Shown here: positions 1-49,134 of the stretch, piece by piece
How the letters are laid out: each line of letters starts with the position of its first letter
How positions within the stretch are numbered: position 1 is the first letter of the stretch
Source: Arthrobacter sp. H14
Lineage (GTDB): Bacteria > Actinomycetota > Actinomycetes > Actinomycetales > Micrococcaceae
DNA length: 49,134 nt
Reading direction: 5' to 3'
Assembly: GCF_000520495.1 (NCBI RefSeq)
Contig: NZ_KI914687.1
Span: forward strand, 25,535 to 74,668
Notes under the pieces: model-generated
The model's database searches: none
What the model was told of the DNA's origin: nothing
Seen by the model: the letters and a program-made list of their open reading frames with translations, nothing else
Position numbers and translations under genes: made by a program

Positions 1-1252
1 CCATACCGGCCAGCGCGCCGGCATCCGACAGCCCATGCCACCAGATCCCCAGTAGCAGCAGCGGCGCGATTGTGGAAGCCGTAAAGGCGAAGACCAGCCC
101 CACGCTGCCGGCCAGGGCGAGCGAGTCAGTCATCAACGCCAGGACCAAAGGGACGACGGCCGAAAGCAGGGCCGCGATCCGGAAGCCGAACACACCGCCG
201 TCGAATACGTCCTGGCTGATCACCCCCGCCGACGAAACCAGCAGGCCCGACGTCGTCGACAGGAACGCCGCGAAGGCTCCTGCGATCACCAAAGCCGACA
301 GGAACGCACCCGCGGTGCCGCCCACCAGTTCGCCCGGGAGCAGCAGCACGGTGGAATCAGACGCGCCGGCGTTGGACAGTTCCGGAGTGTACAGCCGGGC
401 AAGGACGCCATACATGGTGGGGAAGAGGTAGAAAACGCCCAGCAGGGCGAGCACAATCAGCGTCGTCCTCCTCGCCGACGCGCCATCGGGGTTGGTATAG
501 AAACGGACGAGCACATGCGGCAACCCGAGAGTGCCGAGCAGCAGTGAGAAGACCAGCGAGACGTTCCTGTAGATTGACGGGTCCGGAACGGTATTCAGTT
601 CCTGCCGGAACGCGGCTCCGCCGTCGGTGATCGGCTGGCCGGTATTGCCGAGCACCAGCAGCGCAAAGACTATGGGTACGGCGATGGCGGTCAGTTTCAG
701 CCAGAATTGGAAGGCCTGCGCGAAGGTAATGGAGCGCATTCCGCCGGTGATCACGGAAATGCAGACCACCACCATGACGACGACGGCGCCCAGCCACGAC
801 GGCAGCCCGGTCGCGATGCCCAGGGTCAACGCCGCACCGTGCAGCTGCGGAACGATGTAGAGCCAGCTGACCACGATGACCAGGATGCTGGTGAAGCCGC
901 GGGCCTGCCGGGATTGCAGCCGCGCCTCAGCGAAATCCGGAACGGTGTACGCGCCCGAGCGGCGCAGGGGAGCGGCGACAAAGAGCAGCAGCATCAGGTA
1001 CCCGGCGGTGTAGCCAATTGGAAACCAAAGCCCGTCGACGCCGGAAATCAGGATCAGTCCTGCCACGCCCAGGAAACTCGCGGCCGACAGGTATTCGCCG
1101 CCGATCGCGGAGGCATTCCACCACGGCGGCACCGTGCGCGAGGCGACATAGAAATCCCCGGTCGTGCGGGAAATGCGCAGGCCGTAAATACTGATCACCA
1201 CCGTCATGATCGACACGGCTGCGATGGCGGCATAGCCGATCAGCGGATTCAC
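1..1252 (-). CDS. Sodium:solute symporter, acetate-permease type (C-terminus beyond window)
   Basis: Translating the minus strand from the GTG at 1252 gives an uninterrupted, very hydrophobic frame to the window edge (about 417 residues). It carries sodium:solute symporter (SSS) features: GGEYLSAASFLG near residue 50, followed by a run of transmembrane helices with GLPHVLVRFYT in the middle. This is the cation/acetate or monocarboxylate symporter branch, which imports small organic acids with Na+ or H+ across the cytoplasmic membrane. The start lies 2 nt after the stop of the small membrane-protein gene upstream, so the two are surely cotranscribed behind the LytS/LytTR genes. The same residues recur in the second symporter at 4307-5929, so the two are paralogues. 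The C-terminal helices are outside the window. Substrate is not readable from sequence; acetate, pyruvate or propionate are candidates. Confidence 0.88.
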   Translation of the reverse strand, partial: MNPLIGYAAIAAVSIMTVVISIYGLRISRTTGDFYVASRTVPPWWNASAIGGEYLSAASFLGVAGLILISGVDGLWFPIGYTAGYLMLLLFVAAPLRRSGAYTVPDFAEARLQSRQARGFTSILVIVVSWLYIVPQLHGAALTLGIATGLPSWLGAVVVMVVVCISVITGGMRSITFAQAFQFWLKLTAIAVPIVFALLVLGNTGQPITDGGAAFRQELNTVPDPSIYRNVSLVFSLLLGTLGLPHVLVRFYTNPDGASARRTTLIVLALLGVFYLFPTMYGVLARLYTPELSNAGASDSTVLLLPGELVGGTAGAFLSALVIAGAFAAFLSTTSGLLVSSAGVISQDVFDGGVFGFRIAALLSAVVPLVLALMTDSLALAGSVGLVFAFTASTIAPLLLLGIWWHGLSDAGALAGM

Positions 1253-1254
1253 GC

Positions 1255-1689
1255 CTACTGCTCACCCACCAGATCCCGGTACCGTGCTTCATTCCGGGTG
1301 GCGCTGCGGATATACAACCAGGCGCACAGGCACATCACCGGGTAGATCAGCGCGCCAAGGATCAGCCAGGAGACGGGAATCGTCAGGACGGAGACATCCT
1401 CCAGAACCGGAAACAGCCCCATCAGCACGGGCACCCCGAGCAGGATCAGCAAGAACCCGCCTGCCACGACGAGCGCGAGGCGCAACTGGCTGCGGATCAA
1501 CGACCTGACGAAGACGTCGCCGACGGCGGAATGCTCGGCCACTTCGCGCGACAGCCGGAAACTGTCCGGGGCGACCGTTGCCTTCGACCGCGGCGCCGTA
1601 ACGCGCACCCGTTCCGGCCGGTTCTGCCCGGGATTTTCGCTTCCCGGTTTTGGTTTGCCGCTCCCTGGTCCGGTATCGCTCCCCGTCAC
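1255..1689 (-). CDS. Small DUF485-like membrane protein, partner of the symporter
   Basis: This 144-residue protein has a charged, Pro/Gly-rich N-terminal tail of about 60 residues, then two hydrophobic segments and a short basic C-terminus (LYIRSATRNEARYRD). That layout matches the DUF485 family, whose members are encoded directly upstream of acetate-type SSS permeases and are thought to assist them. I chose the GTG at 1689 because it overlaps the stop of the response-regulator gene (GTGA), a coupling pattern repeated through the window. The frame stays open further upstream, but that part lies inside the regulator gene. Similarity to DUF485 is weaker than for the 3951-4310 gene, so the family call rests partly on position. 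Confidence 0.72.
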   Translation of the reverse strand: MTGSDTGPGSGKPKPGSENPGQNRPERVRVTAPRSKATVAPDSFRLSREVAEHSAVGDVFVRSLIRSQLRLALVVAGGFLLILLGVPVLMGLFPVLEDVSVLTIPVSWLILGALIYPVMCLCAWLYIRSATRNEARYRDLVGEQ

Positions 1690-2405
1690 GATTGCGGCCT
1701 GATCCTCGTCGTCTCCAGCACCCGGCGCAACAGCGGAAGGTGGCGGCGGCTGACCGGCAGTTGCACATCGTCCAACGTGACACTGGCCCGGCCTGCCGTG
1801 AGCTTCACCGACGTCACGTAATTCATGGACACCAGATAGGAGCGGTGGATCCGGACGAAATCCTGTGCGGACCACTGCTGTTGAAGATCGGTTAGCGGAA
1901 TCCGGACAAGGTAGCTGGAATCGGCGGTGTGCAATCGCGCGTAGTCGCCCTGCGCCTGGACGTATCGAACCTCATCGAGGCGGATCATCCTGGTGATCCC
2001 GCCCTGGTCGACCGTAATCACATCGGCCTTGTCGTCGCCGTCGTCCCTGATTTCACGGATCCGGCCGATTGTTTCCATCAGCCTTTCCGGCCGGACCGGC
2101 TTGAGCAGATAGTCCACGGCAGCCAGATTGAAAGCTTCCAGCGCAAGGTCATCATCAGCAGTGACAAAGACGACGGCGGGAGGTTTGGTGAAACGCGAAA
2201 TCACCCGGGCGATGTCGAGCCCGGACAGAGCCGGCATATGAATGTCGAGGAACAGCGCATCGACGTCGTGATCCTCCAGGGCTCGCAAAGCCTCGGCGCC
2301 GCTGGTGGCCCGGTGGATGGCGCCAATCCGATCGTCCTGGCCCAGCAAATAGGCGAGTTCCTCCACGGCGGGGAGTTCGTCATCGGCAACGACCACGTTC
2401 AGCAT
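1686..2405 (-). CDS. LytTR-family response regulator
   Basis: A 239-residue two-domain regulator. The receiver spans residues 1-120, with the acidic pair D8/D9, phospho-acceptor D54 in LFLDIHMP and the conserved lysine in YLLKPVRPE. A LytTR DNA-binding domain follows (about 138-235), recognisable from VRYVQAQGDYARLHT and FVRIHRSYLVSMNYV. LytTR regulators bind imperfect direct repeats and pair with LytS-type kinases; the kinase gene lies 20 nt upstream on the same strand. The downstream partner and symporter genes follow without a gap, so the likely role is control of organic-acid uptake on one or both sides of the locus. The specific ligand is unknown. Confidence 0.93.
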   Translation of the reverse strand: MLNVVVADDELPAVEELAYLLGQDDRIGAIHRATSGAEALRALEDHDVDALFLDIHMPALSGLDIARVISRFTKPPAVVFVTADDDLALEAFNLAAVDYLLKPVRPERLMETIGRIREIRDDGDDKADVITVDQGGITRMIRLDEVRYVQAQGDYARLHTADSSYLVRIPLTDLQQQWSAQDFVRIHRSYLVSMNYVTSVKLTAGRASVTLDDVQLPVSRRHLPLLRRVLETTRIRPQS

Positions 2406-2425
2406 GGGTTAAACATTACTGTGCC

Positions 2426-3646
2426 TCACGGTTGGTGGTCCGGCTGGAACTTTGGCACCCGCAAGGTGATCAACGTTCCCGCGCCGGGCGCCGTGTCCAC
2501 GACAAGACCGTGATCATCGCCGTAGACCTGCCGCAGCCGGGAATCCACATTCCGCAGGCCCACATGGTCGCCGGCGGCATGTCCGGCCAGGACCGAGCGA
2601 AGATGTTCCGGATCCATCCCCACGCCATCGTCTTCAATCGTCACCTCTGCATGAGGGCCGGCGTCGTGCGCCTTGATTTCAATATGGCCGACGCCGTCCT
2701 TCCGCTCCAACCCATGGCGGACCGCGTTTTCGACCAGCGGCTGCAGCGACAGATATGGCACGACGGTACTCAGCACCTCCGGACCGATCTGCAGACTCAC
2801 CTGCAGGCGCTCGCCGAACCGGGCACGTTCCAGCAGCAGGTATCTGTCGATCGCCTTGAGCTCTTCCGCCAGCGTGGTGAAGTCGCCGTGCCGGCGGAAG
2901 GAGTAGCGGGTGAAATCGGCGAACTCAACTACGAGTTCACGGGCGCGGGCCGGATCGGTGTGGATGAACGAGGCGATGGCGTTCAGGGAGTTGTAGATGA
3001 AGTGCGGACTGATCTGCGCCCTCAGCGCCCGGACCTCGGCCTCTATGAGTTGGTTTTTCGAGGAGTCGAGGTCGGCCAGTTCAACCTGCGTCGACACCCA
3101 CGCAGCCACTTCGTTCGCAGCACGGATCAGCCCCGCACCCACATGCGGCGCATAGGCCCCAACAGTGCCCACCACGCGCGGACCGACCTGGATAGGGGAG
3201 AAGACCGCCTCGCGGAGGGGAGATTGCGGGTCCGGTCCAGCTGCGCCCCGTCCAGCAGGTCCCGCCGCCTGCAAATCACCCTTGCGGAAGACTTGCGTCC
3301 GGCCGGTGGACAGCACCTTTCCCGCGAGCCTCATCGCAGCATCAGGATTGGCATCGCCCGGACCATCCCACGCCAGCTGCGCCGACTCATCCGTGAGTGT
3401 CAGGGCTTCGCAGGCCAGCAGCGTCCGAAGGTGCCGGCTCGCCTTGGCCGCACCTTCCGGATCCAGGCCCTGCCGCAGATACTTCGACGCAAGCGCTGCG
3501 GTGTGCAGCGTCCTATAGGTCGCTTGGTCGGCGTCGCTGCCTAGATCCCTGGGCCGCGACAGCTTAAATCCAATTGCCAAGACAACAACCACTGCGGCAA
3601 GAACGACGGCGGCGATCACCAGCAGCTCGGCGGCGGAGATAGGCAT
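2426..3646 (-). CDS. LytS/YpdA-type sensor histidine kinase
   Basis: A 406-residue kinase with one N-terminal transmembrane helix (about residues 6-27), a central region of about 150 residues that looks GAF-like, and the His_kinase domain typical of LytS/YpdA proteins. The phospho-acceptor is H215 in QISPHFIYNSLN. The C-terminal HATPase has an N-box (PLVENAVRHGLE) and a G-box (IEDDGVGM). With a single helix and no large external loop, the signal is probably cytoplasmic or membrane-borne rather than periplasmic. It should phosphorylate the LytTR regulator at 1686-2405. The gene is divergent from the DUF485/symporter pair at 3951-5929 across a 304-bp spacer, so a single kinase may serve two transporters. 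Confidence 0.92.
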   Translation of the reverse strand: MPISAAELLVIAAVVLAAVVVVLAIGFKLSRPRDLGSDADQATYRTLHTAALASKYLRQGLDPEGAAKASRHLRTLLACEALTLTDESAQLAWDGPGDANPDAAMRLAGKVLSTGRTQVFRKGDLQAAGPAGRGAAGPDPQSPLREAVFSPIQVGPRVVGTVGAYAPHVGAGLIRAANEVAAWVSTQVELADLDSSKNQLIEAEVRALRAQISPHFIYNSLNAIASFIHTDPARARELVVEFADFTRYSFRRHGDFTTLAEELKAIDRYLLLERARFGERLQVSLQIGPEVLSTVVPYLSLQPLVENAVRHGLERKDGVGHIEIKAHDAGPHAEVTIEDDGVGMDPEHLRSVLAGHAAGDHVGLRNVDSRLRQVYGDDHGLVVDTAPGAGTLITLRVPKFQPDHQP

Positions 3647-3864
3647 GAAGACAACCTTATCGGCAGGAGTGCCAGAGGAAACGTGGGCGGCTCAGAAGGG
3701 CGGGACTTGCGGCCGATTGGCTGTCGCCAGGTCGTCCAACACCCAAATCGGCCGCTTTGGAAGTCTGCCGTTCATCGTCACAGCCGACCGTTCAACGCAT
3801 GCAGCACGCCTTCCACCGATGCGGTCGCTGCCGGGGCTAGGAAATAGGCATCGCGGCGTACAAA

Positions 3865-3880
3865 AGTGACTACAGTCACA
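3865..3880. promoter_or_regulatory. CRP/GlxR-like palindrome in the 3647-3950 divergent spacer
   Basis: The 304-bp gap between the kinase gene and the DUF485 gene contains AGTGACTACAGTCACA. It matches the CRP-family consensus TGTGA-N6-TCACA at 9 of 10 positions and contains perfect 6-bp arms (GTGACT/AGTCAC). It sits about 70 bp upstream of the DUF485 start. In Corynebacterium, GlxR (a CRP homologue) controls acetate-type transport and metabolism, so the placement is sensible. I see no convincing -35/-10 pair nearby and nothing else notable in the rest of this spacer. Confidence 0.5.
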
Positions 3881-3950
3881 TGAACGCGTCTGAGAGTCAG
3901 GAAAGAGCCCGTCTCCGAAGTGCGCGACTATGTCCACCCAAGGAGGAATT

Positions 3951-4310
3951 ATGGCGGACGATACCCCGCCGACCGATGAGGAACTTGAAGCCGCGGTCGA
4001 CTTCGAAGTAGTGCAGAAATCCGAACAATTCCAGACGCTGCGGAAACGCCACCGGAGTTTTGTCTTCCCAATGGCGATTGCCTTTTTGCTCTGGTACTTC
4101 CTCTACGTGTTGTTGGCTGACTATGCGCACGAATTCATGTCCACCCCCGTTTTCGGAAATATCAACATCGGATTGCTTTTGGGCCTGCTGCAGTTCGTCA
4201 CCACGTTCGGAATCACCATGTGGTACGTCAGCTATGCGAATAAGCGGCTGGATCCCATCGCGGCAGACATGCGGCGGGACCTGGAGCAGATCACGGAGGA
4301 GAAGAAGTGA
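3951..4310 (+). CDS. DUF485 membrane protein, symporter partner
   Basis: A 119-residue protein with an acidic N-terminus, a conserved stretch QTLRKRHRSFVFP, two transmembrane helices and the typical DUF485 end (ISYANKR-like: VSYANKRLDPIAAD), followed by a charged tail. DUF485 proteins (YjcH in E. coli) are encoded next to the acetate permease ActP. An in-frame ATG exists at 3930, but the ATG at 3951 has an excellent ribosome-binding site (AAGGAGG at 3940-3946), so I take the latter. Its stop overlaps the GTG start of the symporter by four bases, indicating translational coupling and probably equimolar production. Confidence 0.92.
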   Translation: MADDTPPTDEELEAAVDFEVVQKSEQFQTLRKRHRSFVFPMAIAFLLWYFLYVLLADYAHEFMSTPVFGNINIGLLLGLLQFVTTFGITMWYVSYANKRLDPIAADMRRDLEQITEEKK

Positions 4311-5929
4311 GCAATATCAACATCCTCGCCCAGACCGGAGCTGAGGAAACGGTGGGAAGTCCGTGGGTTAACATCACGATCTTTGCGCTGTTCGTCAGCG
4401 TTACCCTGATCGTCGTGCTCCGCGCGAGCCGGAACAATAAGACGGCGGCGGATTACTATGCGGCCGGCCGTTCATTCACCGGACCACAGAACGGTACCGC
4501 CATCGCCGGCGATTACCTTTCCGCTGCGTCGTTCCTCGGCATCGTCGGCGCGATCGCGATCAATGGTTATGACGGCTTCCTTTACTCCATCGGTTTCCTG
4601 GTTGCCTGGCTGGTCGCACTGCTGCTGGTCGCTGAACTTATGCGCAACACCGGCAAATTCACGATGGCGGATGTCCTCTCCTTCCGCTTGAAGCAGCGTC
4701 CGATCAGAATCGCTGCAGCCATCACCACCCTGGCCGTATGTTTCTTCTACCTGTTGGCACAGATGGCAGGCGCGGGAGCACTCGTATCGCTGTTGTTGGG
4801 CATCCGGGATGAGCTCGGCCAGTCACTGGTGATCACCGTCGTCGGCGGCTTGATGATTTTGTACGTGCTGGTTGGCGGGATGAAAGGCACCACCTGGGTG
4901 CAGATTATCAAGGCTTGCCTGCTCATCACCGGCGCGGCCGCAATGACCATCTGGGTCCTTGCGCTGCACGGATTCAATCTTTCGGAACTGCTCGGACATG
5001 CCGTCGAAACCGCCGGTACTTCGGATATCCTCAACCCCGGTGGTGCATATGGAGACAATGCCACGACCAAGTTGGACTTCATCTCCCTTGCCCTGGCATT
5101 GGTACTGGGAACGGCCGCACTGCCGCACGTTTTGATGCGCTTCTACACTGTGCCGACGGCCAAGGAAGCCCGGCGCTCAGTCGTTTGGGCAATCTGGCTG
5201 ATCGGTTTGTTCTATCTGTTCACGCTGGTGCTGGGCTACGGGGCCGGAGCGCTGATTGGCGCCGACAGGATCGAAAATGCGCCGGGTGGCGTAAATTCGG
5301 CCGCACCGCTGCTGGCCTTCGAATTGGGCGGTCCACTGCTGCTTGGCTTTATCTCGGCGGTGGCGTTTGCAACGATCCTCGCGGTCGTGGCAGGACTAAC
5401 TATTACCGCAGCAGCCTCCTTTGCACATGACATCTACGCCAACGTGGTCAAGAAGGGGAATGTGCCGCCCGATGGCGAGGTTAAGGTGGCGCGTCGGACC
5501 GTCGTCGTCATCGGTGTCATTTCCATTCTTGGAGGTATCGGCGCTCAAGGACAGAACGTGGCATTCCTTGTCGCCCTGGCCTTCGCCGTGGCAGCCAGTG
5601 CGAACCTGCCGACCATCATCTACTCACTGTTCTGGCGTCGGTTCACCACGAGGGGAGCGGTTTGGAGCATGTACGGCGGCCTCGGCACAGCTATGCTGCT
5701 CATCGCATTCTCGCCGGTTGTCTCCGGAACAGAAACGTCGATGATCGAGGGAGCCGATTTCGCCTGGTTCCCGCTGAGTAACCCGGGCATCGTTTCCATC
5801 CCGCTGGCGTTCCTGCTCGGCTGGTTGGGAACTGTCACGGATAAGAAGTTGGAAAACGTCCAAAAGCAGGCCGAAATGGAAGTACGGTCGCTGACCGGTG
5901 TTGGAGCCGAAAAGGCAGTCGAACACTAG
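4307..5929 (+). CDS. Cation/acetate symporter (ActP/MctC-like)
   Basis: A 540-residue SSS-family permease with about 13 predicted transmembrane helices. Diagnostic pieces are the GDYLSAASFLGIVG stretch near residues 68-82, ALPHVLMRFYTVP in the middle and the late helices with FAVAASANLPTI. Relatives import acetate, propionate or pyruvate driven by the cation gradient. The GTG start overlaps the DUF485 stop. The gene ends just before a rho-independent terminator, so the DUF485-symporter pair forms a two-gene unit. A CRP/GlxR-like site lies upstream. The paralogue at the left edge of the window has a different flanking partner gene but the same core motifs. Acetate is the likeliest substrate by family, but sequence alone does not settle it. 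Confidence 0.92.
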   Translation: MSNINILAQTGAEETVGSPWVNITIFALFVSVTLIVVLRASRNNKTAADYYAAGRSFTGPQNGTAIAGDYLSAASFLGIVGAIAINGYDGFLYSIGFLVAWLVALLLVAELMRNTGKFTMADVLSFRLKQRPIRIAAAITTLAVCFFYLLAQMAGAGALVSLLLGIRDELGQSLVITVVGGLMILYVLVGGMKGTTWVQIIKACLLITGAAAMTIWVLALHGFNLSELLGHAVETAGTSDILNPGGAYGDNATTKLDFISLALALVLGTAALPHVLMRFYTVPTAKEARRSVVWAIWLIGLFYLFTLVLGYGAGALIGADRIENAPGGVNSAAPLLAFELGGPLLLGFISAVAFATILAVVAGLTITAAASFAHDIYANVVKKGNVPPDGEVKVARRTVVVIGVISILGGIGAQGQNVAFLVALAFAVAASANLPTIIYSLFWRRFTTRGAVWSMYGGLGTAMLLIAFSPVVSGTETSMIEGADFAWFPLSNPGIVSIPLAFLLGWLGTVTDKKLENVQKQAEMEVRSLTGVGAEKAVEH

Positions 5930-5945
5930 TCAGGCATTACACGAG

Positions 5946-5979
5946 CGGCCCCCGGCAGATCTTTGTTGGGGGCCGTTTC
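5946..5979 (+). terminator. Rho-independent terminator after the symporter
   Basis: A perfect 8-bp GC stem (CGGCCCCC at 5946-5953 paired with GGGGGCCG at 5968-5975) with a 14-nt loop is followed by TTTCG. It lies 17 bp after the symporter stop. The remaining bases up to 6198 hold nothing I can identify. Confidence 0.75.
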
Positions 5980-6210
5980 GCGTGGGCGGCGAGGGTCGGC
6001 GCTTGGGAGGGGGATGGTCTGTGATAAGGGCGGAGTTGGATCGCGGAACGCTGAAGCCATGCGCCTACCTGAATCGCTGGGCCCCTTTCCGCGGCGGCCC
6101 CCTACCCGCGGGTTGCTCCCTACCGCGTGTTGCTGATTCCGTTATTGTTTCGTTATTCCTTCTCGTCTTCCTGTTCCAATATTGTCGGTGCCGGCTGGTG
6201 TACTGAAGGT

Positions 6211-7788
6211 ATGGCAAACGAGGAAGCTCCAGAGGGCGGGAACAGCGCAGACGCTCCCGCTGGTGTCTTTGAGCTGCCGGAATTGGCCGGACCGCTCGGC
6301 GACGTGAACCCCGGGGACTTGTCGTACCACGAAGCCACCCGGGCCCTGGTCTCGGCCGGCCAGCTTATTGCCTGGGCAGAAGGGCTCAAAGCCCGCCTGG
6401 TCATCCGCCTCTGTGACACCGCGGCAGGGACGGTGCCGCAAGCCGACCCGGTCGGACCGAACCGCAATGAAGAGGGCCTGGCCCGGATGAACGTCGAGGC
6501 CGAAGTCAGCGGCGCGCTGACGCTGGCGGGGAAGACGGCGCAGAAACTGGTCTTCGAAAGCAACGAACTGGTCGGCTCTTTCCCCTCCACTCTCGACCGC
6601 CTCGAATCCGGGACCCTGAACCGGGAGCAAGCCATGGTCATCGTCAATCAGGCACAGACCCTCCCCGAGGACGCCCAAGCGGAATTCGAACAGGAACTTC
6701 TCTCCGAAGCACCGGGATTGCCGCGGCCGAAACTGTCCGGCAAGGCGAGTCGGCTGCGGGAGCGGATGCACCCGGACTCCATCGCCCGGCGGAAGGAGAA
6801 AGCAGCCTGCGACCGCAGGATCTACCTCCAGCCCGGCGAAGACGGCATGGCCTGGTTCGGCGCGTACCTGCCCGCCGAAGCCGCCACAGCCGCATTCAAC
6901 CGCATCAACTCCGCCGCCCGGAACCTCCGCGGTCCGGACGAGGAACGAACCGGGACTCAACTGTGCGCCGACGTGTTCACCGATCTTCTCCTCGGCGCCG
7001 GCTTCACCCCCGCCGGGCCCATCGCAGGCCGGAACGACGACAACAACAACGCCGATAACCTCGATGAAGGCGCAAATCCCGGCGATCGCAGCAACCAGCC
7101 CGGCGGCAGGGGCGGGAACCCGGCACCCGGCTCAACCGGCACTACTTCCGGACAGACCGTGGCAGAGCCACACCTGCCGAACTACGACCAGATAAAGGCC
7201 GAAGTACTCGTCACCGTGCCCGTGCTGACCCTGCTGGGCCTGTCCGAAGAGCCTGCCGAGCTTGAAGGTTACGGCCCCATGGATGACGAAACCGCCCGAA
7301 AACTATGCGCGGGAGCGTCCTCGTTCAAACGGATCCTCACCCACCCCGAAACCGGGGCCATGATCTCCTTCGGCCGGGACACCTACAAAGTACCGGCAGA
7401 TCTGAAACGGATGATCCAAATCCGCGACCGATGTTGCCGCGCCCCCGGATGCAACCGGGCCGCGATGTTCACCGAACTCGACCACACGAAACCGTGGGCG
7501 GCCGGCGGGACCACCGACTACGAGTCGGTGAAGTGCTACTGCGCCAAACATCACCTGCTTAAAACCGCCTGCGGATGGAAAGACACCCAAGACAAAGATG
7601 GCACCATCACGTCCACCTCACCTGCAGGACGAACCTACACCACCAAACCCGAAGGACCCGTGCTCACCAGCCGCAAAGACGCCCGCCGCTACCGCACGGA
7701 CACCGGTCACCGTTTCGACCCCTGGGACCCCAAAAATGTTGACAACACTCCAACCGGCGACCAGGACCAAACCCCACCACCATTCTGA
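6211..7788 (+). CDS. DUF222 and HNH-endonuclease domain protein
   Basis: A 525-residue protein of the DUF222/HNH type common in Arthrobacter and mycobacteria (the 13E12 repeat family). The N-terminal two-thirds is the alpha-helical DUF222 region. A low-complexity Asn/Gly/Pro linker lies around residues 270-320. The C-terminal HNH motif reads CRAPGC...ELDHTKPW...CYCAKHH, with zinc-type cysteines and the catalytic DH pair. I chose the ATG at 6211, preceded by GAAGG, rather than an upstream in-frame start at 6127 that would add an unlikely hydrophobic tail. Such genes occur in many dispersed copies and are suspected of mobile or group-I-intron-like behaviour, but no flanking repeats or partner genes are visible here. 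The cellular role is unknown. Confidence 0.88.
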   Translation: MANEEAPEGGNSADAPAGVFELPELAGPLGDVNPGDLSYHEATRALVSAGQLIAWAEGLKARLVIRLCDTAAGTVPQADPVGPNRNEEGLARMNVEAEVSGALTLAGKTAQKLVFESNELVGSFPSTLDRLESGTLNREQAMVIVNQAQTLPEDAQAEFEQELLSEAPGLPRPKLSGKASRLRERMHPDSIARRKEKAACDRRIYLQPGEDGMAWFGAYLPAEAATAAFNRINSAARNLRGPDEERTGTQLCADVFTDLLLGAGFTPAGPIAGRNDDNNNADNLDEGANPGDRSNQPGGRGGNPAPGSTGTTSGQTVAEPHLPNYDQIKAEVLVTVPVLTLLGLSEEPAELEGYGPMDDETARKLCAGASSFKRILTHPETGAMISFGRDTYKVPADLKRMIQIRDRCCRAPGCNRAAMFTELDHTKPWAAGGTTDYESVKCYCAKHHLLKTACGWKDTQDKDGTITSTSPAGRTYTTKPEGPVLTSRKDARRYRTDTGHRFDPWDPKNVDNTPTGDQDQTPPPF

Positions 7789-7823
7789 AACGGCGGTGGT
7801 ATTCATAGCCAACAACAAAAAGA

Positions 7824-7858
7824 GCCGCCCTGCTGAATAGGTATCCAGGCAGGGCGGC
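7824..7858. terminator. Bidirectional terminator between convergent genes
   Basis: A perfect 10-bp inverted repeat, GCCGCCCTGC (7824-7833) and GCAGGGCGGC (7849-7858), with a 15-nt loop. On the minus strand it is followed by a T-rich run (CTTTTTGTTGTT); on the plus strand by AGTTTA. It separates the HNH gene from the convergent membrane-protein operon and can serve both. Confidence 0.82.
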
Positions 7859-7870
7859 AGTTTACAGCGG

Positions 7871-8539
7871 TCAGTGGCCGATATGCTCCAACTTGTCGAG
7901 ATCAGCCTTATCGACAGCAGCACCGTCGGCTGGAGTTCCGTGGCTGCCATGCGGAACAGCAAAGTCACCGGCTGTTGTGGCGGCCAGTCCCGGGACAGTA
8001 ATGGCAGAGACCAGCGTCGCGGCCGCTGCCAGGCCAAGCAAGAGCTTTGCCGCTGGAAGGGATCCGCTGGTGGGCCGGGGGCCAAGCCGCCGCAGATACC
8101 CAACCGCGGCCAGCATGATCAGCTGAAGGGCCAGGGCTCCGGCCACTGTGGCGTCGAATTCACTTGCTTCTGAAGTCGAGATCCAAACTGAGTGGACCAA
8201 AGAACCAAGCAACATCATCGATGTGAGGGAAAGCATCGACACCATTGGTTTCACCCGGACGATGACGCCTCTGCGCATCGTCATAATCGACCATGCGACG
8301 AGGCACAGGGCCCACAACCCGGCCACAACGGCGGCTGGGTAGGTCACTGCACCAAACTCGGATGAGGCGTAAGCCAGATTGGAACTTATGCCGAATGTCA
8401 ACAAAGCGGCACCGAATCCGGCGAATGCGGCCAGCAATCGGGTGGCTTCGCGCAGCACGGTTCCTTCAGAGGCACGGTCAGGTTGCTGCACCGGCGAAAA
8501 CGATGCCGGTGCAGCAACCCCTGCGTAATTGGCCATCAC
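7871..8539 (-). CDS. Uncharacterised membrane protein, multi-helix
   Basis: I do not recognise a named family. The 222-residue product has about 30 polar residues, then four to five hydrophobic helices (around 35-55, 65-85, 98-115, 128-148 and 165-185). A hydrophilic C-terminal tail contains several histidines (PHGSHG ... LEHIGH) and could be extracytoplasmic. The start is GTG at 8539 or ATG one codon further in; the choice does not alter the protein materially. The start lies directly after the stop of the DUF4383 gene, so the two form one operon ending at the terminator at 7824-7858. A membrane-embedded accessory or metal-interacting role is conceivable, but there is no direct evidence. Confidence 0.7.
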   Translation of the reverse strand: MMANYAGVAAPASFSPVQQPDRASEGTVLREATRLLAAFAGFGAALLTFGISSNLAYASSEFGAVTYPAAVVAGLWALCLVAWSIMTMRRGVIVRVKPMVSMLSLTSMMLLGSLVHSVWISTSEASEFDATVAGALALQLIMLAAVGYLRRLGPRPTSGSLPAAKLLLGLAAAATLVSAITVPGLAATTAGDFAVPHGSHGTPADGAAVDKADLDKLEHIGH

Positions 8540-8956
8540 TTAGGCCATATGGTGCTGACGGCTGGTACGAACCGCCTTGTCCTGGGACAAGCCGACGCCC
8601 AGCAGCAGAACGGCACTTGCCAGGTGAAGTACGTTGTCGGCTCCGTTCAGAGCGATGATGTTGAGCGCGGAGTCGAGGATGAACAGTCCGACAACACCGA
8701 CCAGGAGATAGACAGCGCCTACAGCGATGTTGACGCTCTTGGCTGCGGCGACGGATTTCATCCCCGCGATCAGCAAGGCGGCTCCGATAGCCAAGTGGAT
8801 GACGTTGTGAAGCGGATTAACCTCAAAGATGATCAAGTTCCGGCCTTCTGTGGCGAAGAAACCGACGCCGGATGTGACGAAGAAGCCGAGAATGCCGACC
8901 AGCAGGTATACCGCTCCAAAAACAGTGGCCAGTAACCGATTGGGTGAGGTCTTCAT
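8540..8956 (-). CDS. DUF4383 domain membrane protein
   Basis: A 138-residue protein with four hydrophobic segments in two similar halves. Each half begins with a (V/A)xGAVYLLVG motif (GAVYLLVGILGFF and GAVYLLVGVVGLF) and contains a histidine-bearing helix (NPLHNVIHL, GADNVLHLA). This is the DUF4383 signature, a small actinobacterial and cyanobacterial membrane family of unknown function. The ATG at 8956 has the ribosome-binding site GGAAGGG. It is the first gene of a two-gene operon with the unknown membrane protein at 7871-8539. The internal duplication is clear by eye. Confidence 0.87.
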   Translation of the reverse strand: MKTSPNRLLATVFGAVYLLVGILGFFVTSGVGFFATEGRNLIIFEVNPLHNVIHLAIGAALLIAGMKSVAAAKSVNIAVGAVYLLVGVVGLFILDSALNIIALNGADNVLHLASAVLLLGVGLSQDKAVRTSRQHHMA

Positions 8957-9095
8957 TGTTATTACCCTTCCTGACGGGAATTCCTGAGGAATCCCTCTTT
9001 CTTGTGGAAACCCGATTGCGGGTTTTCACTTAGAGTTCGAGCCAGGCCCCTGTCCGGATGGGTGCGGGGCGTATCGTGTTAGTGGAAAACTTTGT

Positions 9096-9129
9096 CAGCG
9101 GTGCAATTTAATTGCCGTGATAGCCGCTG
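9096..9129 (-). terminator. Possible terminator downstream of alanine dehydrogenase
   Basis: Read on the minus strand, CAGCGG and CCGCTG (6-bp arms) enclose an inner GCAATT/AATTGC-like repeat, and the outer stem is followed by ACAAAGTTTTCC. This nested hairpin starts immediately at the ald stop. It is weaker than the other terminators here, with a poor T-tract. Confidence 0.35.
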
Positions 9130-10215
9130 TTATAAGCTGTGCGCCCGGCGGACGGGTTCGAAAGTCACCTCTCCGGACCTCGTATTGAGACCAGGTTTCA
9201 GCTGCGGCAGGCGTTCGGCGGCGGCGTCGAACCCATCGGCGGCGATGGCTTTGACGTATGGCAATGTGGCGTTGGTCAATGCATATGTGGATGTGTGTGG
9301 GACAGCCCCCGGCATATTTGCCACGCAGTAGAAGACAGCGTCATGAACCATGAAGGTCGGATCCGCATGGGTGGTCGGCCGTGAATCTTCGAAGCATCCG
9401 CCCTGATCGACGGAGATATCCACCAAGACCGCGCCTGGCCGCATCCGGGAAACAAGTTCATTGGAGACGAGAGTGGGGGCTTTCGAGCCTGCCACCAGCA
9501 CGGCTCCGATGACGAGGTCGGCGTTGGTGACGGCTTTTTCGAGTTCGAGCGCGTTGCTCGCCACTGTGTGGACCCGGCCTGCGTACAGCGCGTCAATTTC
9601 CCGCAAGCGGTTGAGGTTCGTGTCGAGTACTGTCACGCTGGCGTGCATTCCCACTGCCATAGCGACCGCGTTGGCTCCTGCAACGCCACCGCCTATGACG
9701 ACGACGTCGGCAGGGTGGGTGCCGGGGACGCCGCCCATCAGCACTCCTCGTCCGCCATTTGCTTTGAGCAGCGTCGCAGCCCCCGCTTGTGGTGCCAAGC
9801 GGCCGGCAACTTCACTCATGGGGGCCAGCAGCGGCAGGGAACCGTCCGGCAATTGGACCGTTTCATACGCGATGGAAGTGACCTTGCTAGTGCAGAGCTC
9901 TTCTGTCAGTGCCCGGTCCGCTGCTAAGTGCAGGAAGGTAAAAAGTGTCAGGTCATCGCGGAAGTGATGGTATTCCGACTGGACGGGTTCCTTCACCTTC
10001 AGGAGCAGTTCAGCCTTGTCCCAGGTCTCATCGGCAGTTTCGACAATGACTGCCCCCGCGCCGGTATAGTCCTCATTCGTGATGGCGCTGCCCAGGCCGG
10101 CATCCGTCTCAACGTAAACCTCATGGCCGGCCTGGACCAGATCCTGCACACCCGAGGGCGTGATGGCCACGCGGAATTCGTTGTTTTTCACTTCGCGGGG
10201 AACACCAACGCGCAT
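9130..10215 (-). CDS. ald: Alanine dehydrogenase
   Basis: A 361-residue enzyme catalysing the reversible NAD-dependent oxidative deamination of L-alanine to pyruvate and ammonia in the cytoplasm. The N-terminus MRVGVPREVKNNEFRVAITP is the hallmark of the family. The dinucleotide-binding Rossmann motif reads VVIGGGVAGANA (about residue 167), and SVDQGGCFE plus MPGAVPHTST are further family blocks. I took the ATG at 10215 because homologues begin at MRVG; a GTG two codons upstream is also in frame. An Lrp-family regulator gene lies 130 bp upstream on the same strand, mirroring the AldR-ald association in mycobacteria. Length is close to the family norm (about 370). Confidence 0.96.
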   Translation of the reverse strand: MRVGVPREVKNNEFRVAITPSGVQDLVQAGHEVYVETDAGLGSAITNEDYTGAGAVIVETADETWDKAELLLKVKEPVQSEYHHFRDDLTLFTFLHLAADRALTEELCTSKVTSIAYETVQLPDGSLPLLAPMSEVAGRLAPQAGAATLLKANGGRGVLMGGVPGTHPADVVVIGGGVAGANAVAMAVGMHASVTVLDTNLNRLREIDALYAGRVHTVASNALELEKAVTNADLVIGAVLVAGSKAPTLVSNELVSRMRPGAVLVDISVDQGGCFEDSRPTTHADPTFMVHDAVFYCVANMPGAVPHTSTYALTNATLPYVKAIAADGFDAAAERLPQLKPGLNTRSGEVTFEPVRRAHSL

Positions 10216-10345
10216 CGTCACACACTTTCTAACGACCCGCGGTGCCATTGAGCGTCACTCTCATCGGGCGCTTGGCATCGTTGCGGGCAAGCTCTTATTC
10301 CGATACTTCCGAGCATAACGTGAAGCTGTCATTGTTTTCCGGCGG

Positions 10346-10840
10346 CTACGGCGCCGGCCTGGGGCCCTTTTCGAGCAGCGGTTCCATCCGGAAGGGAATC
10401 AGCTCACCCATGGCCAGCGAAGTATCGGTCCGCTCGACCCCGGTACAGCCAAGAATTTTGCCATTTATGCGGAACAGATCCTCTGCGTCCACGGAGACCA
10501 CCCGCACCAGCAGATCTGCCTGGCCCGCAAGGCCGAAGGCTTCAATTACTTCCGGTATTTCCGATAGTTCTTTGGCTAATTGCTGTAATTTTTGCTGCTG
10601 CACATGTACCGAAATGAATGCCATTAGGGGGTAGCCCAGAGCGGCCGGATTGATCCGGCGTTCGAACGACAGGAACACCGACTTTCTTTCCAGCTGCGCC
10701 ATGCGTGCCTGTACAGTGTTTCGGGAGAGTCCGAGCTTTTGGGCCAGCGACACAACGGTGCGGCGCGGGTCTTTGGCGAGGGCGATCAACAGCCGGGTGT
10801 CGGTACCATCAATAGCTTGCATATTGCGCAACGGTAGCAT
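10346..10840 (-). CDS. Lrp/AsnC-family transcriptional regulator
   Basis: About 164 residues from the ATG at 10840 (an ATG at 10822 would also suit). The N-terminal helix-turn-helix reads LAQKLGLSRNTVQARMAQLE, and the C-terminal ligand-sensing RAM/AsnC domain contains IPEVIEAFGLAGQADLLVRV. Lrp-family proteins sense amino acids such as leucine or alanine and form octamers. Its neighbours are alanine dehydrogenase downstream on the same strand and, divergently, the branched-chain 2-oxoacid dehydrogenase genes. It may therefore regulate both amino-acid catabolic units, which is an inference from position. Neither start has a strong ribosome-binding site. Confidence 0.93.
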   Translation of the reverse strand: MLPLRNMQAIDGTDTRLLIALAKDPRRTVVSLAQKLGLSRNTVQARMAQLERKSVFLSFERRINPAALGYPLMAFISVHVQQQKLQQLAKELSEIPEVIEAFGLAGQADLLVRVVSVDAEDLFRINGKILGCTGVERTDTSLAMGELIPFRMEPLLEKGPRPAP

Positions 10841-10906
10841 GACGGTTCGGGGCAAAACTGGGCACAATGTTCAGTTTTTTGTTCCTCTGTTGTACTCAAT
10901 GAGCTG

Positions 10907-10922
10907 CGTGAGTATCGTCACA
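10907..10922. promoter_or_regulatory. CRP/GlxR-like site between lrp and bkdA
   Basis: CGTGA-GTATCG-TCACA matches TGTGA-N6-TCACA at 9 of 10 defined positions. It lies in the 162-bp divergent spacer (10841-11002) between the Lrp-type gene and the E1 alpha gene. The rest of the spacer is AT-richer than its surroundings, with a T6 run near 10875, as is common at Lrp-controlled promoters. Confidence 0.4.
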
Positions 10923-11002
10923 ATAGCTTTGGGTAATGGAGCCCTTCAGAGCTGCGGAGGTTTCCCGCAGCTGCAAGACGACGGATTAAGGTTGCGTGCA
11001 CT

Positions 11003-12106
11003 GTGTCCAGAAATGACATGAGTTCCGTTGACGACGGCGGACTCGTCCAACTGCTTTCGCCCACTGGCGAACGTGTCAAGAATGCGGACTACGACTCCTG
11101 GGTCGAGGACGTGGACGACGCTCAGCTCAAGTCCCTGTACGAGGACATGGTTGTCGTGCGGCGGATCGACACTGAAGCGACGGCCCTGCAGCGTCAGGGT
11201 GAGCTGGGACTGTGGCCGCCGCTGCTGGGCCAGGAGGCTGCCCAGATCGGCTCCGGGCGCACGTTGCGGGAGGACGATTTCGTCTTCGGGAGCTACCGCG
11301 AGAACGGCGTGGCTTATTGCAGGGGCGTCGACTACACCGACATCATGCGCGTCTGGCGCGGAAATGCCCATGCCGGCTGGAACCCCTACGACATCAATAT
11401 GGCTCCGTCCCAGGTGATCATTGGGGCTCAGACTCTGCACGCGACCGGTTATGCCCTCGGCTGCCAGCAGGATGGAGTCGACACGGTCGCTATCTCCTAC
11501 TTCGGTGACGGTGCAACGAGTCAGGGCGACGTCAACGAGGCGATGATTTTCGCAGCGAGCTATCAGGCTCCGGTGGTTTTCTTCTGCCAGAACAATCAGT
11601 GGGCGATCTCCGAGCCGGTGGGCCTGCAGGCACGCACTCCGATTGCCGGCCGTGCTCCGGGTTTCGGCATTCCCAGCATGCGGGTCGATGGCAATGATGT
11701 TCTTGCAGTGATGGCGGCGACGCGTATCGCCCTCGACCGTGCCCGCAGCGGAAACGGCCCAACATTCATCGAGGCAGTTACTTACCGGATGGGGCCGCAT
11801 ACGACATCCGATGATCCCTCCCGCTATGTCGATGTCCTCGAGCGTGAGGATTGGCAGGTCAAGGATCCAATCGTGCGGGTGGAGGCGTACCTGAAGAGCA
11901 AGGATCTGCTGACCGAGGAGTTTCAGGCCGGGGTAAAGGCCAAGGCCGACGACGTCGCGAAGAAAATCCGGGCGGGCACCCTCAATATGGAGGAGCCGGA
12001 TGCGTTGAGTGTGTTCGACAATGTGTACAGCACCTCAAGCTCCTGGTTGGACAGGCAAAAGAACCAATATTCGCATTACCTACAGTCGTTTGAAGGAGGG
12101 CACTGA
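11003..12106 (+). CDS. bkdA: Branched-chain 2-oxoacid dehydrogenase E1 alpha subunit
   Basis: A 367-residue thiamine-diphosphate enzyme subunit. The ThDP motif runs from GDGATSQGDVNEA near residue 168 to NNQWAIS, and the conserved block YRMGPHTTSDDPSRY forms the phosphorylation-loop region. With E1 beta it decarboxylates 2-oxoacids and passes the acyl group to lipoyl-E2. The length equals that of the M. tuberculosis Rv2497c-type E1 alpha, and the surrounding leucine-degradation genes favour branched-chain 2-oxoacids over pyruvate. The start is GTG at 11003 or ATG at 11018; neither has a clear ribosome-binding site. The stop overlaps the E1 beta ATG (TGATG), implying coupling. Confidence 0.9.
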   Translation: MSRNDMSSVDDGGLVQLLSPTGERVKNADYDSWVEDVDDAQLKSLYEDMVVVRRIDTEATALQRQGELGLWPPLLGQEAAQIGSGRTLREDDFVFGSYRENGVAYCRGVDYTDIMRVWRGNAHAGWNPYDINMAPSQVIIGAQTLHATGYALGCQQDGVDTVAISYFGDGATSQGDVNEAMIFAASYQAPVVFFCQNNQWAISEPVGLQARTPIAGRAPGFGIPSMRVDGNDVLAVMAATRIALDRARSGNGPTFIEAVTYRMGPHTTSDDPSRYVDVLEREDWQVKDPIVRVEAYLKSKDLLTEEFQAGVKAKADDVAKKIRAGTLNMEEPDALSVFDNVYSTSSSWLDRQKNQYSHYLQSFEGGH

Positions 12107-13116
12107 TGTCAACGATGACGTTGTCGCGGGCCATTAACAGCGGACTCCGCAAGGCCCTCGAAGATGACCCGAAGGTCGTCCTGATGGGCGAGGATATCGG
12201 CAAGCTTGGTGGCGTTTTCCGCGTCACCGATGGTCTGCAGAAGGACTTCGGCGCCCACCGGGTGATGGACACTCCGCTCGCAGAGGCCGGCATTATTGGC
12301 ACGGCAGTGGGTCTGGCCTACCGCGGTTACCGGCCGGTGTGCGAGATCCAGTTCGATGGCTTCATCTACCCGGGTTTCGACCAGATTGTCACCCAGGTCG
12401 CCAAACTGCATTACCGCACGGGAGGTGCGGTGAAGATGCCGATCACCATCCGGGTCCCGTTCGGTGGCGGAATCGGTGCAGTCGAGCACCACTCGGAATC
12501 ACCCGAGGCCTACTTCACGCACACCTCCGGTCTCCGTGTGGTGAGCTGCTCCAACCCCCAGGATGCGCACACGATGGTCCGCCAGGCGATTGCCTCGGAT
12601 GATCCCGTGTTGTTCTTTGAACCCAAGCGCCGGTACTGGACCAAGGGCGAAGTCAACGAGGAAATTACGGCGGACACTCTCTCCCTGGAGAGCGCCGCCG
12701 TCGTCAATTCCGGCAACGACGTGACACTGGTCAGCTTCGGACCGCTGGTGGCAACCGCCCGCGACGCCGCCATCGCCGCTTCGGATGAAGGGGTATCGGT
12801 TGAAGTGATCGACCTGCGGTCGTTGTCACCGATCGATTTTGCAACCATTGAAGCGTCAGTCCGTAAGACCGGCCGGCTGGTGATCACGCATGAGGCACAG
12901 CAGTTCGGCGGACTAGGTGCCGAGATCGCGGCGAGCATTACCCAGCGCTGCTTCTACTATCTGGAGGCGGCACCGGAACGGGTCACAGGATTTGATACGC
13001 CGTATCCGGCCGCGAAGCTGGAGGACCACTTCCTGCCGAATCTGGACCGGATGCTCGACGCCGTCGACCGGGTCATGGGCAAGGACAACTCGTTGAGTAA
13101 CTGGAAGGGCCAGTAG
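12106..13116 (+). CDS. bkdB: Branched-chain 2-oxoacid dehydrogenase E1 beta subunit
   Basis: A 336-residue transketolase-like subunit. It has the N-terminal block VVLMGEDIGKLGGVFRVTDG, the conserved PLAEAGIIGTAVGLA, the stretch GGGIGAVEHHSES that contributes the catalytic histidines, and the C-terminal transketolase domain around VEVIDLRSLSPID. It forms the alpha2beta2 E1 component with the preceding gene. A GGAGG ribosome-binding site lies just before the overlapping start. It is followed 3 bp later by the E2 gene, so E1 alpha, E1 beta and E2 form a tight operon. No dihydrolipoamide dehydrogenase is present in the window, so E3 must be supplied from elsewhere. Confidence 0.92.
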   Translation: MSTMTLSRAINSGLRKALEDDPKVVLMGEDIGKLGGVFRVTDGLQKDFGAHRVMDTPLAEAGIIGTAVGLAYRGYRPVCEIQFDGFIYPGFDQIVTQVAKLHYRTGGAVKMPITIRVPFGGGIGAVEHHSESPEAYFTHTSGLRVVSCSNPQDAHTMVRQAIASDDPVLFFEPKRRYWTKGEVNEEITADTLSLESAAVVNSGNDVTLVSFGPLVATARDAAIAASDEGVSVEVIDLRSLSPIDFATIEASVRKTGRLVITHEAQQFGGLGAEIAASITQRCFYYLEAAPERVTGFDTPYPAAKLEDHFLPNLDRMLDAVDRVMGKDNSLSNWKGQ

Positions 13117-13119
13117 GCG

Positions 13120-14523
13120 ATGATCAAGGATTTTAAGCTTCCGGACCTCGGCGAGGGTCTGACCGAATCGGAAATCGTTAAATGGCAGATCGCAGTGGGG
13201 GACACCGTTGAGCTCAACCAGGTGATTGCCGAAGTGGAGACGGCCAAGGCTGTTGTCGACCTGCCGTCGCCGTTTGCGGGCAAGGTGACCGCGCTGCATG
13301 AAGACGAAGGCGCCACCGTGCAGGTGGGCGCTCCCATCGTCAGCATTGACGTGACCGAGGAATTGTCCGGCGATGACGCCGCCAAACCAGTCCCCGCAGC
13401 CGATGGAGCCGATGCTGGACAGGAGTCCAAAGCAGGGAACGGAAAGCCGGAGCGTCAGTCGGTATTGGTCGGCTACGGCCCGGCTGCCGAGAATGATGGC
13501 CGTCCCAAGCGGCGGGCACGCGGCGCTGCCCGGTCCGCGGCGGCTGCTCCGGTGGAACAAACCGTACAAGGCGCGGCGGATCAGGGCACGACGGGTGCCG
13601 TTGAACAGGCATCAAGTCCGACGACGGCCAAGCCGGCCGAGCGTCCGCGCTCGACGCCGCCGGTACGGAAGCTCGCGAAGGACCTGGGCGTAGATCTGAC
13701 CCAGCTGGAGGGGACGGGCAAGGACGGGCTGATCACCCGCCAGGATGTTCAGGCCTTCGCCGACGGAGGGGCTGCAGAACCGGCGCAGGCTGGAGCAGCT
13801 CCCGCGGACCGCCGCCACGGTGAACGCGAAGTGCGGATTCCGATCAAGGGGGTTCGCAAGCACACGGCGGCAGCGATGGTCAAGAGTGCTTTCACCGCAC
13901 CCCATGTCAGCGAATTCCTCACCGTCGATGTCACTCCGACCATGGAGTTGCTGGCCAAGCTCAAGGCGAGCCGCGCTTTCGCAGGCTACAAACTCACTCC
14001 GTTGACCATCCTGTCCAAGGCTCTGATGGTCGCTCTGGCCCGGAATCCTTCGCTGAACTCCCGTTGGGACGAGGCGAACGGCGAGATCGTGCAGATGAGC
14101 TATGTAAATCTTGGCATTGCGGCCGCGACGCCACGCGGCCTTGTGGTGCCGAACATTAAGGACGCCGAGCAGCTCAGCCTGACCGGACTGGCGACCGCCT
14201 TGACCGACCTCACCGAGACGGCGCGGGCAGGCAAGACCAGCCCGGAAAACCTCTCCGGCGGCACGATTTCAATCACGAATATCGGCGTCTTCGGCATTGA
14301 TGCGGGTACACCGATCCTGAACCCGGGCGAGGCGGCGATTCTGGCCATGGGTGCGGTGCGGAGGCAGCCGTGGGAGTATCAGGGCGAAGTTGGCCTGCGC
14401 GAGGTGATGACCCTGAGCCTGTCGTTCGACCACCGGATGGTGGACGGCGAGCAGGGATCGAGGTTCCTGGCCGACATCGGAGCGATTCTGGCTGAACCGG
14501 GAATGATCCTGACGATGATTTAG
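13120..14523 (+). CDS. bkdC: Branched-chain 2-oxoacid dehydrogenase E2 (lipoamide acyltransferase)
   Basis: A 467-residue E2 with the standard order of parts. The lipoyl domain is at 1-78, with acceptor K43 in VETAKAVVDLPS. A low-complexity Ala/Pro/Lys linker follows, then the peripheral-subunit-binding domain around residues 180-212 (RKLAKDLGVDLTQL ... GLITRQDV). The C-terminal acyltransferase domain carries the catalytic H438 and D442 in DHRMVDGEQG. There is a single lipoyl domain, unlike the multi-lipoyl pyruvate-dehydrogenase E2 of actinobacteria, which supports a branched-chain role. It transfers isovaleryl-type groups from E1 to CoA. It converges on the TetR gene with only 2 bp between stops, with no room for a terminator. 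Confidence 0.93.
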   Translation: MIKDFKLPDLGEGLTESEIVKWQIAVGDTVELNQVIAEVETAKAVVDLPSPFAGKVTALHEDEGATVQVGAPIVSIDVTEELSGDDAAKPVPAADGADAGQESKAGNGKPERQSVLVGYGPAAENDGRPKRRARGAARSAAAAPVEQTVQGAADQGTTGAVEQASSPTTAKPAERPRSTPPVRKLAKDLGVDLTQLEGTGKDGLITRQDVQAFADGGAAEPAQAGAAPADRRHGEREVRIPIKGVRKHTAAAMVKSAFTAPHVSEFLTVDVTPTMELLAKLKASRAFAGYKLTPLTILSKALMVALARNPSLNSRWDEANGEIVQMSYVNLGIAAATPRGLVVPNIKDAEQLSLTGLATALTDLTETARAGKTSPENLSGGTISITNIGVFGIDAGTPILNPGEAAILAMGAVRRQPWEYQGEVGLREVMTLSLSFDHRMVDGEQGSRFLADIGAILAEPGMILTMI

Positions 14524-14525
14524 CG

Positions 14526-15146
14526 CTAAACCGTCAAAGCAGCCAGTGCCATTTCCTCGAGGATCCGCCGCAGGATAGCGATGTCCTTGGACGTTCTCCT
14601 GCGGTGCGTGGTGTGCGGAGTGGAATTGATCAGGCCGAAGGCGGCGTGTGCACGGAGCCGCAGTTGCGCCTTGTCCGTCCCCGGGTGCAGCTGCGAGAGC
14701 ACATTGACCCAGACTTCAACGTATTTGCGCTGCAGCGCCCGCACGTTGTTTCCGTCTTCCTCCGACAGGCTGTCCAGATCCCGGTCGTGCACGCGTATGA
14801 CGTCCGGGTTTGTGAGAGCGAAATCGACCTGGAATTCGATCAGGCCTTTCAGCGCCGCACGGGCATCGGCGGATTCAGCGACCACTGCCTGGCCGCCGTC
14901 GTACAGGTCCCTGCTTACACCCACCAGCAATGCGCTCAGTACGGCCTGTTTGCCGTTGAAGTGGCGGTAGACTGCGGGGCCGCTCACCCCGGCTGCCGCG
15001 CCGAGGTCTTCGATCGAGACTCCGTTGAATCCACGCGCCGCAAACAGGTTTGCCGCAGCGGTAAGCAGGGCAGCCCGCCGGGATGCTTTCGCCCGGCCGC
15101 GCAGCGTCTGTGATGCGCCGTCGCTGGCTGCTTGCGCAGCACTCAT
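14526..15146 (-). CDS. TetR-family regulator of the leucine-degradation operon
   Basis: A 206-residue TetR protein. The N-terminal DNA-binding domain spans about residues 22-68, with recognition helix AAGVSGPAVYRHF and the typical following stretch GKQAVLSALL. The C-terminal ligand domain has the helix pattern of regulators of acyl-CoA catabolism. I chose the ATG at 15146, with ribosome-binding site AGAAGGG, over a start nine codons upstream. The gene is divergent from the carboxylase operon. The spacer holds a promoter overlapped by CTAAC/GTTAG repeats, the probable operator. M. tuberculosis has a TetR gene (Rv2506) at the same relative place. It likely releases DNA when an acyl-CoA intermediate accumulates. 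Confidence 0.92.
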   Translation of the reverse strand: MSAAQAASDGASQTLRGRAKASRRAALLTAAANLFAARGFNGVSIEDLGAAAGVSGPAVYRHFNGKQAVLSALLVGVSRDLYDGGQAVVAESADARAALKGLIEFQVDFALTNPDVIRVHDRDLDSLSEEDGNNVRALQRKYVEVWVNVLSQLHPGTDKAQLRLRAHAAFGLINSTPHTTHRRRTSKDIAILRRILEEMALAALTV

Positions 15147-15158
15147 GCGGTACCCTTC

Positions 15159-15174
15159 TGTGAGGCTTATCACG
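15159..15174. promoter_or_regulatory. CRP/GlxR-like site upstream of the carboxylase operon
   Basis: TGTGA-GGCTTA-TCACG matches TGTGA-N6-TCACA at 9 of 10 positions. It lies just upstream of the candidate -35 at 15183, about 50 bp before the predicted transcription start of the carboxylase operon, and 13 bp before the TetR start on the other strand. It could activate the carboxylase operon, repress the TetR gene, or both. Confidence 0.4.
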
Positions 15175-15182
15175 GCCTGGTG

Positions 15183-15234
15183 TGGACAAGCCGGTTAATA
15201 GATACTAACCTAATTTCAGTTAGCGTTGACTAAC
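15183..15234 (+). promoter_or_regulatory. Carboxylase-operon promoter with overlapping TetR operator
   Basis: TGGACA (15183-15188) and TAACCT (15206-15211) form a -35/-10 pair with a 17-bp spacer. Overlapping the -10 are three alternating half-sites: CTAAC (15205-15209), GTTAG (15219-15223) and CTAAC (15230-15234). The first pair is an inverted repeat with a 9-bp spacer, the second with 6 bp. This is the expected geometry for repression by the adjacent TetR protein, which would block RNA polymerase directly and control its own gene. Confidence 0.6.
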
Positions 15235-15294
15235 CGTAGCTGTGGTCCGTTGACTGGATCCAGTGAGAAACGCGAGTTCGAGAGAAAGCGGTCG

Positions 15295-16902
15295 ATGGAG
15301 ACTCTGACCAGCCGGGTGGACACTTCCAGTTCCACTTTTGTTGAGAACCAGCAGGCGCAGACTGCCCTGACCGAGGATCTGCGGAAGCGGCTGGCCGACG
15401 CCGCGGTCGGTGGACCGGTACGCTCGCGGGAACGCCATGTGGCGCGGGGGAAACTGTTGCCACGCGAGCGGATCGACCAGCTGCTCGACGACGGCAGTCC
15501 CTTCCTCGAAATCGGCGCCTTGGCTGCCAATGGAATGTACGACGACGAGTGCCCGGGCGCCGGTCTCATCGCCGGTGTCGGCCTGGTGCACGGCCGCCAC
15601 GTACTGGTGATTTCCAACGATGCCACGGTCAAGGGCGGCACGTATTACCCGATGACCGTGAAGAAGCACCTGCGGGCGCAGGAGATTGCGTTTGAGAACA
15701 AGCTGCCGTGCATCTACCTGGTGGATTCGGGCGGGGCGTTCCTGCCGAAGCAGGACGAGGTGTTCCCGGACAAGGAGCATTTCGGCCGGATTTTCTACAA
15801 CCAGGCCAATCTCTCCGCCGCGAAGATTCCGCAGATCGCCTCCGTGATGGGATCGTGCACCGCCGGCGGCGCCTACGTTCCCGCGATGAGCGATGAAACC
15901 GTCATCGTCCGCGACCAGGGCACGATCTTCCTGGGCGGCCCGCCGTTGGTGAAGGCGGCGATCGGGGAGATCGTCAGCGCTGAAGACCTCGGCGGCGGCG
16001 AGGTGCACTCCAGGACTTCCGGCGTGACCGACCACCTGGCCGAAAACGACCAGCACGCCCTGCAGATCGTCCGCGATATCGTTTCGACGCTGCCAAAGCC
16101 GACGGCCGCTCCGTGGGATGTCGAGGAAAGCCGTGCGCCGCAGGCCGACGTCGGCGAAATCTACGGCGCCGTACCCACGGATGTGCAGGGGCAGTACGAC
16201 GTTCACGAAGTGATTGCACGCGTTGTCGACGGCAGCGAATTCCACGAGTTCAAGAAGGAATACGGGACCTCGTTGATCACCGGCTTCGGCAGGATCCACG
16301 GGCATCCGGTAGGCATCGTCGCCAATAACGGCGTGCTGTTCAGTGAGTCGGCGCTGAAGGGAGCGCACTTCATTGAGCTGTGCGACCAGAGGGGCATTCC
16401 GCTGGTATTCCTGCAGAACATTTCCGGCTTCATGGTCGGCCGCGACTACGAGGCCGGTGGTATCGCCAAGAACGGCGCCAAGATGGTCACCGCCGTCGCC
16501 AGTACGCGGGTTCCGAAGATCACCATCATTATCGGCGGCTCCTTTGGCGCCGGGAACTACTCGATGTGCGGCCGCGCGTACTCTCCGCGCTTCCTGTTCA
16601 CCTGGCCGGCCAGCCGGATCTCGGTGATGGGCGGACCTCAGGCTTCTTCCGTGCTGGCGACTGTCCGGCGCGAGCAACTTGAAGGCCGAGGCGAGGAATG
16701 GTCGGCCGAGGACGAAGAATCGTTCAAGAAGCCGATCCGCGACCAGTATGAAGCCCAGGGCAACCCCTACTACTCAACCGCACGGCTGTGGGATGACGGT
16801 GTGATCGATCCGGCAGACACCCGGACGGTCCTCGGACTCGCCCTGGACGTATGCGCAAACGCTCCGATCGGCGATACCGCCTTCGGCCTCTTCCGGATGT
16901 GA
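15295..16902 (+). CDS. accD1: Methylcrotonyl-CoA carboxylase-type carboxyltransferase (beta) subunit
   Basis: A 535-residue carboxyltransferase with two crotonase-fold halves. Recognisable blocks are [18 protein letters not shown] in the N-half, [16 protein letters not shown] forming an oxyanion-hole region, and [20 protein letters not shown] plus [16 protein letters not shown] in the C-half. These are characteristic of the methylcrotonyl-CoA carboxylase subgroup rather than propionyl-CoA or acetyl-CoA carboxylases. It transfers CO2 from biotin to 3-methylcrotonyl-CoA, giving 3-methylglutaconyl-CoA. The ATG at 15295 has GAGAGAAAG upstream and gives the usual family length. It is the first gene of the TetR-controlled operon; the biotin subunit gene follows after 7 bp. 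Confidence 0.93.
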
Positions 16903-16909
16903 TTGGACG

Positions 16910-19084
16910 ATGACAGTAATTCAGACGACAAATGCACCAGGCGCTGCAACGGACATCTCAACCGAAGCTGCAGGCAGTACGACGGCGGAGCACGCCAGGA
17001 CCTTCGGAACCGTCCTGGTGGCGAACCGCGGCGAAATAGCATGCCGCATTATCGGCACTTTGCGGACGATGGGCATCCAGTCCGTCGCGGTCTACAGCGA
17101 TGCCGACCGGGGAGCCAAGCATGTGGCCCTCGCCGACACAGCTGTCCACATCGGGCCGGCCGCTCCGCAGCAAAGCTACTTGAACATTCCGGCGATCCTC
17201 GAAGCCATCAAGGCCACCGGCGCCGAGGCCGTCCATCCTGGTTATGGATTCCTGAGCGAGAATGAGGCGTTTGCACAGGCACTGCAGGACGCCGGTGTGG
17301 CGTTCATCGGTCCAAGTGTCCATTCGTTGAACGTGATGGGCGACAAGATCCGCTCCAAGAACCACGTCTCGGCCAACTCGGTTCCGGTTGTTCCAGGCAT
17401 AGCCAAACCCGGGCTGAGCAACGAGCAGCTGATGGAGGCCGCCGAGGATGTCGGCTACCCACTGCTGATCAAGCCATCGGCCGGCGGCGGCGGCAAGGGG
17501 ATGCACGTCGTCGAACGTCCCGAAGATCTGGAAGAAACGCTGGGAACGGCCCGGCGCGTGGCAGCTTCGGCTTTCGGCGACGACACGCTGTTCCTGGAAC
17601 GGCTGGTGCGCCAGCCGCGGCATATCGAAGTCCAGGTCCTGGCCGACAACCATGGCAGGGTGATCCACCTTGGTGAGCGCGAGTGCTCGCTGCAGCGCCG
17701 CCACCAGAAGGTTATCGAGGAAGCGCCGTCGCCGCTGCTGGATACGGCGACCCGCGCGAGGATCGGCGAGGCGGCCTGTAACGCGGCGCGCAGCGTTGAC
17801 TATGCCGGTGCAGGGACTGTGGAGTTCCTCGTCTCCGACGCCTCACCGGACGAGTTCTTCTTCATGGAGATGAACACCCGCCTGCAGGTGGAGCATCCGG
17901 TGACGGAAATGGTCACCGGACTGGATCTGGTGGAATGGCAGGTCCGGGTTGCTGCCGGCCAGCACCTTGCTCTGCGGCAGGAGGACGTCCAGCTGACAGG
18001 CCATTCGATCGAAGCAAGGGTGTACGCCGAAAACCCCGAGCGCGGCTTCCTCCCGACGACCGGCACTATCCTCCAGCTGCTGGAGCCGTCCGGCGACGGC
18101 GTCCGGGTCGACAGCTCATTGGTTGAGGGGCTCGACGTCGGTGCCGACTACGACCCGATGCTCGCCAAAGTGATCGCCTGGGGGCAGGACAGGTCCCAGG
18201 CGCTTGCCCGGCTCGACAATGCGCTCGCGGGGACTGTCGTCCTCGGCCTGCAGACCAACATCGAGTACCTCCGGCTGCTGATTAACGACGACGACGTCCA
18301 GGCAGGCCATCTCGACACCACAATGATCGAACGCAAGATGGAAGGGCTCCAGTTCCGGCATCCGGACGAGCGGATCCTGTCGGCGGCAGCCCTGTTCGTC
18401 CACGCGCAACGGTACGGCGGCGCCCACAAGGGCGAAGCGCACTCACCGTGGGCGCAACCAAGCGGCTGGCGGATCGGACAATGGCGTCCGACCCGTTTCA
18501 GTCTCGGCACCTCGGCGACCAGCTTCACCGACGTCCAGGTCAGCGGCCCGCCCGCCGCAGCCACCGTCGTCGTCGGGGATGCAGCTCCGGTGCAGGCAGG
18601 ACTGCAGGTCAACCCGGCAATTCCCGCGGCGATCAGCATCAGCTACGACGGCGTGACCACAAGCCTGCGGATGGCCGAGGGGCACGACGGCGGCAACGTC
18701 CTCTTTATCGCCGACGCGGGTTTCTCGTGCGAAATCAGGGTCCGCAGCCGCGAGGAGCAGCTGGCGGAAGAGCTCGCGAGCATCGCCCGGACGGAAGGTA
18801 CAGCCCACCCCGACGTCCGCTCTCCGATGCCTGGAACCGTGATCGCCGTCAACAAGGCCAGCGGGGACACCGTGGCGGCGGGTGAGACGATCCTGACCGT
18901 CGAGGCGATGAAGATGGAGCACCAATTGACCGCAATGGTGGCGGGAACTGTCAGCGTCACCGTCAAAGCCGGTGATCTCGTCAAGGCGGACCAGGTGGTC
19001 GCCAGCATCGAAGCCGCCGCAAATACTACAGAAACCGCAGACCAGGATGCAGATACTGCTGCAGCCATCAGTGAAGGAGCATGA
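16910..19084 (+). CDS. accA1: Methylcrotonyl-CoA carboxylase-type biotin carboxylase/BCCP (alpha) subunit
   Basis: A 724-residue subunit combining biotin carboxylase and carrier domains. After a variable tail of about 30 residues, the biotin carboxylase starts at FGTVLVANRGEIACRI. It has the ATP-binding glycine loop SAGGGGKGMHVV, ERECSLQRRHQKVIEEAPSP and MNTRLQVEHPVTEM. A linker/BT-like region covers about residues 500-640. The C-terminal biotinyl domain has the attachment site K668 in VEAMKMEHQ. With the beta subunit it carboxylates 3-methylcrotonyl-CoA in leucine degradation. The stop overlaps the next ATG by four bases. The final 20 residues are an Ala/Thr/Asp-rich tail not needed for function. 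Confidence 0.94.
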   Translation: MTVIQTTNAPGAATDISTEAAGSTTAEHARTFGTVLVANRGEIACRIIGTLRTMGIQSVAVYSDADRGAKHVALADTAVHIGPAAPQQSYLNIPAILEAIKATGAEAVHPGYGFLSENEAFAQALQDAGVAFIGPSVHSLNVMGDKIRSKNHVSANSVPVVPGIAKPGLSNEQLMEAAEDVGYPLLIKPSAGGGGKGMHVVERPEDLEETLGTARRVAASAFGDDTLFLERLVRQPRHIEVQVLADNHGRVIHLGERECSLQRRHQKVIEEAPSPLLDTATRARIGEAACNAARSVDYAGAGTVEFLVSDASPDEFFFMEMNTRLQVEHPVTEMVTGLDLVEWQVRVAAGQHLALRQEDVQLTGHSIEARVYAENPERGFLPTTGTILQLLEPSGDGVRVDSSLVEGLDVGADYDPMLAKVIAWGQDRSQALARLDNALAGTVVLGLQTNIEYLRLLINDDDVQAGHLDTTMIERKMEGLQFRHPDERILSAAALFVHAQRYGGAHKGEAHSPWAQPSGWRIGQWRPTRFSLGTSATSFTDVQVSGPPAAATVVVGDAAPVQAGLQVNPAIPAAISISYDGVTTSLRMAEGHDGGNVLFIADAGFSCEIRVRSREEQLAEELASIARTEGTAHPDVRSPMPGTVIAVNKASGDTVAAGETILTVEAMKMEHQLTAMVAGTVSVTVKAGDLVKADQVVASIEAAANTTETADQDADTAAAISEGA

Positions 19085-20250
19085 CCATGCCTGATTTTGA
19101 GCTTGGCGAGGACTATCAGGACCTCGTTGACACAGTTGCCGAATTTGCCGACGAGGTCATCGCGCCGGTCTCGGCCAAACACGACGAGGAGCACAGCTTC
19201 CCGTACGACGTCGTCAGCCAGATGGCGGAGATGGGTCTCTTTGGCCTGCCGTTCCCCGAGGAGTACGGCGGCATGGGCGGCGACTACTTCGCGCTGTGCC
19301 TGGCCATCGAGCAGATCGCGCGGGTGGACCAGTCCGTGGCCATCACCCTGGAGGCAGGTGTCTCGCTCGGAGCGATGCCAGTCTACCGCTTCGGCACCGA
19401 AGAGCAGAAGAAGGAATGGCTGCCGCAGCTGGCCAGCGGGAAGAACCTGGCTGCCTTCGGCCTGACCGAATCCGAGGCCGGATCGGACGCGTCGGGGACG
19501 AAAACGACCGCCAAGCTGGAAAATGGCGAATGGGTCATCAACGGCACCAAGGAGTTCATCACCAACTCCGGAACCGATATCACCAAACTGGTGACGGTGA
19601 CCGCTGTGACCGGCACGGAAACGCGCGACGACGGTTCGGTCAAGAAGGAAATCTCCACCATCCTGGTCCCCACGGACACGCCGGGATTCAAGGCCGAAAA
19701 GGCCTACAACAAGGTCGGCTGGAACGCCTCCGACACGCATCCGTTGACGCTGAAGGATGTACGGGTTCCGGAAGCGAATCTGTTGGGCACCCTCGGCCGC
19801 GGCTATGCGAATTTCGTGCAGATCCTGGACGAGGGCCGGATTGCTGTCGCCGCCATGGCCGTTGGCGCGGCGCAGGGGTGTGTCGACGAGTCGCTGAAGT
19901 ACGCCAAGGAGCGCAAGGCCTTCGGCAAGAGCATCGGTGAATTCCAGGCGATCTCGTTCAAGATCGCCAGGATGCAGGCCCGCGCCCACACCGCCCGCCT
20001 GGCTTACTACGACGCAGCCTCGCGGATGCTGGCCGGCAAGCCGTTCAAGACACAGGCCTCGATCGCCAAAATGGTGGCCAGCGATGCCGCCATGGACAAT
20101 TCCCGCGATGCGACGCAGATCTTCGGCGGCTATGGGTTCATCAACGAATTCCGGGTGGCACGCCATTACCGCGACTCCAAGATTCTCGAAGTCGGCGAGG
20201 GCACCACGGAAGTACAGTTGATGCTGATCGCCCGCGATATGGGTCTGTAA
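19081..20250 (+). CDS. Acyl-CoA dehydrogenase (short/branched-chain, isovaleryl-CoA step)
   Basis: A 389-residue FAD flavoenzyme oxidising an acyl-CoA to the trans-2-enoyl-CoA and passing electrons to ETF. Family blocks are FPEEYGGMGGDYFALCLAIE, AAFGLTESEAGSDASG, NGTKEFITNSGT and the C-terminal FGGYGFINEFRVARHYRDSK. The catalytic glutamate is at the medium/short-chain position (VGEGTTEVQ). Classical isovaleryl-CoA dehydrogenases lack it there and use a glutamate further upstream. By context the enzyme should convert isovaleryl-CoA to 3-methylcrotonyl-CoA, but by motif it resembles the broader AcdH/FadE19 branched-chain type. The start overlaps the carboxylase stop. Confidence 0.93.
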   Translation: MTMPDFELGEDYQDLVDTVAEFADEVIAPVSAKHDEEHSFPYDVVSQMAEMGLFGLPFPEEYGGMGGDYFALCLAIEQIARVDQSVAITLEAGVSLGAMPVYRFGTEEQKKEWLPQLASGKNLAAFGLTESEAGSDASGTKTTAKLENGEWVINGTKEFITNSGTDITKLVTVTAVTGTETRDDGSVKKEISTILVPTDTPGFKAEKAYNKVGWNASDTHPLTLKDVRVPEANLLGTLGRGYANFVQILDEGRIAVAAMAVGAAQGCVDESLKYAKERKAFGKSIGEFQAISFKIARMQARAHTARLAYYDAASRMLAGKPFKTQASIAKMVASDAAMDNSRDATQIFGGYGFINEFRVARHYRDSKILEVGEGTTEVQLMLIARDMGL

Positions 20251-20294
20251 TAATAACGTCCAAGGGCCGTGGGTCATCTCGACGAGGAGGAACA

Positions 20295-21092
20295 TTGATC
20301 GACAAGGTAGCTGCAAGCGCAGCGGAGGCTGTGGCGGACATTCCGGATGGCGCATCATTGGCTGTCGGAGGATTTGGTCTCTGCGGCATCCCGGTCGCGT
20401 TGATCGACGCACTGCATGAGCAGGGGACCGGTGAGCTGGAAACCATCAGCAACAACTGCGGTGTGGATGACTGGGGGCTGGGTGTGCTGCTCAAGGATCA
20501 CCGCATCCGCCGGACGATCAGTTCCTACGTCGGTGAGAACAAGGAGTTCGCGCGTCAGTTCCTTTCGGGCGAGCTCGAGGTCGAGCTGACCCCGCAGGGC
20601 ACGCTGGCAGAGAAACTGCGCGCAGGTGGTGCCGGTATTCCGGCGTTCTACACTCCGGCCGGTTACGGCACTCAGATCAGCGACGGCGGTCTTCCGCAGC
20701 GGTACGACGGCGACGGCGGCGTGGCCAAGGCGTCGGAAGCCAAGGAAAAGCGGGAGTTCGACGGCCGTCACTACGTGATGGAACATTCGGCCACCCCTGA
20801 TTTCGCCCTCGTCCACGCAGCCAAGGGCGACCGGCACGGCAATTTGGTTTACCACGCCACGGCGATGAACTTTAACCCGTTGTGCGCGATGGCCGGCAAG
20901 ATCACGATCGCCGAGGTCGAAGAGCTGGTCGAACCGGGTGAGCTCAATCCTGCTGAAATCCATACGCCTGGCATCTTCGTCCAGCGCGTGGTGGTCACTC
21001 CGGACGTTGAGAAGCGTATTGAGAAGCGGACCGTGTCGCTGAATAAGGAAGAACAAGCAGCCACGAGCGTACAGGCAGGAGCACAGTCATGA
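20295..21092 (+). CDS. scoA: 3-oxoacid CoA-transferase subunit A
   Basis: A 265-residue alpha subunit of the family I CoA-transferases (succinyl-CoA:acetoacetate CoA-transferase type). It has the glycine-rich [16 protein letters not shown] near the N-terminus, the block [16 protein letters not shown], and [20 protein letters not shown] around residue 100. The TTG start at 20295 follows a very strong ribosome-binding site, GAGGAGG at 20284-20290. In this operon it should activate the acetoacetate released from HMG-CoA, transferring CoA from succinyl-CoA to give acetoacetyl-CoA. The stop overlaps the subunit B start by four bases. Confidence 0.94.
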
Positions 21093-21736
21093 GTCTGACC
21101 CGTAACGAGCTGGCAGCACGCGTTGCCGAGGAACTGGAAAACGGCCAGTACGTCAATCTGGGCATCGGCATGCCGACCCTGATTCCGAACTACATTCCTG
21201 CCGGTGTGGAGGTGGTCCTGCATTCGGAGAATGGGATCCTCGGCGTTGGACCGTACCCCACCGAAGAAGAGCTGGACCCGGACCTGATTAATGCCGGCAA
21301 GGAAACGGTCACGCTCAACGCCGGCGCTGCGCTCTTTGATTCGGCTGCCTCGTTCGGAATGATCCGTGGCGGCCATGTCAACGTTGCAGTCCTGGGAGCG
21401 ATGGAGGTCGCCGCCAATGGTGACCTGGCGAACTGGATGATCCCGGGCAAGATGGTCAAGGGCATGGGCGGGGCGATGGACCTTGTCCACGGCGCCGAAC
21501 GGGTGATCATCATGATGGAGCATGTCGACCGCAACGGTGGACCGAAGATCCTCGAGGAATGCTCGCTGCCGCTGACCGGCAAGGGCTGCGTCAACCGGAT
21601 CATCACGGACCTGGCTGTCATCGACGTCACCGAGGACGGCCTGGTGCTGCGCGAAACGGCCCCAGGGGTCAGCGTGGACGACGTGGTCTCCAAGACGGGC
21701 GCAAAGCTGAACACTAACGACGTAACGGTCAAGTGA
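21089..21736 (+). CDS. scoB: 3-oxoacid CoA-transferase subunit B
   Basis: A 215-residue beta subunit that carries the catalytic glutamate, E47, in [14 protein letters not shown]; it forms the enzyme-CoA thioester during transfer. Other family marks are [16 protein letters not shown] near residue 23, [14 protein letters not shown] and [13 protein letters not shown]. It pairs with subunit A to interconvert acetoacetate and acetoacetyl-CoA in the cytoplasm, completing leucine breakdown. Both junctions, upstream with scoA and downstream with the MaoC gene, are four-base overlaps. In M. tuberculosis the scoAB homologues lie at the other end of the corresponding cluster. Confidence 0.95.
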
Positions 21737-22260
21737 CTGCGGGGGAGACCGTAGCGGCCGGCGGGAACGAACCGGCGCGGCGGAAGATCACCCAGCGGGG
21801 GCTGTACTTCGACGAGTTCGAACTCGACGTCGTGTATGAGCACCGGCCGGGCCGCACCGTGACCGAAACCGACAATGTGCTGTTTACGACGGCGACCATG
21901 AATACCCAGTCGCTGCACCTGGATGCGGCCTGGGCGGAGCAGCAGCCGTTCGGCCAAAGGCTGATGAACTCCATGTTCACTCTCGCCACTTTGGTGGGCT
22001 CCGGCGTCGCACAGCTGACGCAGGGCACCATCGTGGCGAACCTGGGGTTCAAGGACGTGAAATTTCCGCATCCCCTGTACCACGGCGACACGATGTACTC
22101 CGAAACTGTCATCACCGACAAGCGGCTGTCCTCGTCCCGCCCTGGCCAGGGCATTGTCACGATGGAACACACCGCGAAGAACCAGGAGGGGACCGTCGTC
22201 GCCGTCGCGACCCGCTCGGTGCTGATGTGGACCAAGGACGCCCACGAGGAGGCGGAATGA
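21733..22260 (+). CDS. MaoC-family hydratase, probable 3-methylglutaconyl-CoA hydratase
   Basis: A 175-residue hot-dog-fold protein. The MaoC hydratase region reads [20 protein letters not shown], corresponding to the catalytic (D/N)-x-NP-x-H-x-D area; the expected proline is replaced here. [13 protein letters not shown] follows as the hydratase helix. MaoC enzymes hydrate enoyl-CoAs with R stereochemistry. Its place between the carboxylase and a CitE-like lyase, as for M. tuberculosis Rv2499c, suggests hydration of 3-methylglutaconyl-CoA to (R)-HMG-CoA. It stands in for the crotonase-type hydratase of the canonical pathway. The GTG start overlaps the scoB stop, and its own stop overlaps the next ATG. 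Confidence 0.87.
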
Positions 22261-23090
22261 CCTTCACGATGGGCCCATCCCTGTTGTTCTGCCCGGCCGA
22301 CCGTCCGGAACGCTACGCCAAGGCGGCAGAGCGCGCGGACGCGGTCATTATCGATCTGGAAGACGCCGTGGCGCCGGCGGACAAGGCCGGTGCCCGGCGG
22401 TCCATGGTCGAGACCCCGCTGGATCCGGAACGTACTGTCGTGAGGATTAATCCGGACAGCACGGACGATTTCCAGCTGGACTTGAACGCCCTGGCGGACA
22501 CGGCATACGGCACGATCATGCTGGCGAAGGCCGAGGCGCCCGAGCAGCTCAGGAAGCTGGCACGCTTCAAAGTCATCGCGCTTTGCGAGACCGCCGCCGG
22601 CGTCGTCAACGCCTCCGCCATCGCCGCCGAACCCAATGTGGTGGCGTTAATGTGGGGTGCGGAGGACCTGGTCGCATCCCTGGGCGGAACATCAAGCCGG
22701 AACGACGACGGATCCTACCGTGGCGTGGCGGTGCAGGCCCGGTCTTCGGTTCTGTTGGCGGCCGGGGCCAAGGGCAAAGCCGCGCTGGACGCTGTCTACA
22801 TCAACATTGGCGATCTTGACGGGCTTGCAGCCGAGGCGAACGATGCCGTGGCGTCCGGATTCACCGCCACGGCCTGTATCCATCCCGGCCAGGTGGCCGT
22901 CATCCGGGACGCTTACCTGCCGACCGATGAGCAGAGGGCCTATGCGGGGGATGTGCTGGAGGCAGCCAAGTCTGAAGGCGGCGTTTTCCAGTTCCGTGGC
23001 CGGATGATCGACGGTCCGATCCTCAAGCACGCGGAGCAGACGCTTCGCCGGGGCCGGACGGATAACAGGTCCGGCAACAGCTCCACATAG
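22257..23090 (+). CDS. CitE-like beta-hydroxyacyl-CoA lyase
   Basis: A 277-residue HpcH/HpaI-CitE superfamily lyase. Motifs are [14 protein letters not shown] (Mg2+/substrate site), [33 protein letters not shown] and [11 protein letters not shown]. No CitD or CitF partners of true citrate lyase are present. The neighbouring genes match M. tuberculosis Rv2498c, described as a bifunctional (R)-HMG-CoA and (S)-citramalyl-CoA lyase. The inferred reaction is therefore cleavage of HMG-CoA to acetyl-CoA and acetoacetate. The ATG at 22257 has GAGGAGG upstream and overlaps the MaoC stop. No canonical HMG-CoA lyase gene is visible in the window. It ends the operon 29 bp before dxr. Confidence 0.88.
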
Positions 23091-23107
23091 TCACCGGCAG
23101 GATCAGC

Positions 23108-23113
23108 CATACT
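23108..23113 (+). promoter_or_regulatory. Possible -10 element for leaderless dxr
   Basis: CATACT lies six bases before the dxr ATG, the spacing expected when transcription starts at the start codon. No good -35 is visible. The GGAAG between it and the ATG is too close for a standard ribosome-binding site. The same spacing occurs at truB. Confidence 0.3.
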
Positions 23114-23119
23114 GGAAGT

Positions 23120-24367
23120 ATGCCTTTCCGCGATGAAACAGAGCCGGCCGGAAGCCGGAAAGTCGTCCTGCTTGGTTCGACCGGTTCGATCGGTACCCAG
23201 GCCATCGAGGTGATCGCGGCTGCGCCGGAGAAGTTCAGCGTTGTCGCTCTCGCCGCCGGTGGCAGCAACCTGCACCTGGTGGCGGAACAGGCAGTCCGTA
23301 CCGAAGCCCAGGCTGTGGGGATTGCCTCCGGACATGTTGAGGCGCTCCGGGAAGCCATCGAGTCGGCCGCCGGAGCCGCGGGAATTACCGGCTATGCCCC
23401 GGAACTCAGCGTCGGCCCGGACGCAGCGGCGGAGCTGGCCGCCTGGCCGACTGCCGACGTCGTGCTTAATGGGATCACCGGATCGATAGGACTGGCGCCG
23501 ACGCTGGCCGCATTGAAGGCGGGGCACACGCTGGCGCTGGCGAACAAGGAATCGCTGATCGTCGGCGGTGAGCTGGTCCTGTCGCAGGCCAAACCGGGCC
23601 AGATTGTTCCGGTGGATTCGGAACATTCGGCGCTGGCGCAGTGCCTCCGCTCGGGTTCGCCCGGTGAGGTGGACCGTCTGGTGGTCACGGCGTCGGGCGG
23701 GCCGTTCCGGGGCAAGACCCGCGCGGAATTGGAGGACGTCACTCCTGAGCAGGCGCTGGCCCATCCGACATGGAGCATGGGGCCGATGGTCACCACAAAC
23801 TCGGCGACCCTCGTCAACAAGGGGCTTGAAGTTATTGAGGCGCACCTGCTGTTTGGCATTCCGCTGGAGAAGATTGACGCCGTCGTGCATCCGCAGTCAG
23901 TGATCCACTCGATGGTCCAGTTCATCGACGGCTCCATCATTGCCCAGTGCTCGCCGCCGGATATGCGGCTGCCCATTGCGCTCGGGCTGGCGTGGCCGGA
24001 ACGGCTGCCGGGAGCGGCCCTGCCCTGCGATTGGAGCCAGGCGACAAGCTGGACTTTCGAACCGTTGGACAACGAAGCGTTCCCCGCCGTCGAGCTGGCC
24101 AAGGAGGCCGCCCGCCGGGGCACGACGTATCCTGCGGTGTACAACGCGGCGAACGAAGAGGCCGTCGCCGCGTTTCATGGCGGAGGAATAGGATTCCTCG
24201 ATATTGTGGATACCATTGCAGCCGTGCTGGACGAACATTCGCCCGCCCCGGAGATGACGTTGGACCTGGTGCTTGAGGCCGAGCAGTGGGCACGAAACCG
24301 CACCCGCGAACGTTTAGCCAGAGGAAAATCCGCTGCAGCGGCAACGCATGCCATCGAAAGCCAGTAA
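23120..24367 (+). CDS. dxr: 1-deoxy-D-xylulose 5-phosphate reductoisomerase
   Basis: A 415-residue NADPH-dependent enzyme converting DXP to 2-C-methyl-D-erythritol 4-phosphate, the second step of the MEP isoprenoid pathway. The NADPH-binding motif is [12 protein letters not shown] at about residue 18. [24 protein letters not shown] (metal/substrate residues) and [18 protein letters not shown] follow, with the flexible loop around [12 protein letters not shown]. The length is normal for actinobacteria. The site-2 protease gene starts 12 bp downstream and ispG lies about 2 kb further on, an arrangement usual in actinobacteria. Confidence 0.96.
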
Positions 24368-24379
24368 GGAAAGAATCCG

Positions 24380-25723
24380 TTGACAGTACTTCTGTTCATC
24401 CTCGGGGTGCTTTTCGTCGCGGTGGGCATCGCCGCTTCGATCGCCCTGCACGAGGTGGGCCACCTGGTACCGGCCAAGCTGTTCAAAGTCCGGGTAATGC
24501 AGTACATGATCGGGTTCGGCCCGACGCTGTGGTCGAAGAAACGCGGAGAGACCGAATACGGTTTCAAGGCGCTCCCGCTGGGCGGCTATGTATCCATGGT
24601 GGGCATGTATCCACCGGCCGAGGACAGCGATGGCACTGTCCGCCGCTCCAGCACCGGCATGTTCCAGACGCTGGCCGACGACGCCCGCAAACTTGCCGCC
24701 GAAGAGGTCCGGCCGGGCGATGAGAACAGGATGTTCTACAAGCTGCCCATCTGGAAGCGGATCATCATCATGCTCGGCGGTCCGTTCATGAACCTGGTGA
24801 TCGGCGTTGTGCTGTTCGCCGTGGTGATCATGGGTTTCGGCAGCGCGCAGGCGACGACGACGCTCGCCGAGGTCTACAAATGCGTCGTCCCGGTCAGCCA
24901 GCAGGCGGAAACAGGCCAGCAGGACTGCCTCCCGAGTGACCCGAAGGCACCGGCGACGGCGGCAGGGCTGCAGCCGGGCGACGCCGTCGTCCGGTTCGAT
25001 GGCCAGCCGGTGGAGAACTGGCAGGCCATGACGGAGCGGATCCGTGCCGCCGCCGGCGAGGAAGTTCCGATTACGGTGCTGCGCGACGGCGAACGCATCC
25101 AGTCACAAATTACTCCGCTGTTGACCGAGCGGCCCGTGATCGGCGCGGACGGCCGGGCGGAACTCGATTCCAGTGGAAATCCGGTCACCACGGAGGTCGG
25201 ATTTGTCGGCATGGGCGCGCAGATCGAACTGGTGCCGCAGCCTGCCGGTGACGTCCTGCCGGCGGTGGGTGAAAACATTGCCCGCGTGACCGGCGTCGTC
25301 TTCAATCTGCCCGAGCATGTGTATGAGATCGGACAAGCTGCCTTCAGCGATGCACCCCGCGATCCCAACGGCCCCATCAGCGTCGTCGGGGTCGGCAGGG
25401 TCGCCGGTGAAGTCGCGAGCATGGAGGAAATCGCCGTCGAATCCAAGGTGGCCTTGCTGTTCCGGCTCCTCGGCGGCGTGAACCTGGCACTGTGCGTATT
25501 CAACTTGATCCCGCTGTTGCCCCTGGATGGCGGCCATATTGCAGGTGCATTATGGGAAGGATTGCGCCGGCGGATCGCCCGGCTGTTCGGCCGGAGGGAT
25601 CCAGGTCCGTTCGACATTGCAAAGCTCCTGCCGCTGACGTACGTTGTGGCGGTGCTTATGCTTGGCATGGGCGCGCTGCTGATTTATGCCGACATCGTAA
25701 AGCCTGTCAATTTGTTCGGTTAG
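24380..25723 (+). CDS. Site-2 protease, RseP/Rip1-like (M50 family)
   Basis: A 447-residue intramembrane zinc metalloprotease. The first helix carries the zinc-binding HEVGH (about residue 29). A GFGPTLWSKKRG loop and the LPLGGYVSMVGM segment follow. A PDZ domain occupies the region around GLQPGDAVVRFDGQPVENW (about residues 195-260), and the C-terminal zinc-ligand motif is NLIPLLPLDGG. Such proteases cleave anti-sigma factors or other membrane substrates to release regulators; the mycobacterial counterpart Rip1 acts in cell-envelope and stress signalling. The TTG start at 24380 has AAGGAAAG upstream. Its place between dxr and ispG is conserved and does not by itself imply an isoprenoid role. 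Confidence 0.94.
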   Translation: MTVLLFILGVLFVAVGIAASIALHEVGHLVPAKLFKVRVMQYMIGFGPTLWSKKRGETEYGFKALPLGGYVSMVGMYPPAEDSDGTVRRSSTGMFQTLADDARKLAAEEVRPGDENRMFYKLPIWKRIIIMLGGPFMNLVIGVVLFAVVIMGFGSAQATTTLAEVYKCVVPVSQQAETGQQDCLPSDPKAPATAAGLQPGDAVVRFDGQPVENWQAMTERIRAAAGEEVPITVLRDGERIQSQITPLLTERPVIGADGRAELDSSGNPVTTEVGFVGMGAQIELVPQPAGDVLPAVGENIARVTGVVFNLPEHVYEIGQAAFSDAPRDPNGPISVVGVGRVAGEVASMEEIAVESKVALLFRLLGGVNLALCVFNLIPLLPLDGGHIAGALWEGLRRRIARLFGRRDPGPFDIAKLLPLTYVVAVLMLGMGALLIYADIVKPVNLFG

Positions 25724-25777
25724 CGCCGGGCGGATTGACCTTAAAAGTGAGGTTCAACTAACAGTGAGGATCAACGC

Positions 25778-26068
25778 ATGAGTGTTTTTGTTGTCGAATA
25801 TGTTTATGAGGCGGAAACGGCTGCTGCACGGAATGAGCTATTGCCTACACACCGGCAGTGGCTCAAAGAGCGCGTCGATTCCGGCCGGGTTCTGTCCTCG
25901 GGCCCGTACGTTGACGGTGCCGGCGCACTGCTGCTGTTTACCGCCGATTCCGAAGCCGCCTTGCTGGAGGAGCTTAAGCAGGATCCCTTCAACCAGGCAG
26001 GCCTGGTATCAGGTATGCGCGTGAAGGAGTGGAAGCCGCTGCTCGGCGCGTTCACGGAACACGCGTAG
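25778..26068 (+). CDS. YciI-like protein
   Basis: A 96-residue ferredoxin-fold protein of the YCII family, with the sequence order VFVVEYVYEAE, THRQWLKERVDSGRVLSSGPY, a glycine/alanine turn and DPFNQAGLVSGMRVKEWKPL. Members are dimers proposed to be small enzymes or degradative stand-alone domains, and their chemistry is generally unknown. The invariant histidine of the family is retained (TH at about residues 24-25) and a DPF motif lies near residue 69. The ATG at 25778 follows GTGAGGATC. It sits between the protease gene and ispG, 54 bp and 141 bp away respectively, so cotranscription with the former is possible. Confidence 0.88.
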   Translation: MSVFVVEYVYEAETAAARNELLPTHRQWLKERVDSGRVLSSGPYVDGAGALLLFTADSEAALLEELKQDPFNQAGLVSGMRVKEWKPLLGAFTEHA

Positions 26069-26209
26069 GGCGCACCCGCGCGGTGCCTGACAGGGCCCGT
26101 GGCGTTGCCTCATGCCCGCTGGATCGCCGATTCAGCGGATCAAGAGGATAATGGAATCCGGCGTCTTCATCGGCGTCATCACTGAAGCAATCACACATGG
26201 AGGCACGTT

Positions 26210-27364
26210 TTGACCTCGGTCAACCTGGGAATGCCGGAAGCCCCGCCACCCACCCTGTCCCCGCGCCGTAAGACGCGCCAGATCAAGGTCGGTACCGTCG
26301 GTGTAGGTTCGGAATCTCCCATCAGCATCCAGTCGATGACGACCACGCAGACCACCGACATCAACGCCACGCTGCAGCAGATTGCGGAGCTGACGGCGTC
26401 GGGCTGCGACATCGTACGTGTGGCCTGTCCGACGGAGGCCGATGCCGAGGCTCTACCGATCATCGCGAAGAAGTCGCAGATCCCGGTTATCGCCGACATC
26501 CATTTCCAGCCGAAATACGTTTTTGCTGCAATTGAGGCCGGTTGCGCCGCCGTACGAGTGAACCCCGGAAACATCCGCAAGTTTGACGATCAGGTCAAGG
26601 AGATTGCTCAAACCGCCAAGGATCACGGCACTTCGCTGCGCATCGGTGTCAACGCCGGATCACTACACCCCAGCCTGCTGAAGAAGTACGGCAAGGCCAC
26701 TCCGGAGGCCCTCGTCGAATCGGCCGTCTGGGAAGCGTCGCTGTTCGAAGAGCACGACTTCCATGACTTCAAAATCTCGGTCAAGCACAACGACCCGGTG
26801 ATCATGGTCCGGGCGTACGAGCTGCTGGCACAGGCGGGCGACTGGCCGTTGCATCTCGGTGTGACGGAGGCCGGGCCGGCGTTCCAAGGCACGATCAAGT
26901 CCGCCACCGCTTTCGGTGCGCTGCTCTCGCAGGGCATTGGCGACACCATCCGCGTCTCTCTGTCGGCACCGCCCGTCGAGGAGATCAAGGTTGGCGAGCA
27001 GATCCTGCAGTCGCTGAACCTCCGGCCGCGCAAGCTCGAAATCGTTTCCTGCCCGTCCTGTGGGCGGGCGCAGGTGGACGTATACAGCCTGGCCGACGCG
27101 GTCACCGCAGGACTGGAAGGCATGGAAATTCCGCTGCGTGTGGCCGTGATGGGATGCGTCGTCAACGGTCCGGGCGAAGCCCGCGAGGCCGACCTCGGCG
27201 TTGCTTCCGGCAACGGCAAGGGCCAGATCTTCGTCAAGGGCGAGGTGATCAAGACCGTGCCGGAGGACCAGATCGTGGAGACCTTGATCGAGGAGGCCAA
27301 CCGGATCGCGGAGGAACAGGGTTTGAGCGAGGAAAGCGGCAGCCCCGTCGTCAGCGTCAGCTAG
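26210..27364 (+). CDS. ispG: 4-hydroxy-3-methylbut-2-enyl diphosphate synthase
   Basis: A 384-residue [4Fe-4S] enzyme reducing MEcPP to HMBPP, the penultimate MEP-pathway step. Features are [15 protein letters not shown] near the N-terminus, the TIM-barrel blocks [10 protein letters not shown] and VRVNPGNI, and the cluster ligands in SCPSCGR and [11 protein letters not shown]; the conserved glutamate is in EANRIAEE. The start is TTG at 26210, preceded by GGAGG. A GATAAT hexamer at 26144-26149 could be its -10. Together with dxr in the same window, it shows that isoprenoids are made by the MEP route. Confidence 0.96.
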
Positions 27365-27446
27365 GAACCTGGTAAACACTGTTCAGGGACTATGGCGCAG
27401 GCCGTTTTCCTGACAGACTCGTGGGTAGATATTGGCGTAGGACATA

Positions 27447-28385
27447 TTGGGGTGGCTGGTGGCGAGGATTCTGTCCAAAGTGGCACCGTGGCTGGCCTCC
27501 GGAACGAGGGCACACCGGCGTGATCCGGCGTTGCACCGCTACAAGCCCGCTCAGGGGTCCGTACGGGTGCTCGACGACTCCGATACGGCGGAGCTGTGGG
27601 CGTTGGTGAACCGGAATCCTGTAGCCAACATTTTCGTCGCCTCCCATTTGGAGAACACCAAAACCGCAGCCCCCACACCCGCCGGCGGCCAAATCCTCGG
27701 CTACGACGACGGCGCGTCCCTCGCGAGTGCGTGCTGGGCCGGAGCCAATATCGTCCCTGTCGAAACGTCTCCGGTGGCGGCCCAGGAATTCGGCCGGTAC
27801 CTGGTGGCCACCGGCAAGTCGTTTTCGTCGATCTTCGGCCCCTCCGACGCGGTGATGGATCTGTGGTCGGAACTGCAGACAAATGCGTCGTCGCCGTTTG
27901 ATGTGCGGCCCAACCAGCCGCTGATGGAGCTGCGGACAGGTCCGGCCATCGAACCGCATCCTGGCCTCCGGTTCAGCACCATGGAGGACTTCGACGCCCT
28001 GCTGCCTGCCTGCGTGGCCATGTTCGAAGAAGAAGTGGGCTATTCACCGCTCGTGGGCGGGGACCAGTTCTACAAGCAGCGCATCGCCTCGTTCATCAAC
28101 CGCCGCCACTCGATGGTCGACTTCGACGGCGGCGGCGAAGTTGTTTTCAAGGCGGAGCTGGGATCGGTATCGTCTCAGGTGACGCAGATCCAGGGTGTCT
28201 GGATGAACCCCGCCTACCGTGGCCGGGGACTGAGCGCGGCCTACCTTGCCGCCGTCGTTCTACTGGCCCGTGAACACGCGCCGGTAACGAGTCTGTACGT
28301 CAACGACTACAACGCCCCCGCAATGGCCAGTTACCGCAATGTGGGGTTTGAACGGGTCGGGACCTTCGCCACCATTCTGCTCTAG
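27447..28385 (+). CDS. DUF4081/GNAT acetyltransferase
   Basis: About 312 residues. The N-terminal half (to about 140) matches the DUF4081 region found in front of actinobacterial GNAT proteins, with ELWALVNRNPVANIFVASHLE. The C-terminal half is a GNAT fold with the acetyl-CoA loop VWMNPAYRGRGLSAAYLAAVV and the late strand-helix VNDYNAPAMASYRNVGFERVG. It should transfer an acetyl group to an amine; the substrate is unknown. The start is unsure: TTG at 27447 and GTG at 27459 both have weak upstream signals. The gene lies directly after ispG in most relatives, which may reflect cotranscription. It converges on a TetR gene. Confidence 0.86.
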   Translation: MGWLVARILSKVAPWLASGTRAHRRDPALHRYKPAQGSVRVLDDSDTAELWALVNRNPVANIFVASHLENTKTAAPTPAGGQILGYDDGASLASACWAGANIVPVETSPVAAQEFGRYLVATGKSFSSIFGPSDAVMDLWSELQTNASSPFDVRPNQPLMELRTGPAIEPHPGLRFSTMEDFDALLPACVAMFEEEVGYSPLVGGDQFYKQRIASFINRRHSMVDFDGGGEVVFKAELGSVSSQVTQIQGVWMNPAYRGRGLSAAYLAAVVLLAREHAPVTSLYVNDYNAPAMASYRNVGFERVGTFATILL

Positions 28386-28462
28386 CGCCCACGGCACGGT
28401 TCTGCTCCAGCGCAGACGGTTCATTGCAACCTGTAACCGCTGCCTCACTCTTTTCAGCGTGG

Positions 28463-29071
28463 TCATGCCTGCCAGTTTCCCAGGTCGCCGGTCAGGTAGT
28501 GCTGGACGGTGGGGGAGACCAGTCGCACCACCTCTTCGCTGCTGAGCGAGGCCAGAGGTTCGAGCTTGACCACGTACCGGCTGACAATCAGGCCAAAAAC
28601 CTGGCTTACCAGCAATTCACCCCGTAGCTGAGCTTCATACTTGTCGCATGCCATGCCGGCCATGATGACGTTCAGGACCCGCCTGCGCAGGACTTCACGC
28701 ATCAGTGCGGACTGTGACTTGGACCCAATAGTGGTGCGGACCAAAGTGAGCAACGCAGGCTGCAGGGGCGAGTCCCAAAGCGCCAGCAGCGTCCGCACCA
28801 GGGCGGCCCCGCGTTCAGCCGGAGGCAGGGTTGCGACGCCGGCGAGCACCTCGCGGGGATTCGCCGGCAGTTCCACGCTTGCCGCCAGCAATGCCTCTTT
28901 GCCGTCGAAGTAGTGATGTACCAGCGCAGGACCCACCTCCGCTTCGCGGGCAATGCTGCGCAGGCTCGTTCCCTCGTACCCATGTTCGGCGAAAAGCTTC
29001 TGCGCGGCGGTCAGGATCTGTCCGCGGGTGTCTCCACCTCCGCCGCGGCGTCCGCGCCGGGACGTACTCAC
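28463..29071 (-). CDS. TetR-family regulator of the ABC exporter
   Basis: A 202-residue TetR protein. The N-terminal DNA-binding domain reads [19 protein letters not shown], then [20 protein letters not shown]. The C-terminal domain resembles the TetR_C_17/18-type helices of exporter regulators. I chose the GTG at 29071, which overlaps the permease stop (GTGA); a frame extension further upstream runs inside the permease gene. It is the third gene of a polycistron ATPase-permease-regulator, so it would autoregulate through the palindrome at 30584-30605. The inducer is presumably a substrate of the transporter. Confidence 0.9.
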
Positions 29072-29823
29072 CGGCTCTGCCGCCTCAGGGTCAGCGAAGC
29101 CAGGATTAGGACAACGACGACGCAGCCCGCGATGATGGTCAGATCGGTCCACAGAGCGCTGGTGGCATCGGTGTTTGCGGCTATTTCCTGCAGGGCGTCA
29201 ACCGAATAGGTTAGCGGCAGCGCATTGGAGATTGCCTCCAGCCAGTCCGCCATCCCGTCCCGGGCGACGAACAATCCGCATAGCAGGATCTGCGGAACGA
29301 CGACGACCGGCATGAACTGGACGGCCTGGAATTCCGTGCTCGCGAAGGCCGAACAAAGCAGCCCAAGCGCCACCGCCAGCACGGCGTTGATGACGGCAAC
29401 CAAAATCACCAGGCCGGGACTTCCATCGATCTCTAGGTCGAACACGAAGTACGCGAACGCCGTCGCAACACCGGCCTGCAGCGCCGCCATGATCGAGAAA
29501 GCCAGCCCATAGCCGAAGAGCAGATCAACCTTGTGGATCGGCGTCGTCAGGATCCGTTCCAGGGTCCCTGAGGTGCGCTCGCGGAGCATGGTGATGGAAG
29601 TGACCAGGAACATCACCACAAAGGGGAAAATCGCCAGCATCATCAGGCCGACCCGGTCGAAGGTGCGCGGTACGCCCGACGGCAGTGTTTCGTTCTCGAA
29701 CAGGTAGTACACCACGGCCAACAGCAGGGCAGGCACCACCAGGATGAGGCCGATGCTTCGTGGATCATGCCGCAGTTGCTTCAGCACGCGGGCGGCGGTG
29801 GCAAGCATCATTGACATGTTCAT
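29068..29823 (-). CDS. ABC-2 type exporter permease
   Basis: A 251-residue membrane subunit with six hydrophobic helices and the ABC-2 block around [18 protein letters not shown], where the cytoplasmic coupling helix lies. It begins with ATG at 29823, overlapping the ATPase stop by four bases, and ends overlapping the TetR start. ABC-2 permeases with an ATPase and a TetR gene are mostly drug or lipid exporters. The single permease suggests a homodimer. No resistance substrate can be assigned from sequence. A longer reading frame upstream would add a non-hydrophobic, Arg/Pro-rich stretch inside the ATPase gene and is rejected. Confidence 0.91.
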
Positions 29824-30566
29824 GCTGCTGTCTCCTTCGGCAGTGAGCGGATGAGCCGCAGGAAGGCAAGTTCCAGATCGTCCGTCCCGCCGAGTTCGCG
29901 GAGCTTGCCGGGAGTGAGCTGTGCCAGCAGGCGTCCCTCGCGCAGCAGCAGTAACGAATCGCAGTGCGAGGCTTCCTCCATGACGTGACTGGGAATGATC
30001 AGGGTGGTTCCCGCCGCAGCCATCGCCGCAAACTGCTCCCACAGTTCGACCCGGAGCACCGGATCGAGCCCTACGGTAGGTTCGTCGAGAATCAGTACGT
30101 CCGGGCGGGATACCAGGGCGCAGGCCAGTGAGACGCAGCTGAACTGGCCGCCGGAGAGGTCTGCGGTTTTGCGCTTGGCGAACGGACGCAGCCCAACGGC
30201 GTCGATCGCCTCATCCGTCCGTGAGCGGGGCATCGAGTGCAGGGCGCCAAAATATTGCACGTTGTCTTCGACCGTGATGTCCGGATAGACGCTTGGAGAT
30301 TGGCTCACGTGCCCTGTTTTGCTGCGCAGGGCGGCGCTTCCGGCGGGATGGCCGAGCACTTGGATGCTTCCGGCGGAAATATGCTGAACGCCCACGATGG
30401 CGCGCATCAGCGTGGTTTTTCCACTCCCTGAGGGCCCGAGGAGGCCGGTGATTGCTCCGCCGCCAATAGTGAAATCCAGTCCGTCCAGAACCGTTGTTTT
30501 ACCCCGCCGGATCTGCAGTTCATTGACGACGACGGCCGCGGCCGGATCCGCTTGAGGATATGACAT
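29820..30566 (-). CDS. ABC transporter ATP-binding protein
   Basis: A 248-residue ATPase. Walker A is GPSGSGKTT (about residue 43), the signature is LSGGQFSCVSLA, Walker B is VLILDEPTVGLDP, and the switch histidine lies in IPSHVMEEA. The basic residues that usually follow LSGGQ (RQR) are replaced by FSC, which is unusual but outside the catalytic core. It energises the ABC-2 permease. The ATG at 30566 has ribosome-binding site AAGGAAG, and a palindromic operator begins 17 bp further upstream. Its place as first gene in front of the permease and TetR genes indicates a self-regulated export operon. Confidence 0.94.
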   Translation of the reverse strand: MSYPQADPAAAVVVNELQIRRGKTTVLDGLDFTIGGGAITGLLGPSGSGKTTLMRAIVGVQHISAGSIQVLGHPAGSAALRSKTGHVSQSPSVYPDITVEDNVQYFGALHSMPRSRTDEAIDAVGLRPFAKRKTADLSGGQFSCVSLACALVSRPDVLILDEPTVGLDPVLRVELWEQFAAMAAAGTTLIIPSHVMEEASHCDSLLLLREGRLLAQLTPGKLRELGGTDDLELAFLRLIRSLPKETAA

Positions 30567-30583
30567 GGGAACTTCCTTGCGAG

Positions 30584-30605
30584 TAATTCACCAGTTGATG
30601 AATTA
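30584..30605. promoter_or_regulatory. Palindromic operator of the ABC/TetR operon
   Basis: TAATTCA (30584-30590) and TGAATTA (30599-30605) are perfect inverted arms separated by eight bases; the arms extend inward imperfectly (TTCACCAG/TTGATGAA). The repeat is AT-rich in a GC-rich region and lies just upstream of the ATPase ribosome-binding site. It is the natural binding site for the TetR protein encoded at the end of the operon. Confidence 0.6.
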
Positions 30606-30724
30606 AAGCTAAGCCGCAGAGTTTCTCCCGTCAAGGTTCAAGTGGTAACGGGCGTGCGCATGAGCGGTTAGATTAGTAGTCGAGTTGTTTTACGATCAGT
30701 TGCTTCACAGAACGGAGACCACCG

Positions 30725-32524
30725 GTGGTCCTTCGCCTTTCCTCGCTGTTCTTGCGCACTCTGCGCCAAGATCCCCACGCCGCCGAAGTGGCCAGCCATA
30801 AACTTCTGGTGCGCGCCGGCTACATCCGCCGGGCCGCTCCGGGAATCTATTCGTGGCTGCCCCTGGGCCTTCGGGTGCTGGCCAAAGTCGAGGCCGTCAT
30901 CCGCGAGGAGATGGCCGCCATCGGATCCCAGGAAGTCCACTTCCCGGCACTGCTGCCGCGCGAACCGTACGAGACCACGAACCGGTGGACCGAATACGGC
31001 GACAACATCTTTACGCTCCAGGACCGCAGGGGCTCGGACTACCTCCTCGCCCCCACGCACGAGGAAATGTTCACCTTGCTGGTGAAGGACTTGTACAACT
31101 CCTACAAGGACCTTCCGTTGAGCCTGTTCCAGATCCAGACCAAGTACCGCGACGAGGCGCGGCCGCGGGCGGGTCTGATCCGGGGACGAGAGTTCATCAT
31201 GAAGGACTCTTACTCCTTCGACATTGACGACGACGGCCTCGACGTCAGCTACGAGGCCCACCGGCGCGCATATGTCCGCATTTTCGAGCGCCTCGGCCTG
31301 GAGGTCGTCGCCGTTTCCGCCACCTCCGGGGCGATGGGCGGGTCACGGAGTGAGGAATTCCTGCACCCGACGCCGATAGGCGAGGACACCTACGTACGCT
31401 CACCGGGCGGTTATGCGGCCAATGTCGAGGCAGTCACCACCATCATCCCCGACGAGATCGACTTCTCGAATGCTACGGAAGCACGCGTTGAGCACACCCC
31501 GGACACGCCGACGATCGATACACTGGTGGCCACCGCCAACACCAAGTTTCCCCGGGAAGACGAGGACTGGACGGCTGCGGACACACTGAAAAACGTGGTC
31601 CTGGCTGCCGTCCTTCCCAGCGGAGAGCGACAGATCGTCGTCGTCGGGCTGCCCGGCGACCGCGACGTCGACCTCAAGCGGATCGAAGCCAACATCGGGC
31701 CGCACCTGCAAACCGGTGGCGAGGTCATCATGGAGACCGCCAACGACGCGGATATTGCGCGCAACCCCCAGCTTGTCAAGGGCTATGTGGGACCGGGATT
31801 GAGCACCGGCTCCCCAGTGCTTGGCACTGAAGGATCCACCGGACTGCTGTACTTGGTGGACCCGCGTGTTGTCAGCGGCACCACCTGGATCACCGGCGCG
31901 AATACGTCCGGCATGCATGTCTTCGGACTGGTGGCCGGCCGGGACTTCAGCTGGGACGGAACCATCGAAGCCGCCGAGGTATGCGCAGGCGATGAGGCTC
32001 CCGACGGCTCGGGAAAACTTGAATCGGCACGCGGGATCGAACTGGGCCATATCTTCCAGCTCGGCCGCAAGTTCTCCGATGCACTGGACCTGAAGGTGCT
32101 GGATAAGAACGGCAAACTCGTCGTCGTCACGATGGGCTCGTACGGCGTCGGAGTGACGCGCGCCGTAGCAGCGCTCGCCGAGGCAAATCACGACGAGAAG
32201 GGTCTGACGTGGCCCCGCCAGGTGGCGCCGGCCGATGTCCACATCGTGGCCGCAGGCAAGGATGCCGAGGTGTTTGAAACTGCCGGAAGAATTTCCGAGG
32301 AGCTGGACGCCGCCGGCATCGAGGTCATGTATGACGACCGCCAGAAGGTTTCACCCGGGGTCAAGTTCGGCGACGCTGAACTGATCGGCATTCCCACCCT
32401 TGTCGTGGTGGGCAGGGGACTGGCCGACGGCGTTGTCGAGGTGAAGGACCGCGTTACCGGAGAGGCGAACAAGGTTCCGGTAGGAGAAGCCGTGGCCCAC
32501 CTCACCGAACTCGTCCGAGGATAG
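30725..32524 (+). CDS. proS: Prolyl-tRNA synthetase (bacterial type)
   Basis: A 599-residue class II aminoacyl-tRNA synthetase charging tRNA-Pro. Class II motifs are visible: [15 protein letters not shown] with motif 1 nearby, motif 2 around [23 protein letters not shown] (key residues R-x-E-x-R-P-R at about 142-148), and [16 protein letters not shown] for motif 3. A YbaK-like editing insertion fills about residues 225-390, and the anticodon-binding domain is at the C-terminus. This is the long bacterial form. The GTG at 30725 has CGGAGA upstream. The 160-bp spacer to the divergent ABC operon shows no T-box, so control is probably by simple promoter. Confidence 0.96.
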
Positions 32525-32530
32525 TTTGAG

Positions 32531-33328
32531 GTGGGTTCAGGACTCGAGGAGCTTCAGCTTGCAACGATAGTCCTGATCGTCCTCGCCGGTTTCGCGGCTG
32601 GCTGGATTGACGCCGTCGTCGGTGGTGGCGGGTTGATCCAGCTGCCTGCACTGCTGCTCGTGCCGGGGATCGGGCCGGTACAGGCGCTCGCGACGAACAA
32701 AATGGGCTCCATCTTCGGCACGACCACCAGCGCCATCACATACTTCCGCAGGGCCAGACCGGACTTACGCACAGCATTGCCGATGGCAGGGATTGCCCTG
32801 GCGGGAAGCTACGGAGGCGCCGTGTTCGCGGCACTGCTGCCGGCGTCGGTATTCAAGCCGATGATTGTGGCCGCCCTGATTGCCGTCGCGCTCTTTACGG
32901 CATTCCGGCCGACGGTTGGAACGTTGACGAAGCTGCGCCATACCGGACACCGGCACTACGGGGTCGCCGTCGCGATCGGGCTGGTTATCGGTTTCTACGA
33001 CGGGCTGCTCGGTCCCGGGACGGGCTCGTTCCTCGTTATCGCCATGGTGACCCTGCTGGGGTACAACTTCCTGGCCGCCAGCGCCAAGGCCAAAATCGTC
33101 AACATGGCCACAAACATCGGCGCGCTGTTGTTCTTTGCTCCGAATGGATACCTGCTGTGGGGACTCGGTCTTGTGCTGGGCGTCGCGAATATGGCCGGTG
33201 GCTATCTGGGGGCCCGGATGGCTATCACCAAGGGCAGCAAGTTTATCCGCGTCGTCTTCCTCGCCGTGGTATCGGTGCTGATCGTCAAACTCGGCTACGA
33301 CGTCTGGGCGGAGAACTTCACCGGCTAG
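32531..33328 (+). CDS. TSUP-family sulfite/organosulfur permease (TauE/SafE)
   Basis: A 265-residue protein with about eight transmembrane helices. The duplicated TSUP signature is visible: AGWIDAVVGGGGLIQLPAL near the N-terminus and GFYDGLLGPGTGSFL in the second half, each starting a glycine-rich re-entrant segment. TSUP proteins move sulfite, sulfonates or small organic anions such as sulfoacetate across the membrane. The GTG at 32531 begins six bases after the proS stop, so it may be cotranscribed. No sulfur-metabolism genes are nearby, so the substrate remains open. It converges on the kinase gene at 33364-34350 with a 35-bp spacer and no clear terminator. Confidence 0.9.
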   Translation: MGSGLEELQLATIVLIVLAGFAAGWIDAVVGGGGLIQLPALLLVPGIGPVQALATNKMGSIFGTTTSAITYFRRARPDLRTALPMAGIALAGSYGGAVFAALLPASVFKPMIVAALIAVALFTAFRPTVGTLTKLRHTGHRHYGVAVAIGLVIGFYDGLLGPGTGSFLVIAMVTLLGYNFLAASAKAKIVNMATNIGALLFFAPNGYLLWGLGLVLGVANMAGGYLGARMAITKGSKFIRVVFLAVVSVLIVKLGYDVWAENFTG

Positions 33329-33363
33329 CTGTATTAACCAGCTGGCGTGGGGCTGCGGGAAGG

Positions 33364-34350
33364 CTAAGGTTCCGGCAGCTCATGTACGTCGGGAAGACCG
33401 GGGTAGGTCCTGCCCGCCATGGCGGACGCAACCCACAGCGACCGTGCAGCTTCGGCAGCCATACCGTCCTCATACGACCAGATCGCGTTTTGGACTTCCC
33501 GCACCAGGCTCCACTGGCGCGCGAGTTCGTTATCCAGTCCTGCGGCGGCGCACAGCCGGGCCTGCCGGTCCAGCAAGGCTATTTCCGGGTTCTTGTCGGG
33601 CAGTTCACCCAACCGGTTCCACAGCATTGGCGCGACGGCGAATTCGGCATCGCCAATAACCGGTTTGGGGTCGATGGCCAGATACCAGTGCGGTTCCTCG
33701 AGCGAGGCAAGGATGTTGAAGTAGTGGAGGTCGCTGTGCACCAGGACGTCGGCGTTCCTGCGCCGGCCGACGGCACCGTGCACCTGGCACACTTCCAGGG
33801 CAGCTTCAAGAAGCCAGCGTTCGAACGGGCGGCCCAGCTGTTCCCACCGCTGCGGGAACTCGTCCGTCCACTGCTCCGCCTGGGCCGCCAGCAGCGGGAA
33901 CGTATGACGGGAGGCTTCCGGAACCGTGACGGCGAGCCGGCGGACCAGTCCTCCCCAGACGGACAACGCCTCGGCCATCGGCGCGTCCGCCAACGAACGG
34001 TCGCCGTCGAGCCGCTCCAGCAGAAGCACCAGCTCCGGTTTGTCCGCTTCCAGCAGCCGGACGGCTCCGGTGCCGTCCCAGAGCTCCAATGCATCGGCCT
34101 CGGCCAGGGCCTCTTCATGCGGCAGCGTGAGTTTGAGCACCGCCCGGGTGCCGCCGTGCCGCCGCACCGGGATGACGACGCCGGTGTGGCCAGTCCACGG
34201 GGCCCTTCCATCGGGAAGGTCCAGAGTGAGATCCCAGCGGCGCATGTAGCGCTCGTACTGCTGCGGAAGCTGGGCCAGCCAGGTGCGGCCGGCGGGTTCG
34301 GAACGCACATTGCGCTCCAGGGCGGCAGGGAGTTCGAAGCCGGGGATCAT
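33364..34350 (-). CDS. APH(6)/hydroxyurea-kinase-family phosphotransferase
   Basis: A 328-residue kinase-like protein. The catalytic loop is VHSDLHYFNIL and the metal-binding part is AIDPKPVIGDAEF, matching the aminoglycoside/hydroxyurea antibiotic resistance kinase family (streptomycin 6-kinase group). The first lobe contains HTGVVIPVRRHGGTRAVLKL. Such proteins are widespread in actinobacterial chromosomes and often do not confer clinical resistance; natural substrates are frequently unknown. The ATG at 34350 overlaps the stop of the DUF4439 gene (ATGA), so the two form an operon. Resistance should not be assumed from sequence alone. Confidence 0.88.
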   Translation of the reverse strand: MIPGFELPAALERNVRSEPAGRTWLAQLPQQYERYMRRWDLTLDLPDGRAPWTGHTGVVIPVRRHGGTRAVLKLTLPHEEALAEADALELWDGTGAVRLLEADKPELVLLLERLDGDRSLADAPMAEALSVWGGLVRRLAVTVPEASRHTFPLLAAQAEQWTDEFPQRWEQLGRPFERWLLEAALEVCQVHGAVGRRRNADVLVHSDLHYFNILASLEEPHWYLAIDPKPVIGDAEFAVAPMLWNRLGELPDKNPEIALLDRQARLCAAAGLDNELARQWSLVREVQNAIWSYEDGMAAEAARSLWVASAMAGRTYPGLPDVHELPEP

Positions 34351-35375
34351 CCGCGGTTCTCCCACTGCTGGGCTCTCAGCGAAGCGCGGGTGAGCATGCT
34401 GATCGACCATGCCCGCACGTCTGCGCTGCTGAGCCCGACGAGATCGGCGTACATCGCTGCGAGATCCTCCTCCACCCGGGCAAGACCATCCGCGGGGTCC
34501 TCCCTGAATCCATCCGGGAGGGCGTAGGCAGGTTCGGCCACCGGGACTTCGGCACACAACGATTCCAGCATCAGCTCTCCCTGCTCCAGGGCACGGGTGT
34601 GCTGCCGCAGCCGCTCACGGAAGCGGGAGAACAGGGGCCCGGCGAACTGCGGGGTGGCAACTTCATAGGCGTAGACGGTGCGCTGCAATCCGGAGTAGGT
34701 GGCCTGCAACGCCGTTGCCGGCTTCGCCTCAGCTGTCCGGGATCCCTGGCAGTCGACCAGATCGGCACGATCGGCGCCCGCCGGTACACCATCGGCGCCC
34801 GCCGGTAGGGGAGGGAGGCCGGGAGCGGGCAGCCCCGCCTTGCCGGCAAGCGAGGTGGCCTGCACGAATTGTTGTGCCGACACGGTGGCCAACAGACCCG
34901 CCAAGCCTGCCTTCACGTCACGGGCGTCGAGCCGCATGGTCTCCGCATTGGCCGCCAAAGCGGCCACGAGACCGGGAACTGTTGGAGCCGGCGCGCTTTC
35001 CTCCGTGCCTGAATCAACCGGCGAAGGCAACGGGGATGGTCCGGGACGGGGAGATGCTGGAGCCGGCGCTGCCAATTGTGAAGCATGGCGGGCCAGCATA
35101 TCCGCGGTGCTGATGAGTGCACGTTTCATCCCGCCGGGTGCGGCATTTCCGGCCAGTTCACGCGCGCGTGACTGCAGCGATTTTGCCTCGGCGCGCGCCA
35201 TACTTCGTGCCATGCCCGTTACGCTCGGCGGGTCCGGTTGAGGCCGGGTCCGGTCCGCTACAACAGTGCCCAGACTGAGCACGAGCAGGGCGACAACGGA
35301 AAGCAGAACTGCAGTCTTCGCCTTGGCGGCGGCGGACTTCTTTCCGGTCGGCTTCACAACAGACGATGATCTCAC
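34347..35375 (-). CDS. DUF4439 (ferritin-like) protein with N-terminal membrane anchor
   Basis: A 342-residue protein with a basic start, one hydrophobic segment (about residues 20-42) acting as anchor or signal, and a long Ala/Pro-rich middle. The C-terminal helical DUF4439 domain (about 205-325) contains LQATYSGLQRTVYAYEV and RERLRQHTRALEQGELML. DUF4439 has a ferritin-like four-helix fold and is typically attached to the outside of the membrane. The start is the GTG at 35375; another GTG six codons in is possible. It is divergent from rimP, and an 8-bp inverted repeat lies in the spacer. Its stop overlaps the kinase gene start. Function is unknown. Confidence 0.8.
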   Translation of the reverse strand: MRSSSVVKPTGKKSAAAKAKTAVLLSVVALLVLSLGTVVADRTRPQPDPPSVTGMARSMARAEAKSLQSRARELAGNAAPGGMKRALISTADMLARHASQLAAPAPASPRPGPSPLPSPVDSGTEESAPAPTVPGLVAALAANAETMRLDARDVKAGLAGLLATVSAQQFVQATSLAGKAGLPAPGLPPLPAGADGVPAGADRADLVDCQGSRTAEAKPATALQATYSGLQRTVYAYEVATPQFAGPLFSRFRERLRQHTRALEQGELMLESLCAEVPVAEPAYALPDGFREDPADGLARVEEDLAAMYADLVGLSSADVRAWSISMLTRASLRAQQWENRG

Positions 35376-35392
35376 GTTCGCCCGCTTGGTGT

Positions 35393-35421
35393 ATGCATTG
35401 CGAAGTCGCCGTCCAATGCAT
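35393..35421. repeat. Inverted repeat in the DUF4439/rimP spacer
   Basis: ATGCATTG (35393-35400) and CAATGCAT (35414-35421) are perfect 8-bp arms with a 13-bp spacer. They lie between the divergent DUF4439 and rimP genes, about 60 bp before the rimP start. It could be an operator or part of the rimP leader. No matching regulator is nearby. Confidence 0.45.
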
Positions 35422-35480
35422 CGACTGTGGAGAATTGTCGTTACGCTAGTAGCTACAACATCATCGAGTGGGAGGCAGTA

Positions 35481-36077
35481 ATGGTCCGGCCTAATCACAA
35501 TCCGGGGGACGCGGAGCAGACCCGCGCAGAATCGCACCGGCTGCGTGAACTGCTGGAACCAACCGTTTCGGCTCACGATCTCTACTTGGAGGACGTACAG
35601 GTGAAGCCCGCAGGCACGGAACGCACGGTTTCCGTCGTCGTCGATCTTCATGAGAACCGGACCGGCGGTGTCAACCTCGACACTATTTCCCATGTTTCTG
35701 CTGAACTTTCCCGCGTCCTCGACGAGGACCCCCATGACACAGCACGGCCGTACCAGCTGGAAGTCTCTTCGCCGGGGGCGGCCCGTCCACTGACGGAACC
35801 CCGTCAGTGGCGGCGTGCCCGGGGCCGGCTGGTGAACATGACAATGGTGGACGGCGGTGATGTCACCGGGCGTCTTCTCGACGTCGACGACGACGGCGTC
35901 ACAGTCCGTCCCCAGGTGCAGGTAAAAAAAGGCATGAAGCCCAAAAAGGGCGAACCCACCCACTTTGCCTTTGAGCAGGTGCGCATGGGTGCGGTGGAAA
36001 TTGAATTCTCCCGGGTCGACGAAGACCTTGACGGCGGAACCGCCGGGAACCATACTTTTTCAGCTGAGGAGGCCTGA
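35481..36077 (+). CDS. rimP: Ribosome maturation factor RimP
   Basis: A 198-residue protein needed for maturation of the 30S ribosomal subunit. The two-domain RimP pattern is seen in [22 protein letters not shown] at the N-terminus, [19 protein letters not shown], and [17 protein letters not shown] before an Sm-like C-terminal domain. The acidic C-terminal tail is typical for actinobacteria. I chose the ATG at 35481 with GGGAGG upstream; a longer in-frame start at 35427 lacks such a site. rimP opens the rimP-nusA-ylxR-infB-rbfA string. nusA starts one base after its stop. Confidence 0.94.
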
Positions 36078-36078
36078 G

Positions 36079-37068
36079 ATGGATATCGATATGAGCGCAT
36101 TGCGGCTGCTTGAACGCGAGCGGGAAATCCCTTTGGATCTGTTGATCCCCACCATCGAGCAGGCATTGCTGGTCGCCTATCATAAGACGTCCGGCGCGCA
36201 CGATAAGGCGAGGGCGGAGCTGAACCGCAAGAGCGGCCACGTCACTATCTGGGTGGCGGAGCTCGACGACGACGGCACAGTGGTCGGCGAGTACGACGAC
36301 ACCCCGGCCGGCTTCGGGCGGATCGCGGCCAGCACGGCCCGCCAGATCATTCTGCAGAGGCTGCGGGATGCTGAGGACGACAATATCCTTGGCGAATTCC
36401 GCGGCAAGGAAGGTGAGCTGGTTTCCGGGCTCATCCAGCAGGGGCACAACCCGCATATGGTCCAGGTTAATCTTGGTGCCGTCGAGGCTGTCCTGCCGCC
36501 GCCAGAGCAGGTCCCCGGCGAAAACTATCTGCACGGCGCACGGCTTCGCGCGTATGTCGTCGACGTCCACCGCGGCATGAAGGGTCCTTCGATTACGCTG
36601 TCCAGGTCGCATCCCGGCCTGGTCCGGAAACTTTTTGAGATGGAAGTTCCGGAAATCGCGGACAAATCGGTGGAGATCATCGCCCTCGCCCGCGAAGCTG
36701 GTCATCGTTCCAAAATTGCTGTCAAGGCTGCCGTTCCGGGGTTGAATGCCAAGGGTGCCTGCATCGGCGAGATGGGGTCCCGTGTCCGCGCGGTCATGAA
36801 CGAGCTCAACGACGAGAAGATCGACATCATTGATTTCAGCGAGGATCCGGCGACGTTCATTGGAAATTCGCTGTCGCCGTCGCGCGTGGCATCGGTAACG
36901 ATCGTCGACGAGCAGCTGCGCCAGGCCAGGGTTGTGGTTCCCGATTACCAGCTCTCGCTGGCCATCGGCAAGGAAGGGCAGAATGCCCGGCTTGCGGCCA
37001 AGCTCACCGGCTGGCGCATCGACATCGTTTCGGACGCTGCCCCGGCACAGGTGCAGGCGTCAGAGTAG
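36079..37068 (+). CDS. nusA: Transcription elongation/termination factor NusA
   Basis: A 329-residue short NusA as found in actinobacteria. It has the N-terminal RNA-polymerase-binding domain ([19 protein letters not shown]), an S1 domain ([17 protein letters not shown] region) and two KH domains, with [18 protein letters not shown] and [20 protein letters not shown] as the KH motifs. It lacks the acidic repeats of the E. coli protein. It modulates pausing, termination and antitermination. The ATG at 36079 has GAGGAGG upstream; the longer frame into rimP is an overlap artefact. Confidence 0.96.
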
Positions 37069-37164
37069 ACTCACACCTTCCGGTTCGTGGCAAACGGGCC
37101 GGAAGCGCTAGAATGTATGTGGCCGGGTCATTCGACTGTGCAATCGATGCGAGAGGTGCCACTG

Positions 37165-37512
37165 GTGGTAACGACGAAACGTCAACCACTTCGGACCTGC
37201 ATCGGGTGCCGTAATCGAGCAGCCCAAAGTGAACTTCTGCGGGTGGTGGCCACCAATTGCGACGGCACGAACGCCGTCGTTGTCGATGCCCGCCGCCGCA
37301 TGGCAGGCCGGGGTGCCTGGTTGCATCCCAGCCGGTCCTGCTTGGTAATGGCTGTGAAACGCCGTGCGTTCAACCGTGCTTTTAGAGGCCAGGTTGAAAC
37401 CCGGAATGTGGAGAGTTATTTCAACGCAGCGGAATCCACCGGAACCTCCGGAGGACCCATGACAACCGTCCAACCTGAGAGCGGGTCAGTAATGAAGATG
37501 GAAACCCGATGA
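37165..37512 (+). CDS. YlxR-family (DUF448) RNA-binding protein
   Basis: A protein of about 115 residues with the YlxR signature RTCIGCRNRAAQSELLRVV, then RRRMAGRGAWLHPSRSCLVMAVKRRAFNRAF. Family members sit between nusA and infB and are small nucleic-acid-binding proteins; in Bacillus YlxR influences transcription and in Clostridioides it has been linked to RNase P. I take the GTG at 37165 because GAGAGGTG lies six bases upstream; an ATG at 37147 in the same frame has no such site. A hairpin (CTTCCGG/CCGGAAG at 37077-37105) and a TAGAAT hexamer precede the gene, so an internal promoter is possible. Confidence 0.88.
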   Translation: MVTTKRQPLRTCIGCRNRAAQSELLRVVATNCDGTNAVVVDARRRMAGRGAWLHPSRSCLVMAVKRRAFNRAFRGQVETRNVESYFNAAESTGTSGGPMTTVQPESGSVMKMETR

Positions 37513-37534
37513 GTACCCAGCGATGAGTGCCCAA
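37507..37534. repeat. Short tandem repeat at the ylxR end
   Basis: CGATGAGTACCCAG and CGATGAGTGCCCAA stand back to back (14-bp units), followed by a partial third copy, CGATGATTC. The first copy contains the ylxR stop. A hairpin CTCGG/CCGAG (37624-37639) lies between this and infB. No function is evident. Confidence 0.5.
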
Positions 37535-37650
37535 CGATGATTCATTTGTTGTGCTTTAAAAACGACCGCGCACTTGCCATGAGTGCTCAAAGTCGCAGTA
37601 GGAAATAGACGGTTCGTGCCTGACTCGGTGCGAGCCGAGACAGGAGAAAT

Positions 37651-40563
37651 GTGGCCAAGGTCCGCGTACACGAGCTCGCCAAAGAGCTCGGGATTACCTC
37701 TAAAGATGCAGTAGCAAAACTGCAGGAGATGGGCGAATTTGTTCGCTCAGCCTCATCAACTATTGAAGCGCCCGTGGTGAAGAAACTCCGCGGCGCATTC
37801 CCGGCCGCCGATTCCAAGACGGATGGCAAGGGTGGCGGCTCCAAGCCGGCTGCAAAGGCCACCGACAAGGACGGCACGACGGAGAAGCAAAGCGCTCCGG
37901 CCGGGACCGGCAGCAAACCGGCAGCGCCCAAGCCGGGAGCAACCACTGCCGCACCCAAGCCGGGAGCAAAACCAGCCCCAGCAGAGCCGGAGCAGCCTGC
38001 ACCGGCTCCCGCGCCCGAGAAGCCCGTCGAGGCTGAAAAGCCGGCAGCGGAAGCTGAAAAGCCTGCCGCGGAGCCGGAAGCGCCCGCAACCGGGACGCCA
38101 AATCCCGCAGCGGAGGATGCAACACCGGCACCAAAGCCTGGTGCCCGTCCTGCCCCCAAGCCTGGAGCCAAAGCGACACCATCCGGCGCACGCCCAGGAT
38201 CAGGTGGGCCACGTCCCGGGAACAACCCGTTTGCCACTTCGCAGGGTATGCCCCGCGGTGGCCGCGGTTCGGATCGTTCAGGCGGTCCCCGTCCGGGCAA
38301 CAATCCGTTTGCCACCTCGCAGGGTATGCCCCGCGGCGGCCGTGGCGAAGGATCGGGCGAGCGCTCAGGCGGTCCCCGTCCGGCAGCAGGATCCGGCGGC
38401 CCACGTCCTGGCGCACCGCGTCCGGCCGGTGCCGGCGCGGCTCCCCGTCCGGGTGGCGGAGCCCGTCCCAATCCGAACATGATGCCTGGCCGCACCGATC
38501 GTGTGGCACCTCCCGGACGCGGCAATGACCGCCCGGGTGCAGGTCCGCGCCGCGGTGCCGCTCCCGGCGGCGGTCCCGGAGGCCCTCCGGGTGGCGGCTT
38601 CGGCAAGGGTGGCCGCGGACGCGGTGGAACCCAGGGTGCCTTCGGCAAGGGAGGCGCCGGCCGCGGCAAGCAGCGCAAGTCGAAGCGGGCAAAGCGGCAG
38701 GAACTGGAGCAGATGTCAGCGCCGAGTGTCGGCGGTGTCACGGTTCCCCGTGGCGATGGCAGTACGGTTGTCCGTCTGCGCCGTGGTTCATCGATCACCG
38801 ACTTCGCCGAGAAGATCGATGCGAATCCCGCATCGCTGGTGACCATCCTGTTCCACTTGGGCGAGATGGCTACCGCTACCCAGTCCCTGGACGAGGACAC
38901 GTTCGCGTTGCTCGGTGGCGAACTTGGCTACAAACTTCAGGTGGTTTCACCAGAGGACGAGGAGCGCGAACTGCTCGATGCCTTCGATATCGACCTCAAT
39001 GCAGAACTTGAGGCAGAGGGCGACGAAGAGCTTCAGGCCCGTCCTCCGGTAGTGACCGTCATGGGACACGTTGACCATGGTAAGACGCGCTTGCTGGACG
39101 CCGTCCGCAACTCCGATGTAATGACCGGAGAGCACGGCGGCATCACCCAGCACATCGGTGCCTACCAGATTCACCGTGAACATGAGGGCAACAACCGCGC
39201 TATCACCTTCATTGACACCCCGGGTCACGAGGCGTTCACCGCCATGCGTGCCCGTGGTGCCAAGGTCACCGACATCGCGGTGCTGGTGGTTGCTGCCGAC
39301 GACGGCGTCATGCCGCAAACGGTTGAGGCACTGAACCACGCACAAGCGGCCAACGTGCCGATTGTCGTGGCAGTGAACAAGATCGATAAGGAAGGCGCCA
39401 ACCCGGAGAAGGTCAAAGGCCAGCTCGCCGAGTACGGTCTGGTGCCGGAGGACTATGGTGGCGACACCATGTTCGTCAACGTCTCCGCCCGGCAGAACGA
39501 AAACATCGACGAACTGCTTGAAGCGGTCCTGCTGACTGCGGATGCCGCTCTCGATATGCGCGCCAATCCGAACAAGGATGCACGTGGTATCGCCATCGAG
39601 GCGAACCTGGACAAGGGCCGCGGCGCGGTGGCAACTGTGTTGGTCCAGTCCGGAACGCTCAACGTCGGGGACACCATTGTGGCGGGCAAGGCCCACGGCC
39701 GTGTCCGTGCCATGTTCGACGAGAACGGCGATACAGTCGAAAAGGCCGATCCTTCGCGTCCGGTGCAGGTGCTGGGATTGTCGACCGTGCCCCGCGCTGG
39801 TGACACCTTCCTGGTGACTCCCGACGAGCGGACAGCACGGCAGATCGCTGAGAAGCGTGAGGCGGCGGACCGTAACGCGGCTCTGGCCAAGCGCCGCAAG
39901 CGCATCACGCTGGAGGACTTCGACCAGGCTGTGGCCGAGGGCAAGATCGACACCTTGAACCTCATCCTCAAGGGTGACGTTTCCGGTGCGGTTGAGGCTC
40001 TTGAAGACGCCCTGTTGAAGATCGACGTCGGAGATGACGTGCAGCTGCGCGTCATCCACCGCGGTGTCGGTGCCATCACGCAAAATGACGTCAACCTCGC
40101 CACCGTGGACAATGCCATCATCATCGGCTTCAACGTCCGTCCCGCGGAGCGGGTCTCCGATCTGGCAGACCGCGAAGGCGTGGACCTGCGGTTCTACTCG
40201 GTTATCTACGCGGCAATCGACGATATTGAGAATGCGCTCAAGGGCATGCTCAAGCCCGAGTACGAGGAAGCCAGTCTCGGCACGGCGGAGGTCCGCGAGG
40301 TCTTCCGTTCCTCGAAGTTCGGCAACATTGCCGGTTCGATCGTCCGTTCCGGAACCATCCGCAGGAACACCAAGGCACGTCTGGTGCGCGACGGCAAGGT
40401 CGTGGGGGACAACCTCACCATCGAGTCGCTCAAGCGCTTCAAGGACGACGCGACCGAGGTCCGCGAAGGTTTCGAATGCGGTATCGGCCTGGGGTCGTTC
40501 AACGACGTCAAGGAAGGCGACACCGTCGAGACGTTCGAAATGCGGGAGAAGCCGCGCGCCTAA
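37651..40563 (+). CDS. infB: Translation initiation factor IF-2
   Basis: A 970-residue GTPase that places fMet-tRNA on the 30S subunit. The first 50 residues are the IF2_N domain ([18 protein letters not shown]). A long Ala/Pro/Lys then Gly/Arg/Pro-rich disordered segment (about 55-350) contains two near-identical copies of a 22-residue unit. A second IF2_N-like domain precedes the G domain, with [12 protein letters not shown] at about residue 472, DTPGHEAF and NKIDK. Domains II-IV complete the C-terminus. The GTG at 37651 has CAGGAGA upstream. The size is normal for Arthrobacter-type bacteria. Confidence 0.97.
38203..38346 (+). repeat. Direct repeat inside infB linker
   Basis: Two 66-bp copies, 38203-38268 and 38281-38346 (78-bp period), encode [20 protein letters not shown] twice. 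The DNA copies differ mainly at third codon positions, so the repeat is old or kept for its protein sequence. It lies in the disordered linker of IF2. Confidence 0.8.
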
Positions 40564-40589
40564 GGCGTCGATCGATAATGCAAGAATCT

Positions 40590-40617
40590 GCGGAGGCGCT
40601 CCATCGAGCGCCTCCGC
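40590..40617 (+). promoter_or_regulatory. Strong hairpin between infB and rbfA
   Basis: GCGGAGGCGCTC (40590-40601) and GAGCGCCTCCGC (40606-40617) form a perfect 12-bp stem with a four-base CATC loop. It is followed by AGGCAGGAGAAAGATA, which contains the rbfA ribosome-binding site and no T-run. It is therefore not a standard terminator. It may act in mRNA processing, stability or partial attenuation of rbfA. Confidence 0.7.
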
Positions 40618-40635
40618 TCAGGCAGGAGAAAGATA

Positions 40636-41094
40636 ATGGCTGATCCAGCACGTGCCGCGAAACTGGCGGACCGGATCAAAGTAGTGGTCGCACAGGCGTT
40701 GGAGCGACGGGTGAAAGACCCGCGGCTGGGCTTCGTCACGGTGACCGACGCCAGAGTAACCAACGATCTGCAACACGCGACGGTGTATTACACCGTCTAC
40801 GGTGATGAGGACGAGTCGGCGGAAACGCGCCGTGCGCTGGAGTCCGCCAAGGGCATTCTGCGCGCCGAGGTAGGCAAGAACATTACCGTGCGGTTGACAC
40901 CGACGCTGGAGTTCGTCCCGGATGAGATCCCGGTTAACGCCAGCAACCTCGAGGAGCTTTTGCGTACCGCCAAGGAGCGGGATGCGGAGGTGGCGTCACT
41001 GGCCGCTGAGCAGAAGTACGCGGGCGAACCGGATCCCTACCGTCGTAAAGACGATGAGGAAGCCGCTGAGGCGGACGGCTCCGACCGGCCGTAA
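40636..41094 (+). CDS. rbfA: Ribosome-binding factor A
   Basis: A 152-residue KH-fold protein that binds the 30S subunit during 16S rRNA maturation and cold adaptation. Family blocks are RIKVVVAQALERRVKDPRLG, VTVTDARVTNDLQHATVYYT and NITVRLTPTLEFVPDEIP. The C-terminal acidic tail is usual in actinobacteria. The ATG at 40636 has AGGAGAAAG upstream. Usually truB follows rbfA directly or after recJ-like genes; here a terminator and a three-gene insert come between. Confidence 0.96.
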   Translation: MADPARAAKLADRIKVVVAQALERRVKDPRLGFVTVTDARVTNDLQHATVYYTVYGDEDESAETRRALESAKGILRAEVGKNITVRLTPTLEFVPDEIPVNASNLEELLRTAKERDAEVASLAAEQKYAGEPDPYRRKDDEEAAEADGSDRP

Positions 41095-41115
41095 CCCCGT
41101 ACCAGATAAAGAGAA

Positions 41116-41170
41116 GGCCCGCCGGGCTGCCCATAGCATAATGACTTCGGGCAGTCCGGCGGGCCTATTT
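41116..41170. terminator. Strong terminator after rbfA
   Basis: GGCCCGCCGGGCTGCCC (41116-41132) pairs with GGGCAGTCCGGCGGGCC (41149-41165) over 17 positions with one G-T wobble; TATTT follows on the plus strand. On the minus strand it is followed by TTCTCTTTAT, so it also serves the convergent TetR gene. It ends the rimP-rbfA transcript. Confidence 0.9.
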
Positions 41171-41184
41171 CATGCCTGGGAACG

Positions 41185-41898
41185 CTAACCGGGCCGGGAC
41201 GCTGGGGGTGGAAGCGCCCCGCCACGGTCTGAAATGGACGCAGCCAGGCCATCAAGGATGAGGTCGAGCCCGAACTCGAACTCGTTACCGAAGTCGTAAC
41301 CCGGTTGGAGGACGTGCTCGGAAGCCATCTCTCTCAGATGGGGGTAGTCGCCGGCGGAGAATAATTGCACAATGGGTTCGGTGACTTCAGCGACGGTTCC
41401 CGGGCCTTTGAATGGCAGCGCCGCTTCCTGAAGGGCGAAACCGTAGATATAGCTGTCGAGCAGGGCGTAGGCGTGGGCTGTCATCTGTACGGAAAACCCC
41501 GCCGCCCGCAGAGTGCCCAGCGTCGCGTCATGGTGCTGCAGCGTGGCAGGTCCGGGAGTGGTCCGGGACTCGAGCAGGCCGATGGCCCAGGAATGACAGC
41601 GTAGAACCCGCCGCGCAGACTGTGCCCGGCGGTGCATCCCGGGCCGCCAATCGCCCCCGGCAGAAGGCAAATCGATTTCGCTGAAGACGAGATCCACAAT
41701 GCCGTCAAGGATCTCGTCCTTATTGGCAACGTAGTGATAGAGCGACATTGGCTTGGTTTCAAGCGCGCGGGCCAGCGAGCGTATCGTCAGCGCCCCAATT
41801 CCCTCCCGGTCTGCAACTGCCAGGGCACAGCGGAGAACTCTCTCCCGGCTGAGGGGAGTCCGCTCACGGCGGCTGCTGCGGCTGGATTTTTCAGGCAT
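41185..41898 (-). CDS. TetR-family regulator (TetR_C class)
   Basis: A 237-residue regulator. The DNA-binding domain reads [19 protein letters not shown], then [21 protein letters not shown], a pattern found in the classical TetR subgroup with the TetR_C_1 C-terminal domain ([16 protein letters not shown] region). It is divergent from a medium-chain dehydrogenase gene. Two copies of a perfect palindrome lie in the 106-bp spacer, so it almost surely represses both directions. The ATG at 41898 has GGGAGCA upstream. The ligand is probably a small organic molecule handled by the dehydrogenase. Confidence 0.92.
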
Positions 41899-41925
41899 AT
41901 TGCTCCCGGAGGACTCTATCGCTTT

Positions 41926-41962
41926 CGTACAGTGTACGTTACCATATTTCGTACAGTGTACG
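41926..41962. promoter_or_regulatory. Twin palindromic TetR operators
   Basis: CGTACAGTGTACG occurs twice, at 41926-41938 and 41950-41962, exactly 24 bp apart, so on the same face of the helix to within about a quarter turn. Both are perfect palindromes around a central G; the second extends to TTCGTACAGTGTACGAA. An AT-rich TACCATATTT separates them and could hold a -10 in either direction. They lie between the TetR gene and the dehydrogenase gene. Confidence 0.8.
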
Positions 41963-42004
41963 AATGCGTACTGCTGGACAGCATTTGGTCAGGAAGAACA
42001 ACCC

Positions 42005-43042
42005 ATGACATCTCAACAAGAACGTGCCCCAAAGAGAAATGCCGCAAACGGCACGACGACGGCAGCCGACACGATGCGGGCGATCGTGCAGGACTCTTAC
42101 GGGTCGGCCGACGTCCTCCGCCTGGCGCAGATACCCCCTCCCCGAATAGCCGACAATGAGGTGCTGGTGCGGGTTCACGCCGCAGGACTGGACCGGGGAA
42201 CGTGGCATCTGATGACGGGCAAACCGTATCTGCTGCGCCTGGGTTTTGGATTCCGCAGGCCCAAGGACCGGGTTCCCGGAACAGACGTCGCAGGAACGGT
42301 TTCCGCGGTCGGGCCGGCAGTGACCGGATTCGCCCCAGGCGACGAAGTGTTTGGTTTCGGGAAAGGGGCCTTTGCCGAATACGCCGTGGTGCGCGAGGAC
42401 AAGCTTGCCCGCAAGCCGGCCAACCTTTCTTTCGAACAGGCGGCAGTGGTGCCGGTATCAGCGTCCACCGCGCTGCAGGGCCTCTGCGACGTCGGCCGCG
42501 TTCAGCGGGGGCAGAAAGTACTCATCATCGGTGCATCCGGCGGTGTCGGCAGCTTTGCAGTACAGCTGGCTAAAGCCCTTGGGTCCGACGTCACCGGCGT
42601 ATGCAGCACGGCAAAACTCGACTTCGTGCGATCCCTCGGCGCTGACCATGTCATCGACTACACCGGTACCGACTTCGCAGACGGCGCCCACCATTACGAC
42701 TTGATCCTCGACATTGCAGGAAATCCGGGTCTCTCACGCCTCCGCAAAGCCCTCACAGCCAATGGAACGGCGGTCATCACCGGCGGCGAAGACGGCGGCA
42801 ACTTCTCAGGGGGAATGAACCGCCAGTTCCGGGCCCTTGCTCTATCAGTCTTGATACGCCAGCGGTTAACCATGTTTGTCGGCAAAGTGCGTTCCAGCGA
42901 CCTCCAAAGACTTACTGGATTCATCGAGGCGGGAACGGTGACGCCGGGAATCGACAAGACGTATCCGCTGGACCGGATGCCGGAGGCCATGCGCTACTTC
43001 GACGCCGGGCAGGTACGTGGAAAGGTCGCCATCACTATCTAA
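42005..43042 (+). CDS. Medium-chain dehydrogenase/reductase, quinone-oxidoreductase-like
   Basis: A 345-residue MDR-family NAD(P)H oxidoreductase. The GroES-like N-terminal domain includes VLVRVHAAGLDRGTWHLMTG and VPGTDVAGTVSAVG. The Rossmann domain has the nucleotide motif IGASGGVGSFAVQLAKALG and GADHVIDYTGTDF. The catalytic zinc ligands of classical alcohol dehydrogenases are absent (no GHE motif), pointing to the zinc-free quinone-reductase/enone-reductase branch. The ATG at 42005 has AGGAAG upstream; a longer upstream frame crosses the operators and is rejected. It is controlled by the divergent TetR. The substrate is unknown; an electrophile or aromatic detoxification role is plausible. 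Confidence 0.9.
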   Translation: MTSQQERAPKRNAANGTTTAADTMRAIVQDSYGSADVLRLAQIPPPRIADNEVLVRVHAAGLDRGTWHLMTGKPYLLRLGFGFRRPKDRVPGTDVAGTVSAVGPAVTGFAPGDEVFGFGKGAFAEYAVVREDKLARKPANLSFEQAAVVPVSASTALQGLCDVGRVQRGQKVLIIGASGGVGSFAVQLAKALGSDVTGVCSTAKLDFVRSLGADHVIDYTGTDFADGAHHYDLILDIAGNPGLSRLRKALTANGTAVITGGEDGGNFSGGMNRQFRALALSVLIRQRLTMFVGKVRSSDLQRLTGFIEAGTVTPGIDKTYPLDRMPEAMRYFDAGQVRGKVAITI

Positions 43043-43108
43043 ATACGAGCAGCCCTCCGATCCGCCGTCCACCCGGCCAACAGTTTTATCGTGTGAAAGA
43101 AGAAAGTC

Positions 43109-44050
43109 ATGTCAATGTCAACGCCGAACGAATCCCCGCGGCAGTCCCGGCCGCCAGCCGGCAAAATGAGCCCCGTACACATGCTCATACTCATCGTGGG
43201 AGTGCTGCTGTCTGTCGCCTCTCCGGCCGTGCTCGCCAATTCGGGACCGGTACTGCTGGGCCTGACCCTGCTTGCGGGCGGGCTGGCCCTCATTATCATT
43301 GGAGCCGCCGGCCTTGGCCGGGGCATCCAGGCACAGTCTCCCATGACGCCGGATGATGAGACCGACGCCTCTGCCTACCCAACCCGGTTGGTCGGGCAAT
43401 TGGACCCCGCGCTGTCGAGATGGATGTGGTTGCTCAAGTGGCTCTTGGCCATCCCGCATTACATAGTGCTCTCCATCCTCTGGATTGCGTTCCTGGTTGT
43501 GACCGTGGCCGCCGGCCTGGTGATTCTGTTTACCGGCCGTTATCCAGCCTCGCTCTTCCAATTCACGGTCGGCGTCCTTCGTTGGAACTGGCGGGTCTCG
43601 TTCTACGCCTATGGAGTGCTTGGCACAGACCACTATCCGCCTTTCACCTTGGCGCGTACGGACTATCCAGCGGAATTCGACGTGGCCTATCCTGCCAAGC
43701 TTTCGCACTGGAAAGTGCTGGTGAAGTCCTGGCTCCTCGCCTTGCCGCAACTGCTTATCGTCGCTGCTCTTACCGGAGGAGTGTGGGCTTCGACAGACGG
43801 TTCGAACACCGGGTCGGCCAATGGCATCTCGCTGCTCAGCCTCCTGGTCCTGATCACCGCCCTCATCCTGCTGTTCACCGGGGTCTACCGGCTTGGACTG
43901 TTCAACCTGCTGATGGGTATTAACCGGTGGATATACCGCACCATTACCTACACGGCCTTAATGCGCGACGACTACCCGCCGTTCAGGCTTGACCAAGGGC
44001 CGCTCGAACCACCCGCAGAACGGAGAGATGTGGGAAATGTACCGCTGTAA
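43109..44050 (+). CDS. DUF4389 membrane protein (two copies of the domain)
   Basis: A 313-residue membrane protein with about six helices: two near the N-terminus, then two DUF4389 units. Each unit starts with a helix containing (L)LKWLLAIPHYIVLS or LVKSWLLALPQLLIV and ends with RWNWRVSFYAYGVLGTDHYPPF or RWIYRTITYTALMRDDYPPF. The paired DDYPPF-like ends reveal the internal duplication. DUF4389 proteins are of unknown function. The ATG at 43109 has GAAAGAAGAAAG upstream. Only 66 bp separate it from the dehydrogenase gene on the same strand, so it is probably in the TetR-controlled unit. Confidence 0.85.
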   Translation: MSMSTPNESPRQSRPPAGKMSPVHMLILIVGVLLSVASPAVLANSGPVLLGLTLLAGGLALIIIGAAGLGRGIQAQSPMTPDDETDASAYPTRLVGQLDPALSRWMWLLKWLLAIPHYIVLSILWIAFLVVTVAAGLVILFTGRYPASLFQFTVGVLRWNWRVSFYAYGVLGTDHYPPFTLARTDYPAEFDVAYPAKLSHWKVLVKSWLLALPQLLIVAALTGGVWASTDGSNTGSANGISLLSLLVLITALILLFTGVYRLGLFNLLMGINRWIYRTITYTALMRDDYPPFRLDQGPLEPPAERRDVGNVPL

Positions 44051-44071
44051 CGGGCGGCCTCCGCAGCACCC

Positions 44072-44077
44072 TATACT
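44072..44077 (+). promoter_or_regulatory. -10 element for a probably leaderless truB
   Basis: TATACT lies six bases before the truB GTG, so transcription would start at or next to the start codon. No ribosome-binding site is present between them. A matching -35 is not evident. A fresh promoter is needed here because the operon is split upstream. Confidence 0.5.
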
Positions 44078-44083
44078 GGGTGG

Positions 44084-45019
44084 GTGACTTCTGGGCTGAC
44101 CGGATCGGGATTGGTGATCGTAGACAAGCCGGAGGGGTGGACCAGCCATGATGTGGTCGCCCGGATGCGGCGCTTGGCCGGTACGCGCAAGGTGGGCCAT
44201 GCCGGGACACTGGATCCGATGGCCACCGGCGTACTCGTCGTCGGAATCAACAAGGCCACCAGGCTGCTGACGTACATCGTCGGCGTCTCCAAGACCTACA
44301 CGGCCACCATCCGATTGGGCCAGAGCACCATCACCGACGATGCCGAAGGCGATGTCACTTCCGAAACCAGCGCGGCCGGCGTGGGCGAAGCTGCGGTGCG
44401 TGCCGCCGTCGAACGCTTAACTGGAGACATTGAGCAGGTGCCCAGCAGCGTCAGCGCCATCAAGGTTAATGGCAAGCGTTCCTACGCCAAGGTCCGGTCG
44501 GGCGAAGAGGTGAAACTCGCCGCGCGGCCGGTCACCGTATCGGAATTCTCAGTTAATGGACTCCGCCGCGTTCCGGCTGGCGAAGAGTTGGCCGGCGGCG
44601 ACGAGGGTGAGTACCTGGACGTGGACGTGACCGTCGAGTGCTCCTCCGGAACCTATATCAGGGCCTTGGCCAGGGATCTCGGCGGCATTCTGGGGGTCGG
44701 CGGGCATCTGACTGCCTTGCGCAGGACGCGGGTCGGTCCGTATCGGCTCGATCAGGCCCGTACGCTGGAGCAGCTGGCCGAAGAACTCACCGTCCTGGAC
44801 ATTTCCACCGCCGCGCGGGCACTGCTTCCCGTTCGGGAACTTACTACGGACGAGGCGGTGGAGTTGTCGTTTGGCCGAAGGATTGCCGCAGGAGCCGGGA
44901 CGGAAACGGTGGCGGCCTTCGCTCCGGACGGATCCTTGGCCGCGCTGCTGGAAAACAAGGATGACGCCGCCAAGCCGGTGCTGGTTTTTGCGCCGGCCAC
45001 GGGAGGACACCAGGAGTAA
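44084..45019 (+). CDS. truB: tRNA pseudouridine55 synthase
   Basis: A 311-residue enzyme forming pseudouridine at position 55 of the tRNA T-loop. The catalytic aspartate is D44 in HAGTLDPMATGVLVV. Other blocks are VDKPEGWTSHDVVARM at the N-terminus, PSSVSAIKVNGKRSYAKVR and CSSGTYIRALARDLG. The start is GTG at 44084. The gene normally belongs to the infB-rbfA string; here it is separated from rbfA by about 3 kb. Its stop overlaps the ATG of a small membrane-protein gene (TAATG), so truB leads a new operon. Confidence 0.96.
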   Translation: MTSGLTGSGLVIVDKPEGWTSHDVVARMRRLAGTRKVGHAGTLDPMATGVLVVGINKATRLLTYIVGVSKTYTATIRLGQSTITDDAEGDVTSETSAAGVGEAAVRAAVERLTGDIEQVPSSVSAIKVNGKRSYAKVRSGEEVKLAARPVTVSEFSVNGLRRVPAGEELAGGDEGEYLDVDVTVECSSGTYIRALARDLGGILGVGGHLTALRRTRVGPYRLDQARTLEQLAEELTVLDISTAARALLPVRELTTDEAVELSFGRRIAAGAGTETVAAFAPDGSLAALLENKDDAAKPVLVFAPATGGHQE

Positions 45020-45414
45020 TGGATGGATACTTTTACGCGGTATTGATCGTCGGCTTGTTGTCCACGGTGGTGTGCGTCGCCGGCGGCATCAGGGGAATAG
45101 GCCCCAACGACATCACGATCCTGTCCGTGGCCGCCGTCGAGCTGACCCTGTTGGTGTATCTGGCCGGCTCCATCATCAGTGCCATCGGCGCAGGAGGACC
45201 GTCAGGACCGGCCTGGGAGTTCTGGGGCTATCTCGTGACGGCGCTGGTCATTCCCCTCGCGGCCGTCTATTGGTCCTTGATGGAGCGCAGCCGGTGGAGC
45301 AACTTCGTGCTCGGATCGGTCGGGCTGATCGCCCTGGTCATGACCGCGAGGATGAACCAGATCTGGTACGGGCCGCAGCTGGAGGGCGCGGCGCTTGCCG
45401 CCTGGATTTTCTAG
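45019..45414 (+). CDS. Small four-helix membrane protein, unknown
   Basis: A 131-residue protein that begins in a hydrophobic helix right at the N-terminus and has four predicted transmembrane segments. There is a short Pro/Gly loop (GAGGPSGPAWEFWGY) between helices 2 and 3, and a tail ending WIF. I recognise no named family. The ATG overlaps the truB stop and the next gene starts three bases after its own stop, so it is tightly coupled to both. Similar small membrane proteins are often found after truB in Arthrobacter relatives, but no function follows from that. Confidence 0.8.
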   Translation: MDGYFYAVLIVGLLSTVVCVAGGIRGIGPNDITILSVAAVELTLLVYLAGSIISAIGAGGPSGPAWEFWGYLVTALVIPLAAVYWSLMERSRWSNFVLGSVGLIALVMTARMNQIWYGPQLEGAALAAWIF

Positions 45415-45417
45415 CCG

Positions 45418-45846
45418 ATGGCCACCACGGAGGAAGAAACATTGAAATCATCCCGGTCCAGCGGACCCGGGCGGCTGATCATCGCCGTCTATGCGGTATT
45501 TGCGCTCGCCGCCACCGCACGTGCAGGTTTCCAGATCGCAACAAAGTTCTCTGAAGCGCCGGTGGCCTACAGCCTCTCCGCCTTCGCCGCCGTCGTCTAC
45601 ATCCTGGCTGCAGTATCGCTGGCCAAAGCGGGCCCCCGCTGGTTCTGGACATCGGTGCTGGCCGTCAGCGTCGAAATGGTCGGTGTACTCACGGTCGGCG
45701 CGGTCACTCTGGCGAGCTCTGCGGCCCTGCCCGACGATACGGTCTGGTCAGCCTTCGGCCGGGGATATGGATTCGTTCCGCTGGTATTGCCGATCGTCGG
45801 CTTGTGGTGGCTCTATTACAATCGTTCGGACAGGGAACGCCGATGA
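45418..45846 (+). CDS. Small membrane protein, unknown
   Basis: A 142-residue protein with about 17 polar residues, then four hydrophobic helices and a basic tail (WLYYNRSDRERR). The pattern ARAGFQIATKF ... PVAYSLSAFAAVVYI ... VGRGYGF-like (GRGYGFVPLVLPIVGLWWL) is reminiscent of uncharacterised actinobacterial integral proteins. It starts three bases after the previous gene, and its stop overlaps the acetyltransferase start by four bases. It may form a complex with the preceding small membrane protein. No catalytic residues stand out. Confidence 0.8.
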   Translation: MATTEEETLKSSRSSGPGRLIIAVYAVFALAATARAGFQIATKFSEAPVAYSLSAFAAVVYILAAVSLAKAGPRWFWTSVLAVSVEMVGVLTVGAVTLASSAALPDDTVWSAFGRGYGFVPLVLPIVGLWWLYYNRSDRERR

Positions 45847-46979
45847 AGAGCGACGGTGTGGTCAGACTGCGGAGGCTGCGGGTTGCGGATGCGGAAGCGT
45901 TCGCCGCGCTGTCCAGCGACCCCGAAGCCGTCCAGTGGTCCAATGGCAGTCCGGATTATTCGGCCGCGGACGCGGCGCTGTTCATAGCCGGCGATGCAGA
46001 AAAAGGCTGGGAGAGCGGAAAGACGCTGCGCTGGGCGGTTGCCGATGACGACAGTGATGCACTCCTCGGGACGGTCGCGCTGCACCGGGTGCACGCCGGG
46101 GGAGCGGAACTGGGTATCAAGCTCGCATCCGGCTCCCGGGGCACCGGGGTTGCCCTGCGCGCCGTCGAACTGGTGCTGGATTATGCCTTCAATGAGCGGG
46201 ATCTGTCCGTGGTGCACTGGTACGCCAAAGTGGGGAATTGGGCCAGCCGGAAGCTGGCACACCGGGCAGGGTTTTCGCTGCAGGGAACCGTGCGGTTGCT
46301 GGCGGACGACGGCGATGGCCGCGCCGACTGCTGGATCCTGACCATGACCACATTCGATCACCGGCGGATCAGCGGACCCAGCGGAGAGCCGCAGACGGGC
46401 AACCTGGAGGTGACCGCCGTCGTACCGGAGCTGTCCGACGGCACAGTGGTGCTGCGCCGGCTCGGGGAGCGGGACGTGGCGGCACTTACCGAAAACTGCC
46501 AGGATCCTGCGGCGGTGAAGTGGACGAGTGTTCCGGAGGGTTACACCGAACAGGACGCCCGGGATTACATTTTCACCCATGTGCCTGGGGCCTGGGAGAG
46601 CGGAGAACAGCAGAACTTCGCCATTGCCCGCGCGGAGGACGGCCAATTGCTGGGCACCATTGGCCTTCACCGCTTCCGGCCCGGAACCGCCGAGGTAGGG
46701 ATCAATATGGGGCCGGAATCGCGGGGCAGCGGCGCCGCGGAATGGGCGGCCCGCCTGCTGATCGGGTACGCGCTCGATCAGCTGAATCTGCAGTACCTGC
46801 ACTGGCAGGCAGGTGTTCCCAACTGGGCAAGCCGGAAACTGGCGTGGAAGCTCGGCTTCCGGCACGAGGCGACGATCCGTGGTTACTTCGTCCAGCGGGG
46901 TGTTCCCACCGACGCCTGGATCATGACGCTGGCGGCCGACGATCCCCGAAGTCCCTGCGAACCGTGGATGGGGCCGTAA
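45843..46979 (+). CDS. Tandem GNAT acetyltransferase (two domains)
   Basis: A 378-residue protein made of two RimJ/RimL-type GNAT domains in a row. The repeat is plain: VVRLRRLRVADAEAFAAL and VVLRRLGERDVAALTEN open each half, and NWASRKLA occurs at about residue 132 and again at about 327, a 195-residue offset. Each half also has the acetyl-CoA loop area (GIKLASGSRGTGVALRAVE; GINMGPESRGSGAAEWAAR). A likely role is acetylation of protein N-termini or small amines. One half may be regulatory. The ATG at 45843 overlaps the previous stop. It ends the truB-led operon. Confidence 0.88.
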   Translation: MKSDGVVRLRRLRVADAEAFAALSSDPEAVQWSNGSPDYSAADAALFIAGDAEKGWESGKTLRWAVADDDSDALLGTVALHRVHAGGAELGIKLASGSRGTGVALRAVELVLDYAFNERDLSVVHWYAKVGNWASRKLAHRAGFSLQGTVRLLADDGDGRADCWILTMTTFDHRRISGPSGEPQTGNLEVTAVVPELSDGTVVLRRLGERDVAALTENCQDPAAVKWTSVPEGYTEQDARDYIFTHVPGAWESGEQQNFAIARAEDGQLLGTIGLHRFRPGTAEVGINMGPESRGSGAAEWAARLLIGYALDQLNLQYLHWQAGVPNWASRKLAWKLGFRHEATIRGYFVQRGVPTDAWIMTLAADDPRSPCEPWMGP

Positions 46980-47051
46980 CCGCTTTCCACCCTGCACCGG
47001 CCGTGAGAGTATGGCTTCACCCAGTACTGTCCTTGAGGTGAGGTGTTGAAC

Positions 47052-47825
47052 ATGTCCCAGCCCGGTCCGGACTCCTCCAACGGTCCAGCCAAGGAACAGG
47101 CGGGAAAGCCGGCTGGAGACGAGGGCAGGAACGCTTCTGGTGCTCAGGGCCGCAACCCAGCAGGAGCCCAAGGCAAAGACCCCGCGCCTGGAACGGCGCC
47201 GACCACCAAAATCGGGTCCGGCCCATCCAATACAAGTTCCGTGTCGCCCCGGCCGGCCGACAGTGCTGCGACCAAACCGATACGCACGGATACCGCGACC
47301 GGTGGAAAGCGCGACGCTCCCGATAAGCGGGACGCCCGTGGCAAAACCGGAGCCGATGGGAAGGCAGCCGAAAGCGGCGATGAGAACCGCGGCGATTGGA
47401 AACTGTTCCGGGCCGCCGTCGCGCTGGTGGGACTGCTGCTGTTGGGATTCGGCGTTTTCCAGGTCCTGTTGGGGACAGCGGGGCTGCCCGGGCCGGCGTC
47501 GGAAACCACACCTACTTTGGAAAGCAACTACCGGTACTTCGCCGCGCTGCTCGTGGGTGTCGGAGCAGCATTCCTGACCATCGCGGTGAAATTCGAATGG
47601 GCGAATGTTCTCTGGTTTGTCTGCACCATGGTTTTTATAGGCGGTATCGCCCGGGTGATTTCCTGGGCCCTTTCCGGAACTCCCCACGTCATCATGATCG
47701 TGCTGATGGTCCTCGAACTTGTGGTCCCGCCCGTGCTGGTGGTCTGGCACCGCTGGTTGGTCAAAACGGCGGAGCTCAAGCGCACTTATTCCCACCAGCA
47801 GGGAACCGCGCAGGGCCCGCGTTAA
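47052..47825 (+). CDS. DUF4345-like membrane protein with long disordered N-terminus
   Basis: A 257-residue protein. The first 115 or so residues are polar, rich in Gly, Ala, Lys, Asp and Thr, with no hydrophobic stretch. The remainder has four transmembrane helices with the layout of DUF4345: FGVFQVLLGTAGLPG, then NYRYFAALLVGVGAAFLTIA, then VFIGGIARVISW. The ATG at 47052 is preceded by GAGGTGAGG; a GTG at 47043 sits within that ribosome-binding site and is less likely. The function of the family is unknown. The gene stands alone between the acetyltransferase and ribF. Confidence 0.78.
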   Translation: MSQPGPDSSNGPAKEQAGKPAGDEGRNASGAQGRNPAGAQGKDPAPGTAPTTKIGSGPSNTSSVSPRPADSAATKPIRTDTATGGKRDAPDKRDARGKTGADGKAAESGDENRGDWKLFRAAVALVGLLLLGFGVFQVLLGTAGLPGPASETTPTLESNYRYFAALLVGVGAAFLTIAVKFEWANVLWFVCTMVFIGGIARVISWALSGTPHVIMIVLMVLELVVPPVLVVWHRWLVKTAELKRTYSHQQGTAQGPR

Positions 47826-47846
47826 ATTATCAACGGCACTATCAGC

Positions 47847-47852
47847 CATAAT
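47847..47852 (+). promoter_or_regulatory. Possible -10 of the ribF promoter
   Basis: CATAAT lies 50 bases before the ribF GTG in the 77-bp gap after the DUF4345 gene. No convincing -35 is seen. The gap is too short for an FMN riboswitch and shows none of its motifs. Confidence 0.3.
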
Positions 47853-47902
47853 GTTAAGGACCCGTTCCGGGGCACAACACTGCAGCGCTCGCGAGGAGAT
47901 AC

Positions 47903-48907
47903 GTGCACTACTGGAAAGACCTGGCCGAGGTTCCCGGCGGCTTCGGTCCATCGGTGGTCACCATTGGAAACTTCGACGGCGTGCACCGGGGACACCAGCA
48001 GGTTCTCTCGCAACTGATCACCGCGGCGCAGGAGGACGGATGTGCCGCTGTGGCAGTTACCTTCGAGCCGCATCCGGCCAAGGTGCACAGGCCCGAAAGC
48101 GCGCCGGAGCAGATCATGGGCCTCGAGGACAGGCTGGAAACGCTCGAAGCAACCGGGCTGGATGGCGTTCTGGTGATGCATTACACCCTGGAGTTGGCCG
48201 CAAACACGCCCGAGGAGTTCGTTCGGAAGGTCTTTGTCGATACGCTCGGCGCTTCCAAGGTGTTCGTCGGCCACGATGTCCGCTTCGGCAAAGGCAACAG
48301 TGGGGACCTGGAAACCATGAAGCAGCTGGGGGAGCAGTACGGTTTCAGCGTGGCCGTCATCAACGAATTCGGGTCGGACGTTCCCGGTCCGCACATCGAT
48401 TCCGCCGTAGCGAACGGCAGCAACGCGGTCGACCGCCGGTGTTCATCCACCTGGGTCCGTGAGCTGTTGAACGACGGCGATGTGCAGACCGCGGAGCAGG
48501 TCCTGGGCCGGCCGCACCGGGTCCGCGGCGAAGTGGTCCATGGAGCGGCACGCGGCCGCGCGCTGGGTTTTCCCACCGCGAACCTTGCCCCTGCGGCAAC
48601 CGGGTTCATCCCGGCGGATGGAATTTACGCCGGCTGGATGACGGACGCCGCAGGACGCCGGTGGCCGGCCGCCATTTCCGTGGGCTCGAACCCGACCTTC
48701 GAGGGCGTCTCCCGCCAGGTCGAGGCACACGTCATCGACCGCCCGGAAGAGGCACCGGACGACTTCGATTTATACGGCCAGATGGTAGTCGTCGAATTTG
48801 TTGATCGGCTTCGCGGGATGGTGGCCTACAAGGGGCCGGAGGCGCTGGTCCATCAGATGCGGCTGGACGTGCAGCAGACCCGCGATGTGCTGAAAGCCGC
48901 CGGCTAA
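47903..48907 (+). CDS. ribF: Bifunctional riboflavin kinase/FAD synthetase
   Basis: A 334-residue cytoplasmic enzyme making FMN from riboflavin and then FAD. The N-terminal adenylyltransferase domain has VVTIGNFDGVHRGHQQVL (about residue 18) and the later substrate loop STWVRELLNDGD. The C-terminal riboflavin kinase domain begins near residue 190 with GRALGFPTANLAP and contains GIYAGWM and PTFEG...VEAHVID. The GTG at 47903 has GCGAGGAGA upstream. ribF commonly follows truB in actinobacteria; four extra genes intervene here. Its stop overlaps the stop of the convergent response-regulator gene by two bases. Confidence 0.96.
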   Translation: MHYWKDLAEVPGGFGPSVVTIGNFDGVHRGHQQVLSQLITAAQEDGCAAVAVTFEPHPAKVHRPESAPEQIMGLEDRLETLEATGLDGVLVMHYTLELAANTPEEFVRKVFVDTLGASKVFVGHDVRFGKGNSGDLETMKQLGEQYGFSVAVINEFGSDVPGPHIDSAVANGSNAVDRRCSSTWVRELLNDGDVQTAEQVLGRPHRVRGEVVHGAARGRALGFPTANLAPAATGFIPADGIYAGWMTDAAGRRWPAAISVGSNPTFEGVSRQVEAHVIDRPEEAPDDFDLYGQMVVVEFVDRLRGMVAYKGPEALVHQMRLDVQQTRDVLKAAG

Positions 48908-49134
48908 CGCCCCACTGCCAGATGGACGGCATCAATCAGGGCACCCTTGGGGCTGCCCTTGGGGAGGAAGGCCACAGCTCCTGCGGCTTCCGACTGGGAC
49001 AACCGCTCCTGTCCGGCGTCGACGCTGATCAGCACCACCTTCGCACCCGGCAGCGCCGCCAGGATCTTCTCCGTCGCACTGATTCCGTCCAGCAACGGCA
49101 TATTGACGTCCATGACGACGACGTCGGGCCGCAG
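48904..49134 (-). CDS. Response-regulator receiver protein without output domain (N-terminus beyond window)
   Basis: About 76 C-terminal residues are visible. They hold the phospho-acceptor aspartate in VVVMDVNMPLLDGISATEKIL, the VVLISVDAG strand and the conserved lysine in VAFLPKGSPKGALIDAV. The stop follows directly after the last receiver helix, so no NarL-type DNA-binding domain is present. The pattern fits NarL/CheY-like receivers. It could be a stand-alone phosphorelay protein or a remnant of a longer regulator. The start lies beyond base 49134. Confidence 0.8.
   Translation of the reverse strand: MRPDVVVMDVNMPLLDGISATEKILAALPGAKVVLISVDAGQERLSQSEAAGAVAFLPKGSPKGALIDAVHLAVGR

What the first reader, a model, noticed from the sequence alone, without database searches (positions are those of the whole stretch)
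41116..44077. TetR/dehydrogenase/DUF4389 module splits the rbfA-truB linkage
A strong terminator after rbfA, a self-contained regulated module and a new -10 at truB show that the conserved operon has been cut and re-promoted. Such a clean junction suggests past insertion of an accessory cassette into a core locus.
Basis: partly seen in the sequence, partly recalled or inferred. Interest (0 to 1): 0.5.

Follow-up and report, generated by a model that had tools for sequence, protein, structure and literature searches.

The report
Gene cassette between rbfA and truB
In this actinobacterium a small, self-regulated three-gene set sits between two translation genes that are often direct neighbours, at a spot where many relatives carry other, differing genes.

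Summary
Observation confirmed: rbfA, a strong hairpin, convergent tetR, divergent MDR oxidoreductase plus DUF4389 membrane gene, then truB with its own -10 (rbfA-truB 2989 bp). None of the three genes lies upstream of truB in 119 family relatives (115 read from rbfA to truB, 4 only upstream of truB) or 6 order members; the single congener is unresolved at a scaffold gap. Lineage-specific arrival here is supported. Foreign origin is only suggested: the MDR groups with other orders (support 0.57-0.84); codon usage is deviant but not extreme (ranks 6, 7, 9 of 43). The 'cut and re-promoted' junction was probably not made by this cassette: 82 of 119 relatives have over 600 bp there, with other cargo; 80 of 83 promoter-bearing genomes have a hairpin after rbfA; other junctions stay short (infB-rbfA 0/120, truB-hypA 0/100 over 600 bp). 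It is a recurrent insertion seam without visible mobility genes; this occupant is a tetR-mdr-DUF4389 regulon with paired operators, found at other loci in at least 11 relatives. Known kind; mechanism of the module inferred.

The parts
40636..41094 (+). rbfA, left core flank
   Evidence: PF02033 8.3e-31
41112..41172 (.). Long GC-rich hairpin between convergent rbfA and tetR; probable shared two-way terminator
   Evidence: -53.7 / -51.5 kcal/mol, z -7.55 / -6.51; 18-nt arms; hairpin within 150 nt after rbfA in 80 of 83 promoter-bearing genomes, window included
41185..41898 (-). TetR-family regulator, TetR_C_1 type
   Evidence: PF02909 2e-23, PF00440 1.2e-5; best solved chains 5ojx, 2y2z (SimReg2), 2opt (ActR)
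41899..42004 (.). 106-bp divergent regulatory region with two palindromes CGTACAGTGTACG, 24 bp apart (starting near 41926 and 41950)
   Evidence: motif core in 45 of 49 distinct tetR-mdr intergenics against 0.29 in mononucleotide shuffles; exact GTACANTGTAC only at these two places in the genome, 0 for the pattern read backwards
42005..43042 (+). MDR-superfamily, quinone-oxidoreductase-like enzyme
   Evidence: PF13602 1.9e-24, PF08240 1.4e-15, PF00107 8e-15; solved relatives include quinone and enone oxidoreductases
43109..44050 (+). DUF4389 membrane protein, 66 bp after mdr, probably the same transcript
   Evidence: PF14333 3.5e-16, two stretches; hydrophobic segments; mdr-DUF4389 order at other loci
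44072..44077 (+). TATACT, -10 of a leaderless-type truB promoter
   Evidence: TATACT before the truB GTG in 86 of 125 relatives, always 7 nt (window 6 nt)
44084..45019 (+). truB, right core flank
   Evidence: TIGR00431 1.4e-66, 224 bits, above cut-off

Best explanation
The rbfA|truB seam of this actinobacterial family was uncoupled in an ancestor: rbfA ends at a strong terminator and truB starts from its own leaderless promoter. Genes landing between them harm neither, so the seam became a recurrent place of gene gain, loss and replacement without a visible integrase. In this lineage the occupant is a portable TetR-regulated cassette, perhaps from another actinobacterial order, placed by recombination in the flanking core genes. 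Inferred working: a TetR dimer sits on the two operators and shuts both tetR and mdr-DUF4389; a small lipophilic or electrophilic inducer releases it; the MDR enzyme reduces the compound and the membrane protein assists at the membrane. Shown by sequence: gene order, operators and their conservation, absence from relatives at this site, other cargo in relatives. Suggested: donor outside the family. Inferred: terminator and promoter activity, mode of entry, inducer, substrate, role of DUF4389.
For: 0 of 125 relatives' truB-upstream stretches hold any of the three genes (59 family, 60 of genus g9, 6 order; tblastn 1e-4). rbfA-truB over 600 bp in 23/59 family and 59/60 further g9 genomes, with varied cargo; junctions over 600 bp: nusA-ylxR 1/77, ylxR-infB 0/80, infB-rbfA 0/120, truB-hypA 0/100, rbfA-truB 87/122 (window and order members included). 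Hairpin after rbfA 80/83 in promoter-bearing genomes, 9/32 in coupled ones, 21/244 coding controls. MDR sister to a Pseudonocardiales MAG sequence (support 0.84) in groups of 4 and 5 with Kribbella, Propionibacteriaceae and Nocardioides sequences (0.83, 0.57). tetR-mdr-DUF4389 at other loci in 11 family genomes. Operator core in 45/49 intergenics against 0.29 in shuffles; 30 of 39 spacings 22-24 bp.
Against: The only congener (G001) looks coupled: rbfA stop, 11 nt, a truB-like GTG start, then a 10-N gap. The node that puts uncoupling below the window has support 0.25. Codon deviation is moderate: ranks 6, 7, 9 of 43, below the core gene ylxR and several unverified ORFs; an earlier ranking of 1, 2, 3 of 32 came from a list that left ten ORFs and ylxR out and is withdrawn. 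GC of the cassette (0.605-0.630) is ordinary. No edge repeat over 7 bp between the flanks. Wider nodes of the MDR tree are weak (0.10), and no relative above about 76% protein identity was seen. The truB spacer here is 6 nt, not the 7 nt of all 86 relatives.
Confidence: 0.72

Rival explanations
1. This cassette itself cut a still coupled rbfA-truB operon, and truB's promoter arose at or after that event.
For: The congener G001 seems to have truB 11 nt after rbfA without TATACT; the window's spacer of 6 nt differs from the 7 nt of 86 relatives.
Against: TATACT before truB in 20 of 23 long-gap, 4 of 4 unresolved and 3 of 32 short-gap family genomes and 59 of 60 g9 genomes, with other cargo or almost none; parsimony gives the uncoupled state at the 38-taxon node whether G001 is scored coupled, uncoupled or left out, at support 0.25.
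Confidence: 0.2
2. The cassette is native to the family and moved here from elsewhere in the chromosome.
For: Many family genomes carry tetR-mdr(-DUF4389) elsewhere; codon deviation is only moderate.
Against: The MDR groups with other orders, at support 0.57-0.84; the congener has no TetR match at E<=1e-30.
Confidence: 0.27
3. The module is ancestral at this locus and was lost in relatives.
For: None found.
Against: 0 of 125 relatives; an orthologous aminotransferase sits beside truB in G015/G044 and in the large clade (about 58-65% identity to G015, against 32-35% for paralogues).
Confidence: 0.03
4. Assembly artefact, or a mobile element such as a transposon or integron.
For: The genome is a 158-contig draft.
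Against: The locus lies well inside a 121-kb contig; none of the three genes is an integrase or transposase; no edge repeat over 7 bp.
Confidence: 0.03

Closest known systems
Horizontal-transfer hotspots without mobile elements (Oliveira et al. 2017, PMC5635113; abstract and passages seen)
   Same: Variable accessory genes between two fixed core genes, with turnover; [quoted passage not shown]
   Different: Here the flanks belong to one usually compact translation operon, with a hairpin on one side and a leaderless-type promoter on the other; and the comparison is across genera, not within a species.
TetR-type repressor with divergent target (Ahn et al. 2012, PMC3511530, abstract and passages seen; simR-simX in PMC5812520, passages seen)
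   Same: TetR_C_1 regulator, divergent target under 200 bp away (106 bp), two palindromes between the genes.
   Different: The target is an oxidoreductase plus DUF4389, not an efflux pump as for TetR and SimR; inducer unknown.
Quinone-oxidoreductase-like MDR enzymes
   Same: PF08240, PF00107 and PF13602; solved relatives include plant and human quinone/enone oxidoreductases.
   Different: Below the NCBIfam cut-off of the PIG3 subfamily (182.5 against 296.8 bits); substrate unknown.

Membership tests
TetR-family repressor with divergent target | N-terminal TetR helix-turn-helix and C-terminal ligand domain | tested here: met
   PF00440 25.4 bits (cut-off 24, marginal) and PF02909 83.3 bits (cut-off 21)
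TetR-family repressor with divergent target | Divergent neighbour closer than 200 bp | tested here: met
   106 bp
TetR-family repressor with divergent target | Palindromic operators in the shared region | tested here: met
   two exact CGTACAGTGTACG; core in 45 of 49 intergenics; motif was defined on the same sequences
TetR-family repressor with divergent target | DNA binding and ligand release | not testable with these tools
   needs gel shift or reporter
Tetracycline repressor TetR proper | NCBIfam NF010319 equivalog score | tested here: not met
   62.7 bits against cut-off 265
MDR superfamily oxidoreductase | ADH_N and ADH_zinc_N / ADH_zinc_N_2 domains | tested here: met
   all above cut-off
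PIG3 quinone oxidoreductase subfamily | TIGR02824 score | tested here: not met
   182.5 bits against 296.8
Horizontal-transfer hotspot without mobility genes | Same core flanks with changing accessory content | tested here: met
   across genera and within g9; not within one species
Horizontal-transfer hotspot without mobility genes | Raised recombination in flanking core genes | not tested
   needs many strains of one species
Integrative mobile element | Integrase or transposase, terminal or target repeats | tested here: not met
   none of the three genes; longest edge repeat 7 bp
Leaderless promoter of actinobacteria | TANNNT a few nt upstream of the start codon | tested here: met
   TATACT, 6 nt, GTG; start site itself not mapped; the motif rule is recalled, literature only seen as a search listing

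The most novel reading that the evidence does not exclude
The seam is a kept docking place: a terminator on rbfA and a leaderless promoter on truB make a transcriptionally neutral slot inside a translation operon, maintained through many genera and refilled by recombination between the conserved flanks, so that unrelated cargo (deaminase, thioredoxin, aminotransferase, propeller protein, transporter-regulator pairs, and here a TetR-MDR-DUF4389 regulon) can be exchanged at no cost to ribosome maturation.
Probability: 0.3. Interest if true: 0.55.

Novelty: new member of a known kind. Interest (0 to 1): 0.4.

Why it matters
It shows where a compact, conserved translation operon becomes open to accessory genes: probably first uncoupling by terminator and promoter, then repeated occupation. 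The seam can be read in any genome of this family, so the order of events and the rate of turnover are directly testable. The TetR-MDR-DUF4389 regulon with its paired operators is a defined unit around a domain with almost no literature (the one paper found, seen as a listing only, names it once).

Tried and rejected
The promoter/terminator scan listed neither key element. GC profile showed nothing. Codon usage was run three times: 39 mechanical ORFs; mdr with a wrong start ranked 5, DUF4389 9, tetR not in the list; 32 genes; ranks 1, 2, 3, but ten ORFs and ylxR had been left out by me; 43 genes, those put back; ranks 6, 7, 9. AlphaFold of DUF4389 from 4 sequences gave mean pLDDT 50.3 and was not used; no fold search was made. 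Edge repeats: longest 7 bp. In the tree four genomes (G022, G018, G050, G023) were dropped for too many gaps, and 12 of the 60 further g9 genomes were used. The aminotransferase paralogues were not monophyletic, so that tree is used only for identities. Of 38 order genomes with handles only 6 were read at the junction. Operators were counted against mononucleotide shuffles, with a motif defined after on the same sequences. The four cargo family names rest on one or a few representatives each; the propeller match is near cut-off. Paper searches for the rbfA-truB order found nothing relevant (one listing; none); they cover open-access PMC only. One search gave no relevant paper.

Full report
What is there. 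The right part of the window holds rimP-nusA-ylxR-infB-rbfA, then tetR(-), MDR oxidoreductase(+), DUF4389(+), then truB and further genes to ribF (rimP, nusA, ylxR, infB and ribF named by recall and by their conserved order, not scanned). rbfA and truB are 2989 bp apart. Between the convergent rbfA and tetR lies a hairpin with 18-nt arms whose 90-nt stretch folds at -53.7 kcal/mol on one strand and -51.5 on the other (z -7.55 and -6.51), so it could end transcription from both sides. truB has TATACT 6 nt before its GTG, the pattern of a leaderless promoter, and this is the only TATACT on either strand of the window. Between tetR and mdr there are two identical palindromes CGTACAGTGTACG, 24 bp apart.

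Is the module particular to this genome? The window is G000:C115:25535-74668 of a 4.27-Mb draft in 158 contigs. I read the DNA upstream of truB in 59 family genomes (G002-G060), 60 further genomes of genus g9 and 6 of the 38 order genomes (fetched). None of these 125 stretches holds tetR, mdr or DUF4389 at tblastn 1e-4. In four family genomes (G022, G018, G050, G023) rbfA was not within about 8 kb of truB, so the junction was not read across there. The only congener held, G001, has rbfA followed after 11 nt by a GTG that looks like a truB start, then 10 N, then other genes; the rest of its truB opens another contig. It probably has no cassette there and may be coupled, but the junction is not assembled.

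What relatives have instead. rbfA-truB exceeds 600 bp in 23 of 59 family genomes (32 short, 4 unresolved) and in 59 of the 60 further g9 genomes (the last has 558 bp), and in 3 of 6 order genomes. Contents differ: PLP aminotransferase, NHL-type propeller protein, nucleoside deaminase, thioredoxin, MFS transporter, TetR regulator, acyl-CoA dehydrogenase, FmdA, arylsulfotransferase, HNH protein (representatives named by Pfam; clusters). In the 60 further g9 genomes the aminotransferase is found in 59, the propeller in 39, the deaminase in 36, the thioredoxin in 26 and all four in 15 (mechanical ORF calls, so lower bounds). Genus g9 is probably Arthrobacter-like: the named Arthrobacter sp. M2012083 locus matches a g9 locus at 84% DNA identity. 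Other junctions do not vary so: over 600 bp in nusA-ylxR 1/77, ylxR-infB 0/80, infB-rbfA 0/120, truB-hypA 0/100, against rbfA-truB 87/122 (only loci holding both genes).

Terminator and promoter belong mostly to the seam, not to the cassette. TATACT before truB's GTG is present in 20 of 23 long-gap, 4 of 4 unresolved and 3 of 32 short-gap family genomes, in 59 of 60 g9 genomes and in 0 of 6 order genomes; the spacer is 7 nt in all 86, but 6 nt in the window. A strong hairpin follows rbfA in 80 of 83 promoter-bearing genomes (window included), 9 of 32 coupled ones and 21 of 244 coding control stretches. Three relatives (G037, G030, G053) have the promoter with only 85-205 bp between the genes, as an uncoupled empty site would look. 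The aminotransferase beside truB is orthologous between G015/G044 and the large clade (G015: about 58-65% against 32-35% for paralogues), and G000 and G001 show only paralogue-level matches (37 and 39%). Parsimony puts the uncoupled state below the window however G001 is scored, but the node has support 0.25. I conclude that uncoupling is probably older than the cassette; the congener speaks against it.

The cassette as a unit. TetR relatives at E<=1e-30 occur in 110 of 395 family genomes, the window's own included. Of the 29 other best TetR loci, 28 have a divergent MDR gene and one is cut by a contig end. Eleven family genomes show tetR-mdr-DUF4389 in one fetched stretch (in three of them TetR is only 45-47% identical), with no rbfA or truB within the roughly 1.5 kb of flank read; a Geodermatophilaceae MAG shows the same order (L167). 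In 49 distinct tetR-mdr intergenics (window included) the core KTAC-N3-GTAM occurs in 45, at least twice in 39, against 0.29 and 0.0 in shuffles; 30 of 39 spacings are 22-24 bp. In the window's genome exact GTACANTGTAC is found only at these two sites; one or two copies could be chance, the pairing in the right place is the point. This fits a dimeric repressor controlling itself and the enzyme; Ahn et al. 2012 (abstract and passages) report that TetR regulators under 200 bp from a divergent neighbour mostly repress it.

Origin. The MDR is sister to a Pseudonocardiales MAG sequence (74% identity, support 0.84) inside groups of 4 and 5 with Propionibacteriaceae, Kribbella and Nocardioides sequences (0.83, 0.57; wider nodes weak). 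Codon usage of tetR, mdr and duf4389 ranks 6, 7 and 9 of 43 window genes: above average, not outstanding, with the core gene ylxR first. My earlier ranking of 1, 2, 3 of 32 was an effect of the genes left out.

How it most likely works. Shown by sequence: architecture, conserved operators, restriction to this lineage at this site, turnover at the seam. Inferred: repression and release by a small lipophilic or electrophilic compound, reduction by the MDR enzyme, membrane role of DUF4389, entry by recombination in flanking core genes. The last follows Oliveira et al. 2017 (abstract and passages), who state that half of hotspots lacked evidence of mobile elements. The attempted DUF4389 model was too poor to use.

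Verdict. It is a new member of a known kind, of moderate interest.

Noticed in passing
L245-L304 (further g9 genomes), L036, L037: Resident cargo between rbfA and truB in one genus: aminotransferase in 59 of 60, propeller protein in 39, deaminase in 36, thioredoxin in 26, all four in 15; the propeller protein has only near-cut-off Pfam matches.
   Followed up: partly
L095, L096, L099 (order members G064, G082, G072): An MFS transporter with a TetR-type regulator sits between rbfA and truB in genomes of other families, without TATACT at truB.
   Followed up: partly
L034:11815-11860: A 10-N scaffold gap just after rbfA in the congener G001, then an HNH-like stretch and tlyA-nadK-recN-pyrG; looks like a scaffold misjoin, with truB cut at the start of another contig (L035).
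   Followed up: partly
window 45846-47903: The hypB-ribF interval also differs among relatives (double GNAT and hypC present or not); possibly a second variable site.
   Followed up: no
L149-L159: A second class of DUF4389 matches lies in open frames of about 500-660 codons, with no tetR or mdr in the fetched flanks.
   Followed up: no
window 7871-8539, 10346-10867 and 37180-37512: Two unnamed minus-strand ORFs and ylxR deviate more in codon usage than the cassette does.
   Followed up: no
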